From contig UCIA01000001.1 in the NCBI GenBank assembly GCA_900472295.1, positions 23,348 through 87,347 of the forward strand: a stretch of 64,000 nucleotides of DNA. The letters run 5' to 3'. The DNA is from Hyphomicrobiales bacterium. GTDB taxonomy: Bacteria; Pseudomonadota; Alphaproteobacteria; Rhizobiales; Rhizobiaceae. A program made the translations under genes and the position numbers. The notes beneath the pieces are model-generated. The model ran no database searches. It was not told where the DNA came from and saw only the letters and a program-made list of their open reading frames with translations. Below, piece by piece: positions 1 to 64,000 of the stretch (positions are counted from its first letter, which is position 1; every line of letters starts with the position of its first letter).

Positions 1-125
1 AAGGGGGGAGATTGGCAGCTGCTGCGCCGAGCCTCTTTTCCTATCGTTGGGAATTGGCGAAAGCGCTCGCGACATCTGATCTCCCCCCTTGAGGGGGAGA
101 TGGCCGGCAGGCCAGAGGGGGGTGT
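1..125. repeat. Palindromic intergenic repeat at left edge
   Basis: The first 12 bases (AAGGGGGGAGAT) are the exact reverse complement of bases 79-90. They are followed by a second G-rich palindromic segment containing TTGAGGGGGAGATGGCCGG. This resembles the dispersed palindromic intergenic elements seen in Mesorhizobium genomes (recall, not searched). No credible gene occupies bases 1-188, so the neighbouring gene on the left lies outside the window. Confidence 0.6.
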
Positions 126-188
126 CTCGCGCAGACCTTTCCATCCTGCATCCCGCTCAGAGCACACCGTTCCGCACGGTCTCGCCTC

Positions 189-1343
189 ATGACCCCGCGT
201 TTCGACAAGCTCGGCGTGGTCATCGCCGCGATTGTTGCTTATGCGGCGTTCCTCGCCCCGTTCGCTACTTTCCGCGCCAACCGCATCGTGCCGGGCGAGG
301 CGCGGTCGATCCTCGAGGCGCTGACTGCGGCTCTCGGGCCGCTGCTGCTGGCGATCGTCATCGTGGCCGCAATCATTGCCTTGCTGAAGACGCCGCTTGT
401 CTTGCGCCTTGCGGCAAGCGTGGTGGCGCTCGCTGCCCTTGCCGTCCTGATCGGCGTCGCCGGCATTTTCCTGACGCCCACCGGCAACACCTTCGCCCGC
501 ATCTCACCGGCCTCGGGCTTCTGGCTACTGATCTTCGCCTTCACGCTGCTGCTCGCCGACGTGCTGACCAGGCTGAACCTGTCGCCTTTGGCCCGCGTCG
601 GCGTGCTCGTCATAGCGGCGCTCGCTATCGGCCTGCTGTTGGTATCCGGGCAGTGGGACAGCCTGTCGATCCTCAAGGAATATGCCAACCGCGCCGACAG
701 TTTCTGGGCTGAAGGCTCCAAGCACATCACGCTGGCGCTGGGCTCGCTGGCGGCGGCGGTGGTCGTCGGCCTGCCGCTCGGCATCCTGTGCCACCGCGTC
801 GAACGGTTGCGGGCCGGCGTTCTCAATGTGCTCAACATCGTCCAGACCATTCCCTCGATCGCACTGTTCGGCCTGCTGATCGCGCCGCTCGGCTGGATCG
901 CCGCGCATGTCCCGGTTGCCGCAGCGCTCGGGATCAGAGGCATCGGCACCGCGCCCGCTTTCGTGGCGTTGTTCCTCTATTCGCTGCTGCCGGTGGTGGC
1001 CAACACCGTGGTCGGGCTTGCCGGCGTACCCCGCGCGGCCAACGATGCCGCGCGCGGCATGGGCATGACCGACCGCCAGCGCCTGTTCGGCGTCGAGTTT
1101 CCACTGGCATTCCCGGTCATCCTCACCGGCATTCGCATCGTGCTGGTGCAGAATATCGGCCTTGCCACCATCGCCGCACTCATCGGCGGTGGCGGCTTTG
1201 GCGTCTTCGTGTTCCAGGGCGTCGGCCAGACGGCGATGGACCTCGTGCTGCTCGGCGCCGTGCCGACGGTGGCGCTGGCCTTTGCCGCAGCCATCATCCT
1301 CGACGCAGTGATCGAAATGACCGCCACTAGATCAGAGAGATAG
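189..1343 (+). CDS. yehY: Osmoprotectant ABC transporter permease, YehY type
   Basis: Inner-membrane permease of an ABC importer for glycine-betaine-like osmoprotectants. The 384-residue length matches E. coli YehY (about 385). The N-terminal 160 residues carry extra hydrophobic segments typical of YehY. The transporter core follows from about residue 170, with the EAA-type cytoplasmic loop (ARGMGMTDRQRLFGVE) near residues 287-302, which docks the ATPase. Gene order permease-ATPase-permease matches yehYXW. The yehZ/osmF-like binding protein, expected just upstream, is not present. The ATG start has no strong Shine-Dalgarno. A palindromic repeat begins at the stop codon. Confidence 0.85.
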   Translation: MTPRFDKLGVVIAAIVAYAAFLAPFATFRANRIVPGEARSILEALTAALGPLLLAIVIVAAIIALLKTPLVLRLAASVVALAALAVLIGVAGIFLTPTGNTFARISPASGFWLLIFAFTLLLADVLTRLNLSPLARVGVLVIAALAIGLLLVSGQWDSLSILKEYANRADSFWAEGSKHITLALGSLAAAVVVGLPLGILCHRVERLRAGVLNVLNIVQTIPSIALFGLLIAPLGWIAAHVPVAAALGIRGIGTAPAFVALFLYSLLPVVANTVVGLAGVPRAANDAARGMGMTDRQRLFGVEFPLAFPVILTGIRIVLVQNIGLATIAALIGGGGFGVFVFQGVGQTAMDLVLLGAVPTVALAFAAAIILDAVIEMTATRSER

Positions 1344-1392
1344 AGCATGATGTCGTCCGAAAACCGCTTCACACTTTTCGGCATCATGCTCT
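1342..1392. repeat. Palindromic repeat with AAAAGTG-GCGGTTTT core, inside operon
   Basis: AGAGCATGATG at 1342-1352 pairs exactly with CATCATGCTCT at 1382-1392. An inner inverted pair CCGAAAA / TTTTCGG lies at 1357-1363 and 1375-1381. Read on the minus strand the loop contains AAAAGTGTGAAGCGGTTTT, a core shared with two other repeats in this window. It fills almost the whole gap between the first permease gene and the ATPase gene, so it would be transcribed as a hairpin. Confidence 0.75.
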
Positions 1393-1412
1393 GGGCGCAG
1401 GGTTGAAACGGC

Positions 1413-2351
1413 ATGATCGAGATCGAAGGCATTACCAAGCGCTACGACGCAACAACCGTGGTCGACGACGTGTCGATGGTCATCGAGCCGCGCACGGTTT
1501 GCGTCATCGTCGGCACCTCCGGCTCCGGCAAGACGACGCTGCTCAGAATGATCAACCGGCTGGTCGAACCGACCGCCGGCGTGATCAAGCTCGACGGCAA
1601 CGACAACCGCTCGCTGCCGGGCTATGAGCTGCGCCGCAGCATCGGCTACGCCATCCAGGGCCACGGCCTGTTCCCGCACCGCACCGTGGCGCAGAACATC
1701 GCCACCGTGCCGGTGCTGCTCGGCTGGGACAGCGCCCGTATCAAGTCCCGCGTCGCCGAACTGATGACACTCTACCAGCTCGACCCAGAGGCCTATGGTC
1801 CGCGCTATCCGCACGAACTGTCCGGCGGCCAGCAGCAGCGCGTCGGCGTCGCCCGCGCGCTCGCCGCCGAGCCCAACGTGCTTCTGATGGACGAACCGTT
1901 CGGAGCGCTCGACCCGATCATCCGCACCAAGGCGCAGGAAGATTTGCTGACGATCCAGAAGCGCTTCGGCACCACCATCATCCTCGTCACCCATGACATG
2001 GAAGAGGCCGTGCATATGGGAGACAAGATTGCCGTCATGGATGCCGGCAAGCTGGTGCAATACGCCAAGCCGGAAGAGATTCTGGCGCGGCCGGCGAACG
2101 CCTTCGTCGAAACCCTGGTCGGCGCCAGCGAGAAGCCGTTCCGGCTGTTGTCGCTCGGCCGCGTGCGCGACGCCGTGGAGAAGGGGACCGCCGAAGGCGA
2201 GGCGATCCCCGGCGACGCCAGCCAGCGCGATGCGCTCGCCGAGCTCCTGTGGTCGGGCCGGCCGGCGCTGCCGGTCAAGGACGAAGACGGCAAGCCGCTT
2301 GGCCGCGTCACGGTCGACGGGCTGGTAAAGCGCGCGGCGAGGCCGGCATGA
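1413..2351 (+). CDS. yehX: Osmoprotectant ABC transporter ATP-binding protein, YehX type
   Basis: Cytoplasmic ATPase that powers the osmoprotectant importer. Walker A GTSGSGKTT is at residues 34-42. The Q-loop lies in YAIQGHGLFPHRTV, the signature LSGGQQQRVGVARAL is near residues 136-150, and Walker B LLMDEPFGALDP is near 157-168. The C-terminal part after about residue 240 is short and could hold a CBS-like remnant, as in OpuCA/YehX homologues. Length 312 against about 308 for E. coli YehX. The stop overlaps the next start as ATGA, which suggests translational coupling. Confidence 0.88.
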   Translation: MIEIEGITKRYDATTVVDDVSMVIEPRTVCVIVGTSGSGKTTLLRMINRLVEPTAGVIKLDGNDNRSLPGYELRRSIGYAIQGHGLFPHRTVAQNIATVPVLLGWDSARIKSRVAELMTLYQLDPEAYGPRYPHELSGGQQQRVGVARALAAEPNVLLMDEPFGALDPIIRTKAQEDLLTIQKRFGTTIILVTHDMEEAVHMGDKIAVMDAGKLVQYAKPEEILARPANAFVETLVGASEKPFRLLSLGRVRDAVEKGTAEGEAIPGDASQRDALAELLWSGRPALPVKDEDGKPLGRVTVDGLVKRAARPA

Positions 2352-3115
2352 AAGAGGCCGGTGTAAAAGCTTGGCTGCCTTCGCTGCTCAGGCTTGCCTT
2401 GGTGGTGGCGCTCGTTGCCTTCGTCACCAATCCCGGCTGGTTCGAGCCGCTGTTGAAGCCGCTGACGGAAAACAATGCGCCGGCGATCTACAATCAGGGC
2501 AGCTTGCTGACGCTGACGCTGCTGCATCTCAGGACCGTGCTGATCGCCACGGTGGCCGCCACCGTCGTCGCGATCTCGCTCGCCATTCTGGTCACCAGGC
2601 CGGCCGGCGCCGAGTTCCTGCCGCTGTCGCGCAGCTTGGTCAATATCGGCCAGACCTTTCCGCCGGTTGCGGTGCTGGCGCTCGCCGTGCCCGCCGTCGG
2701 TTTCGGCGAGAAGCCGACGCTGATTGCGCTGTTCCTCTACGGCCTGCTGCCGATCTTCGAGAACGCGCTGACAGGCCTCACGACACTGCCCGGCAACATC
2801 ATGGAGGCCGCGCGCGGCGCCGGCATGACCGGCTGGCAAAGGCTGATCAAGGTTGAATTGCCGCTCAGCGCGCCGATTATCCTGGGCGGTATCAGGCTGT
2901 CGGTGGTGATCAGCCTCGCCACCGCCACCATCGGCTCGACGGTTGCCGCCAAGACGCTGGGTGAGGTGATCATCGCCGGCCTGTTGTCGAACAATCTCGC
3001 TTTCGTGCTGCAAGGCGGCCTGATCGTCGCCGCCCTTGCCGTCCTGATCTATGACGGCCTGTCGGCCATCGAGCGCTACACCGCACGCCGCATGGGGCAA
3101 GAGACCGGCCACTGA
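2348..3115 (+). CDS. yehW: Osmoprotectant ABC transporter permease, YehW type
   Basis: Second inner-membrane permease of the importer, 255 residues. The EAA loop (AARGAGMTGWQRLIKVELPL) is clear in the middle of the protein. The reading frame stays open 33 codons further upstream, but that stretch is Arg/Gly-rich and overlaps the ATPase gene. The ATG overlapping the upstream TGA by four bases is therefore the better start. It ends the operon. No obvious terminator hairpin follows, and the next 261 bases hold no gene. Confidence 0.87.
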   Translation: MKEAGVKAWLPSLLRLALVVALVAFVTNPGWFEPLLKPLTENNAPAIYNQGSLLTLTLLHLRTVLIATVAATVVAISLAILVTRPAGAEFLPLSRSLVNIGQTFPPVAVLALAVPAVGFGEKPTLIALFLYGLLPIFENALTGLTTLPGNIMEAARGAGMTGWQRLIKVELPLSAPIILGGIRLSVVISLATATIGSTVAAKTLGEVIIAGLLSNNLAFVLQGGLIVAALAVLIYDGLSAIERYTARRMGQETGH

Positions 3116-3248
3116 CCCTGCGCCGGACTGCGCGCCACGACCGACTGCCGCAACGTCATTTCAATCGATCTAATAGCAAGGCATCGCCGACCGGAATGTT
3201 CTGGCCTAAACCTTTTGGCTGAAAGCCGGGCAAAAACCGAACAATATC

Positions 3249-3277
3249 TTGACGTTCCCAGCCCTGTTTCGCATACA
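3249..3277 (+). promoter_or_regulatory. Possible hppA promoter
   Basis: TTGACG at 3249-3254 is followed 17 bases later by CATACA at 3272-3277. The -35 element is good for an alphaproteobacterial housekeeping promoter and the -10 is only moderate. It lies about 100 bases upstream of hppA, in the only intergenic stretch that could carry its promoter. Confidence 0.3.
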
Positions 3278-3376
3278 CCGCTGCGAAGGACGGATTCCGC
3301 CTAGGCTTTATCCGCTCCCCGCACCAACGGCCCAGGGAGGGGTTCTTTTGGGCCATCAATCGAGGAAAATTCGGCA

Positions 3377-5518
3377 ATGACCATCATTTTCGCCGTCATC
3401 GCCTGCGGCTTGCTTTCAATACTCTACGCCATCTGGGCGACGCGATCGGTCCTCGCGGCCGATCAGGGCAATGCACGCATGCAGGAAATCTCCGCCGCCA
3501 TCCGCGAAGGCGCGCAAGCCTATCTGGCGCGCCAGTACACCACCATCGCCATTGTCGGCGTGGTCGTGCTTGTGCTCGCCTGGTGGCTGCTCTCGATCAC
3601 CGCCGCTGTCGGCTTCCTGATCGGCGCCGTGCTCTCGGGCGCGGCCGGCTTCATCGGCATGCACGTCTCGGTGCGCGCCAATGTGCGCACCGCGCAGGCG
3701 GCATCGAACAGCCTGGCCGCCGGTCTCGACATCGCCTTCAAATCGGGCGCCATCACCGGCATGCTGGTGGCCGGCCTCGCGCTGCTCGGCGTCTCCATCT
3801 ACTACTACATCCTGACCGGCCCGATGGGCCTGCAGCCCAATGACCGTATCGTCATCGACGCGCTGGTTTCGCTCGGCTTCGGCGCTTCGCTGATTTCGAT
3901 CTTCGCACGTCTCGGCGGTGGCATCTTCACCAAGGGCGCCGACGTCGGCGGCGATCTCGTCGGCAAGGTCGAAGCCGGTATCCCGGAAGACGATCCGCGC
4001 AACCCGGCCACCATCGCCGACAATGTCGGTGACAATGTCGGCGACTGCGCCGGCATGGCCGCCGACCTGTTCGAAACCTATGCGGTGACCGTCGTCGCCA
4101 CCATGGTTCTGGCCGCCATCTTCTTCGGCGGCACCGCCGCTCTGGGTGCGGCGATGCTCTATCCGCTCGCCATCTGCGGTGCCTGCATCCTGACCTCGAT
4201 CGTCGGCACCTTCTTCGTCAAGCTCGGTTCCAACGGCTCGATCATGGGCGCTCTCTACAAAGGCCTCATCGTCACTGGCCTGCTGTCGATCGTCGGCCTC
4301 GGTGTCGCTACCTCGGCAACCGTCGGCTGGGGCGAGGTCGGCACCGTTGCCGGCATGACCATTATCGGCAAGAACCTGTTCATCTGCGGCCTGATCGGCC
4401 TGGTGGTGACCGGTCTCATCGTGGTGATTACCGAATACTACACCGGCACCAACAAGCGCCCGGTGAACTCGATCGCCCAGGCCTCGGTGACGGGTCACGG
4501 CACCAACGTCATCCAGGGCCTCGCGGTATCGCTGGAATCGACGGCACTGCCGGCAATCGTCATCGTCGGCGGTATCATCTCGACCTACCAGCTCGCCGGC
4601 TTGTTCGGTACGGCGATCGCGGTCACCACCATGCTCGGCCTTGCCGGCATGATCGTGGCGCTCGACGCCTTCGGCCCGGTCACCGACAATGCCGGCGGCA
4701 TTGCCGAAATGGCCGGCCTGCCCAAGGAAGTGCGCCACTCCACCGATGCGCTCGACGCGGTCGGCAACACCACCAAGGCGGTGACCAAGGGCTATGCCAT
4801 CGGTTCGGCCGGCCTCGGCGCGCTGGTGCTGTTTGCGGCCTATTCGAACGATCTGAAGTTCTTTGCCGCCAATGGCGACAAATATCCGTACTTCCAGGGC
4901 ATGGGCGAGGTCTCCTTCGACCTCTCCAACCCATACGTCGTCGCCGGCCTGATCTTCGGCGGCCTCATCCCGTATCTGTTCGGCGGCATCGCCATGACGG
5001 CCGTCGGCCGCGCGGCGGGCGCCATCGTCGAGGAGGTGCGCAAGCAGTTCCGCGAGGATCCGGGCATCATGGCCGGCACTTCCAAGCCGAACTATGCGCG
5101 CGCTGTCGACCTGCTGACCAAGGCGGCGATCCGGGAAATGATCATCCCCTCGCTGCTGCCGGTGTTGGCGCCGCTCGTCGTCTATTTCGGCGTGCTGCTG
5201 ATATCTGGCTCGAAGGCGTCCGCCTTTGCCGCCCTTGGCGCCTCGCTGCTCGGCGTCATCGTCAACGGCCTGTTCGTTGCCATCTCGATGACTTCGGGCG
5301 GCGGTGCCTGGGACAATGCCAAGAAGTCGTTCGAGGACGGTTTTGTCGACAAGGACGGCGTCAAGCATCTCAAGGGCTCCGAAGCGCACAAGGCTTCTGT
5401 CACCGGCGACACCGTCGGCGATCCCTACAAGGACACCGCCGGCCCGGCGGTCAACCCGGCGATCAAGATCACCAACATCGTAGCACTGTTGCTGCTGGCC
5501 GTGCTCGCGCACGGCTGA
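3377..5518 (+). CDS. hppA: K+-independent proton-translocating membrane pyrophosphatase
   Basis: Integral-membrane enzyme that couples hydrolysis of pyrophosphate to proton pumping. Length 713 with about 16 hydrophobic segments, usual for the family. The substrate and Mg-binding motifs are intact: [13 protein letters not shown] with [20 protein letters not shown] following, and the distal [17 protein letters not shown]. The segment [16 protein letters not shown] has Lys and Thr at the two positions that are Ala and Gly in K+-dependent enzymes, which assigns it to the K+-independent class. It stands alone and ends at a strong terminator. Start ATG follows a GAGGAAAA ribosome site. Confidence 0.96.
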
Positions 5519-5542
5519 GGTAAACGCCACTGGCTCATGAAG

Positions 5543-5574
5543 AACCCGCGGGAGCGATCCCGCGGGTTTTTGTT
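5543..5574. terminator. Terminator after hppA
   Basis: A perfect 11-bp stem, AACCCGCGGGA / TCCCGCGGGTT, with a GCGA tetraloop is followed by a T-rich tail. It sits between convergent genes and may serve both strands. Confidence 0.85.
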
Positions 5575-5604
5575 TGGGGTGCTGATTGAGCCGGGAAGGC
5601 CGGT

Positions 5605-6603
5605 TCAATCCTCATCCGGCCGGGTGCCGGCATCGCTGCGCTTGACGTAGCGATCGAGCAATTCGCTTACGTCGGGCTCGCGTTCAGGCATTGGCGCCAG
5701 GCCACGCACCCGGCGCAGCCTGTCGACGAAAGCGCCTCGCTTGTGCTTGCGGCGGAAGGCGCGGGCGCGGCTATGGATGCCGAACGCCGCCATCAGCCTG
5801 CGCCTGATATAGCTTGACGCGGCCAGGCGCACGGGTTCGTGTGCACCGCCCAGGATTCTCACACGCAAGGCGTCCGGTGCCCGCATGGCATCCAGGAGCT
5901 CCTTCTGTTCCTGCGCGCTGTCGTCGAGATAGGAACCTTTGCGCATACCGGAATGCAGTTTGATCACCGTCAGGTGCGGCATCGTCGCGATTACCGCCCG
6001 CTTGCGCCATGCCCGAAACAGCCAGTCCTGCGAGCTTTCGCAAAAACACTGGCTGGCAGCCCGCCAGGGCCCCAGCAGGTCGAACGAAGCCCGGCGGAAC
6101 ATTTGCGCGGAGCCAAATGCTTCCGTCGTCACCGGGTCGTAGAAACCATCCTTGCCGGACCCGAAGATCGATGTGCCGGGATCGCCAGCCGCCGGCGAGG
6201 GTTGAATGACGGCGCCGCGCGCCAGTACCACGTCGGCGCCTGTCGCATCGATCCAGCCGGTCATCGCCGCCAGATGGTCGGGAAACCACAGATCGTCATG
6301 ATTGAGCACGGCGACGAAGCGGCCACGCGCCCTGGCAAAGCCGATGTTGTTAGGCCCGGACTGTTCGCCGAAATTGACGGGAAGATCGATGTAGGCGATG
6401 CGGGGATCGCGAAATTCGGCGATGACAGCCGCCGTGTCCGGCCTGCAATCGTCGCCGATGACCAGGGCTTCCCAGTCCTGCAATGTCTGGCGCATGACGC
6501 TGGTCAGTGCTTGTCGCAGTGCCGCGGGCCGGTTGTGGGTCGCGATCACAACGGAGACCAGCGGCTCGCCACCGGCTTGATCGCGCTGCCCGGATGCTTC
6601 CAC
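5605..6603 (-). CDS. Family 2 glycosyltransferase
   Basis: Probable cytoplasmic sugar transferase with a GT-A fold. The N-terminus VSVVIATHNRPAALRQAL is the GT2 nucleotide-binding strand, and VLNHDDLWFPDHL carries the metal-binding acidic cluster. I chose the GTG that starts one base after the upstream gene's stop, giving 332 residues. The frame is open further upstream but would overlap the epimerase-like gene with Arg-rich, non-protein-like sequence. It is coupled to that gene, suggesting a shared role in making or decorating a surface glycan. The acceptor is unknown. Confidence 0.8.
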   Translation of the reverse strand: MEASGQRDQAGGEPLVSVVIATHNRPAALRQALTSVMRQTLQDWEALVIGDDCRPDTAAVIAEFRDPRIAYIDLPVNFGEQSGPNNIGFARARGRFVAVLNHDDLWFPDHLAAMTGWIDATGADVVLARGAVIQPSPAAGDPGTSIFGSGKDGFYDPVTTEAFGSAQMFRRASFDLLGPWRAASQCFCESSQDWLFRAWRKRAVIATMPHLTVIKLHSGMRKGSYLDDSAQEQKELLDAMRAPDALRVRILGGAHEPVRLAASSYIRRRLMAAFGIHSRARAFRRKHKRGAFVDRLRRVRGLAPMPEREPDVSELLDRYVKRSDAGTRPDED

Positions 6604-6604
6604 G

Positions 6605-7150
6605 CTACACCAGACTGTAGGGAATGTGCTCGGTGTCCGGCGGCAGGCGCCAGTGATCGGGCTGATCGTAGGCATAGCCTTTGTCGACGAGATTGAGCAG
6701 CACTGCCGTCTCGGCTCCAAGCGTGACGACGCCGTGCCATATGCCGGGCGGAATGATGACGATCGCCGGGCGCAACGGTCCGATGATCTTGTGCCAGACG
6801 GCGCCGAAGGTCGGCGACGCCTTGCGTCCGTCAAACAGCGAAACGCGAACGCTGCCGACGCAGCAGAACAGCCGGTCGGTCGTCACGGCGTGCGCATGCC
6901 AGCCCGTCACCGCGCCGGGATAGAGTGTACGCTGGAAGACCTGGCCGACCGGTTCGGAATCGAGCTCCCATTCCTCGCGGAAGATCTCGGTGAGATGGCC
7001 GGTGGAAGTTGCAACCGGCCTGATCTCCTTGACCTTAACGCCATCGATCGCCACCGGCTCGATGGGCATCCAGTCAGGCGTAACCACCTGGCCGTCGGCC
7101 GTTCCGGTCGCCATCCATCCCGTAGGTGTTGTCCGGGTTTTATCCTGCAC
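6605..7150 (-). CDS. RmlC-like cupin, dTDP-4-dehydrorhamnose 3,5-epimerase family
   Basis: Cupin-fold protein, 181 residues. The run from TEIFREEW through RTLYPGAVTGWHAHAVTTDR to KIIGPLRPAIVIIPPGIWHG resembles the RmlC/WxcM epimerase family, which acts on nucleotide-activated sugars. The chosen GTG is preceded by GGAGGGG six bases upstream, so it is better than the alternative upstream and internal starts. It is followed after one base by a GT2 gene, implying a two-gene operon for sugar supply and transfer. Whether it is a true 3,5-epimerase or a related sugar isomerase cannot be told from sequence alone. Confidence 0.7.
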   Translation of the reverse strand: MQDKTRTTPTGWMATGTADGQVVTPDWMPIEPVAIDGVKVKEIRPVATSTGHLTEIFREEWELDSEPVGQVFQRTLYPGAVTGWHAHAVTTDRLFCCVGSVRVSLFDGRKASPTFGAVWHKIIGPLRPAIVIIPPGIWHGVVTLGAETAVLLNLVDKGYAYDQPDHWRLPPDTEHIPYSLV

Positions 7151-7427
7151 GGTGCGCCCCTCCGCATGATGTCCCCATTGACCAGCTCGATCTGATACGA
7201 ATTTGACCGGTCTCTGGCAAGTATGCGTCAAGCTTCGCACTCGGTTTTGCACTCGCCGCAGTAGATGTTCTTGACATAATCACAGGGCCGCATTGCCCAA
7301 AACATCGTTCCGCCTTGCCCAAGCCCAAGCCATTCGCCTCCGTTAATAACCCGACCATTGGCCAGGGTATCGCAGATTGGCGCGGTATCCGGCTCGCCGT
7401 CGAAGCGATTGTGAGCAGGGAAAAGAC

Positions 7428-7889
7428 ATGGACATTTTTCTGATGACGGCCTCGCTTGCGCTGGCCGGAATTATTGCCGGCATCTACGTCTCGGGCGTAA
7501 TCCACGATTATCGCATCGATGATCTTACCGCCGGCCAGTACATGGCCATGCATCAGATGCGCGACAGGACGTTTACCCGCGTGATGCCGGTCGTCAGGTT
7601 GACGACGCTGCTGCTGATCGCGGCGATGGCGATGTTTGCGGCCGATCCCGGCCTGCCGCGCATCCTGACCATCGTCGCCGCGGCGCTGGTGGTGATCGAC
7701 ATCGGTTTCACCATTGGCCGTCAGGTGCCGCTCAACAAGCAGGTCCAGAGCTGGACGCCGGTGACCATTCCCGACGATTGGGCGCAGACGCGCGACCGCT
7801 GGGCGGCCAACCACAATCTGCGCCTCGTGCTTGGACTGGTTGAATACGGCTGCCTGTTTGCCGCGGTGGTCCTGACCTTGAGCCGATGA
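7428..7889 (+). CDS. DUF1772-like (anthrone oxygenase family) membrane protein
   Basis: Small integral-membrane protein of 153 residues with hydrophobic segments near residues 5-24, 55-75, 80-100 and 133-152. The segment VPLNKQVQSW followed by RDRWAANHNLR resembles the conserved N-x-W/H-N region of the DUF1772 family. Family members have no firmly known bacterial role. The start follows a weak AGGG. Its stop overlaps the next possible start as ATGA, so the two genes may be co-expressed. Confidence 0.65.
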   Translation: MDIFLMTASLALAGIIAGIYVSGVIHDYRIDDLTAGQYMAMHQMRDRTFTRVMPVVRLTTLLLIAAMAMFAADPGLPRILTIVAAALVVIDIGFTIGRQVPLNKQVQSWTPVTIPDDWAQTRDRWAANHNLRLVLGLVEYGCLFAAVVLTLSR

Positions 7890-8245
7890 TCCCGTTTTTG
7901 AGAAACGCCGCGCAAGCAAATCCGGAAGCGAGGAACCCCGTGGACTGGATCGACGTCATCAGTTGGAGCGACATGATCGGCTATGCCGGAACCGGCTTCA
8001 CCATCATGGCCTATTCGATGCGGCGCATGCTGTCGCTTCGCGTGGCGGCGGTGCTGAGCAGCGTCGCGCTTCTTGTCTACGCCGTTCTCACCGGTTCCGG
8101 GCCGATCATCGTCATGGAATTGATCCTGTTGCCGATCAACAGCTACCGGCTGATCGAGTTACTGCGACCGTCAGGTAACCTGGCAACCCTGCCGCGACGC
8201 CACGCAATGGTTACCTCCCGGGTCCAGAAAACACCTCATCGATAG
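7886..8245 (+). CDS. Small membrane protein of unknown function
   Basis: 119 residues with two or three hydrophobic stretches (MIGYAGTGFTIMAYSM, AAVLSSVALLVYAVLTG, IIVMELILLPINSY). The arrangement resembles small inner-membrane proteins of the YgjV type, but the match is weak. Two starts are possible. One is the ATG overlapping the previous stop; the other is a GTG at 7940 preceded by GAGGA at good distance, which would give about 101 residues. No function is assigned. Confidence 0.55.
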   Translation: MIPFLRNAAQANPEARNPVDWIDVISWSDMIGYAGTGFTIMAYSMRRMLSLRVAAVLSSVALLVYAVLTGSGPIIVMELILLPINSYRLIELLRPSGNLATLPRRHAMVTSRVQKTPHR

Positions 8246-8300
8246 TGCGCCTTGCGACGGGCCGCCCCAAAAACAGGAATGTCGAAACAGGAGTATTGCA

Positions 8301-8855
8301 ATGCTTCATCACGCTTCATTCAACGCCCGCGATCCGCAGGCTGTCGCGACCGTCCTTGCCGAAATGCTTGTCGCCACCGCGGTTCGCGCGCCGTCGCCGC
8401 CATTCCCGCAGGGCGCGTGGTTCGTCTGCCTCGGCGACGATTACGGCTCGCTGTTGGAAATCCTCCCTTGCGGTACGGTTCTGGACCAGAAAGCGCCGCT
8501 CGGCATCGGCTTCGATCCGAACATGCGCCTGCGCTCCGGTTCGCATGTGCTGCTGAGCACGCCCAACTCGACCGAAACCATCCAGGGCATCGCCGCCCGC
8601 ATGGGCTGGCACTGCGAGCTGGTCGATGCGCGCCTGTTCAAGGTTCTCAAAATCTGGGTCGAGCAAGAAACCCTCGTCGAATTCCTGACCCCCGAGATCG
8701 CGCCGCTCTACCGCGCGACATTCGGCTGGGGCGGCATGGCCACGCTCGACGTCAAGCTTCGCGATCTGGAAAGCCAGATGGCGGCTGCCATTGCTGCCAA
8801 GGCTGCGGTCCAGTCGGGCCATCGTGAAGAACTGGCCGATGCCGTAAGTTCGTGA
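8301..8855 (+). CDS. VOC/glyoxalase-like protein of unknown function
   Basis: 184 residues. The opening LHHASFNARDPQAVATVLAE and GSLLEILPCG resemble the beta-alpha-beta-beta-beta module of the vicinal oxygen chelate superfamily, where an early His and a later Glu bind metal. The second module is poorly recognisable, so substrate and activity are open. The ribosome site CAGGAG lies seven bases upstream of the ATG. It converges on the LysR gene with no clear terminator between them. Confidence 0.5.
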   Translation: MLHHASFNARDPQAVATVLAEMLVATAVRAPSPPFPQGAWFVCLGDDYGSLLEILPCGTVLDQKAPLGIGFDPNMRLRSGSHVLLSTPNSTETIQGIAARMGWHCELVDARLFKVLKIWVEQETLVEFLTPEIAPLYRATFGWGGMATLDVKLRDLESQMAAAIAAKAAVQSGHREELADAVSS

Positions 8856-8904
8856 AGCGCAGACAACAAGATGGCCGCAAGAGGATATCAAGCGGTGTTT
8901 GAGA

Positions 8905-9819
8905 TCAACCGGCGCCGGTGCTGTCGCCGGCTTCCGCCTTCAGCCAGTTGATGAACGATCTGGCAGGCTCCCAGGCAGAGATGGACGGGTGGATGACGAC
9001 GTAGTGGTTCCAGTTCGTCGGTATGTCCGTTGTCAGGAGGCGGACGAGCCTGCCGGTGCGCAAATCGCTCTCGACCAGCGACTTCCTCGCGATGGCGACG
9101 CCCAGTCCGCTCGCCGCCGCTTCGACCGCCAACAAGGTGCCATTCAGATTCATGCCGTCGCCAACCGTATCCAGCGGCAGATTGTTTCTCTCGAACCAGT
9201 GGCGCCAATTGGCGCCGCTCTCATCGTTCTCGGCTGTTGTGTCGAGGATGCGAAACAGTCGCAGCACATCGTGCTGGTCTCTGACCGGGCCGTTGGCGGC
9301 GAGATAGTCCGGACTGACCACGGGAAAGATTGCGTCAGCCATCAGCCATTCGGTCTCGACGGCAGGATAGTGTCCGCCGCCGAAGCGCAATGCGATGTCG
9401 ACGGTTCGCTGCGAAAGGTCGACGACTGCAAGATCCGCATTGATGTCGATTTCCGTCTCGGGATGCTTTTTGCGAAACCTGTGCAGGCGCGGCGCCAGCC
9501 AGCGCACGGCATGCGAAGGAATGGCGGTGACCCTCAGCCTCGTGCGCTCGCTGCGCGCGACACTCGCGATCGTGCTCTGGATCTCCAGCAAAGCGCGTCG
9601 CACGCCCGCGGACAATCTTTCGCCTTCAAGCGTAAGGTCGACGCGGCGGACATGGCGGGTGAACAGAAGCACGCCGAGATCGGCTTCGAGATCGGCGATG
9701 CGGTGGCTGAGCGCGCTTGGCGTAACATTCAGCTCGTCGCCGGCGCGCTTGAAGCTCCCCAGCCGGGCAATGACCTCGAAAGCCCGAATGGATTCCAGTT
9801 GTGGAAGTCGCCGCGTCAT
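8905..9819 (-). CDS. LysR-family transcriptional regulator, GcvA-like
   Basis: DNA-binding regulator of 304 residues. The N-terminal winged helix is clear (LESIRAFEVIARLGSFKRAGDEL, then TPSALSHRIADLEADLGVLLF, residues about 8-53). An effector-binding domain follows with the GcvA-subfamily pattern AVRWLAPRLHRFRKKHPE. It is transcribed divergently from the first AraC gene across a 208-base gap. The target and inducer are not evident from context. Confidence 0.88.
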   Translation of the reverse strand: MTRRLPQLESIRAFEVIARLGSFKRAGDELNVTPSALSHRIADLEADLGVLLFTRHVRRVDLTLEGERLSAGVRRALLEIQSTIASVARSERTRLRVTAIPSHAVRWLAPRLHRFRKKHPETEIDINADLAVVDLSQRTVDIALRFGGGHYPAVETEWLMADAIFPVVSPDYLAANGPVRDQHDVLRLFRILDTTAENDESGANWRHWFERNNLPLDTVGDGMNLNGTLLAVEAAASGLGVAIARKSLVESDLRTGRLVRLLTTDIPTNWNHYVVIHPSISAWEPARSFINWLKAEAGDSTGAG

Positions 9820-9860
9820 TTGCCGTTACCCGATCCCACCCATGGGCTCCCTTAGCATGA

Positions 9861-9875
9861 ATGAACAACGCTCAT
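9861..9875. promoter_or_regulatory. Possible LysR-type operator
   Basis: ATGA-N7-TCAT forms a short interrupted palindrome in the divergent LysR/AraC promoter region, about 40 bases upstream of the LysR start. Size and spacing are compatible with a LysR box, but the arms are short and this could be chance. Confidence 0.25.
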
Positions 9876-10027
9876 CCATAGCTTCGTAAATAGTCTTTTG
9901 TCTACGCGCCCAAATCACTGTAGCCATCGACTGCCCCCCGATTGCCGCCGTCGGAATGAGAGGCCGTTCATGGAACGAGCCTCACTACGAACGACAGTGA
10001 ATGAAGACAATCGCTTGGGAGTACCCC

Positions 10028-11035
10028 ATGACTATTCGACCACCTGAATTTGCGCATGCACGCTTTTCGACAGCCACGTGGCCGCGAGCCGAATGGCGTG
10101 GCGTCTATTGCGACCTGTTACGGCGGATGGTGACCGATATGGATTTCAACGTCACGGAGGAAAAACTCTCCGTCGACGCGACCATCCTGCGGCTGCCGGG
10201 TGTCGGCGTCGCCGATTCCAGGACCATTGCCTTCCGCACCACCCGCTCTCGCGCCATGGCCAAGGGAACGGATGATTACATTTTCTTCATGTGTCTGAAG
10301 GGTGCGGCCAGTTTTTCGCATCTCGGCCGGGAGGCCAGCATCGAGGCCGGCCAGGCAATCCTTCTGTCCTCTTCCGACCCGCACATAATCGAGCGGGCAA
10401 TGTCGCACCATCTGTTCATCACCATTCCCAAGGCAGCGCTCGGGCCGATGGCTGAGAACGCGGATGCCGCCCTGATGGCGCCGATGTCATGCGTGGGCGA
10501 AAAATTCTCGCTGCTGAGCAGCTATGTGCGCCTGCTGATGCAGGAGCCGGACCTTGCCGGATCCGAACTGTGCTGGCTTGCCGCCAGCCACATACAGGAT
10601 CTCGTCGCCGTCGGCGTCGGCGCAACGCGCGACGCCGCCGCCGGGCGGGGTGTGCGTGCGGTGCGCCTCAAGGCGATCAAGGCAGATATCGACAGCAATC
10701 TTGCCAGCGGCGACGTCGGCGCCGATGCCCTTGCCGGACGCCACCACGTCAGCCCGCGCTATGTCAGAAAACTGTTCGAGGGCGAAGGGATGTCGCTGTC
10801 ACGGTTCGTGCTTGGCCGTCGGCTGGCGTTGGTCCACCGCGCGCTGCTCGACCCGCGCCTTGTTCACCGCTCGATCAGCGCCATCGCCTATGACGCCGGC
10901 TTCGGCGATCTGTCGACCTTCAACCACGCCTTCCGGCGGCGGTTCGGCATGACGCCTTCGGAAGCGCGATTGGCCGCGCAGGGTTACGACGCACGCACCT
11001 TTGCGCTGTCGTTCGCCACAGCAGCAAGACAATGA
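10028..11035 (+). CDS. AraC-family transcriptional regulator (upstream copy of a tandem pair)
   Basis: 335-residue regulator with an N-terminal sensor part of the AraC-binding-like (cupin-type) sort, where FMCLKGAASFSHLGREASIEAGQAILLSS is the core. The C-terminal double helix-turn-helix ends in GFGDLSTFNHAFRRRFGMTPSEAR. The chosen ATG is preceded by GGGAG six bases upstream; an ATG nine codons earlier lacks this. The next gene is a paralogue whose DNA-binding domain is nearly identical, with only 10 bases between them. Confidence 0.85.
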   Translation: MTIRPPEFAHARFSTATWPRAEWRGVYCDLLRRMVTDMDFNVTEEKLSVDATILRLPGVGVADSRTIAFRTTRSRAMAKGTDDYIFFMCLKGAASFSHLGREASIEAGQAILLSSSDPHIIERAMSHHLFITIPKAALGPMAENADAALMAPMSCVGEKFSLLSSYVRLLMQEPDLAGSELCWLAASHIQDLVAVGVGATRDAAAGRGVRAVRLKAIKADIDSNLASGDVGADALAGRHHVSPRYVRKLFEGEGMSLSRFVLGRRLALVHRALLDPRLVHRSISAIAYDAGFGDLSTFNHAFRRRFGMTPSEARLAAQGYDARTFALSFATAARQ

Positions 11036-11045
11036 GTGCAGCCGA

Positions 11046-12029
11046 ATGAACGTCATGAACATCCACCATCGCGATTTCGGCCATCCGATGTTCACCACCG
11101 ATCTGTTGGAGGTCGCCGAGCGTTGGCCGGCGTTCCTCGACCTCGGTAAGCGGTTGGCGAATGTTGAATGTGAGCCGCTCGACGATACATTCTTCGCCGA
11201 TGCAAAATTTGGCACCTTGCCGGCGCTCAAGCTCGCCTGCTTTCATTCCAGTGCGCTGCGGTCGACCCGCTCGCCGGGAATGGCAGACGAAAGCGACAAC
11301 CTCAATCTCCATATCTGCAAGGAGGGTGTGACGCGTATCGCACATCTGGGACGTGAGGCGACTGTTCGCGCCGGTGAATGCATCCTGCTGACTTCGGCCG
11401 ATACGCTCCTGCTCGACCGCAGCGAGGCGCGCTTCACTTTTGTGTCGATCCCGAGACCAGTGCTGGCGCCAATGATCGCCGATCTGGATGCTGTCTTGAT
11501 GACGCCGATGTCAGGATCGAGCGATGCATTTCAGCTGCTGCAAGCTCACCTCGCCACGCTCAAGGATATTCCCGGCGCATCGGGGCCTGAATTGCGGGCG
11601 TTGATGGCCGCGCATGTCCACGATCTCGTCGCGGTAGCGATCGGCGCGACGCGCGACGCCAGCGAACTCGCCGCCGGACGCGGCCTGCGCGCCGCACGCC
11701 TCAAGGCGATAAAGGCCGACATAGAAAGCAATCTCGTCTCCGGCGACGTCGGCTCTGACGCGCTGGCCAGCCGCCACCGCGTCAGCCCGCGCTATATCAG
11801 AAAGCTGTTCGAGGGCGAGGGGACATCGCTGTCGCAATTCGTGCTCGGCCGCCGGCTGGCGCTGGTCCACCGCGCGCTGCTCGATCCGCGTCTTGTCCAT
11901 CGCACCATCGGCGCCATCGCCTTCGATGCCGGCTTCGGCGATCTCTCCACCTTCAACCACGCCTTCCGCCGGCATTTCGGTATGACGCCCTCGGAAGCGC
12001 GGCAGAGCGCGGCTGGCGTGGCGGCGTGA
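11046..12029 (+). CDS. AraC-family transcriptional regulator (downstream copy of a tandem pair)
   Basis: 327 residues with the same layout as the preceding gene. The sensor part is clearly diverged, but the last 110 residues (from RLKAIKADI to MTPSEAR) differ at only a few positions. The two proteins therefore probably read related operators while sensing different things. An ATG three codons further in is an alternative start. The gene ends at a terminator. Confidence 0.85.
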   Translation: MNVMNIHHRDFGHPMFTTDLLEVAERWPAFLDLGKRLANVECEPLDDTFFADAKFGTLPALKLACFHSSALRSTRSPGMADESDNLNLHICKEGVTRIAHLGREATVRAGECILLTSADTLLLDRSEARFTFVSIPRPVLAPMIADLDAVLMTPMSGSSDAFQLLQAHLATLKDIPGASGPELRALMAAHVHDLVAVAIGATRDASELAAGRGLRAARLKAIKADIESNLVSGDVGSDALASRHRVSPRYIRKLFEGEGTSLSQFVLGRRLALVHRALLDPRLVHRTIGAIAFDAGFGDLSTFNHAFRRHFGMTPSEARQSAAGVAA

Positions 12030-12038
12030 CGTCAAAAC

Positions 12039-12070
12039 AAAAGCCCGCAGGATCGCTCCCGCGGGCTTTT
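12039..12070. terminator. Terminator between AraC pair and BamE-like gene
   Basis: AAAAGCCCGC pairs with GCGGGCTTTT around a 12-base loop region, flanked by A-rich and T-rich tails, so it can act on both strands of this convergent junction. Confidence 0.8.
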
Positions 12071-12129
12071 GGTCGCCTGAGATGGTGTCGCTTCGGGGGA
12101 AGCAAAAATTTGAGGAAAGAGGCCGCTTC

Positions 12130-12654
12130 TTAGGCGCCGCCGCCAGGAATGGGGGGCGCCAGCTTGCTGGCACCTTTGATGATCTGGGTGAGGAAGTTCT
12201 GGTCCTTGCCGCCGGTCGGCGTGGTGCGCGAGATGAAGTCGAAGACCTTGCCGTCCTTCAGGCCGTAATTTGCGATCTGGGTGACGCGCCCATCCTCGCC
12301 GAAATAGACGGCCAGCACTTTTTGATCGACCAGACGCGGCTTGTCAAAGGCGACATAGCGCTTGCGCGTCTGCGAGATGTAATAGAAGGCCTCATTATCG
12401 AAGGTTGCTTTCGTCGACGGCGTGCCGAGCGCCAGAAGCACCTGTTCGCGGCTGGAGCCCACCGGCACCGAGTCGACCGCCTGCTGGTCGATGACATAGC
12501 CCTGCGTCAGCGTTTCGCTTGGGTTGAGGTCGCCGAACATCTTGGACGAATTGCAGCCTGACAGCGCGGAAGCCACCAACACCAGCGAAACCGCCGCGGT
12601 AGCCCCGGGCAGGAAAGTCGACTTGAATTTCAGCGCGCGCAACAACAACTCCAT
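12130..12654 (-). CDS. BamE/OmlA-family outer-membrane assembly lipoprotein
   Basis: Probable lipoprotein of the outer-membrane beta-barrel assembly complex, 174 residues. A signal peptide ends in the lipobox LSGC, so the mature protein starts at a lipidated Cys near residue 34. The SmpA/OmlA fold is visible in QQAVDSVPVGSSREQVLLALGTPS and AVYFGEDGRVTQIANYGL. The start was placed at MELLLRALKF because the frame upstream lacks signal-peptide character. It is divergent from the CBP3-like chaperone gene, an arrangement I recall as conserved in Rhizobiales. Confidence 0.85.
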   Translation of the reverse strand: MELLLRALKFKSTFLPGATAAVSLVLVASALSGCNSSKMFGDLNPSETLTQGYVIDQQAVDSVPVGSSREQVLLALGTPSTKATFDNEAFYYISQTRKRYVAFDKPRLVDQKVLAVYFGEDGRVTQIANYGLKDGKVFDFISRTTPTGGKDQNFLTQIIKGASKLAPPIPGGGA

Positions 12655-12757
12655 TAGCTGGCCGCAACTTGCGCTGGGCGGCAAAACCGGTAAACCAGCT
12701 TGCTTGCCGATGCAACAAGGCCCATTCAAACAATCGGTCCCCAGGAGACCACCCTCA

Positions 12758-13300
12758 ATGTTCCAGCGCCTTTTTGGCCGCGAACGCAACGCCAACCGCG
12801 CTATCACCGAGGCGCTTTACGCACAAATCGTGGCAGCGGCGCGGCAAACCATATTTTATTCCGACTGGAATGTGCCTGATACGCCGCTCGGGCGTTTCGA
12901 GATGCTGTCGCTGCATATGTTCCTGTTTCAGCACCGGCTGCGCGGCGAACAGGGTGTCGCGCAAGAGGTCGCGCAGGTGCTGATCGACGAGTTCTTTCTC
13001 GATGTCGAGCATTCGCTGCGCGAACTGGGCGTTGGCGATGTCGGCGTGCCCAAGCGCATGAAGAGGCTGGCCAAAATGTTCTACGGCCGCACCGCCGCCT
13101 ATGACGACGCGCTCGAACGCGGCGACAGTGAGGCGCTTGCCGCCGCTCTTGCGCGCAATGTCAGGCCCGACGCCGGCGCCTGGCCGCAAGCCGAGCAGTT
13201 GGCGTCGTATGTGATCGACGCCGCAAGGCAGCTCGAGGCACAGCCGTCCGAATCGATCGTTTCCGGCACGCTGGCGTTTCCCGTGGCCAAGGTGCAGTGA
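12758..13300 (+). CDS. Ubiquinol-cytochrome c chaperone (CBP3-like)
   Basis: 180-residue protein of the ubiquinol-cytochrome c chaperone family, which assists assembly of the respiratory bc1 complex. Family hallmarks are LGRFEMLSLHMFLFQHRL, DEFFLDVEHSLRELGVGDVGVPKRMKRLAKMFYGR and the following YDDAL. The frame is open upstream, but the ATG behind AGGAGA is the natural start. It begins a run with DUF177, plsX, fabH and ihfA. Confidence 0.88.
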   Translation: MFQRLFGRERNANRAITEALYAQIVAAARQTIFYSDWNVPDTPLGRFEMLSLHMFLFQHRLRGEQGVAQEVAQVLIDEFFLDVEHSLRELGVGDVGVPKRMKRLAKMFYGRTAAYDDALERGDSEALAAALARNVRPDAGAWPQAEQLASYVIDAARQLEAQPSESIVSGTLAFPVAKVQ

Positions 13301-13312
13301 AGGGAATCCGCA

Positions 13313-13888
13313 ATGACAAGGCAAGGCAGGGGGGCTGACATGAAACATGCGGACACGCCGAGCCCGGTGTCGTTCCAGGCCAATGTCGGTCGCCTGCCGC
13401 AAAAAGGCCTGCCGGTGGTGATCGACGCCAACGCCGCGCAGCGCGCCACGCTCGCCACGGAACACGAGCTGCTTTCGGTCGAAAGCTACCGCGCCGAGTT
13501 GCTGGTGGCGCCGTGGAAGCGCAATGGCGTCAAAGTCAGCGGCCGCGTCGAGGCCGACATCACCCAGGCCTGCATCGTCACCCTCGAACCGATCGTGGCC
13601 CATATCGACGAGGAGGTCGAGGCGCTGTTCCTGCCGGAGCAATCCAAGCTTGGACGGCAAGGTTTCGAAGGCGGCGGCGAGATGCTGCTCGATGCCGAGG
13701 GGCCGGACAGCCCCGAGACTTTCTCCGGCGACACGATCGATGTCGGCGCGCTCGCTGAACAGTTCTTCGGGCTGGCGATCGATCCCTATCCGCGCAGGTC
13801 CGGCGCCTCGCTGGCGGCGGCTGGACCGGACGAGCCGGTCGAGAACGAATTCCAGCAAAAGCTGCGATCCTTGCTTAGAAAATCCTAA
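13313..13888 (+). CDS. DUF177 (YceD-like) protein
   Basis: 191 residues with the DUF177 pattern: VSGRVEADITQACIVTLEPI in the middle and DTIDVGALAEQFFGLAIDPYPR toward the end. YceD-type proteins are usually encoded beside rpmF and plsX. Here plsX follows after 144 bases but rpmF is not between them. An ATG nine codons in, behind AGGGGGG, is an equally good start and would give 182 residues. Confidence 0.85.
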   Translation: MTRQGRGADMKHADTPSPVSFQANVGRLPQKGLPVVIDANAAQRATLATEHELLSVESYRAELLVAPWKRNGVKVSGRVEADITQACIVTLEPIVAHIDEEVEALFLPEQSKLGRQGFEGGGEMLLDAEGPDSPETFSGDTIDVGALAEQFFGLAIDPYPRRSGASLAAAGPDEPVENEFQQKLRSLLRKS

Positions 13889-14032
13889 AACACGACGCGA
13901 TCGAAGAAAAGCCGGTTGTGCGGCAGCCCAAAAACGCTATTTTCGCCGAACCTTCGCGAGCCCCCTATTTCGCGAACCCCTCGTATTTCGCGGGCCATGC
14001 GCCTTGGCCCAAGCTAGTGAGATAAAGACCGC

Positions 14033-15103
14033 GTGATCAGGATTTCCATCGATGCCATGGGTGGCGATCACGGGCCAAACGTGGTCATCCCGGCACTCAT
14101 GACGGTCGCTGTCAGGCGCCCCGACATCCGCTTCATCATCTATGGGCGCGAGGAATTGGTGCGCCCCGAGCTCGCCAAATTTCCCAAACTGGCCGAGGTC
14201 AGCGAGTTCCACCATTGCGAGATCGCGGTCAGGATGGACGACAAGCCCAGCCAGGCGCTGCGCCACGGCCGCTGGAAGTCGTCAATGTGGAAGGCGGTCG
14301 AAGCGGTCAAATCAGGCTCCGCGCAGGCCTGCGTTTCGGCCGGCAACACCGGCGCGTTGATGGCGATGTCGAAATTCTGCCTGCGCACCATGGCGACCAT
14401 CGACCGCCCGGCGATCGCGGCGATCTGGCCGACGATGCGCGGCGAGAGCGTGGTGCTGGATGTCGGCGCCACCATCGGCGCCGATGCGCATCAGCTCATC
14501 GATTTTGCCATTCTGGGCACCGGCATGGCGCGCTCGGTGTTCGGCATCGACCGGCCGAAAGTCGGCCTGCTCAATGTCGGCGTTGAGGAAATCAAGGGCC
14601 AGGAAGAGGTTAAGGAAGCCGGACGCATGTTGCGCGAGGCCAACATGGCCTCGATGAATTATCACGGCTTCGTCGAGGGTGACGATATCGGCAAGGGCAC
14701 TGTCGATGTGGTCGTCACAGAAGGCTTTGCCGGCAACATTGCGCTGAAGACCGCGGAAGGCACAGTGCGCCAGATCGCCGGCTATCTGCGCGCCGCGATG
14801 AACCGCACACTGATGGCCAGGATCGGCTACGTCTTCGCCAAGGGCGCCTTTGACCGCCTGCGCGAAAAACTGGATCCCGGCCGCTCCAATGGCGGTGTCT
14901 TCCTGGGTTTGAACGGCATCGTGGTAAAGAGCCATGGCGGCGCCGATTCGGATGGTTTTGCGGCGGCGATCGAGCTTGGCTACGATATGGTGCGCAACAA
15001 TCTGATCGACCGCATCGAGGCCGATCTCGATCTGTTCCATGCGCGCAATCCGCATGCCCAGGCAAACAGGAAAGCCGACCCCGCCGGCGACGCAAAGGAA
15101 TAG
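14033..15103 (+). CDS. plsX: Phosphate acyltransferase PlsX
   Basis: Peripheral membrane enzyme that makes acyl-phosphate from acyl-ACP, feeding phospholipid synthesis. The N-terminal [12 protein letters not shown] and the central [13 protein letters not shown] are diagnostic. Length 356 is normal. The start is GTG. It lies nine bases upstream of fabH, a classical plsX-fabH pair. Confidence 0.95.
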
Positions 15104-15112
15104 GAAAGAACC

Positions 15113-16084
15113 TTGATCAGATCAGTCGTGCGCGGCACCGGTGCCGCGCTGCCCCGCCGCATCATGAAGAATGCCGATTTCGAAGGCATGGTCGAGACCT
15201 CGGATGAGTGGATCGCTCAGCGCACCGGCATCCGCCAGCGCCATATCGCCGCCGACGACGAGACGACGGCCTCACTGGGCGAGGCGGCCGCGCGCGCGGC
15301 GCTCGACAGCGCCGGCCTGACACCCGCCGACATCGACCTGATCGTGCTGGCGACATCGACGCCCAACAACACCTTTCCGGCGACCGCCGTCGAGATCCAG
15401 AACCGTCTCGGCATGCATCACGGCTTTGCTTTCGACATGCAGGCGGTGTGCTCGGGCTTCGTCTATGCGGTGACCACCGCCGACCTGTACATCAAGGGCG
15501 GCCTCGCCAAGCGCGTGCTGGTGATCGGCTCCGAGACGTTTTCGCGCATTCTCGACTGGAGCGACCGTTCGACCTGCGTCTTGTTTGGCGACGGTGCGGG
15601 AGCGCTGGTGCTGGAAGCGGATGAGGGGACGGGCACCATCGCCGACCGTGGCGTGCTGGCGATGAGCCTGCGCTCCGACGGCGCGCACAAGGACAAGCTT
15701 TTCGTCGACGGCGGACCCTCGACAACCGGCACGGTCGGGCATCTCAGGATGGAAGGCCGCGAAGTGTTCAAGCATGCCGTCGGCATGATCACCGACGTCA
15801 TCGAGGCGACGTTTTCGCAAGCCGGCATTACTGCCGCCGACCTCGACTGGTTCGTGCCGCATCAGGCCAACAAACGGATTATTGACGCTTCGGCCAAGAA
15901 GCTCGGGATTGCCGAACAAAAGGTGGTGGTTACCGTCGATTTGCACGGTAACACCTCCGCTGCTTCCGTGCCGTTGGCGCTTTCGGTGGCCGTCGCCGAC
16001 GGCCGCATCAAGAAGGGCGACCTTGTGCTGCTGGAAGCGATGGGCGGCGGTTTCACCTGGGGCGCCGTCCTGGTTCGCTGGTAA
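15113..16084 (+). CDS. fabH: 3-oxoacyl-ACP synthase III
   Basis: Initiating condensing enzyme of fatty-acid synthesis (acetyl-CoA plus malonyl-ACP). The catalytic triad is present: Cys113 in AVCSGF, His250 in VPHQANKRI and Asn280 in HGNTSAAS. The GGGFTWGA C-terminus is typical. Length 323. The start codon is TTG behind an AGGAAAG ribosome site, so expression may be tuned down at translation. Confidence 0.96.
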
Positions 16085-16187
16085 GTGCCAAGGAGCCCGG
16101 TTTCGGTCCTTGACCTTGCCGGATCAATTACTTAGGCTCTGCCTTTGCTTGTATCGATTTATGTTTTTGAGCTGATGGGACGGTCGC

Positions 16188-16511
16188 ATGGGGGGAAAGA
16201 CACTTACGCGCGCCGACCTTGCCGAAGCTGTTTACCGCAAGGTAGGTTTGTCGCGCACTGAATCGGCGGAATTGGTCGAAGCGGTCCTGGACGAAATCTG
16301 CGAAGCGATCGTGCGCGGCGAGACGGTGAAGCTGTCGTCCTTCGCCACTTTCCATGTCCGCTCCAAGAACGAACGCATCGGCCGTAACCCCAAGACCGGC
16401 GAGGAAGTGCCGATCCTGCCGCGCCGGGTGATGACCTTCAAGTCGTCGAACGTGCTCAAGAGCCGCATCCTTCGCTCGCATCAGAACAGCAAGGCCAAGA
16501 GCGGCAAGTAA
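16188..16511 (+). CDS. ihfA: Integration host factor subunit alpha
   Basis: DNA-bending nucleoid protein of the HU/IHF family, 107 residues. The beta-arm with the invariant Pro is visible in [27 protein letters not shown]-terminal [25 protein letters not shown] fits IHF-alpha better than beta or HU. It follows fabH and precedes a MerR gene, the usual alphaproteobacterial arrangement. Confidence 0.94.
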
Positions 16512-16672
16512 TTGAGCGGCAAATAGCCGGCTACAGCTATTCCGGCGAAGGCTTCGGTTGAAAACGGCCACCGGTTTTGACGCCGGGCTTGAATGTTGTT
16601 TCATAAACCGCTGAAATGATACTCGATTCGGCACAACAGGCCGGGTCGCCGTCCAGCGTGAGGATTTCGCCC

Positions 16673-17212
16673 ATGGACAAGAGCCCCGACGCTTTCCGCA
16701 CCATCAGCGAGGTCGCGGAGGATCTCGATCTGCCGCAGCACGTGCTGCGCTTCTGGGAAACCCGTTTCAACCAGATCAAGCCAATGAAGCGCGGCGGTGG
16801 CCGCCGCTACTACCGGCCGCAAGATGTCGAACTGATCAAGGGCATCCGCCACATGCTCTACGATCAGGGCTACACGATCAAGGGCGTGCAGAAGCTGCTG
16901 CGCGAAAACGGCAACCATTTCCTGGTCGCCATCGGCAATGGCGACATGGCGGCCGTCGAGGCGATTTCGCAGCGCAAGCAGGCCGATCAGGTGCCGCTGA
17001 CGCCGGCGGCCCAGCCGCGCGGCATGGATGACGAGTTGGTCGGCCAGCCCAAGGTAAAACCCAGCCGCCGCTTTTTCGGCCTGGGAAAGACCGATGAGGA
17101 GGGCCCCGTCCAGCCCGGCGCTTCGAAACTTTCGCGCGACAACCGGGCTTTGTTGCAGGAGGCGCTGTTCGACCTGCTGGAATGCAAGCGCCTGCTCGAT
17201 CAGGTGCGCTAG
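16673..17212 (+). CDS. MerR-family transcriptional regulator
   Basis: 179-residue regulator with an N-terminal MerR winged helix ([20 protein letters not shown], then [29 protein letters not shown]). No metal-binding Cys cluster follows, so it is not a classical metal sensor. The C-terminal half is low in conserved features. The ATG chosen is preceded by GAGGA; the frame extends 19 codons further without support. Placement after ihfA is widely conserved in Rhizobiales, but the regulon is unknown to me. Confidence 0.82.
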
Positions 17213-17307
17213 CTTTTTGATTTGCAATACACGCTTGCCTATACGGCAAGCTGGAACCGCTTTGGCGGCCATGCGTTTGGCCTTCTCTGAAAAGAAGGAA
17301 AACAATC

Positions 17308-17610
17308 ATGGTATCGCTATCGACCCTCACCGACATCGACCTTGAAAAGCAGGTCGCGACGCTCTCCAAGGAACTCGCCGCCTTGCGCAAAGCCGTGGCC
17401 AAACGTGGCGGCGCTTACTATGAGGACGGGCGCGATGCCGCTTCGGACTATTATGGGCAGCTTGCCGACCGTATCAGCGATGCGCTGCCTGCGATCCGGA
17501 AGCAGGGCAGGGCGATTGAAAAGACAGCACGCGATCATCCGGCAACCGCCGCCGCCGTTGGGTTGGTAGTGGTAGGCCTCGTCGCCAGCCTGTTGCTCAG
17601 CCGGCGCTAA
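17308..17610 (+). CDS. ElaB/YqjD/DUF883-like membrane-anchored protein
   Basis: 100 residues. A predicted helical, charged N-terminal part (LEKQVATLSKELAALRKAVAKRG) is followed by GRAIEKTARDHPATAAAVG and a single C-terminal membrane segment (VGLVVVGLVASLLLS) that ends in Arg-Arg. This layout matches the ElaB/YqjD family, whose E. coli members tether ribosomes to the membrane in stationary phase. That role is not shown for this protein. Confidence 0.7.
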   Translation: MVSLSTLTDIDLEKQVATLSKELAALRKAVAKRGGAYYEDGRDAASDYYGQLADRISDALPAIRKQGRAIEKTARDHPATAAAVGLVVVGLVASLLLSRR

Positions 17611-17621
17611 ACACATCACCG

Positions 17622-17670
17622 ACCAAAGAAAATGGCGACCGTCCCTTGGGCGGTCGCCATTTCCTTTGGC
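17622..17670. terminator. Bidirectional terminator
   Basis: AAATGGCGACCG pairs perfectly with CGGTCGCCATTT. The stem is extended by CCAAAG / CTTTGG outside it. It separates convergent genes. Confidence 0.8.
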
Positions 17671-17693
17671 AGTCGATTGCTGGTGACCCTGGA

Positions 17694-17963
17694 TTACTTC
17701 GCGACCTTGATCTTGGTCTTCGGGTCGATCTTCATGACCTGGCTGCACTTGCCGTAGACCGTGCCATTCTTGTCAGTGGCGTCGGTGTAGGTGCCCTTGC
17801 AGTCGATCGAGAGCACCAGGCAATGCCCGGCACCCTTGCAGACCGCGCCGCCATCGCCTGTCGAATGCGTGCCGCCGGCAAAGGCCGAGGTCGAAACCGA
17901 AGCTGAACCGAAGGCGGACACGACGAGGGCCGCGGCGAGAGTGATGCGCTTGAAGTTGGTCAT
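17694..17963 (-). CDS. Small secreted protein of unknown function
   Basis: 89 residues. A signal peptide (MTNFKRITLAAALVVSAFG, cleavage after AFA) is followed by a small mature part with three Cys residues and a basic tail KIDPKTKIKVAK. The ATG is preceded by AAGGAAA at workable distance. It is probably periplasmic or secreted. I recognise no family. Confidence 0.65.
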   Translation of the reverse strand: MTNFKRITLAAALVVSAFGSASVSTSAFAGGTHSTGDGGAVCKGAGHCLVLSIDCKGTYTDATDKNGTVYGKCSQVMKIDPKTKIKVAK

Positions 17964-18116
17964 TTGAGCATTTCCTTCTCTGGATGGGATCGCCGTCATG
18001 GCGTCCTTCTGGGTTGGGATCGCCTTTCTCGGCGTCCATACCGGGTTAGTGCGGCTCCCAGAGCAAAGGTTCATGCGCGGTTCGAATTTTCTTCGGATTT
18101 TTCGCGGCGGCGATTT

Positions 18117-19115
18117 TTAGCGTTCGCCGACAGCCGGTGACTGGTGGGAACGGCCGGCATCGATCATGCATTTGGCGTTAAGCGCGCTGGCATAGACACC
18201 CGCCAGGCCGCTGTGCCTCTGCCGCAGATAATGCGACCGATCGAGCCGCCAGAGCCGCTCGATCTCGCCGGCGAACGCCGGATTGGTGGTGGTGCCATAG
18301 CCGGCGCCTGGATAGACGACGATCTCGCCGGCATAGAGACAGCGGTCGGTGACCAGGAAGTCGACGCGAATGTAGTCGAGGTCGCCTGCGATGACAGGGG
18401 CCATCGATATCGCCTGACGGACAAAGTCGAGAAGCCGCGCATTGACGGGCACCGCCTGATCCTCGCGGGGATAATCCGGATCGCGCCCGGGCAACGGATT
18501 GGCGTCCCGATCCAAAAGCAGCGAGCGCCGCGCAACCTTATCCTCGACCCAGGCATGTGTTATCACACCGCCGCAGACATGCACCTTGATGTCGGTTGCG
18601 ATGCTCGAGCCGGCGAGCGCCAGCCGTTCCTCAACGAACACTGTGGGAACGACAGGCCGATAGGCCCATTCGCCATCGCGGCGGCCATAGCGCTTTGTCA
18701 GCCAGTGCCTCGCCTTGGCGATGATGAAGCCGCGATCAGGGTCGCCATTGGCGACGAATATGTTCATCGCGCAGCCGTGGTTTGTCTTGACGACGACATT
18801 GCCGGCCAGAAGGTCGAGAGGAATGTCTATGGCGTCGCGCCCGGACCAGAGCGTCCGTGGCAAGGCAAGTCCAGGACAGGCGCTGCGTATATGAGCCTTG
18901 GCGGCGAGCTTGTCGGTCAGTGTTACGAACAATGGATTGCGATCGAAGATTTTTCGCCAGAGCACCCGCTCGTGATAGCTCTCGGGCGCGGCCGGATTGG
19001 GCAGATGGCCCAGTTTCATCACGAATCGAACGACAAGGGCCGGGTGGCGAAGCGTGAGCAGCAGGCGCGCAACAGCCAGAACGAGACGGTGTCCGGCCGC
19101 AATGTTGGCCTTCAT
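18117..19115 (-). CDS. TupA-like ATP-grasp family protein
   Basis: 332 residues. The run ESYHERVLWRKIFDRNPLFVTLTDKLAAK, then VVVKTNHGCAMN, IKVHVCGGVITHAWVEDK and DLDYIRVDFLVTD matches the TupA-like ATP-grasp family, found in teichuronopeptide and surface-polysaccharide loci. Such enzymes would form amide bonds on cell-surface polymers. It stands alone here, about 3 kb before the exopolysaccharide genes, so a glycan-decoration role is inference. Its transcription start would lie next to the decayed His-rich sequence. Confidence 0.7.
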   Translation of the reverse strand: MKANIAAGHRLVLAVARLLLTLRHPALVVRFVMKLGHLPNPAAPESYHERVLWRKIFDRNPLFVTLTDKLAAKAHIRSACPGLALPRTLWSGRDAIDIPLDLLAGNVVVKTNHGCAMNIFVANGDPDRGFIIAKARHWLTKRYGRRDGEWAYRPVVPTVFVEERLALAGSSIATDIKVHVCGGVITHAWVEDKVARRSLLLDRDANPLPGRDPDYPREDQAVPVNARLLDFVRQAISMAPVIAGDLDYIRVDFLVTDRCLYAGEIVVYPGAGYGTTTNPAFAGEIERLWRLDRSHYLRQRHSGLAGVYASALNAKCMIDAGRSHQSPAVGER

Positions 19116-19198
19116 GGGGGATACCTCTAGGGAAAGTCCCTGTCAGGCCTGCAAGCGGGCCGATCGACCCGCATTCATCCCCATAGCATAATCATCCA

Positions 19199-19310
19199 GA
19201 CGGTATCATGCCCCCATTGTGGTGGTGATGACGATGGCGGTGATGCTTCTTGTGCAGCGGTGCTGCGTGCGCTGCCGTCGCAGGATAATCTGATCAATCG
19301 AGCCGCCAAG
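19199..19310 (-). pseudogene. Decayed copy of the His-rich secreted protein gene
   Basis: On the minus strand one frame reads AAPLHKKHHRHRHHHH and then stops. It closely parallels AAPMHKKHHHHHHHH in the intact gene 0.8 kb away. Upstream there is an in-frame stop and no start codon or signal peptide, so it looks like a remnant of a duplicated gene. The rest of the 349-base gap up to 19464 shows nothing I recognise. Confidence 0.5.
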
Positions 19311-19464
19311 TGCCGGAATCCTTGGAAAATGGCCGGTCAAGACAGAGCCCGGCTCTTGTCAGGTGGCGGCAGCAGTCATCGTCGCCACCTTGGTACTACG
19401 CTTTCTGCCCCGCCCGGCTGCGGCTATAACGCCAATCCAAAGATACCGGCGGAGGAGGCGGGGC

Positions 19465-19668
19465 GTGGTCGCAAATTATATCGACGAGTTCATCATGTTC
19501 TGCGTTGGGCTGTGGATGACAGGCGTTGGCTTTGGACTGCTCCAAAGTCCTTTTCAGGCTCGGTCGGGTCAGCCGCCGTGGGTGCTGCAGGTCGCGAAGC
19601 ATTTCAAATGGATGGGACCGCTGTTGATTTTGATCGCGATAGTGCTCGCGTTCGCGGCGCCATCCTAG
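19465..19668 (+). CDS. Small two-segment membrane protein, hypothetical
   Basis: 67 residues from a GTG preceded by GGAGGAGGCGGGGC. Two hydrophobic stretches (FIMFCVGLWMTGVGFGLL and MGPLLILIAIVLAFAA) flank a short polar loop with PPWVLQVAKHFKW. The frame is open further upstream but becomes Arg-rich. The strong ribosome site and hairpin topology support a real gene of unknown function. It is followed immediately by a palindromic repeat. Confidence 0.5.
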   Translation: MVANYIDEFIMFCVGLWMTGVGFGLLQSPFQARSGQPPWVLQVAKHFKWMGPLLILIAIVLAFAAPS

Positions 19669-19670
19669 AG

Positions 19671-19736
19671 CAATTCCAGGAAAAGTGTGTGCGGTTTTCC
19701 CGGGAAAAGCGCGTAGCGCTTTCCCTTGAGGAATTG
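19671..19736. repeat. Palindromic repeat with AAAAGTG-GCGGTTTT core and nested palindrome
   Basis: CAATTCC / GGAATTG form the outer arms and GGAAAAGTGTGTGCGGTTTTCC the core. This copy also carries a nested palindrome, GGGAAAAGCGC / GCGCTTTCCC, not seen in the other two copies in the window. The following tail AAACAAGGAGATAGAGCGG fits the common rhizobial form of this repeat. The remaining 250 bases up to the His-rich gene hold nothing I can name. Confidence 0.7.
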
Positions 19737-19987
19737 CGTAGAAACAAGGAGATAGAGCGGGTTTTCGGCAACACACTGAGACACTCGCGGTGTCCTGCAG
19801 CATGCCTCGCAACCGCTGTGCTCCTCGGCCATGCGCCTGATACGTTCGTTGGTTGCTCGCCTTCTGGCGCGTGGGCGCCATCGATCCGGTCTTCATCTCG
19901 CCACGTCTCGCCCGGCAAAAATCCAACGGGAAGGCAGGCTTGGCGAGGACTCCAAGGCTGGCCTTCCCGTCGAGCAAATCAGCCGTC

Positions 19988-20191
19988 TCAGGCCTTCTTT
20001 GCTTCCACCTTGTGGTGGTGGTGGTGATGATGATGGTGGTGGTGCTTGCGGTGATGCTTGATGTGATGATGATGATGATGGTGATGCTTCTTGTGCATCG
20101 GTGCTGCATCGGCGCTGGTGGCGCCGATGAGCGGCAGCGAGACAGCCAGGGCAAAAGCCAGCCCGAGAGCCGACAGGAGGGACTTCTTCAT
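19988..20191 (-). CDS. Histidine-rich secreted peptide
   Basis: 67 residues. A signal peptide (MKKSLLSALGLAFALAVSL, cleavage after ADAA) is followed by a mature part of about 37 residues that contains some 23 His with a few Lys. Such runs bind divalent metals such as Ni, Zn or Cu, so a periplasmic metal buffer is plausible, though no metal gene is nearby. It could also be a low-complexity sequence of no fixed function. A decayed relative lies 0.8 kb away. Confidence 0.65.
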   Translation of the reverse strand: MKKSLLSALGLAFALAVSLPLIGATSADAAPMHKKHHHHHHHHIKHHRKHHHHHHHHHHHKVEAKKA

Positions 20192-20353
20192 GACTTCGTT
20201 TCCTTTTCTGCGCGGGCTGAATTTTGACCGTCACCGAGCAAGGTCGGCGCCGGTGAACCCCGCAGTGAGGACTATCGCCCCCGAACTTTTCGACAGTTTT
20301 TCCGGACTGTAGAATTTTGTTTCTGGATTGTGTCTGGCGGCTTCATCAGCAAC

Positions 20354-20968
20354 TCACATAGGCGGAGCGATGCCGTTGGTGCCGACCACGACGCGACTAG
20401 CGGTCAGCGTGCCATCGCTGCCACGTTCCGCATTGACGAACACCACAGCCCCGGGCTTCAGATCGGCCGGCGTCGCCGGTGCGAAAGTCACCACCGGCGT
20501 GGTCTGCGGGATCGCGATCTGCTTTTTCTGGCCATTGTCGTAAGTCAGCGTCACTGTCCGGCCCGCAATCTCGGTGACATCAGCGACCGTGCCATTGGTC
20601 ATCCGGCTGTTGGGCTCGAGATCCCACGGACGGTCGCCTTCGCCGGTGCCTTTGAGCGCCGCCGGGAAGATCACCACCTCCAGCGCGCCGCTGCCGCCAT
20701 CGGCCTTCGAGACCGAGGCAATGCCGAGGAAGTCGCCCTGCTTGATATCTTCGGCTGCGGCCTTGGCGACGCCGGAAATCTTCCATCCCTGACCCAGCGC
20801 GATGGCATCGGTGACGCCTTCGCGCGTCTTCACCGTCAGGGTCGATCCGGCAAGGGCGACAACGGTGCCACGAATGCGCACGGCGTCGGCGGCTTGCGCC
20901 GCGACCAGGCTGGCGCCGGCGAGGCCTGAGATCGTGGCGAGCACGATGGCTAGTGTCTTCAATGTCAT
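20354..20968 (-). CDS. DUF5666-like secreted protein
   Basis: 204 residues with a signal peptide (cleavage near AAQAADA). Repeated beta-rich units follow: RIRGTVVALAGSTLTVKTREG, then MTNGTVADVTEIAGRTVTLTYDNGQKK and LKPGAVVFVNAERG. These resemble the OB-like DUF5666 repeats. The location should be periplasmic. ATG was chosen over a TTG three codons upstream, which would sit on top of the AAGGA ribosome site. Confidence 0.65.
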   Translation of the reverse strand: MTLKTLAIVLATISGLAGASLVAAQAADAVRIRGTVVALAGSTLTVKTREGVTDAIALGQGWKISGVAKAAAEDIKQGDFLGIASVSKADGGSGALEVVIFPAALKGTGEGDRPWDLEPNSRMTNGTVADVTEIAGRTVTLTYDNGQKKQIAIPQTTPVVTFAPATPADLKPGAVVFVNAERGSDGTLTASRVVVGTNGIAPPM

Positions 20969-21263
20969 GGGGTTCAATCCTTCAGGATAAGCCGGCCCGA
21001 TGCGGTTGCCGGCGACATCAGGCTAACGCGCGAGCGGCCTGAAACCGCCAAACACTTCGTCGTGCGGCCCTTCAAAAGAACTTGATTGGGAGATTGGGGC
21101 AGACACCCCATATGTGGCTGGCGCCAGCGGTTTTGACGCCGGTTCACGATGGCGTGACGGGCGGTTTGGGCCTTGGCAAATCGCCATTGAGCGGGCATTG
21201 TCCCGGCTCTCAGGCAACACCCTATCATTTGACCCAAAACTCTTTAGCCACACGGAGTTGCCA

Positions 21264-21545
21264 ATGCCCCAAAATGCAAACCACGAACCCTTGTCCAGGC
21301 TGGCGGCCGACGTTGCGCTCGAGCACCCCGGTCTTAAAGCCATCCGGGAAACAAAGGGATACAGCGTTGAAGAGCTGTCCCTGACCTGCGGTCTGTCGAC
21401 CAGCGAGATTGCCGATATCGAGAGCGGTAGGGATACTGACCCGACGAAACTTCGCCGGATCGCCGCAGCATTGCAATTGCCGGAAACGGCCCTGATCGAT
21501 GCGCCGGCGCCCGTAGCGGCTGTGGAAAATCGGTCCGTTTCATAG
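21264..21545 (+). CDS. XRE-family helix-turn-helix protein
   Basis: 93-residue DNA-binding protein. The HTH is YSVEELSLTCGLSTSEIADIESGRDTDPTKLRRIAAAL, residues about 33-71, a Cro/CI-type domain. There is no separate effector domain. ATG is preceded by CGGAG six bases upstream. It is monocistronic, with a terminator immediately downstream. The target is unknown. Confidence 0.75.
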   Translation: MPQNANHEPLSRLAADVALEHPGLKAIRETKGYSVEELSLTCGLSTSEIADIESGRDTDPTKLRRIAAALQLPETALIDAPAPVAAVENRSVS

Positions 21546-21569
21546 CAACGACGCCAAAGCGTCTTTCAA

Positions 21570-21603
21570 AAAGCTCGCCATGGTTTGCCCTGGCGAGCTT
21601 TTT
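21570..21603 (+). terminator. Terminator after XRE gene
   Basis: AAAGCTCGCCA pairs with TGGCGAGCTTT around a 10-base loop, followed by further T residues. Confidence 0.8.
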
Positions 21604-21616
21604 CATGTTCGAGTAG

Positions 21617-21656
21617 CCAGATGAATGTCTTGGCTACCAGATGACTGTCTTGGCTA
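21617..21656. repeat. Two-copy 20-bp tandem repeat
   Basis: CCAGATGAATGTCTTGGCTA is followed directly by CCAGATGACTGTCTTGGCTA, with one mismatch, and then by a partial third unit. It lies between the XRE terminator and the YbaK-like gene, where a promoter or operator could sit. No function is known. Confidence 0.55.
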
Positions 21657-21699
21657 CGTGAGTGTCTGTTGCCCGTCGCACGTGGGGGAGATTACCGAA

Positions 21700-22158
21700 A
21701 TGAGTCTTGAGTCCGTGCGTGCCTTTCTGGCTGCCCATGCGCCCGAGGTCGAAGTGCTCGTCACCGAAACCAGTTCGGCGACCGTGGCGCTGGCGGCGGC
21801 GGCGCATGGCGTGGAGCCGGCGCAGATCGCCAAGACCATCTGCCTGCGCGTCGGCGGTGAGACCATGCTGATCGTGGCCGGCGGCATGTCGAGGCTCGAC
21901 AACCGCAAATTCAAGGACCGCTTCGGCGGCAAGCCGCGGATGCTGGATGCAGACGAAGTCGTCGCCGCCACGAGTCATCCCGTCGGCGGCGTCTGTCCAT
22001 TCGGCCTGCCGGCGCCGTTGCCGGTCTATTGCGACGTCTCGCTGCGCGCCTTCGATGAAGTCGTGCCCGCCGCCGGCGCCACCAACGCCGCCATACGGCT
22101 CAGCCCGCAGCGCATGGCCGACATCGTCAACGCCGAATGGGTCGATGTCTGCCAGTAG
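21700..22158 (+). CDS. YbaK/EbsC-family protein (aminoacyl-tRNA deacylase-like)
   Basis: 152 residues with the YbaK/ProX fold: AAAAHGVEPAQIAKTICLRVGG with the conserved Lys, the middle GGKPRMLDADEV, and HPVGGVCPFGL. Family members clear mischarged tRNAs such as Cys-tRNA-Pro or Ala-tRNA-Pro. A tRNA-Pro gene lies 0.8 kb away, probably by coincidence. ATG follows a GGGGGAG ribosome site. Confidence 0.82.
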   Translation: MSLESVRAFLAAHAPEVEVLVTETSSATVALAAAAHGVEPAQIAKTICLRVGGETMLIVAGGMSRLDNRKFKDRFGGKPRMLDADEVVAATSHPVGGVCPFGLPAPLPVYCDVSLRAFDEVVPAAGATNAAIRLSPQRMADIVNAEWVDVCQ

Positions 22159-22274
22159 AGAACTGGCCGGATCGAAGTGGCCGCATTCGTACGATGGCTT
22201 GGCCATCAAGTTGCTAAGGATAATTGATATTGTCTATGGCGAAACCCCGTGAGTCTTTGGCACCAGAGGCATAG

Positions 22275-22865
22275 GTGGTCATTTTGGCAGTTGGCAAATG
22301 GCTAGGCGTGAAGAACCCGTTTCGGTCCAAGCTGCCGTCAAGCGTGACGGTTGGACGCCATACGTATGGCGTGAGCCAGAAGAAAGTCATTGCAACTTCC
22401 GAACTCGCCCCGCTCACCGTCGGGGCGTTTTGTTCGATCGCCGGCAATGTCAGCCTTATGTGTTCAGGGGGGACTCATTCCCCTTGGGCCGCAACCACAT
22501 TCCCCGTCTACAGCCGCATGATGGGCTCAGCCGATCCCACTGAGAATGGCGGCAAGCCCGTCGGCATCACCATCGCCAACGATGTCTGGATCGGCCGCCA
22601 CGCGATGATCATGCCGGGCGTTCATATCGCCGATGGCGCCATCGTTGCGGCCGGTGCAATTGTAACCAAGGACGTGCAGCCATACGCGATCGTCGGCGGG
22701 AACCCGGCTCGGCTCATCCGCTATCGTTTTTCAGAGGACATCATTGCGAAATTGCTGGCCATCCGGTGGTGGGAATGGGACGATGAAAAGATCAAGCAGG
22801 AGGCTGCTTTGCTCACGGGCCCCATCGAACCTTTCCTAGAGCGACACGCCGGCGTGACGCCGTAA
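22275..22865 (+). CDS. Hexapeptide O-acetyltransferase (CatB/xenobiotic type)
   Basis: 196 residues with a left-handed beta-helix. Hexapeptide repeats run through APLTVGAFCSIAGNVSL and GITIANDVWIGRHAMIMPGVHIADGAIVAAGAIVTKDVQPY. The catalytic His is in the SGGTHSP segment, and the PARLIRYRF C-terminus is typical of CatB-like enzymes. The GTG start follows GAGG. At the edge of an exopolysaccharide region, it probably acetylates sugar residues of that polymer. Confidence 0.78.
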   Translation: MVILAVGKWLGVKNPFRSKLPSSVTVGRHTYGVSQKKVIATSELAPLTVGAFCSIAGNVSLMCSGGTHSPWAATTFPVYSRMMGSADPTENGGKPVGITIANDVWIGRHAMIMPGVHIADGAIVAAGAIVTKDVQPYAIVGGNPARLIRYRFSEDIIAKLLAIRWWEWDDEKIKQEAALLTGPIEPFLERHAGVTP

Positions 22866-22949
22866 GAAAGGCATTTTTGCGAGTGGCTGCAATGCGGCTG
22901 AGAAATCGCGTGGCCACTTTGGGGGAAGCAGCCAGCCGCCTGTGTTGTT

Positions 22950-23026
<77 letters not shown>

Positions 23027-23037
23027 GACCGCGCAAA

Positions 23038-23066
23038 GCCATATATTTTCGAGTGTTGTGGCGCAA
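23038..23066 (-). promoter_or_regulatory. Possible tRNA-Pro promoter
   Basis: On the minus strand TTGCGC (23066-23061) lies 15-17 bases before TATATG/TATGGC (23045-23038), with transcription then starting only a few bases before the tRNA. The -10 match is modest. Confidence 0.3.
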
Positions 23067-23170
23067 GCGCTAAAACGGCGTGTTGGACCGGAAAGTCGCG
23101 CAGCATCCGGCCTTGTCGACGTAACTCCAAGGCGATAAGGCTCGCGCAACATCGATGAGAGGGATTGGAC

Positions 23171-24139
23171 GTGCCGAATTCCTGTTTTTTCCTAGCGGCC
23201 GACGCCAACTATTTCCCCTATGCATGCTTGGCCGCGCGCAGAATTCTGGATGTTTCGGGAGACGCAACGCCGGGCTTCATCTTGCATGTCGGCGCACGCG
23301 ATGCCGATATGCGTGTTGCTGAACGTCTGTTGAAGAACCGCGTTCGCATCATGGACGTTTCGGCGCTCTTTGCGGACGCCGGCCGCACTTTCCGGCCAAG
23401 CAATGTCGGCACCTTTGTTCGGCTTTTCGCCGACCAGCTGCCTCAGTTCGCGGGCTATGACCGCATCGCCCATGTCGATTGCGATGTTCTCTTCAATCGG
23501 GATATAGGCGACCTGGTGGGGCAGACACTTCATGCTCCGTTGCTGGCCGCACATGACGATTATATGTACTTCCGCCCAGGCTATCGGCAGAAGTGGTCGA
23601 TGCGGCCGGGGGCGCCTTACTTCAATGCCGGCATCATCGTCTTCAACATGCTGCCGGTGCGTGAACAGGGCCTTTTAAGTCGCGCCAGGGACGTGGCCGT
23701 CGCCGGGCAGATGAACGATCAGAATGCGCTGAACATCGTCTTCGAGGGCAAGTGGCAGACGATGCATCCGAACTGGAATTTGATGTCCAACGGCACCAAG
23801 CAGTATCGCTTTGCCCAGGCTTATGCCCGGCATTTTGCCGGCGGCAAGCCATGGGGAACTCAGGAAGGCGTGGAACTCGATGCGCTGGCGGTCTGGCGGG
23901 AACTGGCAAAGGATACGCCATGGGCAAGGCCTTTCCGCCAGCGCATCCCATTCGAACGAGGTGTTGTGAAGCGGCTGACCCGCAGGCTTGACCCCATTGC
24001 CGGTTCCCTTCTGAACAAGGGCATTGCCAGGAGCCGCGCGCGCTACGATGGCCGAAAGATGCATGAGATGTACGCCGCGCAAGCGATTGCCGGCGAGATG
24101 GCCATCAGTTTCCCAGAAGTACTCGGGGGCTTTGGCTGA
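23171..24139 (+). CDS. Family 8 glycosyltransferase
   Basis: 322 residues. GT8 hallmarks in order are LAADANYFPYACLAARRI, the metal-binding IAHVDCDVLFNRD (DxD), PYFNAGIIVFN, MNDQNALNIVF and HFAGGKPW. It transfers a sugar, usually galactose or glucose, from UDP-sugar to a lipopolysaccharide or exopolysaccharide acceptor. The GTG start follows GAGAGGG at seven bases; a TTG two codons upstream would overlap that site. Confidence 0.85.
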   Translation: MPNSCFFLAADANYFPYACLAARRILDVSGDATPGFILHVGARDADMRVAERLLKNRVRIMDVSALFADAGRTFRPSNVGTFVRLFADQLPQFAGYDRIAHVDCDVLFNRDIGDLVGQTLHAPLLAAHDDYMYFRPGYRQKWSMRPGAPYFNAGIIVFNMLPVREQGLLSRARDVAVAGQMNDQNALNIVFEGKWQTMHPNWNLMSNGTKQYRFAQAYARHFAGGKPWGTQEGVELDALAVWRELAKDTPWARPFRQRIPFERGVVKRLTRRLDPIAGSLLNKGIARSRARYDGRKMHEMYAAQAIAGEMAISFPEVLGGFG

Positions 24140-24190
24140 GACTGCAGCACTGCGGCAAAGAACACATTCGCAGGTCCTGGACGTCGCTGG

Positions 24191-25111
24191 TCAAACTACA
24201 GTTATGCGACCCTGAATTCCGCCGAGATAGGTCGTCCAGATATGGTCCGAGAGCATGCGGCGGTATTCGATCTCTCCTGATGGCCCCTTGTAGGAAGCGC
24301 CACCGACATGGAGCATTGCGTTGTCCAATATCTGGTATGTCGCATCGACCTTGCCAAGATGAAGGGGGAGGCTGCTCTCCGTCGCAAATTCGAAATCCTC
24401 AGGCGGAAGTCGCGAATAGATCGGGTTCCAGTTACCACCGCCTGTGTCGAGGCCAATCTGCCCTCTCCCCCTGAAATCGAGCGACAGGTGTGAGACATCG
24501 CGATACTTGAAAAAGCAAAACCCTGCCCAAAGGAACCAGCCCTTGTCATCGATAGTCTTTTTGAACTTGTAGTTGGAGCCAGAGACGAGCCTTAATCCGT
24601 AGGCGGTCTTGCGCCCCAGGCGCTCCGCGTAGTCAAGCGGTGCGATGGGCAAGCAGTCATGATCGAGGAAGCCGAACGCCTTTGGCTTCAGGTGGCGCAC
24701 GATGTTGTAGTAAATCCAGTTCATCGAAATGCCATGCGACCGGCTCCCTTTGCGCTCCGGGTTGCCGGGCAAGCCGAAATAGGGAACGGCTCGAATTTTG
24801 CAGATTTTTTCGATGGACTGCCGTGCCGCCGGTGAGTTTGAATTATCGACGACGACAAGGGTCATGCCCTTGGAATATTGCTGCCAGCCCTTTGTGAGAG
24901 CGTCGATCACCCACGGAGTGTTGAATGAGACAACGAAGCAAAAGCTGCTATCGTCTGCTTTGCCTAGCCCCTCAGCAAAGCTACGACCTGTGTTGGCGCC
25001 TTTCTGCCGGAAATATCGGTATTTAAGCCAATCACGTGTCCTTATGGCGCTGTACACAATTTCATTGGCGCGAAACGCTCCGACAAATTGTTTTGACAAT
25101 GAAAGTCGCAA
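24191..25111 (-). CDS. Putative glycosyltransferase, unclassified
   Basis: 306 residues. The middle FGLPGNPERKGSRSHGISMNWI and AFGFLDHDCLPIAPLDY has the look of a GT-A transferase, where DHD could be the metal-binding acidic motif and LVVVDNSNS the nucleotide strand. I cannot name its family. Codon use is noticeably more AT-rich than in the neighbours, which suggests recent acquisition. The start is a TTG with no good ribosome site, so the N-terminus is uncertain. It lies downstream of the polymerase gene on the same strand, so it probably belongs to the exopolysaccharide unit. Confidence 0.6.
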   Translation of the reverse strand: MRLSLSKQFVGAFRANEIVYSAIRTRDWLKYRYFRQKGANTGRSFAEGLGKADDSSFCFVVSFNTPWVIDALTKGWQQYSKGMTLVVVDNSNSPAARQSIEKICKIRAVPYFGLPGNPERKGSRSHGISMNWIYYNIVRHLKPKAFGFLDHDCLPIAPLDYAERLGRKTAYGLRLVSGSNYKFKKTIDDKGWFLWAGFCFFKYRDVSHLSLDFRGRGQIGLDTGGGNWNPIYSRLPPEDFEFATESSLPLHLGKVDATYQILDNAMLHVGGASYKGPSGEIEYRRMLSDHIWTTYLGGIQGRITVV

Positions 25112-25150
25112 TTCGCCACCACTCGTAATACCGCCGAGGATGTGGACCGT

Positions 25151-26458
25151 TTAGGCTATGGAGCGGTGATCGACAAGTTTGTTCTGAGCCGCTGAGAAAC
25201 AGCCGGCCTCCGCCCTCAACCCCCGCTGATGCCTGTATTCCAGCGCGATCGCGCCCCAGATCAGGCCGAGCAGCAGATAGAGGTGGCGCCAGTGGTCGAT
25301 GTCGATGAAGGTGCCGAGCCCGATATTGCCGATGAAGGCGACGTAGGCGCACAAGAGATAGGGCTGCCACGGCCGGTCGCGCAAAAGGATGCGGAAGCCG
25401 GCGGCTATCGTCCACAGCGTCAGCGACAGGAACGAGACGAAGCCGAGCCAGCCGTAGTCCATCAGCGTTTTCAGCCAGATGTCGTGCGTGTCTTCGCCGA
25501 AGATGGTGCCGAACACCAGAGGTCCGATGCCGAGCGGATGTTCGAGCGCCATCTCGAAGCCGATTGCGTAGCGGGCAAAACGGCCAAGCCGCGCCGTGTC
25601 GTAGCTCTGCTCCAACTGGGCGCGGCTGGAGAACATCTCGCTGACGCCGGGCAGCTGCAGGATGACGATCATGGCGATCACCAAAAGGGTGACAGCCGCA
25701 ATGGTCATGATGACGACGCGCAGCCGGAACCTGCCGCTGTTGCTCTGCAGGAAGAGCGCGCCGGTGAGCAGAATGGCCGAAACGGCGAACATGCCCCAGG
25801 CGCCGCGCGAGAACGAGAAGAAGATGCCGGCGGTGATGATCAGCAGCGGCACCGCCAGCAGCGGCATGCGGGCGATCGACCCGGTCAAAATGAGATAGAG
25901 CAGATAGATTCCGGGCAGCACCAGAAACGGCCCGAACACGTTCGGATCCTGGAAGGCGCCCTGGGCGCGGTCATATCGGGTGAAGATTTCGGCGCCGGGG
26001 AAAGCATGGAAATAGCCGGCAATGCCGAGCAGCGCCGTCGCCACCGCGGAAAAGACATAGGCGATGAAGATCAGCCGGTAGAGGCTGGGTTGCACAGCGG
26101 TTACCGATGCGAAGAACACCGCGGTGAAGGCGAGGAACAGTGAGACGGCGAGGTAGAGCGGTGTGCTGGCAAGGTTGGCCATCTGCGTCATCGAGATCAT
26201 GCCGCCGATGTTCATCGTGATCAGCAATACCAGCAGCGGCACCGCGGCGCGCGATATGCGCAGGCCAAACAGCCCCCACACCGCGATCAGCCCGACCATG
26301 AAAAGATCGTAAGGCGCCGGCTCGTCGATGACGAAGCCCGAGAGGAAGACGCCCAAAAAGACCGCGCCCGAGGATATCAGCGCGATCAGCTTGGCATTGA
26401 CCGCAGAAGGCGGCAACGTGACCGCGGCCGGCGACAGATCATGGGAAATGGCGCTCAA
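25151..26458 (-). CDS. O-antigen ligase/Wzy-type polysaccharide polymerase
   Basis: 435-residue integral-membrane protein with about ten or more hydrophobic segments. The Wzy_C-type periplasmic region is visible in FSFSRGAWGMFAVSAILL and EHPLGIGPLVFGTIFGEDTHDIWLKTLMDYGWLG, which carries the conserved His. It probably polymerises or ligates repeat units outside the inner membrane. Its start overlaps the stop of the upstream phosphoglycosyltransferase gene by four bases. No Wzx flippase is in the window. Confidence 0.8.
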   Translation of the reverse strand: MSAISHDLSPAAVTLPPSAVNAKLIALISSGAVFLGVFLSGFVIDEPAPYDLFMVGLIAVWGLFGLRISRAAVPLLVLLITMNIGGMISMTQMANLASTPLYLAVSLFLAFTAVFFASVTAVQPSLYRLIFIAYVFSAVATALLGIAGYFHAFPGAEIFTRYDRAQGAFQDPNVFGPFLVLPGIYLLYLILTGSIARMPLLAVPLLIITAGIFFSFSRGAWGMFAVSAILLTGALFLQSNSGRFRLRVVIMTIAAVTLLVIAMIVILQLPGVSEMFSSRAQLEQSYDTARLGRFARYAIGFEMALEHPLGIGPLVFGTIFGEDTHDIWLKTLMDYGWLGFVSFLSLTLWTIAAGFRILLRDRPWQPYLLCAYVAFIGNIGLGTFIDIDHWRHLYLLLGLIWGAIALEYRHQRGLRAEAGCFSAAQNKLVDHRSIA

Positions 26459-27990
26459 TAGGCGTTTTCCGTATTGAGCAGGCGCAGTGGCGTCAGCAAC
26501 AGGATTCTGAGATCGAACAGCAGCGACCAGTTCTCGATGTAATAGAGGTCGTACTCCGTGCGCATGCGGATCTTTTCATTGGTGTCCATCTCGCCGCGCC
26601 AGCCATTGATCTGCGCCCAGCCGGTAACGCCGGGCTTGACCTTGTGGCGGGCGAAATAGCCGTCGACCACCTCATTGTAGAGCAGGTTGTGCGACTGCGC
26701 GGCAATCGCGTGCGGGCGTGGACCGACCAGCGACAGCGAGCCGAACAAAGAGTTGAAGAACTGCGGCAGTTCGTCGATCGAGCTCTTGCGGATGAAGCGG
26801 CCGACGCGGGTGACACGCGGATCGTTCTTGGTCACCGTCTGCTTGGCGGTCGGGTCCGCGCGGTCGGTGTACATGGAGCGGAATTTGTAGACCTCGACGA
26901 TCTCGTTGTTGAAACCGTGCCGCTTCTGCTTGAACAGCACCGGACCCTTGCTGTCGAGCTTGATGGCGATGGCTGTCACCAGCATCACCGGCGAAAACAG
27001 GATGATGCCGATCAGCGAGAAGACGATGTCGAAGGCGCGCTTGGCGACGGAATCCCAGTCGTTGATCGGCCTGTCGAAGATGTCGAGCATCGGCACCGAG
27101 CCGATGTAGGAATAGGCGCGCGGGCGAAACTGCAGCGCGTTCGAATGCGCCGACAGCCGGATGTCGACCGGCAGTACCCATAGCTTCTTCAACAGCTGCA
27201 GCACGCGCGTTTCGGCGGTCAGCGGCAGCGACACGATCAGCATGTCGATGCGCGCGATGCGGGCGAATTCCATAAGCTCCGAAATGGTGCCGAGCTTGGG
27301 ATAGCCGGCCACGATCGGCGGCGACCGCTTGTCGCCGCGGTCGTCGAAGATGCCGCAGATGCGGATGTCGTTGTAGGGCTGCTTTTCGACTGAGCGGATC
27401 AGCATCTCGGCCGCCTTGCCGCCGCCGACGATGACGGCGCGGCGCTCCATCCGGCCGTCACGCGCCCAGCGCCGGATCAGTTTCGCCATCACCAGGCGCA
27501 GGCCAAACAGCAGAAGCAGGCCGACGACGAACCAGGTGCCGAACAGCAGGCGTGAATAATCCTCCGACATCTTCATGATGAAGGCCGTCAGCGCCATCAA
27601 GGCGAAGGTGCCGGCCCAGACCGTCAGCACGCGGCCGAGGTTGGAGATCGGCCTCATCAAGGCTGAGATCTGGTAGCAATCGCTGACGTCGAGCAACACC
27701 ACGGCCACGAACGAGGCGGCGCCGATGGTCAGCGGATATTGCCAGGCGAGGTAGTTGAAGAAACCGACAAAATGGACGTAGAGCGCGAGCCCCGACAGGA
27801 ACAGCAGCCCGAATTCGACCAGGCGCAGCACGCCGCTGACCATCACCGGCGACATCGTGTCGCGCCGGTATTGCGAGGCGACCTGACGGGCGACGCTGTT
27901 CATGCCGCCGGGCGCGGGAGGCTCGGCAGGACCGTCGAATTTGCGCACCGAATCGGCTGAGAAGCGGTGCGCGGGGTCGATCTCTTTCAT
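26455..27990 (-). CDS. Undecaprenyl-phosphate sugar phosphotransferase (WcaJ/PssY type)
   Basis: 511 residues. Four N-terminal membrane segments (about 52-155) are followed by a Rossmann-like region (VIVGGGKAAEMLIRS, near 183) and the C-terminal bacterial sugar transferase domain from about 315. That domain includes KRAFDIVFSLIGIILFSP, GPVLFKQKRHG, YKFRSM, SSIDELPQFFNSLFGSLSLVGPRP and KPGVTGWAQINGWRG. It starts repeat-unit synthesis by moving a hexose-1-phosphate to the lipid carrier. The frame is open 34 codons upstream; I chose MKEIDPAH. Confidence 0.9.
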   Translation of the reverse strand: MKEIDPAHRFSADSVRKFDGPAEPPAPGGMNSVARQVASQYRRDTMSPVMVSGVLRLVEFGLLFLSGLALYVHFVGFFNYLAWQYPLTIGAASFVAVVLLDVSDCYQISALMRPISNLGRVLTVWAGTFALMALTAFIMKMSEDYSRLLFGTWFVVGLLLLFGLRLVMAKLIRRWARDGRMERRAVIVGGGKAAEMLIRSVEKQPYNDIRICGIFDDRGDKRSPPIVAGYPKLGTISELMEFARIARIDMLIVSLPLTAETRVLQLLKKLWVLPVDIRLSAHSNALQFRPRAYSYIGSVPMLDIFDRPINDWDSVAKRAFDIVFSLIGIILFSPVMLVTAIAIKLDSKGPVLFKQKRHGFNNEIVEVYKFRSMYTDRADPTAKQTVTKNDPRVTRVGRFIRKSSIDELPQFFNSLFGSLSLVGPRPHAIAAQSHNLLYNEVVDGYFARHKVKPGVTGWAQINGWRGEMDTNEKIRMRTEYDLYYIENWSLLFDLRILLLTPLRLLNTENAY

Positions 27991-28146
27991 CGGGTTTCCC
28001 ACAAGCTTCCGCCAGGACCATAGCAGAAGAGAGCTAAAAAAACCTTGAGACAACTTGTGGGTTTTGGAAGGTCTCGGCGGCTTGCCGGTCACTCGCCTGC
28101 GGCTCGCTGCCTCAGTCCGTTTCTGCCTGAGGGTTAGGACTGCCTG

Positions 28147-29292
28147 TCATGGGCGTCGCTGGCCTTTGCTGAGCGCGGCGAAATAGGCTCTCTCGATGTC
28201 GGCCGCCATGACATCGACGCCGAAGCGCGCCTTGAGGCTGGCGGTATCGGGCATGGCGCCCCCGTAAGCCTCGAGATCGCCTAGCGCCTCGCCCATCTTG
28301 TCGCCGAGTTGGCGCGGATCGGGACGGATCAGGGCAGGGGATTCCTCGCCAAAAATTTCGGGGATGCCGCCGACGGCGGTGGCGATCATTGGCCTGCCGG
28401 CGGCCAGCGTCTCCAGCACGATGTAGGGCATGGCTTCGGCGCGCGACGGCACGACGACCAGATCGGCTAGCGCAAAGGCCTCCCTTGCCGGCATCGGCGG
28501 CAGGAACTGAACCTGTTTCTCGAGGCTCAGCCGCTTTACCTGCGCGTGGTAGCGCGGCAGGTCGTCACCGTCGCCGACCATGACCGCGGTCAGCTTTCGG
28601 CCAAGCTGCGTGCCGGCCAGCGCCAGCGCGTCGATGAAAATGTCCGGGCCTTTGAGGTCGCGCATCATGCCGATGTAGAGCAGGTCGGCTGGGTCGGACT
28701 GTGCGACCACGGGCTCGAACTCGGCAGCGCGCAGGCCGTTATAGACCAGCGTGTTCGGGATCGGCGGCTCGCCGACCTTCCTGCGATAGGTCCGCCGCTC
28801 ATAATCAGAGACGAACAGCAGGCAGTCGGTGAAGCGCGACATGAAGCGCTCCAGCGCGAAGAACAGCTTTCCGGTGTTCGTCGTTTCGTCATAGTGGAGG
28901 GAGCCACCATGCGGCGAATAAAGGCGGGCTACGCGAGACCTTGATACCCGCAACAATGAGCCGAACAGACGGGCATAGGCGCCACCTTTGGCGCCATGTC
29001 CGTGCAACACGTCCGGCCGCAATTCCTTGATGATTCGATAGGTGCGCCAGGCCGAGGCGAGGTCGCCCGGGCCGACATGGCGCTGCATCGGGGTGCGATG
29101 GATGCCGAGCGCCAGGCTGTCCTTCATCTGATCGAACAGGCGTTCCTCGTATTCGCCGCCCGTGGTGGAATCGCAGACGATGCCGACAACATGCCCGGCG
29201 GCAAGCTGTGCCTCCGTCAGATCGCGCACATGGCGAAAAATCCCGCCGACGGGTGAGCGAAAGCAATGGACGATCCTGAGCTGGTCCGCCAC
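28147..29292 (-). CDS. Family 4 glycosyltransferase
   Basis: 381 residues with a GT-B fold. N-terminal VGGIFRHVRDLTEAQLAAGHVV is the acceptor-side Rossmann motif. The donor side has LLYIGMMRDLKGPDIFIDAL and PSRAEAMPYIVLETLAAGRPMIATAVGGIPEIF, with the retaining E-x7-E pattern. The GTG start lies seven bases after the export-lipoprotein stop, so the two are co-transcribed. The role is elongation of the exopolysaccharide repeat unit. Confidence 0.88.
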   Translation of the reverse strand: MADQLRIVHCFRSPVGGIFRHVRDLTEAQLAAGHVVGIVCDSTTGGEYEERLFDQMKDSLALGIHRTPMQRHVGPGDLASAWRTYRIIKELRPDVLHGHGAKGGAYARLFGSLLRVSRSRVARLYSPHGGSLHYDETTNTGKLFFALERFMSRFTDCLLFVSDYERRTYRRKVGEPPIPNTLVYNGLRAAEFEPVVAQSDPADLLYIGMMRDLKGPDIFIDALALAGTQLGRKLTAVMVGDGDDLPRYHAQVKRLSLEKQVQFLPPMPAREAFALADLVVVPSRAEAMPYIVLETLAAGRPMIATAVGGIPEIFGEESPALIRPDPRQLGDKMGEALGDLEAYGGAMPDTASLKARFGVDVMAADIERAYFAALSKGQRRP

Positions 29293-29299
29293 GTTGATG

Positions 29300-29863
29300 T
29301 CAGAACAGGCGTTCGCGAACGTAGACGGTGTCGCCCGGCAGCAGCGGGTCGGAGGTGACCACCCGGCCGGTCATCACCTTGCCGTTGATGTCGCGGGTGA
29401 TGTCGACGCTTTCCTGGTTGGCGCGCGGCGAGAAGCCGCCGGCAATGGCGATCGCCTTCTGCACGGTGAGGCCCGGCACGTAGGAATACTGGCCGGCGGC
29501 GCCCACTTCGCCCATGACGAAGATCGGCCGGTAGCGGTCGATCTCGACCGACACGTCGGGGTCGCGCAGATAGCCCTGGCGCAATTTGTCGGCGAGCTCT
29601 TTTTCCAGCTGCTGTGCGGTGTGGCCGCGCGCCGGTACGGCGCCGACCAGCGGGAAGGACATGTAGCCGGACTGGTCGACGCTGTAGGTGTTGGTCAGCC
29701 CCTCCTGCTCGAACACGGTGACGCGGACACGGTCGCCGGCGCCGAGCCGGTAGGGCTGGTCGAGCACTTCGTGGAAGGCCGCCGGCGTCGGCCGGTAGCT
29801 GGAACAGCCGGCGAGCATCGAAACGGCCAGCAGAGCGCGAAACAGACCAGCAGCGCTTTTCAT
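29300..29863 (-). CDS. Polysaccharide export lipoprotein (Wza/ExoF type)
   Basis: 187 residues. The signal peptide ends in the lipobox LAGCSS. The poly-export domain follows (YRLGAGDRVRVTVFEQEGLTNTYSVDQSGYMSFPLVG), then an SLBB-like part (FVMGEVGAAGQYSYVPGLTVQKAIAIAGGFSPRAN). It is shorter than E. coli Wza (about 379) and lacks its C-terminal outer-membrane helix region, as is common in alphaproteobacteria. It is first in the minus-strand transcript, facing the co-polymerase gene. Confidence 0.88.
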   Translation of the reverse strand: MKSAAGLFRALLAVSMLAGCSSYRPTPAAFHEVLDQPYRLGAGDRVRVTVFEQEGLTNTYSVDQSGYMSFPLVGAVPARGHTAQQLEKELADKLRQGYLRDPDVSVEIDRYRPIFVMGEVGAAGQYSYVPGLTVQKAIAIAGGFSPRANQESVDITRDINGKVMTGRVVTSDPLLPGDTVYVRERLF

Positions 29864-30042
29864 GATCGGACACACACCTTCGTCGCTGTGGCCGCCATGA
29901 CGCGGCGGCAAACCTTAAGGATCTGGGTTCGTTATCATCCTGTTAGGGTTAATGGCCGGTAAAGGGACGCGGCCTGTTTGGCGGCAATCGACAAAAAGCC
30001 GTATAGTTTTGCTGGCTTTGTTTACCGGATGTCAGCAAACCC

Positions 30043-30080
30043 TAACGGCTGCTTACCGCGATCTTAACGGCTGAGTTACC
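30043..30080. promoter_or_regulatory. Direct repeats in the divergent exopolysaccharide promoter
   Basis: TAACGGCTGCTTACC (30043-30057) recurs as TAACGGCTGAGTTACC (30065-30080), 22 bases apart, or about two helical turns. This places two protein-binding sites on one face of the DNA. A looser reverse-oriented relative, TTAATGGCCGGTAAA, lies near 29948. They lie 50-90 bases upstream of the co-polymerase start and could coordinate both transcripts. Confidence 0.45.
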
Positions 30081-30128
30081 ATAGTTGTTTACGGTACTTC
30101 CTAGACTCATGTTCCGGAGCAGGAATGC

Positions 30129-32345
30129 ATGTCCGATCAATCCGCGGCCGCAGATGTCGATGTCGACCTGAGACAGCTCTTCGCCAGCCTGGCGCGGAAC
30201 TGGCTGCGCATCCTTGTGATCACGCTCATCGTCACCGGTCTCGCTTTTGCCTTCGCCTGGCTCGCCACGCCGCACTACAGGGCGACGACCATGCTCAAGA
30301 TCCAGCCGAGCGAGTCGGCCTATACGCGCCCCGCCGGCACCAACGACGACGACAAGCCCGTGCTCGATGCGGAAGGCGTGGCCACGGAAGTCCAGGTCAT
30401 TTCCTCGTCCGACATCCTCAAGCAGGTGGCTGACCAGCTCAATCTGGCGAAGCTGCCCGAATTTGACGATACGCTCGGCATGTCGCCGGTGAGCCGGCTT
30501 CTGGTCATTGCCGGTCTGAAAAGTGATCCGCAAGAGATTCCGCTCGATGAGCGCGTGCTGCAGAAGATGCGCGACAAGCTCAATGTGTATGGCGTCGAAA
30601 AGACGCGCGCCATCGCCGTCGAATTCTCCTCGGAAGATCCCAAGCTCGCCGCCGATGTCCCCAATGCCATCGCCGCCGCCTATATCGCCTATCAGGCACA
30701 GGCCAAGACCAAATCGAACTCCGCCGCCACCGCCTTCCTTGGTCCGGAAATCGATGAGCTGCAGAAGCAGGTGAGGGATGCCGAGGCCAAGGTGGCCTCA
30801 TATCGCGCCCAGTCGGATCTGTTGATGGGCGGCAACAATTCGGTGCTGGCGACGCAGCAATTGTCGGAACTGTCGACCGAGCTGTCGCGCGTGCGCGCCA
30901 ATCGCGCCTCGGCCGAAGCGACGGCCGACCGGGTGCGCCAGGCTTTGCAGAACGGCAGCTCGCTCGACGCGGTGCCTGAGGTGCTGTCTTCCGAACTGAT
31001 CCAGCGGCTGCGTGAGCGTCAGATCGAGCTGCGGACCAACATTGCCGATCTCTCCACCACCTTGCTCGACAACCATCCGCGCATCCGGGCGCTGAGGTCG
31101 CAGCTCGCCGATCTCGACGGCCAGATCCGCAACGAGGCGCAAAAGGTGATGCGCGGCTTGCTGACCCAGGCGCAGACCGCCAAAGCCCGCGAAAACCAGC
31201 TTGTGTCGGACGTCAACACGCTGAAAGCGGCATCGGCGCGCGCCGGCGAGGAGCAGGTCGAACTCGATGCCCTGCAGCGCGAAGCGAACGCGCGGCGCCA
31301 GCAGCTCGAATCCTATATGGCGAGCTTCCGCGAAGTGTCCTCGCGCAAGAACTATCTGCCGGTCGATGCCAGCGTGTTTTCCGAGGCGCGCGTGCCGTCG
31401 GAACCCTATTTCCCCAAGCTCGTGCCGATCGTCAGCGCCGCCTTCGTCGGTTCGCTGCTGCTGATGTCGGTCATCACGCTGCTGCAGGAGCTGTTTTCCG
31501 GCCGCGCCATGCGGCCGGCCCCAGGCGCCCGCTTCGAGCGCATCGAGCAGGTTGCGATGCCGGCCATGACGGCGCCGGTCGTTGAGCCCCAACCGGCGCC
31601 TGCTGAGGTCGTGCAAGTGGACGATCAGCGGACGGCCATGGAGTCTGAGCTGGCGCCCGAACCGGAGCCTACTCCCGCAGTGCTGGAAGAAGCAGCTTCT
31701 GCCGATCCCGAACCGCAATCCGAGCCTGAACCTGTCCGCTCCAGCCTGGGCGAGATCGATGTCGAGAAGGCGGCTGAAAAGCTGATCGCCAGCGGTGCTG
31801 CGCGCGCCATCTTCGTGTCGCCGGAAGGCGACGAGGCAGCTGCATCGGCAGTGCTGGTGGCGCGCGAGGTCTCAGATGCCGGCCTGCGCGTCCTGCTGCT
31901 CGATCTCACCGCGTCTGGAGCGGCTTCGCGGCCGATGCTGGACAGCGGGCTTTTCCCCGGCATTACCAACCTGCTCGCCTCGGAAGCGCAGTTCAGCGAC
32001 GTCATCCACGCCGATCTCTATTCCGACTGTCATGTCGTACCCGTCGGCACCGCCGATCCGGTGCGCGCCATGCGCGCCGCCGACCGGCTGCCGATCATCA
32101 TGCAGTCGCTGACCACGGCCTACGATCTGGTCATCGTCGAATGCGGGCCTGCCGACGCGCAAGGCATCAGCCGCCTGGTCGGCGACAGCACCGAGGTCTT
32201 CCTCTCCATGCTGCAGGCCGACGACGAGGTGGCGCAGGCCGCCGTCAAGCTGATCGAAAGCGGCTATCCCGATCTCACTTTGGTGACGCCGATCGGCCAT
32301 GAGACGCCGGGTAACCCGGTGCCGGGACGACGTAGCGCCGCCTGA
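30129..32345 (+). CDS. Wzz/ExoP-type polysaccharide co-polymerase with degenerate kinase domain
   Basis: 738 residues. The Wzz domain has a first membrane segment near 27-46, a long periplasmic coiled-coil, the Pro-rich motif PSEPYFPKLVP near 422 and a second segment near 431-453. A Pro/Glu-rich linker (about 465-540) leads to a C-terminal domain shaped like a bacterial tyrosine kinase. Its Walker A position reads SPEGDEAAASA (about 562-572) with no GKS/T lysine. Walker A' keeps one Asp (LLLDLTASG), Walker B is LVIVECGPA, and the usual C-terminal Tyr cluster is missing. It should control chain length and export, but phosphorylation activity looks lost. Confidence 0.85.
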   Translation: MSDQSAAADVDVDLRQLFASLARNWLRILVITLIVTGLAFAFAWLATPHYRATTMLKIQPSESAYTRPAGTNDDDKPVLDAEGVATEVQVISSSDILKQVADQLNLAKLPEFDDTLGMSPVSRLLVIAGLKSDPQEIPLDERVLQKMRDKLNVYGVEKTRAIAVEFSSEDPKLAADVPNAIAAAYIAYQAQAKTKSNSAATAFLGPEIDELQKQVRDAEAKVASYRAQSDLLMGGNNSVLATQQLSELSTELSRVRANRASAEATADRVRQALQNGSSLDAVPEVLSSELIQRLRERQIELRTNIADLSTTLLDNHPRIRALRSQLADLDGQIRNEAQKVMRGLLTQAQTAKARENQLVSDVNTLKAASARAGEEQVELDALQREANARRQQLESYMASFREVSSRKNYLPVDASVFSEARVPSEPYFPKLVPIVSAAFVGSLLLMSVITLLQELFSGRAMRPAPGARFERIEQVAMPAMTAPVVEPQPAPAEVVQVDDQRTAMESELAPEPEPTPAVLEEAASADPEPQSEPEPVRSSLGEIDVEKAAEKLIASGAARAIFVSPEGDEAAASAVLVAREVSDAGLRVLLLDLTASGAASRPMLDSGLFPGITNLLASEAQFSDVIHADLYSDCHVVPVGTADPVRAMRAADRLPIIMQSLTTAYDLVIVECGPADAQGISRLVGDSTEVFLSMLQADDEVAQAAVKLIESGYPDLTLVTPIGHETPGNPVPGRRSAA

Positions 32346-32390
32346 GGCGGCGCAACAGCCTATGCAAGCCTGTCAAGCTTGCTCAGCGAT

Positions 32391-33227
32391 CTATCCCAAT
32401 TCCAGGGTGGTCACGCCAAGTACCCTGTGCAGGCCGAGCTTCGGAGGCGGGCCTTTGTACATGCGGGTGGTGGTGAAGGTCGGCGTGAAGCCGGCCGCCG
32501 CAAGTGCGGCCGTGAAGTCGAAATTGTCGGCGGGAACGTCAATATGCAGGTCGCCGCCTTCGCAGGCTTCAGCCAAGCCATCCAGGAGCTGAAGCGCGAT
32601 CTCCATGTTGTCGGCAAACAGCGGGCCGATCTTGTAACCCGAGCGGCACGGCCGGGCGAAAGCATAGCCGGTGGTGCCGGCCGAGCTGATGGCGGCGAGC
32701 CCGCGATGCGGCGGCTGCGTCCAGCGCTGCAGGAATGCTCGCCGAGGCGCGGGGAAACAGTGGGCGTCATAGGCGATGATGTCGGGCACGAGTTGTGTCG
32801 TTACCGCTCGCAACCCTTCGCTTCTGACAGACGGGGTCGCGATACGGCCGCTGAAGCGGATGGTTTCGTAAGCTGGCCTGAATCCCCGGCGCCGGTAGTT
32901 AGCCAACTGCGCGGCAACGCCGTCGAGGCCGACTGTCCGGCCGGCCAACCTGGCCATGCCAGCGTTCCACACGGCTTTGCCATGGCCTCTGCCGCGCATG
33001 TCCGGCCGGCAGATGTAAAGACCGATGAAACCGAAATTGCTGCCATAGGCGACAGCCGAGATGGCGGCGGCCATCTCGTTGCCGACAAACGCGCCGATGA
33101 AGCCTTCAGGGTCGGTTGGCTGAAACGCGGCTGCATCGTCAAGGCCGGGGTTCCAGCCTTCAGCCGCCGCCCAGTCGATGAGAACAGCCAGTTCCGGTAG
33201 CGACAGCGCACGGAGGGTTGGCTTCAT
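32391..33227 (-). CDS. GNAT acetyltransferase with C-terminal YitH-like domain
   Basis: 278 residues. The N-terminal GNAT fold includes FGFIGLYICRPDMRGRGHGKAVWNAGM, the acetyl-CoA pyrophosphate loop, and LANYRRRGFRPAY. A second half (AYDAHCFPAPRRAFLQRWTQPP through GPLFADNMEIALQLLDGL) matches the two-domain YitH/Acetyltransf_18 type. The ATG follows GGAGTAAAAGCC, overlapping the racemase stop region, so it is the last gene of the ABC-racemase operon. The acceptor is unknown but is probably linked to the imported compound. Confidence 0.78.
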   Translation of the reverse strand: MKPTLRALSLPELAVLIDWAAAEGWNPGLDDAAAFQPTDPEGFIGAFVGNEMAAAISAVAYGSNFGFIGLYICRPDMRGRGHGKAVWNAGMARLAGRTVGLDGVAAQLANYRRRGFRPAYETIRFSGRIATPSVRSEGLRAVTTQLVPDIIAYDAHCFPAPRRAFLQRWTQPPHRGLAAISSAGTTGYAFARPCRSGYKIGPLFADNMEIALQLLDGLAEACEGGDLHIDVPADNFDFTAALAAAGFTPTFTTTRMYKGPPPKLGLHRVLGVTTLELG

Positions 33228-33232
33228 GGCTT

Positions 33233-33985
33233 TTACTCCGCGGCGATCGTCCCGGGCGAGAAGGATTTCAGCACGCCGCGATAGGGCTTGGCCAGCGGGC
33301 TGGCATAGGCGCCGCGCTTCGAGGTCGAAAGGCCCAATGCGATCAGCGCCTCGGCCTGCTTGACCGCCGCGCCAACGCCGTCGATGACCGGCAGGCCAAA
33401 CTCCTCCTGCAACTGGTGGGCCAGGTCGGCCATGCCGGCGCAGCCGAGCACGATGGCCTCGGCGCGGTCCTCCTCAATGGCACGGGCAATCTCGCCGTGC
33501 AGTTTGTCGACGGCGCCCGACGCCGGATCTTCAAGTGCAAGGACCGGAATGTCGGCGGCGCGTACACGCGCGCGCCCGGCCATGCCGTAGCGCTGCACCA
33601 GTCCCTCGACAGGGACACGCGAGCGTTCGGTGGTCGTTACCACGGTGAAGCGCTGGGCAATGTAGGAGGCGACACCGAGTGCGGCCTCACAGATGCCGAT
33701 GACCGGAATGGAGGCCATGGCGCGTGCCGCATCCAGGCCGGTATCGTCGAAGCAGGCGATGATGGCGGCCTGCGCCCCGGCACGTTCGCCGGCGGCGATC
33801 TCCATCAAAAGGCCGGGCACGGCCAACGCCTCGTCATAATAGCCCTCGATCGAGGCCGGGCCCATCGAGGAGGTGACCGCGATCACCTCGGTCCCGGCGC
33901 CGGCGACGCCGCGCGCCGCCGTCGCGATCGTCTCGGTCATGCTGGCCGTTGTGTTGGGGTTCACCACCAATATCTGCACGATCAA
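33233..33985 (-). CDS. Asp/Glu/hydantoin racemase family protein
   Basis: 250 residues. Two catalytic cysteines sit in the expected contexts: IIACFDDTG near residue 78 and VLGCAGM near 185. N-terminal LVVNPNTTASMTETI is the hallmark of the hydantoin racemase (HyuE/allantoin racemase) branch. It inverts a stereocentre without cofactor. The start is TTG overlapping the permease stop, or GTG two codons on. Its fusion into an ABC-importer operon suggests that the imported substrate, perhaps a hydantoin or N-carbamoyl-type compound, needs racemisation. That is inference. Confidence 0.82.
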   Translation of the reverse strand: MIVQILVVNPNTTASMTETIATAARGVAGAGTEVIAVTSSMGPASIEGYYDEALAVPGLLMEIAAGERAGAQAAIIACFDDTGLDAARAMASIPVIGICEAALGVASYIAQRFTVVTTTERSRVPVEGLVQRYGMAGRARVRAADIPVLALEDPASGAVDKLHGEIARAIEEDRAEAIVLGCAGMADLAHQLQEEFGLPVIDGVGAAVKQAEALIALGLSTSKRGAYASPLAKPYRGVLKSFSPGTIAAE

Positions 33986-34800
33986 ACCCGGGCCCGCCTG
34001 CGGCCGACATAGAGGATGGCGCCCAGTGTGGCCAGGATCACCAGGAAGGAGAACACGGTGGTCACCGTGCCCAGCGCATAGAGCACCGGCGTCGTGACAT
34101 TGGTGGTCATGCCGTAGATCTCGAGCGGCAGCGTGTTGAAGGTGCCCGACGTCATCAGCGTGCGGGCGAACTCGTCATAGGACAGCGTGAAGCCGAACAG
34201 GCCGACGCCGATCAAGCTGGGCGCTATCATCGGCAGCACGACATGGGCAAAGGTCTGCCAGGACGAGGCGCCAAGGTCGCGCGCGGCTTCTTCATAGGCG
34301 GGCGAGAAGCGGTTGAAGACGGCGAACATGATGAGCACGCCGAAGGGCAAGGTCCAGGTCAGGTGCGCGCCGAAGGCTGACGTGTACCAGGCCGGGCGCA
34401 AGCCCACCTGCTGGAAGACGACGCCGATGCCAAGTGAAATGATGATCGAGGGCACAACGAGGCTGGCGACGGCCAGATAGAACAGCGCAGTGGCGCCGCG
34501 AAACTTCTGCCGGAAGGCGAGCCCCGCCAGCAGCGACACGACGACGGTGACGATCATCACCATCAGGCCGAGCACAAGAGAGCGCTTGAAGCTGCCGCCG
34601 AAATCGCCGACCGCCTGGCGCTCGAACAGATTGGCGAACCAGTGCAGCGACACGCCGTTGAGCGGGAAGGTGAGGCCGCCGGTCTGGCCTTGGAACGAGA
34701 GGATCAGGATCGCCGACAGCGGGCCGTAGAGGAACAGCACGAACAGCGTGAAGAAGGCCGCCAGCACGTAGAATCCGCCGGTGCGTTTTTCGTGGCTCAT
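33982..34800 (-). CDS. ABC transporter permease, spermidine/putrescine type (PotC-like)
   Basis: 272-residue inner-membrane permease with six hydrophobic segments. The EAA loop is EEAARDLGASSWQTFAHVVLPMI. Together with the preceding permease it forms the channel of a PotABCD-type importer. It starts one base after the PotB-like stop and overlaps the racemase start. Confidence 0.88.
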   Translation of the reverse strand: MSHEKRTGGFYVLAAFFTLFVLFLYGPLSAILILSFQGQTGGLTFPLNGVSLHWFANLFERQAVGDFGGSFKRSLVLGLMVMIVTVVVSLLAGLAFRQKFRGATALFYLAVASLVVPSIIISLGIGVVFQQVGLRPAWYTSAFGAHLTWTLPFGVLIMFAVFNRFSPAYEEAARDLGASSWQTFAHVVLPMIAPSLIGVGLFGFTLSYDEFARTLMTSGTFNTLPLEIYGMTTNVTTPVLYALGTVTTVFSFLVILATLGAILYVGRRRARV

Positions 34801-34801
34801 C

Positions 34802-35713
34802 TCAGAGCTCCTTGCGGATGTCGACGATGCGCAGGATGCCGGCGACCATCAACAGCACCAGCACCAGCAGCACCACGGCGTTGGCGGCGGCGGCCGGATA
34901 TTGCAGCAGCGACATCTGGTTCTTCATCATCAGCGCGACCGACGCGCTCTGGCCGCCAGACATCACCTGCACGGTGGAGAAATCGGCCATCACCAGCGTG
35001 ACGACGAAGATGGTGCCGATCGCCATGCCGGGCTTGGCCAGCGGGATGATGACGTTCCACAGCACCTGCCAGCCGGACGCGCCGGCATCGCGCGCGGCCT
35101 CGACCAGCGAGCGGTCGATGCGCATCAAGGTGTTGAAGATCGGCGTCACCATGAACAGCGCGTAGAGATGCACCATGGCGAGCACCACGGCGAACTCGGA
35201 ATAGAGCAGCCACTCGATCGGCTTCGGCACCAGCCCCATTTGCACCAGCGTCGAGTTGATGAGGCCATTGCGGCCCAGCACCGGGATCCACGAGATCATG
35301 CGGATGATGTTGGAGGTCAGGAACGGCACGGTGCAGACCAGGAACAGCACCATCTGCATGGCCGTGGTGCGGATGTGGAAGGCAAGGAAATAGGCGACCC
35401 AGAAGCCGATGAACAAAGTCAGTGCCCAGACGATGGCGGCGAATTTGATGGTGTTGAGATAGGTCTTCCAGGTGACCCAGGAGCCCAGCACGTCCGTGTA
35501 GTTGGTGGTCAGGAGATCCGGATACATGGCGGCGAAGTCGTAATCCCAGAAGGACACGACGACGATCATGATGATAGGCAGCAACAGGAACGCGCCGAGG
35601 ATGAGTGCCAGCGGCGTTGCCTGCAGATAGGGCGTGACGGCGCTGAGCGACAAGCGGCGGCGTCTGGCGGGCTTGGCGGCGGCGATTGCCGGGCGTTCGA
35701 GCGTGACTGTCAT
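34802..35713 (-). CDS. ABC transporter permease, spermidine/putrescine type (PotB-like)
   Basis: 303-residue inner-membrane permease. The EAA loop is LVEAARDAGASGWQVLWNVIIPLAKPG. N-terminal Arg-rich cytoplasmic tail precedes the first membrane segment. The ATG lies downstream of a 235-base gap that carries a large composite palindrome, so message levels may drop between the binding-protein gene and this one. Confidence 0.88.
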   Translation of the reverse strand: MTVTLERPAIAAAKPARRRRLSLSAVTPYLQATPLALILGAFLLLPIIMIVVVSFWDYDFAAMYPDLLTTNYTDVLGSWVTWKTYLNTIKFAAIVWALTLFIGFWVAYFLAFHIRTTAMQMVLFLVCTVPFLTSNIIRMISWIPVLGRNGLINSTLVQMGLVPKPIEWLLYSEFAVVLAMVHLYALFMVTPIFNTLMRIDRSLVEAARDAGASGWQVLWNVIIPLAKPGMAIGTIFVVTLVMADFSTVQVMSGGQSASVALMMKNQMSLLQYPAAAANAVVLLVLVLLMVAGILRIVDIRKEL

Positions 35714-35740
35714 CTGGGCTCTCGGTTTGCGGAGCGGCCT

Positions 35741-35930
35741 TTCCTTCTCCCCTTGTGGGGTCCGAAGGACGGGGCGAGACCCGTGGCTCGCCCCAGGGCG
35801 GTGGCCGAGCGAAGCTCGGTCGGATGAGGGGTGTTCCAGCTTGGCATTGACGGTGCTCCGTTACGCACCCCTCATCCGTCTCGGCGCTGCGCGCCGATCC
35901 ACCTTCTCCCACAAGGGGAGAAGGGGAAGC
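35741..35930. repeat. Composite nested palindromic repeat inside the ABC operon
   Basis: The outer arms CCTTCTCCCCTTGTGGG and CCCACAAGGGGAGAAGG (35743-35759 and 35908-35924) are exact complements. Inside, CGGATGAGGGGTG (35821-35833) pairs with CACCCCTCATCCG (35866-35878). Smaller hairpins form at 35770-35792, 35805-35819 and 35882-35896. It lies wholly between the binding-protein stop and the first permease start. Confidence 0.8.
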
Positions 35931-35948
35931 GGAGGGGCGCTGCTTCCC

Positions 35949-37238
35949 TTACGCCGCGATGAACTCGTTCCAGCGCTTCACCATGTAGCGGTCCTCGTCC
36001 ATCACCGAGTTCCAGCAGGCGACCTTGCCCATGCGCTCTTCGAACGAGCCGCCGTCGCGCACGGCGCCGGCCTTTTCCATGACGGTGCCGTCCGGCGCCT
36101 TGATCTCGCCCTTGGCCGGCTTGCCCTCGATCCAGTAGCCCCACTCGTCCTCCGACATGAACTTCTTGGCCGAGACCATGTTGGCGGAATAGTAGCCCTG
36201 GCGATTGAGATAGCCGCCGACCCAGCCGGACGTGTACCAGTTGATATATTCGTAGGCAGCGTCGAGCTCGGCGCCCTTGAGATGGGCGGCGAGGCCAAGG
36301 CCGCCGCCCCATGAGCGGTAGCCTTCCTTGAGCGGCTGGAAGCGGCAGGCTATGCCCTTGGAGCGCACGGCGGCGACGGCTGGCGACCACATCGACTGGA
36401 TGACCACTTCGCCCGATGCCATCAGGTTGACACTCTCGTCGAACGACTTCCAGAAGGCACGGAACTGGCCGGCCTGCTTGGCCTTGATCAGGAAGTCGAT
36501 CGTCTTGTCGATCTCTTCCTTGGTCATGTTGCCCTTGTCGGCATATCTAATGTTGCCGGTGGCTTCCATGATCATGGCCGCATCCATGATGCCGATGGAC
36601 GGGATGTTGAGGATCGCGGTCTTGCCCTTGAAGGCCGGGTCCATGATGTCGGCCCAGGTGGTGATGTCGCGGCCGACGAGGTCGGGGCGTATGCCCAGCG
36701 TATCGGCGTTGTAGATCGTCGGCACCATGGTGAACCAGTTGGTGGGCGCCTTGGCGAAGGTCTTTGAGTCCTGCGCCTCGACATATCCGACCGTGTGCGG
36801 CGCGGTGCCTTGGGCAATGACGCTGTCGGGCGTCAGCTTGCCGGTTTTGAACAGCGGCACCAACTCGTCGTAATATTTCAGCTTGCTGACATCCATCGGC
36901 TGCAGCACGCCGCTCGGGAACACCTTCTTGCAGATCCAGTATTCGATGTCGGCGATGTCGTAGCTGTCGGGCTGCGTTACTGCGCGCTGCGCGGCGGCAT
37001 CGGAATCGGTCGCCGTCATTTCCAGCGTGATGCCGAGGTCGGCCTTGCACTTGTCGGCGATGGCATTCAGGTTCGATACGCCGGTGCCGAACTGGCGCAG
37101 CGTGATGTTGGACTGCGCCCAGATGGTCGGGAACCCTGTAATGACGCCCGAGCCTGCGGCGAGGCCGACGGCGGCGGCACCCGTCTTGAGCAGCGAGCGG
37201 CGCGAAATGCCAGTCTTTGTTTCTATTGTTTTGGTCAT
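35949..37238 (-). CDS. Tat-exported ABC transporter substrate-binding protein (PotD-like)
   Basis: 429 residues. N-terminal SRRSLLKTGAAAVGLAAGSG is a twin-arginine signal, so the protein folds before export. The mature part has the type-2 periplasmic binding fold of the PotD/PotF group (DIADIEYWICKKVFPSGVLQPMD, YNADTLGIRPDLVGRDITTWADIMDPAFKGK). Polyamine-contact residues cannot be judged by eye, so the ligand may not be a polyamine. ATG follows AGGGGA; the frame is open 34 codons upstream. Confidence 0.87.
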   Translation of the reverse strand: MTKTIETKTGISRRSLLKTGAAAVGLAAGSGVITGFPTIWAQSNITLRQFGTGVSNLNAIADKCKADLGITLEMTATDSDAAAQRAVTQPDSYDIADIEYWICKKVFPSGVLQPMDVSKLKYYDELVPLFKTGKLTPDSVIAQGTAPHTVGYVEAQDSKTFAKAPTNWFTMVPTIYNADTLGIRPDLVGRDITTWADIMDPAFKGKTAILNIPSIGIMDAAMIMEATGNIRYADKGNMTKEEIDKTIDFLIKAKQAGQFRAFWKSFDESVNLMASGEVVIQSMWSPAVAAVRSKGIACRFQPLKEGYRSWGGGLGLAAHLKGAELDAAYEYINWYTSGWVGGYLNRQGYYSANMVSAKKFMSEDEWGYWIEGKPAKGEIKAPDGTVMEKAGAVRDGGSFEERMGKVACWNSVMDEDRYMVKRWNEFIAA

Positions 37239-37272
37239 GACTATTCCCCTGTTTTGTTTTGCTTCGTTGAAT

Positions 37273-38373
37273 TCATGAATGAAGGCGGCCGAGGGCGATC
37301 GCGTCTTGCGGATCCCAGGCCAGCGGTACCGCGTCGCCAAGGGCGACGGGTCTGGCGAAGAAGTCGGAGTCGTCGATGATGACGGTGAAATCGTCGATGC
37401 CGGCGCCGGTGACCGACAGCTTCACCGTGGCGCCGCGATATTCGATGTTGGAGACGATGCCGGTGAAGCCGAGGCCGGGCGAGGGCGGTTCGCCGATGCG
37501 CACATGGTCGGTACGGACGGCAATGTCGATCGGCGTGCCCGCCTCCTGGCCCATCTTCTGGCCTTGCCCGCGGGCGGCGAGCGAGCCGCCGCCGTTGACG
37601 TCGAAGACGACCATGCCGTCGCGCATGCCGGTGACCCGGCCGGAGATGACATTGTGGGCGCCCATGAAGCGCGCGACGAAGGCGGTGGCCGGCCGCTCGA
37701 ACACCTCGCGCGGCCGCGCGGCCTGTTCGATGCGGCCATCATTCATCACCACGATCAGGTCCGCCAAGGCCATGGCCTCCTCCTGGCTGTGGGTGACGTG
37801 GACGAAGGTGATGCCGAGCGAGGTCTGCAGCTTCTTCAGCTCGGCGCGCATGCGGATTTTCAGAAACGGGTCGAGCGCCGACAGCGGCTCGTCGAGCAGC
37901 AGCGCGTCAGGATCGGTGATCAGCGCCCGCGCCAACGCCACGCGCTGCTGCTGGCCACCGGAAAGCTGCGCGGGCCGGCGCGTCGCATAGGCCTCCATCT
38001 GCATCAGCTTGAGCAGGTCGAGCGCCTTGGCGCGGCGCTGCTCCCTGTCGACGCCCTTCATCTTGAGGCTGAAGGCGACATTGTCGATGAGGTCGAGATG
38101 CGGAAACAGCGCATAGGATTGGAACATCATCGCGGTCCCGCGTTTTGCCGGCGGCAGGTCGGTGACGACGATGTTGCCCAGACGGACATCACCGGACGAA
38201 ATGCTTTCGTGGCCGGCGATCATGCGCAGCGTTGAGGTCTTGCCGCAGCCGGAGGGGCCAAGCAGGCAGCAATAGGTGCCCGGCGGTATCTTCAGGCTGA
38301 TGTCCTCGACGGCGGTCGTCGTTCCATAGACTTTCGAAACAGACACGATGTCGATCTCGGCGGCTTTGGACAT
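37273..38373 (-). CDS. ABC transporter ATP-binding protein (PotA-like)
   Basis: 366 residues. Walker A is LGPSGCGKTSTLRMIAG (residues about 36-52), the signature is LSGGQQQRVALARAL, Walker B is ALLLDEPLSALDP and the H-loop is VTHSQEEAM. A C-terminal TOBE-like regulatory domain follows. It is the first gene of the minus-strand operon, 264 bases from the divergent GntR gene. Confidence 0.92.
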   Translation of the reverse strand: MSKAAEIDIVSVSKVYGTTTAVEDISLKIPPGTYCCLLGPSGCGKTSTLRMIAGHESISSGDVRLGNIVVTDLPPAKRGTAMMFQSYALFPHLDLIDNVAFSLKMKGVDREQRRAKALDLLKLMQMEAYATRRPAQLSGGQQQRVALARALITDPDALLLDEPLSALDPFLKIRMRAELKKLQTSLGITFVHVTHSQEEAMALADLIVVMNDGRIEQAARPREVFERPATAFVARFMGAHNVISGRVTGMRDGMVVFDVNGGGSLAARGQGQKMGQEAGTPIDIAVRTDHVRIGEPPSPGLGFTGIVSNIEYRGATVKLSVTGAGIDDFTVIIDDSDFFARPVALGDAVPLAWDPQDAIALGRLHS

Positions 38374-38498
38374 TCAAGCTTCCCCGTTTGGTCGCATTAA
38401 CCAATGCATCATGCGTGCCAATCTGGAGGTGATCGGCCAAGTGTTTGAATCTTCTAAAAAATCAGGATTCCGGGGCACTGCCTATCCTGAAGGCGTCC

Positions 38499-38542
38499 TT
38501 GTGCATTGCACAAATTATGAGCGATTGTCGGCGATGTGCACA
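38499..38542. promoter_or_regulatory. Two palindromic operator candidates for the GntR regulator
   Basis: TTGTGCA-T-TGCACAA (38499-38513) is a perfect 7-bp palindrome. A second related palindrome, TGTGCACA, lies at 38535-38542, so both share the TGTGCA half-site. They sit in the 264-base divergent gap between the GntR gene and the ABC operon, consistent with autorepression and operon control by the GntR protein. Confidence 0.5.
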
Positions 38543-38637
38543 AAAATCGTATGCAATCTTTTTTGACTTCGTATCCACTTTGCCTCTCGTGCGGAGACGA
38601 CGAGTCGCGCTAGAAGAGGGCGGGACCCATCATCGCC

Positions 38638-39351
38638 ATGAACATTGCCGATCAGATCTATTCCGCCGCCGACAGCGCCAATCAGGATCGCGCCCAGGCG
38701 ATCCGTGACAATCTGCGCGACGCCATCGTCGACCGCCGGCTGGCGCCGGGCACCAAGCTCTCGGAAGGCGAAGTTGGCACGCTGTTCGACGTGTCGCGCA
38801 CCGTCGCACGCGCGGCGCTGCAAATGCTGTCCTTCGAAGGACTGGTGCGCACCGAGCGCAACCGTGGCGCCTTCGTTGCCAACCCCTCGCCCGAGGAAGC
38901 GCGCCAGGTGTTCGCCTCGCGCCGCCTGATCGAGCCGGGCATTGCCATTGCCGCCTGCGGCCGAGTAACCGCCGCCGACATCGCCGCGTTTCGGGCACAG
39001 CTCGACGAGGAAGGCCGCTTCATCGCCGAGCGCGGTCCGACCGCGCGGCGCTCCGAAATCAAGGCATCAGGTGATTTCCATCTGCTGCTGGCCTCAGTCG
39101 CCGGCAATGCCATCCTGCAGCGCTTCATGGAAGAACTGGTTGCACGGTCGTCTCTGGTCATCGCCCTTTACGGACGGTCTGGCGTTTCGGCCTGCGGGCA
39201 TAGCGAGCACACGGAAATTGTCGGTGCGCTGGAGAGCAGCGATTTCGAACTGGCAAGCCGGCTGATGCTGCACCACATCGATCACATCGAAGCTGATCTC
39301 GATCTGCGCGTCAGGGCCGGCCCCGCGCTACGCGAAGCTCTCAATTTCTGA
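38638..39351 (+). CDS. GntR-family regulator with FCD domain
   Basis: 237 residues. The winged helix spans about 18-80 (AIRDNLRDAIVDRRLAPGTKLSEGEVG, then SRTVARAALQMLSFEGLV). The FCD ligand domain follows with its metal-binding pattern: Asp and His in KASGDFHLLL, then HSEHTEIVGAL and the final HHIDHIEADL. It is divergent from the ABC-racemase operon and is the obvious candidate to sense its substrate or a catabolite. Confidence 0.88.
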   Translation: MNIADQIYSAADSANQDRAQAIRDNLRDAIVDRRLAPGTKLSEGEVGTLFDVSRTVARAALQMLSFEGLVRTERNRGAFVANPSPEEARQVFASRRLIEPGIAIAACGRVTAADIAAFRAQLDEEGRFIAERGPTARRSEIKASGDFHLLLASVAGNAILQRFMEELVARSSLVIALYGRSGVSACGHSEHTEIVGALESSDFELASRLMLHHIDHIEADLDLRVRAGPALREALNF

Positions 39352-39354
39352 CGG

Positions 39355-40584
39355 CTAATTTTCGTCTTCCGTGGTGGCAGGCGCTGCCTGTCTGGCAGCC
39401 TTGCGGCGCAGCATCTTGGTCAGCTTCCAGACCGTCGGGTTGTTCTTGATGAAGGCTTTCGCCCGCGCGCCTTGCCGCAGCGCCGACGCCAGCGCGCGTC
39501 CCTTCAGCGTCAACGGCACCAGCACTTCGAAATGCCGGGTTTCGATATCGCACCAGAGCCGCTTGTAGGGTTCGTCGCCGACCGAGAAATCATAGACTTC
39601 GAAACCTGCCTCGCAGGTTTCCTGGATGTTGTCGAAGAACAGGAAATCGCCGGGGCTGGTGTGGCCGAGATCGTCCTCGGCGATGGCTCCGAATTCGCAG
39701 ACCAGGCGTTTGCCCGAGCGGCTCGATCCGGTGATCGCGCGCAGTCTGCCGGCGACTTCCAGCCCATGCAGCACGAAGGCCGGTTTTTCCTCGGCCAGCG
39801 CGCCGGCGAACAGGGCGCGGAAGAAAGCCCGCACCTCCGGCTCGCCGAAGACATTGGCGATGCCCATCTTGGCGAAGCGGAACTCCTTCATCTCGAAGAA
39901 GGCGTCGAGCAGCCTGTTCACCTCTTCTGGTGTCCGCGCTTCGATGCGGCGATAGCTGCCGACCGCCTCGAATTTGCGCGTCTGCGAGCGGTGCTTCTTG
40001 CGCTTGCGTTTGCCGCTCGCGCGCGACAGCAGCGCATCGAAACCGCCGTCGAGATCGACGGCAAGCGACAAATTTGGGCTTGGAAAGTTGGAGAAGGCCG
40101 CCAGCGGATTGGCAATGCCCTCGAGGTCGGGCAGCAGCCTTTCCAGCGCAACGAGGTCGATATCTGGACGCGCCTTGCCGATTGCGGTCACCAGCCTGCG
40201 GATGGCCCCGGCATCGGCCTTTGCCAGCCAGGCCGGATCGGCGGCGGCGAAATTGCCGTTGGCATGGCGCCCGCCCATGAAGCGGGCGACGCGGAATGGA
40301 CCAGATCGTGTGATTTCCAGTGCCAGCGAGAAGACCGGCCTGTCCTCGATTTTCAGCGTGGCGATGATTGCATCGGAATTGGCCTTTGCCGTCCAGGCTC
40401 GGATCCAGGCCGCGCTTTGCGCCGGCGCAAACAGCGCCGAACCGCAGAACTCGCCATAGGAGGCAAGTGCTGCAGCATCTGCGATCGACACCGACAGGCT
40501 GGTCTGGTCGGGAGCCGGTGCGCGCGCGGAGGCCTTGCTTGCGGCGAGCCGATTGCCGTCAAATGACGCGATGGCGTCAACCAT
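39355..40584 (-). CDS. BioF2-like acetyltransferase (CelD/FemAB-type GNAT)
   Basis: 409 residues. The Acetyltransf_6 region runs from RKRKKHRSQTRKFEAVG through GDFLFFDNIQETCEAGFEVYDFSVGDEPYKRLWC, a conserved pattern of this group. Such proteins occur in cellulose and exopolysaccharide loci and are thought to acylate surface polymers. It is divergent from a polysaccharide deacetylase gene, supporting a role in envelope glycan modification. Confidence 0.78.
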   Translation of the reverse strand: MVDAIASFDGNRLAASKASARAPAPDQTSLSVSIADAAALASYGEFCGSALFAPAQSAAWIRAWTAKANSDAIIATLKIEDRPVFSLALEITRSGPFRVARFMGGRHANGNFAAADPAWLAKADAGAIRRLVTAIGKARPDIDLVALERLLPDLEGIANPLAAFSNFPSPNLSLAVDLDGGFDALLSRASGKRKRKKHRSQTRKFEAVGSYRRIEARTPEEVNRLLDAFFEMKEFRFAKMGIANVFGEPEVRAFFRALFAGALAEEKPAFVLHGLEVAGRLRAITGSSRSGKRLVCEFGAIAEDDLGHTSPGDFLFFDNIQETCEAGFEVYDFSVGDEPYKRLWCDIETRHFEVLVPLTLKGRALASALRQGARAKAFIKNNPTVWKLTKMLRRKAARQAAPATTEDEN

Positions 40585-40676
40585 ACCTCAATCCTTAAGG
40601 CGTATTCGTCGCGATCAGGGAGTTCGCGTCGGCGCGTTCCGTGCTTGGATCGAGCCTAGGCGCAAAAGGTGAATGA

Positions 40677-41735
40677 ATGATCGACGGTGGTGAGGCAGTT
40701 CGGAAACTGGCGCTTAACATCGCCCGCTTTACCGGCCTTGCACCGCTGGCCAAGCCGTTCGTCGGCGGCATCGGCGCCATCCTCATGCTGCACCGGGTTA
40801 CCGCCACGCCGGAGAAGCCCGACGGCGTCAACCGCCACCTCAACATCGCGCCGCGTTTCCTCGACGCTCTGGTCGCCGACATGAAGGCGAGGGGCTACGC
40901 TTTCGTTACGTTGGACGAGGCGATCGAGCGCATCAAGGCCGGCGGCAAGGACGGCCAGTTCGCCACCATCACCGCCGACGACGCTTATCGCGACAACATG
41001 ACCGAAGCGCTGCCGGTGCTGGAAAAGCACGACGCGCCGATCACCATCTATGTCGCGCCGGGGCTGATCGACGGCACGGCCGACCTGTGGTGGGACGTGG
41101 TCGAGGACATCGTCAATGCACGTGACCGGCTGACGCTTGCGACGCCGAAAGGGCCGGTGACGATCGATTGCTCGACCCACGGCAGGAAACTTCAGGCCAA
41201 CGCACGCCTGCATGACTACCTGACGTTGGAGGTGCGCGAGGAAGATCAGGGCGCCGTATTGCGCGAACTGGCGCGCTCGAACGGCATCGAACTCGATGGT
41301 TTGCGTTCAAGCACGCTCATGACCTGGGACGATATCCGTGCTATGGCCGCGCACCGGCTGGTGACGATCGGCGCACACACGGTCAACCACCGCAATCTGA
41401 AGCGGCTTGACGAAGCCGACGCCCGTCACGAGATTGGCGACGTCAGGCAACAACTGCAGGCGCAACTCGGCGAAGAGCCGCGCCATCTCGCCTATCCCTA
41501 CGGCTACGCCAGCGCTGTCGGCTGCCGCGAAGTGGGCTTTGCCCGCGACGCCGGATACGCCTCCGCAGTGACGACCCGCCATGGCGTGCTGCATGCCGAG
41601 CATGCCGATTTCCTGCACGCGCTGCCGCGCATTTCGGTCAACGGCCGCTACCAGAGCGTCGCCCATATCAGAACTATGCTGTCGGGTGTGACGACGCCGC
41701 TGGCCAATGCCGGCAAGATGGTGGTCACCATCTAA
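40677..41735 (+). CDS. Polysaccharide deacetylase family protein (NodB-like)
   Basis: 352 residues. The NodB-homology domain is visible: LMLHRV at the start, ATITADDAYRDN as the metal-Asp motif, TIGAHTVNHRNLKRL with the H-x3-H pair and LAYPYG further on. The first motif reads DDA where most family members have DDG, a small departure. The domain is interrupted by an insertion of about 80 residues (WWDVVEDIV onward). The protein has no signal peptide, so it may act in the cytoplasm. Confidence 0.8.
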   Translation: MIDGGEAVRKLALNIARFTGLAPLAKPFVGGIGAILMLHRVTATPEKPDGVNRHLNIAPRFLDALVADMKARGYAFVTLDEAIERIKAGGKDGQFATITADDAYRDNMTEALPVLEKHDAPITIYVAPGLIDGTADLWWDVVEDIVNARDRLTLATPKGPVTIDCSTHGRKLQANARLHDYLTLEVREEDQGAVLRELARSNGIELDGLRSSTLMTWDDIRAMAAHRLVTIGAHTVNHRNLKRLDEADARHEIGDVRQQLQAQLGEEPRHLAYPYGYASAVGCREVGFARDAGYASAVTTRHGVLHAEHADFLHALPRISVNGRYQSVAHIRTMLSGVTTPLANAGKMVVTI

Positions 41736-41750
41736 CCTGGCTCGAGCGCG

Positions 41751-41966
41751 TCAGCCCTTCGGCCGCGGCTCCAGGATCAGCCATTTGATGATGCCCATCG
41801 CCGGCAGCACCCAGAACAGGCCGCTGAACAGGAAGAACAGGAGGTGCACCAGCGGGCTGGATTCCGATAGCTGCGCCACCGCAATGATCGACGCGACCAG
41901 CGCATAGATGATGACCAGCGCGACCAGCAGAAAAGTTCCGATCAGCTTTTTCAGGCGGATGGGCAT
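41751..41966 (-). CDS. DUF2842 small membrane protein
   Basis: 71 residues with two membrane segments (LIGTFLLVALVIIYALVASIIA and LLFFLFSGLFWVLPAMGIIKW) and a basic end EPRPKG. Size and pattern match DUF2842, an alphaproteobacterial family of unknown role. The start was set at MPIRLKKL; the frame upstream is polar and unsupported. Confidence 0.75.
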   Translation of the reverse strand: MPIRLKKLIGTFLLVALVIIYALVASIIAVAQLSESSPLVHLLFFLFSGLFWVLPAMGIIKWLILEPRPKG

Positions 41967-42118
41967 GAGATGTTCTCGTTGATCGCCTTCGCTTAGGCCC
42001 AACCGAAGATACGTGCAACCCGTGACTTGCGGCGCGACGGCGTGCCGCGCCGCCCGGTCTTGTCAGCTGGGTTGCGATGGTTCACCAATCCGCGACTTCA
42101 ACCTGCCGGGACAAATCC

Positions 42119-43192
42119 ATGGCCGCCATCTCAGCCACCGCGCCCTACACGGCCCGCGACCGCGACCTCTCCAACCGGGCGCTGGTACGCGGCTGGCTCT
42201 ATGTCGTGCTCTTGGTCCTGTTTGCGCTGGTGCTGGTCGGCGGCGCCACCAGGCTTACCGATTCCGGCCTGTCGATTACGCAGTGGAAGCCGATCCACGG
42301 CGTGATACCGCCGCTCAACGAGGCCGAGTGGCAGGAGGAATTCCAGCTCTACCAGAAGATCCCGCAATATGCCGAGCTCAACCAGGGCATGAGCCTGGAA
42401 GCGTTCAAGTCGATCTTCTGGTGGGAATGGGCGCACCGCATCCTGGCCCGCGGCGTCGGCCTGGTCTTCGGCCTCCCGCTGCTGGTGTTCTGGGCAACAC
42501 GGCGCATCGAGCGCGGCCTCGGGCCAAAGCTGGTCGGCATTCTGCTGCTCGGCGGCCTGCAGGGCGCCATCGGCTGGTGGATGGTGGCCTCCGGCCTGGT
42601 CGACAGGGTCTCCGTCAGCCAGTATCGGTTGGCGACGCACCTGACGCTGGCCGCCCTGATCATCACCGCCACCATGGTGATCGCTCGCGGGCTGGCGCCG
42701 CATTCCGAGCCCGCCGCCGACCGATCGACGCAGCGGCTTGCAGGCTTCATCGTCTTGCTGGCGCTGGTCCAGATCTATCTCGGCGGGCTGGTCGCCGGGC
42801 TCGATGCCGGCCTGAGCTACAACACCTGGCCGCTGATGGACGGCAAGGTGATCCCGTCCGACTTGCTGCTGCTCGAACCGGCTTGGCGCAATTTCTTCGA
42901 GAACCCGAAGACGGTGCAGTTCGTCCACCGGATCGGCGCCTATACGGTCTTTGCCGTGGCACTCTGGCATATGATCGCGACACGCCGGCGCCTGCCGGGG
43001 ACGACACATGCGCGGCGCGCGACGCTGCTGTTTCTGCTGGTACTGGTTCAGGCATCGATTGGCATCGGCACGCTGCTGATGCAGGTGCCGCTGCACATGG
43101 CGCTGACGCATCAGGCTTTCGCGCTGGTCCTGCTGGGCTTTGCCGCCGCCCACTGGCGCGGCACCAAGGGCGCCTATCCGCTGCCGCACTAG
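42119..43192 (+). CDS. ctaA: Heme A synthase (COX15/CtaA)
   Basis: Membrane enzyme that oxidises the C8 methyl of heme O to the formyl of heme A for cytochrome aa3 oxidase. 357 residues with eight membrane segments. The heme-ligand histidines are in [31 protein letters not shown] and [27 protein letters not shown] is the family signature. An earlier ATG at 42077 is possible. It converges on the kinase-like gene with seven bases between stops. Confidence 0.95.
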
Positions 43193-43199
43193 ATAGCAG

Positions 43200-44039
43200 T
43201 CAGAAGCTGAGCCGCACCTTCCGGATCGCGGCTGCGACCGAGAGTTCGCGGTTCTCGTCGTCCGCATTCTCGTCTTCATGATGCCACGCGGCCGACAGGC
43301 AGCCATAGGCGATGGCGTGGTCGAGCATGGCAACCGGCGTCTGTCCGAGCGTTTTGCCAAAGATGTCGGCCATATGCGCAATGCGCTCAGGATCGAGGCA
43401 GAGGTCGTCGCGCTCAAGCGGATTGTAGAACAGATTGGCGGCATCGAAGCCGGGATCGCCGAGAACGCCTTTCGGGTCGATCGTCAGCCAGCCTCGCGGT
43501 CCCTGCAGGATGTTTTCGTGGTGGAGGTCGCCGTGCAGCGGCCTGACGTCATGCGGATCGTCCAGCAGCCGGTCGGCAATGGCGGCGGCGTCGACATAGA
43601 TGCTGGCTTGACCCGCATCGCGGTCGGTTGCGGCTTTTTTGAACAGGCTGGCGTATCGCTCCCTGAGTGGCTGGAGCTCGGATGGGAACGGGTGTTTCGA
43701 TGGCGAAAACAGCCGCGCCATCACCTCCGCCGCGATCGCGGTCGCGGCGTTGTCGCCTTCCTTGTCCAGCACCTCGGACAGCAAGGTATCGCCGCCATAT
43801 TCGAGCAACATGCGGTGGCCGTCGCGGCCAAGCAGCCGCACCGCGCCTTCACCACGCCGCCAGGCGAGATAATGTTCGCCGCGCAACTCGTCCTCGACAT
43901 CGTCGAACGGTTTGAGCGCCTTGACGATGGCCGGCGAGCCGTCCTCCAGCCGCACCTTCCAGATGCGGCTCGAAAACGTTTCGGCTATGAGTTCGGGCGC
44001 GCTGACCTTCCAGCGCTTGGGAAATGCCGGCGCATCCAT
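43200..44039 (-). CDS. Aminoglycoside/hydroxyurea phosphotransferase-like kinase
   Basis: 279 residues of the APH(6)/hydroxyurea-kinase family. The catalytic loop is PLHGDLHHENIL, the metal-binding motif is WLTIDPKGVLGDPGFDAANLF, and the ATP-binding Lys is in AIVKALKPFDD. Homologues phosphorylate streptomycin or hydroxyurea, but many chromosomal members have unknown natural substrates. It starts one base after argC stops, so it is co-transcribed with arginine-metabolism genes. Resistance is therefore not assumed. Confidence 0.78.
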   Translation of the reverse strand: MDAPAFPKRWKVSAPELIAETFSSRIWKVRLEDGSPAIVKALKPFDDVEDELRGEHYLAWRRGEGAVRLLGRDGHRMLLEYGGDTLLSEVLDKEGDNAATAIAAEVMARLFSPSKHPFPSELQPLRERYASLFKKAATDRDAGQASIYVDAAAIADRLLDDPHDVRPLHGDLHHENILQGPRGWLTIDPKGVLGDPGFDAANLFYNPLERDDLCLDPERIAHMADIFGKTLGQTPVAMLDHAIAYGCLSAAWHHEDENADDENRELSVAAAIRKVRLSF

Positions 44040-44040
44040 C

Positions 44041-44967
44041 TTAAAGGCCGAGCATCAGGTCCATGTTCTGCACGGCCGCGCCCGAGGCGCCCTTGCCGAG
44101 ATTGTCATAGACGGCAATCAGCAGCGCCTGCGCCCTGTCGTCATTGCCGAAGACATAGACCTTCATGCGGTTGGTGCCGTTGTAGACCTCGGGATTGATC
44201 TCGGGCAGGCGCTCCACATGCGCGTAAGGCGCCACCTCGACCACGCCGCCCTTGATCGCGGCAAAATGGTCGGCGATCGCGGCATGCAGTTCAGCGCCCG
44301 TCGGCACATGGCCGAGGCCGCCGAGCTGCAGCGGCACCACGGTGATCATGCCTTGCGCGAAATTTCCGACCGCCGGCTGCATGATCGGATCGTGCGACAG
44401 CTTTGCATAGGTGCGCAGCTCGGGCACATGCTTGTGCTGCAGGGTCAGTCCATAGACCTGGAATTCGGAGGCATCCTCGCCCTTTGCGACATAGTCCTCG
44501 ATCATCGGCCGGCCGCCGCCCGAATAGCCTGAAATGCCGTTGACCGTGATCGGGAAATCCGGCGGCAGCAGGCCTGCCGCCACCAGCGGCCGCAGCGTTG
44601 CGATCGGTCCCTGCGGCCAGCAGCCGGGATTGGCAACGCGCTTGGCGTTGGCGATGACCTTGGCCTGATCCTTGTCCAGTTCGGCAAAGCCATATTCCCA
44701 GCCCGACGCGACGCGATGCGCGGTCGAGGCGTCGATCACCCTGGTGGTGTCGTTCTCGATCAGCGCCACGCTTTCCTTGGCGGCCGCATCCGGCAGGCAC
44801 AGGATGGCGACATCGGCGGCGTTGAGAAACTCGGCGCGCGCCGCCGTTTCCTTGCGGCGCTCGGTCGGGATCGAGATGATCTCAAGATCGCCACGCTCGG
44901 CAAGCAGCGCCCTGATCTGCAGGCCGGTGGTGCCGTGTTCGCCGTCGATGAAGATTTTCGGTTTCAT
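44041..44967 (-). CDS. argC: N-acetyl-gamma-glutamyl-phosphate reductase, type 2
   Basis: Cytoplasmic NADPH enzyme of arginine synthesis. The nucleotide site is in FIDGEHGTTGLQIRALL, and the catalytic Cys is C116 in VANPGCWPQG. YSGGGRPMIEDY and KHVPEL complete the active site. The length of 308 is that of the shorter type-2 class. It lies 30 bases behind speB on the same strand. Confidence 0.95.
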   Translation of the reverse strand: MKPKIFIDGEHGTTGLQIRALLAERGDLEIISIPTERRKETAARAEFLNAADVAILCLPDAAAKESVALIENDTTRVIDASTAHRVASGWEYGFAELDKDQAKVIANAKRVANPGCWPQGPIATLRPLVAAGLLPPDFPITVNGISGYSGGGRPMIEDYVAKGEDASEFQVYGLTLQHKHVPELRTYAKLSHDPIMQPAVGNFAQGMITVVPLQLGGLGHVPTGAELHAAIADHFAAIKGGVVEVAPYAHVERLPEINPEVYNGTNRMKVYVFGNDDRAQALLIAVYDNLGKGASGAAVQNMDLMLGL

Positions 44968-44997
44968 ATCCCTGCAAAATTCCCTGCTAGTTCAAAC

Positions 44998-45999
44998 CTA
45001 TATGCCTTGGCCGTGGTTTGCTGCGCCATGGTTGCCATTGTTCAACTCTACGGCTCGTGCCTTTCGTTCCGCCACCAGGCCGAGATAGTGCATGGCCACC
45101 ATCGAACCGGCGATCGCCGTTATATCGGCGTGATCATATGCCGGTGCAACCTCGACGACGTCGGCGCCGACAATATCGACCTGGCCAAGCTGGCGCAGCG
45201 TCGACAGTATCTTGGCCGAGGACGGTCCGCCGGCAACCGGCGTGCCGGTGCCGGGTGCAAAGGCCGGGTCGAGGCAATCGATGTCGAAGGTGAGATAGGT
45301 CTTCCTGCCGCCGGTGCGGTCTACGATGGCGTAGGCGACGTCGGACGCCCGCATCTCCTCGATCTCGTGGCCGTAGAGGATCTTGATGCCGAACGTATCG
45401 GGCGCGTGCGTGCGGATGCCGATCTGGATCGAACGGTCGGGGTCGATGATGCCTTCATTGACGGCGCGCCCGACGAAGGAGCCATGGTCGATGCGCTTGC
45501 CGTCATCCGGCCAGGTGTCCTGGTGGGCGTCGAACTGCACCAGCGCCAGCGGCCCATGGATGGCGGCATGCGCCTTGAGCAGCGGCCAGGTGACGAAATG
45601 GTCGCCGCCGAGCGACAAAAGGAACGCACCCGATTTCAGGATCTTCGCCGCTTCGCGCTCGATCGTGCCAGGCGTCTTCTGGTGGTTGCCCGAATCGAGC
45701 AGGCAATCGCCATAGTCGACGACGGCGAGATGCTCGAACAGATCGCGCGAGAACGGATATTGCGGGTCGTTGTCGAGGATCGCCGAAGCGCGGCGGATCG
45801 CCTGCGGCCCAAAGCGCGCGCCTGGCCGGTTGGTGACGGCGGCGTCGAACGGAATGCCCCACACGACGGCGTCCGCGCCCTTCACGTCCTTGGTGTATTT
45901 GCGCCGCATGAACGACAGCGCGCCGGCATAGGTCGGCTCGAAGGATGCCCCCGTCTTGGAGCGGGCGGTGAAGGCATTATCGATGGTCTGGTTCGCCAT
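44998..45999 (-). CDS. speB: Agmatinase/ureohydrolase family enzyme
   Basis: 333 residues. The binuclear-Mn site is conserved: GGDHFVTWP, QFDAHQDTW and TFDIDCLDPAFAPGTGTP. This pattern fits agmatinase (agmatine to putrescine and urea), but related guanidino hydrolases cannot be excluded. ATG follows AGGAG. First in the speB-argC-kinase operon, it links arginine supply with polyamine formation. Confidence 0.85.
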   Translation of the reverse strand: MANQTIDNAFTARSKTGASFEPTYAGALSFMRRKYTKDVKGADAVVWGIPFDAAVTNRPGARFGPQAIRRASAILDNDPQYPFSRDLFEHLAVVDYGDCLLDSGNHQKTPGTIEREAAKILKSGAFLLSLGGDHFVTWPLLKAHAAIHGPLALVQFDAHQDTWPDDGKRIDHGSFVGRAVNEGIIDPDRSIQIGIRTHAPDTFGIKILYGHEIEEMRASDVAYAIVDRTGGRKTYLTFDIDCLDPAFAPGTGTPVAGGPSSAKILSTLRQLGQVDIVGADVVEVAPAYDHADITAIAGSMVAMHYLGLVAERKARAVELNNGNHGAANHGQGI

Positions 46000-46215
46000 T
46001 GGCAGTCTCCTGTTCGTCGACGCGAACCTTATTGGACATAATTTTCAGAAATACGACCCCCTGTTGACAATCAAGGCCAGCCGAAGCGGTCAAAAATTCT
46101 TGCTTTGGCCGAGCCGGCTTGAGTGGTATGGCAATTGCATTAGAGGGCTCGAATACAACTGAAAAATAGCCACTTGTCCCGTATCGGGATGGTTCGGCCG
46201 GGACATGGAACAGAT

Positions 46216-47472
46216 ATGGGCGTGTCAGTGGGGACCAGCGCCCGATCGCAGGATGGCCCGAGCGCCGCTCATGCCCGCCGCTTCGAGGCGCTGGACAGCT
46301 GGCGCGGCCTGGCGGCCATTATGGTGGTGCTGTTCCACGCCCAGATCGTCAGCAACATTCGCCTGCTTGGTCTGGTCCGCTCCGGCGAAGCCTTCGTCGA
46401 CCTGTTCTTCGTCCTGTCGGGTTTTGTCATCGCGCATGCCTATCTCGACAGGCTTTCGACGCCTGGCAATGTCGGCCGTTTCTTCGTCCTGAGACTGGGC
46501 AGGCTTTACCCCTTGCATGTTTTCATGCTTGGCCTTTTCCTGCTGTTCGAGATCGGCAAGACCTTCGTGCCGGGATTGGTCAATGCCGCCGATCCGGCGT
46601 TCACCGGCACCAACCAGCCATCCTATCTCGTTTCCAACGCACTGCTGCTCCAGGCCTTTTGGCCGCAGGATACGTTGAGCTGGAACACGCCGTCATGGAG
46701 CATTTCGGCCGAATGCCTCGCCTATGCGCTGTTTGCGGTTGCGGTGTTGGCGCAGCGCAAGCGGATCGTGCTGTGGCTTTGCCTCGCCGCTATTGCCGCA
46801 CCGCTGCTGCTTTGGCAGACCTCGCCGCAAGGCATGATCTCGGCGGCCGGCACCGGTTTCCTGCGCGCGATCTACGGCTTTTCCGTCGGCGCGCTTTTGT
46901 ATCGGCTTTCGTTCCACCCGACGCGCGCAATTCCCGGCAGTCGCCTCGGGTCGACAGGCTGGACGGTAATCGAATTGCTGGTGACGGCGCTGGCTGTTAT
47001 GTGGGCCTGGAAGTCGCACACCACCGCGCTTAGCTACGGCTTGCCGTTTGTCTTTGCCCTGCTGGTATGGGTCTTCGCGCAGGAGAGGGGAGCGGTGAGC
47101 CACCTATTGCGTCGGCGCCCGTTCCTTCTCATCGGTACGCTGTCTTACTCGATCTACATGATCCATATCTTCATTCAGCTGCGCCTGCTCAATCTGACCA
47201 AGCTGCTGGACATCGTCGCCGGCACGACTTTCGTCCAGCAGGTCGGTCACAGCGATCGCTACGGCGTCGGCATCGATCTCGGCAATCTGTTTGCCGGCGA
47301 CCTGCTGGTCATCATCATGGTGGCCCTCACCATCGCAACCAGCTACGCGACCTACCGGCTGATCGAGCGGCCGGGACAGCAGGTTTTCCGCCGCCTGGCC
47401 GACCGGCTGTTTGGGCCGGCCATGCGCCCGGTAGAGAGCGGCCAACGGCCGCTCCAGCCGGCATTGCGCTGA
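46216..47472 (+). CDS. Acyltransferase 3 family membrane protein (OafA/YrhL type)
   Basis: About 418 residues with some ten membrane segments. The N-terminal FEALDSWRGLAAIMVVLFHA carries the catalytic R/H motif, and LFFVLSGFVIAHAY, FVLRLGRLYPLHVF and SWSISAECLAYALFA are family landmarks. It transfers acyl groups, usually acetyl or succinyl, to cell-surface sugars across the inner membrane. In-frame starts also exist at 46174 (TTG) and 46189 (ATG). It begins an accessory-looking block. Confidence 0.85.
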   Translation: MGVSVGTSARSQDGPSAAHARRFEALDSWRGLAAIMVVLFHAQIVSNIRLLGLVRSGEAFVDLFFVLSGFVIAHAYLDRLSTPGNVGRFFVLRLGRLYPLHVFMLGLFLLFEIGKTFVPGLVNAADPAFTGTNQPSYLVSNALLLQAFWPQDTLSWNTPSWSISAECLAYALFAVAVLAQRKRIVLWLCLAAIAAPLLLWQTSPQGMISAAGTGFLRAIYGFSVGALLYRLSFHPTRAIPGSRLGSTGWTVIELLVTALAVMWAWKSHTTALSYGLPFVFALLVWVFAQERGAVSHLLRRRPFLLIGTLSYSIYMIHIFIQLRLLNLTKLLDIVAGTTFVQQVGHSDRYGVGIDLGNLFAGDLLVIIMVALTIATSYATYRLIERPGQQVFRRLADRLFGPAMRPVESGQRPLQPALR

Positions 47473-47562
47473 TTTTCCGGCCACTTACGAAGCCGGCTTC
47501 GTTCACCCGCCTGTCATTGACGTCGCCTATTTCCGGTCCGATCCGGCAAGGAGCGATTCTCG

Positions 47563-48615
47563 ATGCGGACCATCTGCCTTCTGCTTTGCGCAGCACTTGC
47601 GGCCTTCACCGGCCAGGCCTCGGCAAGCGAAAGCCGCGCCCGAGAGATTCTCGACCGTTTCGAACACGCCAACCAATGGCGCGACCATGTCATGGTCGCC
47701 GCGCACCGCGCCGGCAGCATGCAGGCCGGCAAGACGCTCTATGCCGAAAACTCGCTGGCCGCCGTCGAAGGCGCCATCGCCATCGGCGCTGAAATCGTCG
47801 AGGTCGACATCAGGCGCTCGAGGGATGGCGAATTCGTCGTCATGCATGACAGCTGGCTCGACCGCACCACGAACTGCAAGGGTGAGGTGATCAACTACAC
47901 GCTGGCCGAGCTCAAGCGCTGCAGGCTGGTGGTCGAAGGCACCGGCGCAGTCACCAATGAAACTGTGTCGACGCTGCGCGAAATGCTGCTGACGACCAGG
48001 GACCGGATCCTCATCAACCTCGACAACAAGCTGGATGTCCAGGCGCTGCCCGGCATGATCGCCATCGCCCGCGATCTCGGCATGGCCGAGCAGGTGATCG
48101 TCAAGGAAAACCTATGGAACCAGCAGCGGATCGACACCGTCAAGGCGACGCTCGCTGCCTCTGGCGGCGGCTTCCAGTTCATGCCGATCATCGCCGATGA
48201 CGCGGTGCACGATGCATCCTTCGCCGAGCAGGTCGGCAAGGTCTTTGCGCCCGGCGCGATCGAGCTGATCAACTGGCGGGCAGGGGCGCAAACGCTGACG
48301 CAGACCGGCGGCCCGTTGTTCAGCACCCGCATGCGGGCGGTGTCGGTGCGCGGCGGCTGGCACATCTGGGCCGACACCTACGCCATCGTCAACAAGCCGG
48401 GCGGCTTCCTCTCTGGCGGCCGAGGCGACGAGCTTGCGGTTGCGGCCAGTCTGCCGGCCGAGACCTGGGGCTTCTGGGCCGAACGCGGCGCCACCATCAT
48501 CCAGACGGATGAGCCGAAGGCGGCGATTGGCTGGCTGGCGGCGAACGGGTTTAGGGTGCCCTATGCGGATGAGGTGCGGCCGGCCGAGCCGGCGAATACG
48601 GCGAGTATCAATTAG
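47563..48615 (+). CDS. Secreted glycerophosphodiester phosphodiesterase family protein
   Basis: 350 residues with a signal peptide (cleavage after ASA). The GDPD TIM-barrel follows: VAAHRAGSMQAGKTLYAENSLAAVEGAIAIGAEIVEVDIRRSRDGEFVVMHDSWLDRTTNCKG is split here only by description, with catalytic His-Arg, Glu-Asn, Glu/Asp and His visible in order. It probably cleaves glycerophosphodiesters in the periplasm. Confidence 0.85.
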   Translation: MRTICLLLCAALAAFTGQASASESRAREILDRFEHANQWRDHVMVAAHRAGSMQAGKTLYAENSLAAVEGAIAIGAEIVEVDIRRSRDGEFVVMHDSWLDRTTNCKGEVINYTLAELKRCRLVVEGTGAVTNETVSTLREMLLTTRDRILINLDNKLDVQALPGMIAIARDLGMAEQVIVKENLWNQQRIDTVKATLAASGGGFQFMPIIADDAVHDASFAEQVGKVFAPGAIELINWRAGAQTLTQTGGPLFSTRMRAVSVRGGWHIWADTYAIVNKPGGFLSGGRGDELAVAASLPAETWGFWAERGATIIQTDEPKAAIGWLAANGFRVPYADEVRPAEPANTASIN

Positions 48616-48635
48616 CAATCCAACGTCGGCGCTAT

Positions 48636-48712
48636 GACCCCACCCGTGCTGCGCGCCTACCTCCCCTCGATGGGGAGGTCGCGCCGCAGGCGCGGGTGGG
48701 GTGATGGCGTCA
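48636..48712. repeat. Palindromic intergenic repeat
   Basis: CCCCACCCG (48638-48646) pairs with CGGGTGGGG (48693-48701), and inside ACCTCCCC-TCGA-TGGGGAGGT forms a strong hairpin (48659-48679). Read on the minus strand it contains GCCATCACCCCACCC, which recurs in the repeat at 50.6 kb. It separates convergent genes and could also stop transcription. Confidence 0.7.
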
Positions 48713-48725
48713 CCCGCGAAAAGCC

Positions 48726-49595
48726 TCACGCTGCCTTCGCCACCCCATCCAATTCCCTCAGCACAGCAGCCGACAACTCCAGCTCAGCCACAGCCAAATT
48801 CTCCCTCAAATGGCCGACCGACGACGTCCCCGGGATCAGCAGGATGTTCGGCGAGCGCTTGAGCAGCCAGGCCAGCGCGACCTGCATCGGCGTGGCGCCG
48901 AGCCGCGCGGCGACATCGGACAAGGTCGACGACTGCAGCGGGCTGAAACCGCCCAGCGGGAAGAACGGTGTGTAGGCGATGCCGTCGCGCGCCAGTTCGT
49001 CGATCAGCGCGTCGTCGTCGCGATGCGCCAGATTGTACTGGTTTTGCACGCAGACGATCTCGGCGATCCCACGGCCTTCCTCGACCTGTGCAGGGGTGAC
49101 GTTGCTGAGGCCGATATGGCGCACCAGACCCTTGCGCTGCAATTCGGCTACCGCGGTCAGTTGCGCCTCGATCGAGCCCTCGGTCGGGCCCATCCCGAAC
49201 ATGATCCTGAGATTGACGACGTCCAGCACCTCAAGGCCGAGATTCCTGAGATTGTCGTGCACGGCCTGCTCGAGTTCCTTGGCTGAATTGGCCGGCAGCC
49301 AGGAGCCATCGCTGCCGCGCCGCGCCCCGATCTTGGTGACGATGACGAGATCTTGCGGGTAGGGCGCCAGCGCTTCGCGGATGAGCTGGTTGGTGACATG
49401 CGGGCCGTAATAGTCTGAGGTGTCGATGTGGTTGGCCCCGGACGCCACCGCCTCGCGCAGCACCGCAATGGCCGCGTCATGGTCCTTCGGCGGGCCGAAA
49501 ACGTGCGGGCCGGCAAGTTGCATGGCGCCGTAGCCGAGGCGTTTCACGGTGTGGCTGCCGAGGGTGAAAGTGCCGGATTTTTGAATGGTGGACAT
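48726..49595 (-). CDS. Aldo/keto reductase
   Basis: 289-residue NAD(P)H-dependent oxidoreductase with the AKR barrel. The catalytic tetrad is visible: Asp and Tyr in HIDTSDYYGPHVTNQLIREAL and Lys in DLVIVTKIGARRG. NLRIMFGMGPTEGSIEAQLTAV replaces the usual third-residue region. The frame runs far upstream, but the ATG behind GGAGAT fixes the start. A LysR gene faces it 91 bases away and probably regulates it. Confidence 0.87.
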   Translation of the reverse strand: MSTIQKSGTFTLGSHTVKRLGYGAMQLAGPHVFGPPKDHDAAIAVLREAVASGANHIDTSDYYGPHVTNQLIREALAPYPQDLVIVTKIGARRGSDGSWLPANSAKELEQAVHDNLRNLGLEVLDVVNLRIMFGMGPTEGSIEAQLTAVAELQRKGLVRHIGLSNVTPAQVEEGRGIAEIVCVQNQYNLAHRDDDALIDELARDGIAYTPFFPLGGFSPLQSSTLSDVAARLGATPMQVALAWLLKRSPNILLIPGTSSVGHLRENLAVAELELSAAVLRELDGVAKAA

Positions 49596-49657
49596 GCTCG
49601 ATCTCCGTTGAGGAGGCGAAGATAGGCGCTGCCCGACCTCGGGATAATCAGCTACAA

Positions 49658-49676
49658 TCCGCACAGCTTGTGCGGA
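49658..49676. promoter_or_regulatory. LysR-type operator palindrome
   Basis: TCCGCACA-GCT-TGTGCGGA is a perfect 8-bp inverted repeat with a 3-base spacer, centred between the aldo/keto reductase and LysR starts. It lies only 10 bases before the LysR start codon, so binding there could repress the regulator gene and activate the divergent one. Confidence 0.55.
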
Positions 49677-49686
49677 ATGGCGAACA

Positions 49687-50586
49687 ATGATGGACCTTGG
49701 CGATCTGAACGCCTTCGTGGCGGTGGCGCGTGCCGGCGGTTTTCGCGAAGGGGCTCGCGCCGGCGGCGGCAGCGCGTCGGGCTTGAGCGAGGCGGTGCGC
49801 CGCCTGGAGACGCAGCTCGGCGTCAGGCTGTTCAACCGCACGACGCGCAGTGTCGTTCCGACAGAGGCCGGCCTCAGCCTTTTGGGTCGGCTTGGCCCTG
49901 CGCTGTCGGAGGTCGAGGCGGCCCTCGACGTGGTCAACGGCTTTCGCGACAGGCCGGCCGGTTCGCTGCGCCTCAATGTACCAAGCATCGCCGCGCGGCT
50001 GATATTGCCCGGCATTGTGCCTGGTTTTCTCGCCGCCTTCCCCGGCATCCGGCTGGAGGTCATTGCGGACGAGAACTTTGTCGACGTGCTGGCGGCCGGG
50101 TGCGATGCCGGCATCCGCTATGACGACCGATTGGAGCAGGACATGATCGCGGTGCCGATCGGGCCGCGCGTCCAGCATTTCGCCACAGCCGCCAGCCCTG
50201 CCTATCTAGACCGCCATGGCCGGCCGCAGCATCCGAGCGATCTGCTTGGCCATGCTTGCCTGCGCGGCCGCTTTGCCAGCGGCGCGTTGGTGTCGTGGGA
50301 ATTCGAGCGCGACGGCGAGGTGGTGCGGGTCGATACGACGGGGCCACTGATCGTGCGCATCGGCGGAGCGACCGATCTTGCCGTTAATGCCGCCATCGCC
50401 GGCACCGGCATTATCGGCCTCTTCGAGGACTGGCTGCGCCCGTACATGGACAGCGGCGCCCTCGAGCCCGTCCTCGAACCGTGGTGGCAGAGCTTTTCCG
50501 GGCCGTTTCTCTATTATCCCGGGCGGCGCCTGGTGCCGGCGCCGCTGCGGGCGTTCATCGACTTCGTCAAAGCCGGCAAGTTCTAA
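49687..50586 (+). CDS. LysR-family transcriptional regulator
   Basis: 299 residues. The winged helix occupies about 1-60 (LGDLNAFVAVARAGGFREGARAGG, then SASGLSEAVRRLETQLGVRLFNRTTRSV). The effector domain has RLNVPSIAARLILPGIVPGFLAAFPGIRLEV. A second ATG is the next codon. It is divergent from the aldo/keto reductase gene, with an operator-like palindrome between them. Confidence 0.9.
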   Translation: MMDLGDLNAFVAVARAGGFREGARAGGGSASGLSEAVRRLETQLGVRLFNRTTRSVVPTEAGLSLLGRLGPALSEVEAALDVVNGFRDRPAGSLRLNVPSIAARLILPGIVPGFLAAFPGIRLEVIADENFVDVLAAGCDAGIRYDDRLEQDMIAVPIGPRVQHFATAASPAYLDRHGRPQHPSDLLGHACLRGRFASGALVSWEFERDGEVVRVDTTGPLIVRIGGATDLAVNAAIAGTGIIGLFEDWLRPYMDSGALEPVLEPWWQSFSGPFLYYPGRRLVPAPLRAFIDFVKAGKF

Positions 50587-50601
50587 GACACGACCGAGGC
50601 T

Positions 50602-50645
50602 GGCGCCATCACCCCACCCAGCGCTTCGCGCTGACTGGGGTGACT
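50602..50645. repeat. Palindromic intergenic repeat, relative of the 48.6-kb element
   Basis: TCACCCCA and TGGGGTGA form outer arms around the hairpin CAGCGC-TTC-GCGCTG. The segment GCCATCACCCCACCC is shared with the repeat 2 kb to the left, so the two copies bracket the aldo/keto reductase and LysR genes. Confidence 0.6.
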
Positions 50646-50660
50646 GCCGTGACCGCAAAA

Positions 50661-50690
50661 CGAAAAGGCCGCCCGGAAGCGGCCTTTTCG
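50661..50690. terminator. Bidirectional terminator
   Basis: CGAAAAGGCCGC pairs perfectly with GCGGCCTTTTCG around a CCGGAA loop, with A-rich and T-rich flanks, between convergent LysR and rpsI genes. Confidence 0.8.
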
Positions 50691-50730
50691 ATCTTGGTAA
50701 GTTCTCGGCGTAGCGCTTCGAGAACTGGCC

Positions 50731-50753
50731 CCAAGCGCTTTTTTAGCGCTTGG
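50731..50753 (-). terminator. Hairpin overlapping the rpsI stop codon
   Basis: CCAAGCGCT / AGCGCTTGG form a 9-bp stem with an all-A loop in the transcript. The rpsI stop codon lies at the loop edge. It may help end or stabilise the ribosomal-protein message. Confidence 0.5.
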
Positions 50754-51225
50754 AAAACTGGAAGGAGCGGCGGGCCTTCGCCTTGCCGTACTTCTTGCGT
50801 TCGACGACGCGGCTGTCGCGGGTCAGGAAGCCACCCTTCTTGAGTACGGCGCGCAGTGCCGGCTCGTAATAGGTCAGCGCCTTGGAGATGCCGTGACGAA
50901 CGGCACCGGCCTGGCCGGAGAGGCCGCCGCCGATGACAGTGGCGACGATGTCGTACTGGCCGGCGCGGTTGGACGCGATGATCGGCTGGTTGAGGATCAT
51001 CTGCAGGACCGGACGCGCGAAATAGGTCGCGAATTCCTTGTCGTTGACGACGATCTTGCCGGAACCCGGCTTCACCCAGACGCGCGCAATGGCGTTCTTG
51101 CGCTTGCCGGTGGCGTAAGCGCGGCCCGACTTGTCGAGCTTCTGGACATGGACGGGTGCGGCCGGCTGCGTGTTGGTGTTGCCGGTGGCGGCGCCCAATT
51201 CTGCGAGCGAGGAAAGCTCAGCCAT
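50743..51225 (-). CDS. rpsI: 30S ribosomal protein S9
   Basis: 160 residues. [25 protein letters not shown] and the C-terminal [24 protein letters not shown], whose tail reaches the ribosomal P site, are diagnostic. An N-terminal extension of about 30 residues is typical of Rhizobiales. The ATG lies one base after the rplM stop. Confidence 0.98.
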
Positions 51226-51226
51226 C

Positions 51227-51691
51227 TTATGCAACCTTCTTGTTCTTGGCGTTCAGCGCGCCGACGTCGAGGGTGACGGGCTGCTGGGCGACATGCGGAT
51301 GTTCCGTGCCTGCATAGACGCGGAGGTTCTTCATCTGGCGACGGCCGAGCGGGCCACGCGGGATCATGCGTTCGACGGCCTTCTCAACGACACGCTCGGG
51401 GAAACGGCCCTCGAGCAGCTGGCGCGCGGTGCGCTCCTTGATGCCGCCGGGGTGACCCGTGTGCCAGTAATAGACCTTGTCGGTGAATTTCTTGCCGGTG
51501 AACACCACCTTGTCGGCATTGATGACGATGACGTTGTCGCCGTCGTCGACATGCGGGGTGAAGGTGGGCTTGTGCTTGCCGCGAAGATGATTGGCGATGA
51601 CAGTGGCGAGACGGCCGACGACGAGACCCTCGGCGTCGATCAACACCCACTTCTTCACCACATCCGCAGGCTTCTGCGAAAAGGTTGCCAT
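51227..51691 (-). CDS. rplM: 50S ribosomal protein L13
   Basis: 154 residues. [30 protein letters not shown] and [27 protein letters not shown] are family signatures. It is the first gene of the rplM-rpsI operon. The 224-base region upstream carries a short G/C hairpin near 51793-51810, which could belong to a leader, but no known leader motif is recognised. Confidence 0.98.
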
Positions 51692-51915
51692 GGATTTCTG
51701 CTTTCGGTTTGGACCTGCCCCAAATGATGGAGAAGGCGTTTCTTGTTGCTTGGATTGGTGACGAGGCACTTGCCCGCCGCCAATAATAAAACGGCGGCCT
51801 TTGCGGGCCGCTGCTTCGGGAGGGCTTATAGGCGAGGGGTTGGTGCGCGTCAAGGCTCAAGAAAAGCCCGCGAGCGGATAAAGTATAGCAAAACCAATGG
51901 TTTGGTAAAAAGGTA

Positions 51916-52374
51916 TTATTTTACCACATCTCCGATGCGCTTCGGCGGGATCGAATAGGTGCCTGTAGCATGCGCGACCGTGTGCCCGTCGGAGACGATG
52001 TCGATATCGAACACCATCAGGCTCTTGCCCAGCTTCAGGATGCGGCAATGGCCGTCGATCGGCCCGGCTTCGGCCTTGCGCATGAAATTGATGTTGAGGT
52101 TGGTGGTCACTGACAGCGCATCCGGCCCGGCATGGCTGAGCACGCAGACATAACCGCCAATGTCGGCCAGTGTGAACAGCGAAGGGCCGGACACCGTGCC
52201 GCCTGGCCGTAGGTGCCGCTCGTTGGCGTTGAGCCGCACGGTGCAGCCGCCGGGGAATACGTCGAGCGCCTCATAGGAGGTGTATTCGTCGTTGAGCTGC
52301 GGGTAGACGCTGGCCATCAGCGCATTGACTTCGGCCGCATTCAGCACCGGCTTGAGATTTTCCTGGGCGGGCAT
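51916..52374 (-). CDS. PaaI-type thioesterase
   Basis: 152 residues with the hotdog fold: HLRPGGTVSGPSLFTLADIGGYVCVLSHAG contains the active-site region, then SVTTNLNINFMRKAEAGPIDGHCRILKLGKSL. It hydrolyses acyl-CoA thioesters of unknown identity. ATG follows GGGGGA at seven bases. It is divergent from the enoyl-CoA hydratase gene, a pairing consistent with acyl-CoA metabolism. Confidence 0.82.
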   Translation of the reverse strand: MPAQENLKPVLNAAEVNALMASVYPQLNDEYTSYEALDVFPGGCTVRLNANERHLRPGGTVSGPSLFTLADIGGYVCVLSHAGPDALSVTTNLNINFMRKAEAGPIDGHCRILKLGKSLMVFDIDIVSDGHTVAHATGTYSIPPKRIGDVVK

Positions 52375-52556
52375 GTCGGTTTCCCCCTTGGCGCCTGCGC
52401 CTGTATGAACGTGGTCCGGTCCCTGTTGCAACCGTCACCGATGGCGTCAGATCAGCGCGTCGCTTGTGCCAGCATCGGTTTGGGGGTGTTGGACGATCGG
52501 CGATCGCATACTAGATTGTTGTCATCCCATCGACTGGAATCGTGGAGAAGTGGCCC

Positions 52557-53372
52557 ATGGCCGAAATCGTCGCCATCAAACCTCCCGAAGGTCCGGTTGT
52601 CGCACAACTGGACAAGGGCGTGCTGCGCCTGACGCTCGCCAACCCGCCCGCCAATGCCTTGTCGCTTGCTGTCATGGCGGCGCTGAGCGCCGAGCTCAAC
52701 CACGCCAGAGCCAACAAATCCGTCCGCATCATCATCCTGGCTGCGTCCGGAAAAGTCTTCTGCGCCGGCCACGATCTGAAAGAAATGACCGCAGCACGTG
52801 CCGACGCCGACAAGGGCAAGGCGTTCTTCGAGCAGACATTTTCGGCTTGCGCTGCGTTGATGCAGCAGATCGTGCGCCATCCGCTGCCGATAATCGCTGA
52901 AGTCGACGGCCTCGCCACCGCCGCCGGGCTGCAACTGGTCGCCAGCTGCGACCTTGCCATCGCCTCGCATGAGGCCACTTTTTGCACGCCGGGCGTTAAC
53001 ATCGGCCTGTTCTGCTCGACGCCTATGGTGGCCCTGTCGCGCAATGTCTCTCGCAAGCAGGCGATGGAAATGCTGTTGACCGGCGAGACCATCGACGCCG
53101 CAACCGCCAAGGAATTCGGCCTGGTCAACCGCGTCGTGCCGCGCGAATATTTGAATCAGATCGTCACCAAATACGCGCAAACCATTGCTTCGAAATCTTC
53201 TCTGGTGGTCAAGATCGGCAAGGAAGCGTTTTACGCCCAGGCCGAAATGGGGCTGGCCGACGCCTATGCGTATACCGGCCGCGTCATGGTCGAGAACATG
53301 TTGGCGCGCGATGCGGAAGAGGGCATTGGCGCCTTCATCGGCAAACGCAAGCCGGAATGGACGGACGACTAA
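52557..53372 (+). CDS. Enoyl-CoA hydratase/isomerase family protein
   Basis: 271 residues of the crotonase fold. The first oxyanion-hole motif is AASGKVFCAGHDLKEM and the second is EVDGLATAAGLQLVASCDLAIASHEATFCTPGVNIGLFC. The Glu of classical hydratases is not obvious in the second motif, so isomerase or another crotonase reaction is possible. ATG follows GGAGAAG; a GTG five codons upstream is less likely. Confidence 0.85.
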   Translation: MAEIVAIKPPEGPVVAQLDKGVLRLTLANPPANALSLAVMAALSAELNHARANKSVRIIILAASGKVFCAGHDLKEMTAARADADKGKAFFEQTFSACAALMQQIVRHPLPIIAEVDGLATAAGLQLVASCDLAIASHEATFCTPGVNIGLFCSTPMVALSRNVSRKQAMEMLLTGETIDAATAKEFGLVNRVVPREYLNQIVTKYAQTIASKSSLVVKIGKEAFYAQAEMGLADAYAYTGRVMVENMLARDAEEGIGAFIGKRKPEWTDD

Positions 53373-53374
53373 CC

Positions 53375-53797
53375 GTGGAACCGCGCATCTCCATCATCAC
53401 CGTCGCCACGGACGATCTCGACCGCGCGGTGGGCTTTTACGAGGCGATGGGCCTGAAGCGGCACGCCGGCATCACCGACGGCGTCGCGTTCTTCCAGATG
53501 GGCGGCGCCATTCTAGGCCTGTTTCCGCGCGCCGATGCAGAGAAAGACTCCGGCGTCACCTTCGCCGCTGCGCCGTCGGCGGTCTACCTCGCCTACAACA
53601 CCCGCTCCGACGCCGAAGTCGACGAAGTCCTGGCCGCCGCTGAGAAGGCCGGCGGCAGGATCGTCAAGCCGGCCGGCCGCGCCTTCTGGGGCGGCTGGTA
53701 CGGCTATTTCGCCGATGCCGACGGCCATGTCTGGGAAGTCGCGCACAATCCGGCCTTCCCGATCGCCGAAGACGGCACCATCTCGCTGCCCGACTGA
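53375..53797 (+). CDS. VOC-family (glyoxalase-like) protein
   Basis: About 140 residues. ISIITVATDDLDRAVGFYEAMGLKR and WGGWYGYFADADGHVWEVAHNP are the two half-domains, the second with the conserved DxDGHxWE end. The metal site looks partial, since the first motif has Thr where His is usual. Start is GTG just after the hydratase stop; an ATG at 53357 overlapping that gene is an alternative. Confidence 0.75.
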   Translation: MEPRISIITVATDDLDRAVGFYEAMGLKRHAGITDGVAFFQMGGAILGLFPRADAEKDSGVTFAAAPSAVYLAYNTRSDAEVDEVLAAAEKAGGRIVKPAGRAFWGGWYGYFADADGHVWEVAHNPAFPIAEDGTISLPD

Positions 53798-53806
53798 TCG
53801 CCGGGG

Positions 53807-54583
53807 ATGGCGTACCGCAAGCAATTGACGCGGCTCAAGGCGCCTTACCTCAAGCGCATCCTGCTCGATCCCGAGCGGGTGGCTGACTGGGAAAAATACC
53901 CCTGGAACCTGCCGCTGTTTCGTGGCCGTGAATTCGAGCTCGAATTCACCACGCCGATCACCATCATTGTCGGCGAAAACGGCACCGGCAAATCGACATT
54001 GCTGGAAGCCATAGGCGCTTTGGCCGGCTACGACGAAGCCGGCGGCGGCAAGGGCTACATGCCCGTCGACCACTCCGGCGCCATCGACAAGAGCGGCGCC
54101 GCGCTTGCCGACACGTTGCGCGGCCAATGGCTGCCGAAGGTCACTGCGGGCTGGTTCTTCCGCGCCGAATCCTTTTATGCGGTAGCCCGTTATCTTGACC
54201 AGGCGGCGCTGAGTTCAGGCGGGGCACCACCCGACTTCCTGTCCTGGTCGCACGGCGAGGGGTTTATTCGCTTCTTCGAGGAGCGCTGCCGCCGGCAAGG
54301 CATCTACATCCTCGACGAGCCCGAAAGCGCGCTGTCGCCGTCGCGGCAGATCGAATTGCTGAAGATGCTCAGGCGCATGGACCAGTCGGGTACAGCGCAA
54401 GTGATCATGGCCACGCATTCGCCGCTGCTGATGGCCTGTCCCGGCGCAAGGCTGTTTCGCATCAGCCGCTTCGGCCTCGACCCCACCGATTTCACCGATA
54501 CCGATCATTTTCGCATGATGCGCGACTTCTGCACCGACCCGCAGGCGTTTATGGAAGAGGCGCTGCGGGAAGACGACGAATGA
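53807..54583 (+). CDS. AAA-family ATPase (ABC/SMC-like, AAA_21 type)
   Basis: 258 residues. Walker A is IIVGENGTGKSTLLEAIGAL (about 53-72). The signature-like LSWSHGEGFIRFFEERC takes the LSxG position, Walker B is GIYILDEPESALSPSRQ and the H-loop is IMATHSPLLMA. Soluble stand-alone ATPases of this type occur near toxin, repair or unknown functions. Here the stop overlaps the next start (ATGA), coupling it to a GNAT gene. The role is unknown. Confidence 0.8.
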   Translation: MAYRKQLTRLKAPYLKRILLDPERVADWEKYPWNLPLFRGREFELEFTTPITIIVGENGTGKSTLLEAIGALAGYDEAGGGKGYMPVDHSGAIDKSGAALADTLRGQWLPKVTAGWFFRAESFYAVARYLDQAALSSGGAPPDFLSWSHGEGFIRFFEERCRRQGIYILDEPESALSPSRQIELLKMLRRMDQSGTAQVIMATHSPLLMACPGARLFRISRFGLDPTDFTDTDHFRMMRDFCTDPQAFMEEALREDDE

Positions 54584-55334
54584 CGATGGGCGACGACGAT
54601 CTCAACTGGCGGAGCGAACAGGCTTGCCGCGAAGCCTGGCCGGCGGCGGTCGAGACGGAAGTCGACGGATGGCTGCTCAGGCGCTGCGGCGGCCGGACCC
54701 GGCGCAGCAATTCCGTCAACCCCTTGCGCGGCAAGTGCGGAGCGCCCGAAAGCGTGCTCGATGCAGCCGAGGCGTTCTACACCGGCCACGGCCAGACGCC
54801 GCTGTTTCGGGTTCCGAGCATTGCCGCCGAGATGGACACGCTCCTCGACCGACAAGGCTACGATCTCGAAGGCGGCACGATCCATCTCTATGGCGAGATC
54901 GACGAGCTGGCCGATATCAGCGACGAGCATGTCACCGTTTCGCCAACACCCGATGAGGGCTGGTTCGCGGCGCGGTTCCGCATGGGCGGCTATCATGACA
55001 CCGATCGCCGCGTCTTTCGCGAAATGCCTGGGTTGATCGCGGGCGAAAAAGCGTTCGTATCGTGCCAGCTCGACAGCGAAATTGCCGCTTTGGCCTATGG
55101 CGTCATCCGCGATGGGCTGCTTGTGGTAGAGTCGGTTGAAACCGATAGTCGGTTCCGACAACAGGGCCTCGGCCGCAAGACGGTTGGCAGCCTGATCGGC
55201 TGGCGCGGCGGGCAGGGGCCTCGGCGGCCTGCCTGCAGGTCGTCGCCGACAATGCGCCGGGTCGCGCGCTCTATGCCTCGCTTGGGTTCACCAAAGAACT
55301 CTACCGCTATCACTACCGCAGGAAGCCCGCATGA
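54580..55334 (+). pseudogene. GNAT acetyltransferase gene with a frameshift
   Basis: The first frame gives a GNAT protein (SEQACREAWPAAVETEVDGWLLRRC onward, then GLLVVESVETDSRFRQQGLGRKTVGSLIGW with the acetyl-CoA loop). It then turns into Arg/Pro-rich nonsense that runs past the next gene's start. Shifting by one base at about 55203 restores a normal GNAT end (ASAACLQVVADNAPGRALYA, SLGFTKELYRYHYRRKPA). That end stops at 55332-55334, overlapping the next start as ATGA. One missing G in TGG-GCG would explain it, through mutation or sequencing error. Confidence 0.8.
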
Positions 55335-55852
55335 ACCACGACGCCTACGACAATGCCTATATTGGCGGCATCCTTAATTCGGTGAAGACCGTCGCCATGG
55401 TCGGCGCGTCGGCCAACGACGTCCGGCCGAGCTTTTTCGTGCTGAAGTACCTGCTGGCCAAGGGCTTTTCGGTGTTTCCGATCAATCCCGGACAGGCCGG
55501 CAAAGAGATTCTTGGCCGCATGACCTATGCCAGCCTGGCCGACCTGCCTGAGCCGGTCGACATGGTCGACATCTTTCGCGCCTCCACGGCGGTGCCCGGC
55601 ATTTTGGACGAGGTTCTGAAGCTCGATCCCTTGCCGAAAGTCATCTGGATGCAGCTTGGCGTGCGCGATGATGAAGCGGCGGCACGCGCCGAGGCGGCCG
55701 GCATCAAGGTGGTGATGAACCGCTGCCCCAAGATCGAATATGGCAAGCTTTCGGGTGAGATCGGCTGGACCGGTGTCAACTCCGGCGTCCTGTCGTCGAA
55801 GAAGCCACTGATGCGGTCGGGATTCCAGAGTTTTGGGGTGCGCCAGAAGTAG
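55331..55852 (+). CDS. CoA-binding protein (YccU type)
   Basis: 173 residues of the CoA_binding_2 fold: SVKTVAMVGASANDVRPSFFVLKYLLAKGFSVFPINPG is the Rossmann-like start, then VDMVDIFRASTAVPGIL and VIWMQLGVRDDEAAARAEAAGIKVVMNRCPKIEY. The biochemical role is not established. Its ATG overlaps the restored GNAT stop, and its own stop abuts a palindromic repeat. Confidence 0.85.
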   Translation: MNHDAYDNAYIGGILNSVKTVAMVGASANDVRPSFFVLKYLLAKGFSVFPINPGQAGKEILGRMTYASLADLPEPVDMVDIFRASTAVPGILDEVLKLDPLPKVIWMQLGVRDDEAAARAEAAGIKVVMNRCPKIEYGKLSGEIGWTGVNSGVLSSKKPLMRSGFQSFGVRQK

Positions 55853-55900
55853 TGCATGTCACCCAAAAGTGCTCAGCGGTTTTGGGACTACGGCATGCAC
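55852..55900. repeat. Palindromic repeat with AAAAGTG-GCGGTTTT core
   Basis: GTGCATG (55852-55858) pairs with CATGCAC (55894-55900), and CCCAAAA (55862-55868) pairs with TTTTGGG (55880-55886). The core is CCAAAAGTGCTCAGCGGTTTTGG, matching the two other copies in the window. It begins on the last base of the CoA-binding-protein stop codon. No riboswitch was recognised between it and metY. Confidence 0.75.
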
Positions 55901-56080
55901 AAAAACAGAGGCCTGAAGCGTACCGCGCTTTAGGCGAAAATCCATTCCGAAAAATGACGCATTTTCCTACACGCGGATCGCAAATCCTGCGCGAAAGGGC
56001 ATTTTCTTCTTTGCATTCGCGCTCGCGCTTCGCCAAGAATGCCCGGCGATTTTCAGAAGGTTCAGGAGAGGGAGGTTTCG

Positions 56081-57361
56081 ATGACCCGTACACCCGGTTT
56101 CAACACGCTCGCCGTCCATGCCGGCGCCAAGCCAGACCCGGCCACCGGCGCACGCGCCACGCCGATCTACCAGACCACCTCCTTCGTTTTCGACGATGCC
56201 GATCATGCCGCCTCGCTGTTCGGGCTGAAGGCGTTCGGCAACATCTACACCCGCATCATGAACCCGACCCAGGCTGTGCTCGAAGAGCGCATCGCCGCCC
56301 TTGAAGGCGGCACGGCTGCTCTGGCCGTCGCCTCCGGCCATGCCGCGCAGGTGCTGGTGTTCCACAATCTGCTGACGCCCGGCGACAATTTCGTCGCCGC
56401 AACAAGGCTTTACGGCGGCTCGATCAACCAATTCGGCCATGCCTTCAAGAATTATGGCTGGGAGGTGCGCTGGGCCGACACCAACGATGTCTCGACCTTC
56501 GAAAGCCAGATCGACGACAAGACCAAGGCGATCTTCATCGAGAGCCTGGCCAATCCCGGCGGCACCTTCGTCGACATCGAGAAAATCGGCGACATCGCCC
56601 GCAAGCACGGCCTGCCGTTGATCGTCGACAACACCCTGGCCTCGCCCTATCTGGTGCGGCCGATCGAGCATGGCGCCGACATTGTCGTCCATTCGCTGAC
56701 CAAATTCATCGGCGGCCACGGCAATTCGATCGGCGGCGCCATTGTCGACGGCGGCACCTTCGACTGGTCGAAATCCGGCAAATACCCGATGCTGTCGGAG
56801 CCTCGCCCCGAATATGGCGGCCTCGTGCTGCACGAAACCTTCGGCAATTTCGCCTTTGCCATTGCCGCGCGCGTGCTCGGCCTGCGCGATCTCGGCCCGG
56901 CGATCTCGCCGTTCAACGCTTTCCTGATCCTGACCGGCCTCGAAACCCTGCCGCTGAGGATGCAGCGCCATTGCGACAATGCGGTCACCGTCGCCGGCTG
57001 GCTGTCCAACCATCCCAAGGTCGCCTGGGTGAATTATCCCGGCCTGCCCAGCGACAAGAACAATGCGCTGCAGAAGAAGTACTCGCCGCAAGGCGCCGGC
57101 GCTGTCTTCACCTTCGGCCTCAAGGGCGGCTACGAGGCCGGTGTCAAGTTCGTCGAGGCGCTCGAACTGTTTTCGCATCTGGCCAATGTCGGCGACACCA
57201 AGTCGCTGGTCATCCACCCGGCCTCGACCACGCACCGCCAGCTCTCCGACGAGCAGAAGGTCAAGGCGGGCGCTGGGCCGGACACCGTCCGGCTTTCCGT
57301 CGGCATCGAGGATGTCAACGACATCGTCGCCGATCTGGAACAGGCTCTGGCCAAGGTGTGA
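56081..57361 (+). CDS. metY: O-acetylhomoserine sulfhydrylase
   Basis: 426-residue PLP enzyme of the Cys/Met metabolism family. It joins O-acetylhomoserine with sulfide or methanethiol to make homocysteine or methionine. The PLP Lys is K208 in VVHSLTKFIGGHGNSIGG. LEGGTAALAVASGHAAQ and the C-terminal PASTTHRQLSDEQ, with the Arg/Ser substrate region, are typical. Perfect GGAGG lies five bases before the ATG, so strong translation is expected. Confidence 0.92.
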   Translation: MTRTPGFNTLAVHAGAKPDPATGARATPIYQTTSFVFDDADHAASLFGLKAFGNIYTRIMNPTQAVLEERIAALEGGTAALAVASGHAAQVLVFHNLLTPGDNFVAATRLYGGSINQFGHAFKNYGWEVRWADTNDVSTFESQIDDKTKAIFIESLANPGGTFVDIEKIGDIARKHGLPLIVDNTLASPYLVRPIEHGADIVVHSLTKFIGGHGNSIGGAIVDGGTFDWSKSGKYPMLSEPRPEYGGLVLHETFGNFAFAIAARVLGLRDLGPAISPFNAFLILTGLETLPLRMQRHCDNAVTVAGWLSNHPKVAWVNYPGLPSDKNNALQKKYSPQGAGAVFTFGLKGGYEAGVKFVEALELFSHLANVGDTKSLVIHPASTTHRQLSDEQKVKAGAGPDTVRLSVGIEDVNDIVADLEQALAKV

Positions 57362-57366
57362 TTTTT

Positions 57367-57463
57367 TGAGTGAGTAGTGAGTAGTGAGTAGTGAGTAGTG
57401 AGTAGTGAGTAGTGAGTGGAAGGCGCTCCGTCGACGCGCTACTCACTACTGACTACTCACTCA
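57367..57463. repeat. TAGTGAG tandem array with facing inverted copy
   Basis: TGAGTGAG is followed by six perfect TAGTGAG units (57375-57416). Then 57439-57463 is the reverse complement of 57367-57391 with one mismatch in 25. The whole can fold into a long hairpin directly after the metY stop and just before the cupin coding sequence. It may act as terminator, or vary in copy number. Confidence 0.85.
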
Positions 57464-57823
57464 TGGAGGCAAATCCTGTCCGCGCATTACCTGACCATAT
57501 CGACCGACAGCGTCGACGCCGAGCATGGCGCGCCGGCGCCGGATCGCCTGATTGCGGGCGATCCGAAGTTCCGCACCTGGAATGTCGAGGAGCGCGATGG
57601 CGGCCTCTATGCCGGCATCTGGGAGGCGACGCCGGGCAAATGGCGCATCGTCTATGACGAATGGGAGTTCTGCCACATCCTGTCCGGCGTCTCGGTGATC
57701 GCCGAGGACGCAGGCGAGGCGCGCACGGTGCGTGCCGGCGACAGTTTTGTGCTCAGGCCCGGCTTTAGAGGCAGCTGGGAAGTGCTTGAAACGACTCGCA
57801 AGGAGTATGTGATCAAGCTCTGA
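57416..57823 (+). CDS. Cupin-domain protein with uncertain start
   Basis: Small cupin (Cupin_3-like): KFRTWNVEERDGGLYAGIWEATPGKWRI, YDEWEFCHILSGVSVIAED, then AGDSFVLRPGFRGSWEV. The only standard in-frame start is a GTG inside the repeat array, with no ribosome site. A perfect GGAGG lies six bases before an in-frame CTG at 57476, where the protein-like sequence begins (LSAHYLTISTDSVDAEHG, about 115 residues). An out-of-frame ATG sits at 57463. So it may use CTG, or carry a one-base indel. The function is unknown. Confidence 0.65.
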   Translation: MEGAPSTRYSLLTTHSWRQILSAHYLTISTDSVDAEHGAPAPDRLIAGDPKFRTWNVEERDGGLYAGIWEATPGKWRIVYDEWEFCHILSGVSVIAEDAGEARTVRAGDSFVLRPGFRGSWEVLETTRKEYVIKL

Positions 57824-57824
57824 T

Positions 57825-58886
57825 CTACGGCTTCGGAAATTCTATGAGGCAGGCTTCCGAGGCCTTGTCGTGCATCGCCAGCACATCCTCGGTCTCGGCG
57901 TCGGTGTCCGAGATCTCGTCGCGATAGTAGCGCGTCACCATGTCGAGCCCCGCCTGCGTCATCCCTTGCGTCGGCATTTCGCGGGCGAGACAGCCGCACA
58001 GGCCGAGCGCCCGGTCCGGCGTGCCGATCTTGCGGGCGCTGACGATGAAATCCCTGGACGGGCAGGCGTCGAGAAAGGCGTCGAAGTCGAGCTGTTGCGG
58101 CGGCTGGTCGCCATGGTTGATATAGGCCTGCGGCCATTGGCTTCTGCCGCTGACGACCTCGCAGCCGGTTGCGGCATCGTAGGCATTGCCTGACACGGTT
58201 TGCCAGGCAGCCTCCTTGTCGCCGCTGGGATAGACGAAATCCTTGCCAAGCGAGGCCGCATAGAGGTCGAGATCGGCCTGCGAGAAGCCGACCGCCTGGA
58301 ACCGGTCGAACTGACATCGGCAATCGCTTGCCGCGCGCTCGGCCTCGCCTTCTTCGGGTTGTTCGCTCGTCTTCGATTTCTCGCAGGCGGCAATAAAGGT
58401 GTCGCCGTTCAGCGATGTGGTCGGCAGCGTCGAGATGTCGACATAGCGTTCGCCGTTCCAGCCGATCGTCACTTTGTCAGCCTGGATGTCGAAGTAACGG
58501 TTGCGCTTGAAGAAGCTGAGGCCGAACTTGTCCTGCGGCACCAGTCTGGCGCCCGGTATGTCGCCCAACACCTCGCGATAGCTGTCACCTTTCAGCACGA
58601 ACAGGAAATTGCCGCATGTGGTGCCATCGCAACCCGGCTGATCGCGATAGGCGTAGATTTCGGGAAAACCGTCGAGATTGAGATCGACGTCGATGGCCAA
58701 GGTATTCCGCGCGACATCCTTGGAGCCGGTCTGGCGCTCAAGCAGGCCGACCGCCATCTTCCTGGCAATGGCCCTGCTGTTCTGCCACTGCGCATCGTCG
58801 GCCTGCGCCTGGGCGTGCGCGCCGCTGATGCCGGTGCAAAGCATGGCGAGGGCGAACGCCATCGCCCGTGTCGAAAACAGTTTCAT
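57825..58886 (-). CDS. Secreted protein of unknown function with a calcium-loop-like motif
   Basis: 353 residues. The signal peptide (MKLFSTRAMAFALAMLCTG, cleavage near AHA) is followed by a mature part with about a dozen Cys. It holds the loop DVDLNLDGFPEIYAYRD, which resembles calcium-binding repeats of the DxDxNxDG type, and probable disulfides (GCDGTTCGN, SDCRC, LGLCGC). It is presumably periplasmic. I recognise no family. It converges with the cupin gene with one base between stops. Confidence 0.65.
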   Translation of the reverse strand: MKLFSTRAMAFALAMLCTGISGAHAQAQADDAQWQNSRAIARKMAVGLLERQTGSKDVARNTLAIDVDLNLDGFPEIYAYRDQPGCDGTTCGNFLFVLKGDSYREVLGDIPGARLVPQDKFGLSFFKRNRYFDIQADKVTIGWNGERYVDISTLPTTSLNGDTFIAACEKSKTSEQPEEGEAERAASDCRCQFDRFQAVGFSQADLDLYAASLGKDFVYPSGDKEAAWQTVSGNAYDAATGCEVVSGRSQWPQAYINHGDQPPQQLDFDAFLDACPSRDFIVSARKIGTPDRALGLCGCLAREMPTQGMTQAGLDMVTRYYRDEISDTDAETEDVLAMHDKASEACLIEFPKP

Positions 58887-59022
58887 TCCGCTACCCCAGC
58901 CTCGCGCCGGAAACCGACAGCGAGCTTTCCAGCCCATGGAACAGTGAATGTCGCGGAAGTGTTGCCGCTGCGCAAGATGGAGTTGCGGGCGTTTGAACAC
59001 TGCTGGCCATCGCCGGGGAAAA

Positions 59023-59265
59023 TCATTTCTTGCCGTCATTTCGGGCGGCTTCCGCCGTTTCCTGCTGGCTTTCGGCTTTTCCCCCCGCTTCGGCTCGGTC
59101 TATCGCCGCCGTCTCGTTGAGAAAGGCCGCGATCCGCGCCGCCGGCTTCTCACTTTCGAACGACAGCGGCCGGTCGCGATGGATGACCGGCTGGTCATTC
59201 TTATTGTCCCAGATTTCGAAGTGGCCTCTTGGGTTGGAGACGGCTTCGAAGCGTTTCTTGATCAT
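59023..59265 (-). CDS. Small hypothetical protein
   Basis: 80 residues, soluble and charged: IKKRFEAVSNPRGHFEIWDN, then a run rich in Ala and Glu. There is no signal peptide or membrane segment. No good ribosome site is visible, and another frame on the opposite strand is also open, so it could be spurious. The first 50 residues look protein-like. The remaining bases up to 59402 hold nothing recognisable. Confidence 0.4.
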   Translation of the reverse strand: MIKKRFEAVSNPRGHFEIWDNKNDQPVIHRDRPLSFESEKPAARIAAFLNETAAIDRAEAGGKAESQQETAEAARNDGKK

Positions 59266-59402
59266 GGCGGTGGGTCCGGCGGTCCGCTGTCTGGCTGGTG
59301 GTCACGGCGAAACAAATTGGCCTGCAACCTCGACATCCCTCATGCGATCGTGATCGACGACCCGAACGTCGGCGAGGGCACCTTACGGATGGCTTACGGC
59401 TG

Positions 59403-62400
59403 TCACGAGCCGAGCAGCGGTCGCACCAGCGAGCGTATCGCAAGCGAGGGCTGGTCTTCGCCGGCGGAGGCGAGGGCGCGTTCGTAGCGCCGGTAGTCGT
59501 CTATCGCGCCGGCATCGTCGTTGCGCGCCAGGCTTTCGCGGATCAGGGCGCTGTTTAGCCTGGCCGAGTCCGGATAGAATTCGAGCGCGCGTCGCAAGCT
59601 TCGTCTTGCGCGCTCAGGCTCGCCTCTGTCGAGCCAGCCCTTGCCGGTGCGCTCGGCGAGTTCCAGCACGCCGTCGCGCACCCGGTCGGCCGCCGCATTG
59701 GCCCAGGCCGGCGCCGATCCGTTCGAGAACAGCGGCCCGACGAAACGGTCGAGAAGCGCTTCCTTATCCTCGACCGTGGCTGCGCCCTGGGTCGATAGCA
59801 CCACCTTCAAGCGCTCTTCCCAGTCCTTCAGGTCGACCCATACCTTGTCCCCGGCTAGGCGGACGCGACCCTCCCTGAGCAGGAGGAAGTCGCCCTTGCC
59901 AAGCAGCTTGCGCAGCCGGTGCAGCGCCTGCTCGAGGGCCGCCTTGGCCTGATCGCCGTCGAGGTCCGGCCACAGCCAGTCCTGCAAGGTCTCCATCGAG
60001 CAGGCCTGGTCTCTCGACAGGCACACGATGCGCAGTATGTCGAGCGCCCGCGTCGGCGGCTTGGCGCCGAAGTTCACCGTGCCGCCGCCGGCCTCGATGC
60101 GGAATTCGCCCATCAGATGGATTTTGAGCGGCCAGGGCCACTGTTCAGGACGGCTGGAAGGGGCAGCGAGCCGGCGCGCCTGAATGATTTGATGGCAAAG
60201 GTCGACGTCGATATGCCGTTCCAGCGCATCCGCCAGCAGTTCGGAAAGCAGTTCGGGCAGATTGATCAGCACCGGCGGCACGTCGGCGGCGCGCAAGGCG
60301 ATCAAGAAGGCGTCGAGATACTGGTGGTAGGCAGTGCCATCGGTCTTGCTCTCCTCCAGCGCCCATTTCTGCTCCAGCGCCTTTCCCGCCAATATGGCAA
60401 GCTCGACGCGGCGGCGAGGGCCGCCATCCAGCCTGTCAAGGATGGCTTCGAGCAATTCCACCGCTTGCCGCGGCTGGCGGTCGGCCAGCAGCACCTGGAA
60501 CTTGGTGACATAGTGCGGCCAGCGTTCGACCATCGGTTCGTTGGCCCGCTCGATCGCGTCCATGAAGGTGTCGCAGTCCTGATAGGCTTTGGCGAAATCG
60601 CCTTGCCTGGTGTGCATGGCGGCGTGGCAGTCGGCCACAACTGCGACCTGGGTGGTGAAGCGGCTGTCGCCGATCTCACCCAGCCGCGAGACCAGTGCAT
60701 TGAATTCGGAGAAATCGTTGCGCAGCTTCATCAACAGCTGAAGATGGTAAAGCGCGCTGAACTCGACGCTTTTCAGCGCATGTTGCTCGGCTATCGCGAT
60801 CGCCCGGCGCAGCGCCTCCTCGGCGTCCGCATAAGGGAAGCCACGGCGCGAGTAAGGGAAATAACGGCCGCTGGCGGCAGCGAATGACACCAGCCACATG
60901 CCAAGCACCAGCGGTGGCAGGTTAGGGCTCTCAATGTCCTCGGCAACGCTGTCGACGGCATTGGCGAACATTTGCTTGTCGCCGACCGCAACCGCATGGT
61001 CGATCAGCGCATCGCTGGCCAGCAGCCTTAGCGCCACCGGGTCTTCGGCCGGCAGGCTGGACAGGCGCTGCTGGATGTCTTTCGCCAGTCGGTCGCCATT
61101 GCGGGCATTGGCCTCGCTGGCTTCAGCGAAATTGATGGCGCGCAGCATGCCGAGCCTGACCGTGGTCAATTCCTCGGCGCGAAACTCCGGGAACGGCTCA
61201 GCCAGCAGGGCTGCCGCCCGCTTTGTCCAGACCTCCAGCCCCTCATGCGTGCGCCAGCTGGCGGTTTTGACCGTCGCCGCACGCGCCACCGTCAGATACT
61301 GGCCGCGCCTGTCGGACCCCTCGAATTCCTGCCAGGCCTTGGCAAAATGCGGCTCGGCCATGGCGTCGTCGAATGCGTGCGCGACGCCAAGCCAGTGGTG
61401 GATCCAGCCATCCGTCTCGTCGTCCGGCAGCTTTGCGCACCATTCGACGAAAGTGGCGCGCCGCCCCTCGGCAAGCACGGTGTCGGCGCTGTTGAGGATC
61501 AGCCGGCGCGCCAGCGGCCAGGCCTGCGCCTGCAGTGCCAGTGCGATCGCGGCATCGCTCTTGCCTGCCTGGTGCAGGACCAGCGCCGCCTGTTCGCGCA
61601 GCCTTGCCTGCTCGTCCCTGGGCATCCGCTTGTCGAGCAAAGCGCTGAGATGTTCGCGCAACAGGTCGTGCAACTGGAAAGCCGTGCCCGCCGGGCCATC
61701 ACGCGTGACCAGCAACTGGCGGTGAAAGAGCCGTTCCAGCAATTGAGCGGCTTCGGGTCCGGCGAAAGCCTCGGCGAGCGTACCGCTGATCTCCGGCAAC
61801 AGGTTGAGCTTCATCAGCAGATCCTGATCGCCAGGCGCGATGTCGTGCAGGAAGTAGCTCCCGGCAATGTCACGCAAGCCGCCGGCGCCGGCTTCGGGCA
61901 TGCGGTAATGCAGGCCGATATTGGCAACCATCAACAGCCCGATTGCCCAGCCGCGCGCACCGGCGATGCCTTCGACCGACGCTGGCGACAGCGAGCGGAC
62001 GGCAATCAGGTTTTGTGCTTCATCCGCCGAGAATTCGAGCAGCGACTGGTTGAAGACCTGCAAGTCGCCGGCAATCGCCAATTCGGCGATCTCGTCCTGC
62101 GGCAACATGCGCGAAGCGCAGATCATCCGGACAATGTGCGGGCGCTCGCGCAGCATGATGGCCAGCGTGCGGCGGACGGGCGCCGTGTCGGCGCGGTGCA
62201 GATCGTCGAGCACCAGGATCGTGCCGGGATCGAGGCGAGAAAAATAGGCGCGAAAGAACAGTCGGGCGAAATCCTCGGGGGCCTCGGCGTATTCAGGCCC
62301 GAAGGCCGGCATGCCGGCCTGTGCGGCGCCGAGCGACAAAGTGAGGTAATGGAACAGGCGCGCTATGTCCTGGTCTTCGCTGTCGATGCGGTACCATTTC

Positions 62401-62627
62401 AGCGGCGATCCGCTTTTGCCCACCGTGTCGATCACGGCCGTGGTCTTGCCGTAGCCGCCAGGCGCCGCCAGCCAGACGGCGCCGGCTTCCAGCGCACCGC
62501 CGATCGCCGCCACGACGCGCGCACGGCTGATCGTACCCACCGGCCGGGGCGCCGAAAGTTTGGCTATCGAGCTTGCCGTATCGTCGGTTCGCACGCCTGG
62601 TTGTTCCACCGCATGACGCTGCGTCAT
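59403..62627 (-). CDS. STAND-type ATPase regulator with C-terminal BTAD/winged-helix region
   Basis: 1074-residue signal-transduction protein. Walker A is APGGYGKTT (55-63) and Walker B is ILVLDDLHRA (137-146), within a MalT-like NTPase that ends in HDLLREHLSALL. A long helical TPR-like middle follows. From about 828 a winged helix of the SARP/OmpR type begins (KIHLMGEFRIEAGGGTVNFG, then AALEQALHRLRKLLG), then a bacterial transcriptional activator (BTAD) repeat region (GEPERARRSLRRALEFYPDSARLN). Classical SARPs have these domains at the N-terminus. It lies 65 bases after a P450 gene on the same strand. Confidence 0.8.
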   Translation of the reverse strand: MTQRHAVEQPGVRTDDTASSIAKLSAPRPVGTISRARVVAAIGGALEAGAVWLAAPGGYGKTTAVIDTVGKSGSPLKWYRIDSEDQDIARLFHYLTLSLGAAQAGMPAFGPEYAEAPEDFARLFFRAYFSRLDPGTILVLDDLHRADTAPVRRTLAIMLRERPHIVRMICASRMLPQDEIAELAIAGDLQVFNQSLLEFSADEAQNLIAVRSLSPASVEGIAGARGWAIGLLMVANIGLHYRMPEAGAGGLRDIAGSYFLHDIAPGDQDLLMKLNLLPEISGTLAEAFAGPEAAQLLERLFHRQLLVTRDGPAGTAFQLHDLLREHLSALLDKRMPRDEQARLREQAALVLHQAGKSDAAIALALQAQAWPLARRLILNSADTVLAEGRRATFVEWCAKLPDDETDGWIHHWLGVAHAFDDAMAEPHFAKAWQEFEGSDRRGQYLTVARAATVKTASWRTHEGLEVWTKRAAALLAEPFPEFRAEELTTVRLGMLRAINFAEASEANARNGDRLAKDIQQRLSSLPAEDPVALRLLASDALIDHAVAVGDKQMFANAVDSVAEDIESPNLPPLVLGMWLVSFAAASGRYFPYSRRGFPYADAEEALRRAIAIAEQHALKSVEFSALYHLQLLMKLRNDFSEFNALVSRLGEIGDSRFTTQVAVVADCHAAMHTRQGDFAKAYQDCDTFMDAIERANEPMVERWPHYVTKFQVLLADRQPRQAVELLEAILDRLDGGPRRRVELAILAGKALEQKWALEESKTDGTAYHQYLDAFLIALRAADVPPVLINLPELLSELLADALERHIDVDLCHQIIQARRLAAPSSRPEQWPWPLKIHLMGEFRIEAGGGTVNFGAKPPTRALDILRIVCLSRDQACSMETLQDWLWPDLDGDQAKAALEQALHRLRKLLGKGDFLLLREGRVRLAGDKVWVDLKDWEERLKVVLSTQGAATVEDKEALLDRFVGPLFSNGSAPAWANAAADRVRDGVLELAERTGKGWLDRGEPERARRSLRRALEFYPDSARLNSALIRESLARNDDAGAIDDYRRYERALASAGEDQPSLAIRSLVRPLLGS

Positions 62628-62692
62628 GATGTATCGACGCAAGCGCCCTGACAAGCAGGCAGGCGGATTCCTACACGCGTCCTGGAGCTTCC

Positions 62693-63943
62693 TCAGAAGC
62701 CTACCGCGAGCCTTTCCAGCCCATGGAAATGATAGGTGTCGCGGAAGCGCGGTTCCTCCGCGAGATGGAGTTGCGGCCGCTGCTCGAACAGGGTTTTCAG
62801 CGACACCTGCAATTCGAGCCGCGCCAGTGGCGCGCCGATGCAGAAGTGAATGCCGGCGCCGAACGAGACATTCTTCTGGTCGGCGCGGCCGGGCCGGAAG
62901 GCGCCGGGTTCGGCAAAGGCAAGCGGGTCGTGATTGGCCATGCCGAGCAGCAGGCCGATCGTCTCGCCCGGTTGTACGACAATCCCCGGAGTTACCTCGA
63001 TCTCCTGATAGCTGTAGCGGGTGAACATATGCAGTGGAGCATCGAAGCGAAGGCACTCCTCGACCGTCGCCGCGGTAGCCTCCGGCGAGGTGAAGAAGCG
63101 GTCGGGATCGCCGCCTTGCGTCAGCAGCGTGCGCACGGCATTGCCGGTCTGGTGCACCGTCGCTTCGTGGCCGGCATTGAGCAAAAGGATGGCGGACGAG
63201 ACCAGCTCGTCCTCGGAGAGTTTCTGGCCGTCCTCCTGCGCCGCGATCAGCAGCGACAGCAAATCGTCGCCGGGTTGTTTGCGCCGCTGGGCGACATAGC
63301 CGCGCAAAAAGTCGGAAAAGTCGCGCGCGGCGCGATTGGCCGTCTCCTCGATCTCGCGGGTGCGGCTGTGCATATACATCGCCACCATCTGGTGCGACCA
63401 GTCGAGCAATTGCGGACCCATCTCGACCGGCACGCCGAGCATCTCGGCAATGATGGTGATCGGCAGGGGCGAGGCGAAGGTAGGCAGCAGATCGACCTGA
63501 TCCGGCTCGAAGCGGTCGATCAGCTCATTGGCCAAAGCTTCCACACGCGGCCGCAGCCGCTCCACCTGGCGCGAGACGAAGGCGCGGTTGACCAGCGTCC
63601 TCAGCCTGGTGTGCACCGGCGGTTCCAGCTCCAGCATGGAATTGGTCTCGATGCCGTCGAAGGCGGCGAGATGCGAACGATCCATGCCGACGCCGCGTCT
63701 GTCTGGAACGCCGGTCGGGCTCTGCCGGCCGAAGCGGCGGTCGCGCAGCAGCCGGTTGACGTCGTCGTAGCCGCCAAAGCACCAGAAGCCGAATTCCTCC
63801 CAGAAGAAGGCGTTCGAGGCGCCATGCAGGAAGGCATAGGCGTCATAAGGGTTCTGGAAAAACGCCGGTTCATGCGGGTCGAGCCGCAAGCGGCGCGCGG
63901 CTGGGTCGAAGGCGAGGTAGAGTGGCGGAGTCTTATCGGTCAT
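62693..63943 (-). CDS. Cytochrome P450
   Basis: 416-residue soluble bacterial monooxygenase. The heme-thiolate Cys is C368 in FGAGIHFCIGAPLARLE. The I-helix oxygen-activation motif is LNAGHEATVHQTG and the K-helix is EECLRF. The substrate is unknown. No ferredoxin or ferredoxin reductase gene is in the window. The large STAND/BTAD regulator gene lies just downstream and may be co-transcribed. The last 57 bases of the window after its start hold nothing recognisable. Confidence 0.92.
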   Translation of the reverse strand: MTDKTPPLYLAFDPAARRLRLDPHEPAFFQNPYDAYAFLHGASNAFFWEEFGFWCFGGYDDVNRLLRDRRFGRQSPTGVPDRRGVGMDRSHLAAFDGIETNSMLELEPPVHTRLRTLVNRAFVSRQVERLRPRVEALANELIDRFEPDQVDLLPTFASPLPITIIAEMLGVPVEMGPQLLDWSHQMVAMYMHSRTREIEETANRAARDFSDFLRGYVAQRRKQPGDDLLSLLIAAQEDGQKLSEDELVSSAILLLNAGHEATVHQTGNAVRTLLTQGGDPDRFFTSPEATAATVEECLRFDAPLHMFTRYSYQEIEVTPGIVVQPGETIGLLLGMANHDPLAFAEPGAFRPGRADQKNVSFGAGIHFCIGAPLARLELQVSLKTLFEQRPQLHLAEEPRFRDTYHFHGLERLAVGF

Positions 63944-64000
63944 GGTCGATCACTAGCGCGGCTTGCCAGCCAGACGCCAGACCGTATGTTGGCCTCCGGC

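Follow-up and report, generated by a model that had tools for sequence, protein, structure and literature searches.

The window, i.e. the whole stretch of 64,000 nucleotides of Hyphomicrobiales DNA that was analysed, encodes a polysaccharide co-polymerase in which a Wzz part is fused to a kinase-like domain that has lost its catalytic motifs. We consider it likely that this protein is a Wzx/Wzy-type co-polymerase whose pseudokinase predates the diversification of the order Hyphomicrobiales and works as a phosphorylation-independent scaffold. The gene product would serve as the co-polymerase of a surface polysaccharide pathway, and its kinase domain would have become a pseudokinase before the order diversified. 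The dead domain would still pack beneath the inner membrane as a scaffold, which may hold or gate both the oligomeric co-polymerase and the contacts that it makes with the export protein and Wzy, and no autophosphorylation cycles would be required. With its fold preserved but neither an acceptor tail nor an active site left, the domain most likely acts by contacts alone. Polymer length would then be set via the scaffold without a phosphorylation cycle, as the initial annotation had proposed.

The coordinates of the gene, its domains and motifs, and its neighbours are presented in Table 1. The host genome of the window copy measures 6.45 Mb, and among named copies, Mesorhizobium neociceri (89% identity) and M. 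caraganae (88%) have the closest. The model TIGR01005 (exopolysaccharide transport family) covers residues 9-738 with 787.2 bits, against a curated cut-off of 411.7, and the ATPase domain AAA_31 stays below its cut-off (15.5 vs. 27 bits). A complete Wzz part had been claimed from the sequence, and Pfam recovers a Wzz match at residues 11-104. The full-length structure model (pLDDT 71.7) has two helices that fit membrane spans, a long helical middle, a linker at about residues 465-540 and a C-terminal alternation of strands and helices. The periplasmic architecture is hence of the Wzc type, with the Wzz domain taken from Pfam and the helices only from the model (pTM 0.35). Superposition of the full-length model on the Wzc chain 7nhr_C aligned 407 residues (Z 15.1) at an rmsd of 37.8, so the whole-protein fit to Wzc is only loose. 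Two relatives of family f31 (L214 and L215) have orthologue frames of 1082 and 1112 aa, in which the linker ahead of the kinase-like domain is greatly extended.

Table 1. Features of the co-polymerase gene and of its neighbours (positions in the window; residues refer to the 738-aa protein)
Feature	Position	Strand	Basis
Wzy-type polymerase / O-antigen ligase family protein	25151..26458	-	PF04932; 66/75 loci
Polyprenyl-phosphate sugar-phosphate transferase	26455..28092	-	PF02397 + PF13727; 68/75 loci
GT4 glycosyltransferase	28147..29292	-	Present in 68/75 loci
Short polysaccharide export protein (Poly_export + SLBB), 203 aa, Wza-like	29300..29911	-	Pfam; head-to-head neighbour in 74/75 loci
Fused polysaccharide co-polymerase / BY pseudokinase, 738 aa	30129..32345	+	Single open frame; TIGR01005
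Wzz domain, residues 11-104	30159..30440	+	PF02706, 3.3e-13
Probable first transmembrane helix, residues 25-46	30201..30266	+	Helix predicted in full-length model; hydrophobic sequence
Probable second transmembrane helix, residues 431-456	31419..31496	+	Helix predicted in full-length model; hydrophobic sequence
Disordered Pro/Glu-rich linker, residues 465-540	31521..31748	+	pLDDT <50; dN/dS ~0.4 at 471-541
Kinase-like domain, residues 542-725	31752..32303	+	BY-kinase fold; dN/dS ~0.08
Degenerate Walker A, SPEGDEAAAS, residues 564-573	31818..31847	+	Direct sequence reading; alignments
Degenerate Walker A', LLLDLTASG at 589-597, only the first Asp (D592) kept; feature 588-597	31890..31919	+	Sequence; alignments
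Degenerate Walker B, LVIVECGP, residues 667-674, Asp replaced	32127..32150	+	Sequence; alignments
C-terminal tail without tyrosines, residues 715-738	32271..32342	+	Sequence; relatives

The initial annotation had described the kinase-like domain as catalytically dead, naming a lost Walker A lysine, an altered Walker B and a missing C-terminal tyrosine cluster. All three are borne out by direct reading: SPEGDEAAAS occupies the P-loop site, VIVECGP stands at residues 668-674, and the last tyrosine is Y713, with none in the tail beyond it. Among 80 Mesorhizobium-group copies, the last 40 residues hold one tyrosine in 75 copies, two in three copies and none in two copies. In BY-kinases, an ExxRxxR motif precedes the first strand; this motif is absent from the window protein, where the segment reads EIDVEKAAEKLIASGAARAIFVS. 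Thus, none of the catalytic and phospho-acceptor hallmarks of a Wzc-type PCP-2a (GK[S/T], DxD, the Walker B Asp and a tyrosine-rich tail) is found in the window protein. It combines a BY-kinase fold lacking catalytic motifs and tyrosine tail with a fused Wzz part, as expected of a PCP-2/BY-pseudokinase fusion. It is not a stand-alone pseudokinase, as the kinase-like domain is encoded in a single frame with the Wzz part.

The fold of the kinase-like domain was investigated with sequence searches and a structure model. By sequence, the best match in the PDB was the BY-kinase BceF, both with the single protein (E 1.4e-5) and with a profile (E 3.5e-7). The domain model, based on 46 sequences, reached a pLDDT of 62 and a pTM of 0.66, and its details are therefore unsure. 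A Foldseek search with this model returned BceF at E 3.9e-7, and ranks 1 to 37 were all BY-kinases or Wzc chains. VIA-align placed VpsO (Z 13.7, rmsd 3.2, 165 residues aligned), BceF (Z 13.6, rmsd 2.8, 167 residues), Wzc (Z 13.4, rmsd 5.7, 175 residues), CapAB (Z 13.1, rmsd 3.0, 168 residues) and Etk (Z 12.5, rmsd 4.9, 177 residues) at the top, followed by ArsA (11.2) and Get3-like folds (about 11), which are on par with some Wzc chains. A fold unrelated to BY-kinases, which would have spoken against the early reading of this domain, was rejected, since BY-kinases lead both comparisons of the predicted structure.

The gene lies in a conserved locus. It stands head-to-head with the Wza-like export gene in 74 of the 75 loci fetched from the order, which represent 20 families, and the export protein, the GT4 glycosyltransferase, the sugar-phosphate transferase and Wzy are all present in 62 of these 75 loci. 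All five genes occur in 74 of the 80 named loci, some loci being cut by contig ends. The export protein has only 203 aa, and may therefore need a separate outer-membrane barrel. Beside the Wzy gene, the window also contains a frame of 306 aa without a Pfam match (24191-25111), and a GT8 glycosyltransferase gene lies nearby (23165-24139).

The neighbours resemble parts of polar-adhesin pathways. In the available parts of the literature on the unipolar polysaccharide core cluster uppABCDEF, uppC is of the Wza type and uppE is the initiating transferase; one paper calls the cluster incomplete, and no co-polymerase gene is named for it there. Two of the neighbours described here are of the same types as uppC and uppE, as judged by Pfam class alone. 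The locus was also found in Sinorhizobium meliloti Ak57, where the copy is 42% identical, the genes are arranged alike, and SPGGDEGSTA stands in place of the P-loop. This copy is close to argC, rpsI and rplM. We take argC to be SMc01801, in which case the Ak57 copy presumably corresponds, by gene count, to SMc01795. Among the papers listed for S. meliloti adhesins, none held SMc01790, and searches for SMc01795, the adjoining tags and Mlr8439 returned a list entry, an interactome module and the EcpK paper. One S. meliloti record labelled as plasmid pSymB (L272; CP090106.1) looks like a mislabelled chromosome, because it measures 3.72 Mb and bears rpsI, rplM and argC.

We compared the P-loop site across relatives to see how widely the loss is shared. 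Matches to the protein were found in 112 of 121 and in 272 of 297 genomes, and part of these loci were fetched; the fetched loci lean towards the orthologue, because they were mostly high-scoring matches. GK[S/T] was absent from the P-loop site of all 132 aligned sequences of the order Hyphomicrobiales, a set that includes the window copy and one fragment (L030) and omits two paralogues from the window's own genome (L228, L229) and one copy at a contig end (L041). Likewise, the motif was missing from all 29 complete domains, including the window copy, among the first 30 loci of the family, in which L041 was the one cut short. A regular expression for the P-loop gave three matches in 133 sequences of the order (L120, L208, L215), all outside the P-loop columns; it also failed to pick up L228, whose intact P-loop was recognised by visual inspection.

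Whole-protein searches found PEGDEAAAS in 8 of 8 Mesorhizobium genomes, the window's own among them. All 80 named Mesorhizobium-group copies, which are the top 80 out of 489 matches, carry PEGD[E/D]AAA; two of them have D in place of E, and the final letter of the PEGDEAAAS stretch is T in 11 of the 80. The 80 out of 80 is partly built in, because one of the two stretches used for the search contains SPEGD. A check for this bias, using the eight genomes of the whole-protein search and dN/dS values without both search stretches, left the results standing. Hence, the Walker A loss that had been noticed in one sequence is shared by its relatives; no close homologue with an intact Walker A was found in the alignments, and a strain-specific mutation is thereby refuted.

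Outside the order, an intact P-loop is found in 22 of the 28 best matches fetched, and it is these 22 that have four or more tyrosines among their last 40 residues. The other six comprise two with a lysine in EAKS (L234, L235), three without a P-loop (L236, L237, L258) and one that is too short (L254). Remnants of the motif persist in a few sequences, namely GQGRTT in L188, NKST in L208 and EAKS in L234 and L235, the latter two from family f61. L188 (genome G156) is the least degenerate relative within the order, with GQGRTT, an Asp in both Walker A' and Walker B, and no tyrosine tail; it is a possible intermediate in which the lysine was replaced by arginine. In L208 (G001), a relative in the same family, the P-loop site reads EENKST, which retains the lysine and the Ser/Thr and has the glycine changed.

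The age of the loss was assessed with a tree built by a quick method from only the Wzz part (82 rows). All 53 orthologues of the order fall on one side of a branch with an SH-aLRT support of 98, and two families that lie outside the order, f61 and f172, join them with a support of 99. GK[S/T] is absent from all 57 of these sequences. The loci of f61 and f172 also have the head-to-head export gene, the GT4 glycosyltransferase and Wzy, and f61 has the transferase in addition. Conversely, export and Wzy matches are both lacking at the locus of L266, where the kinase is intact. These results imply that the motif loss follows the locus and is old, as f61 and f172 share both the locus and the loss while L266 shares neither. 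Because L188, L208 and L234/L235 retain remnants, the lysine probably disappeared on more than one occasion, and from the sequences the motif seems to have been eroded in several ways. Nucleotide binding might thus persist in some members. We also considered one clean loss event for the lysine, at the root of the clade; in view of GQGRTT, NKST and EAKS it is not supported as such.

Selection on the gene was estimated by the Nei-Gojobori method for 81 Mesorhizobium-group sequences. Over 1902 pairs, the kinase-like domain has a median dN/dS of 0.08, compared with 0.18 in the Wzz part and 0.42 in the linker, and the values changed little when both locus-finding stretches were removed (0.088 for the kinase-like domain and 0.183 for the Wzz part; 2163 pairs). 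In comparison with M. neociceri (L043), the kinase-like domain has a dN of 0.005 and the Wzz part one of 0.057. Of the three regions, the dead domain is under the tightest constraint as long as the comparison stays within the Mesorhizobium group. The pattern reverses when families are compared: the window copy and 53 sequences of other families have a median identity of 39% in the Wzz part and 24% in the domain. The initial annotation had suggested that the domain is under selection and not decaying, and the predicted BY-kinase fold together with the strong purifying selection agrees with this; purifying selection of this strength means that the domain does not decay.

In the window's family (79 rows), the mean entropy of the three motif sites is below that of the domain (1.21 vs. 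1.72 bits), and only a fraction of 0.0008 of random position samples was as low. In contrast, the motif sites in the other families (53 rows) are more variable than the domain (2.93 vs. 2.53 bits), and 0.9964 of the samples were as low. In the 46-sequence Mesorhizobium-group alignment, SPEGD, AAA and the residues E134, C135 and G136 (the ECG of VECG) are invariant, although the loci of this alignment were found partly via the SPEGD stretch. A conserved pocket is not obviously needed by a scaffold, so this pattern may speak against a pure scaffold in the window's own family. It would fit a repurposed pocket, in which the former ATP site has taken on some other ligand or a partner, e.g. a different nucleotide, and so gates the co-polymerase; we see a small chance of this. 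There is a similarly small chance that ATP chemistry was lost in the ancestor of the locus, and that the pocket drifted in most families but was captured for a new non-catalytic use in the family of Mesorhizobium, where it was conserved again as SPxGD, DxT and VECG. However, the single motif windows are unexceptional in the window's family (fractions of 0.08, 0.19 and 0.13), and random sampling ignores the clustering of conserved sites; we therefore treat the pocket pattern as a lead and not as a result. Moreover, none of the matches suggests a ligand.

As a rival reading, the dead domain might function together with an active BY-kinase encoded at another locus, the two forming a mixed oligomer. 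Potential partners do exist. The own genome of the window encodes a fused BY-kinase on contig C57 (L228), with SLLPGEGKST and four tyrosines in its last 40 residues, a pair of co-polymerase and kinase on C19, a co-polymerase without kinase domain on C62, and four matches to low-molecular-weight phosphatases, one of them short. The kinase match on C19 (L006; G000:C19:7281-7874) holds a TGA, and this gene may therefore be broken or split. Across 297 genomes of the order, with part of the candidates scored, 151 genomes had a BY-kinase match with an E-value of 1e-20 or lower, and 96 had one over the cut-off. Yet the tail of the window protein offers no tyrosines for phosphorylation, and the C57 protein is only about 21% identical to it over residues 2-423. 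Furthermore, the pseudokinase is kept in seven near-complete genomes (G132, G133, G135, G139, G142, G148, G153) in which none of the candidates, all of them scored, was a BY-kinase over the cut-off. The best match in these genomes, at 59.5 bits vs. a cut-off of 108.05, is the pseudokinase itself, and the weaker matches outside it reach up to 54.9 bits in frames of about 270-310 aa. The seven are examples, i.e. there are at least seven such genomes. They imply that a typical active partner is no condition for keeping the domain, and we regard a mixed oligomer as improbable. The search for a separate kinase that had been proposed at the outset found a fused kinase on C57 and a kinase match on C19 of the own genome, and no BY-kinase match over the cut-off in the seven genomes of the order.

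Recent decay, a strain-specific mutation or a sequencing error, the default readings of a lost motif, found nothing in their favour and are ruled out for practical purposes by the identical replacement in all eight Mesorhizobium genomes, the order-wide lack of GK[S/T] and the low dN/dS of the domain.

The order of the window also includes Brucella. Fused PCP-2/BY pseudokinases have been listed before: S. meliloti SMc01795, Brucella ceti BCETI_6000729, Mesorhizobium japonicum Mlr8439 and Vibrio vulnificus VV1_2305 (the 2009 review of Cuthbertson et al., according to the accessible text of the 2025 EcpK paper, PMC12004946). The first three come from the same order as the window and, by that account, carry a Wzz part and a kinase-dead domain in one polypeptide, as the window protein does. 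The likeness to SMc01795 was drawn through the Ak57 copy, whose presumed tag was derived from gene order and tag numbering, and Mlr8439 is known here by its description alone. In Rhizobium leguminosarum TA1, the co-polymerase PssP2 was reported in 2014 to be without Walker A, A' and B and without a tyrosine cluster; in the parts of the report available, its authors consider it apparently not phosphorylated, and its mutant alters the size profile of the EPS (PMC4182512). By this description, PssP2 and the window protein are both rhizobial co-polymerases whose kinase-like domain lacks the motifs. However, PssP2 has 586 aa, with a periplasmic part described as much shorter than that of PssP, and it probably represents another locus, because pssY precedes it whereas the gene studied here is arranged head-to-head with its neighbour. 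With the list that names SMc01795 and Mlr8439 and with PssP2 in print, the fused pseudokinase is, as far as these partly available sources go, a known kind with a named example in the same genus. The case is solid, and the kind is not new. In our literature searches, which were aimed elsewhere and covered few subscription papers, we found no description of how the genes are arranged across the order, of the contrast in selection or of the pattern in the pocket.

Other systems share part of these properties. Wzc of Escherichia coli, BceF and VpsO have their architecture and fold in common with the window protein, and so does ExoP of S. meliloti, by description alone; in contrast, all four are active BY-kinases, whereas the window protein lacks the catalytic motifs and the tyrosine tail. 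In EcpK/EpsV of Myxococcus xanthus and HfsB/HfsA of Caulobacter, the co-polymerase has a BY-kinase-like partner without catalytic motifs or tyrosine tail (PMC12004946, as far as accessible), but there the pseudokinase is a separate protein, whereas it is fused in the window protein. The same accessible text states that a PCP-2 co-polymerase couples polymerisation by Wzy to the export protein via changes in oligomeric state, and that the oligomeric state of Wzc is governed by tyrosine phosphorylation (PMC12004946). Models of Wzc-type export rest on such cycles of tyrosine phosphorylation. A dead kinase that is retained throughout an order in a conserved polysaccharide locus, and that is more constrained than the Wzz part in Mesorhizobium, offers a good natural experiment on this point: either the cycle is necessary, or the shape of the domain suffices. 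A label such as 'polysaccharide biosynthesis tyrosine autokinase' would mislead on such proteins.

Two further matches to the co-polymerase were found in frames of about 510 aa, one lacking query residues 192-404 (G108:C7:101481-103007) and the other query residues 204-531 (G035:C13:9163-10623). Both proteins look as if the periplasmic part had been trimmed, the region in which PssP2 is likewise described as short in the available text of its report.
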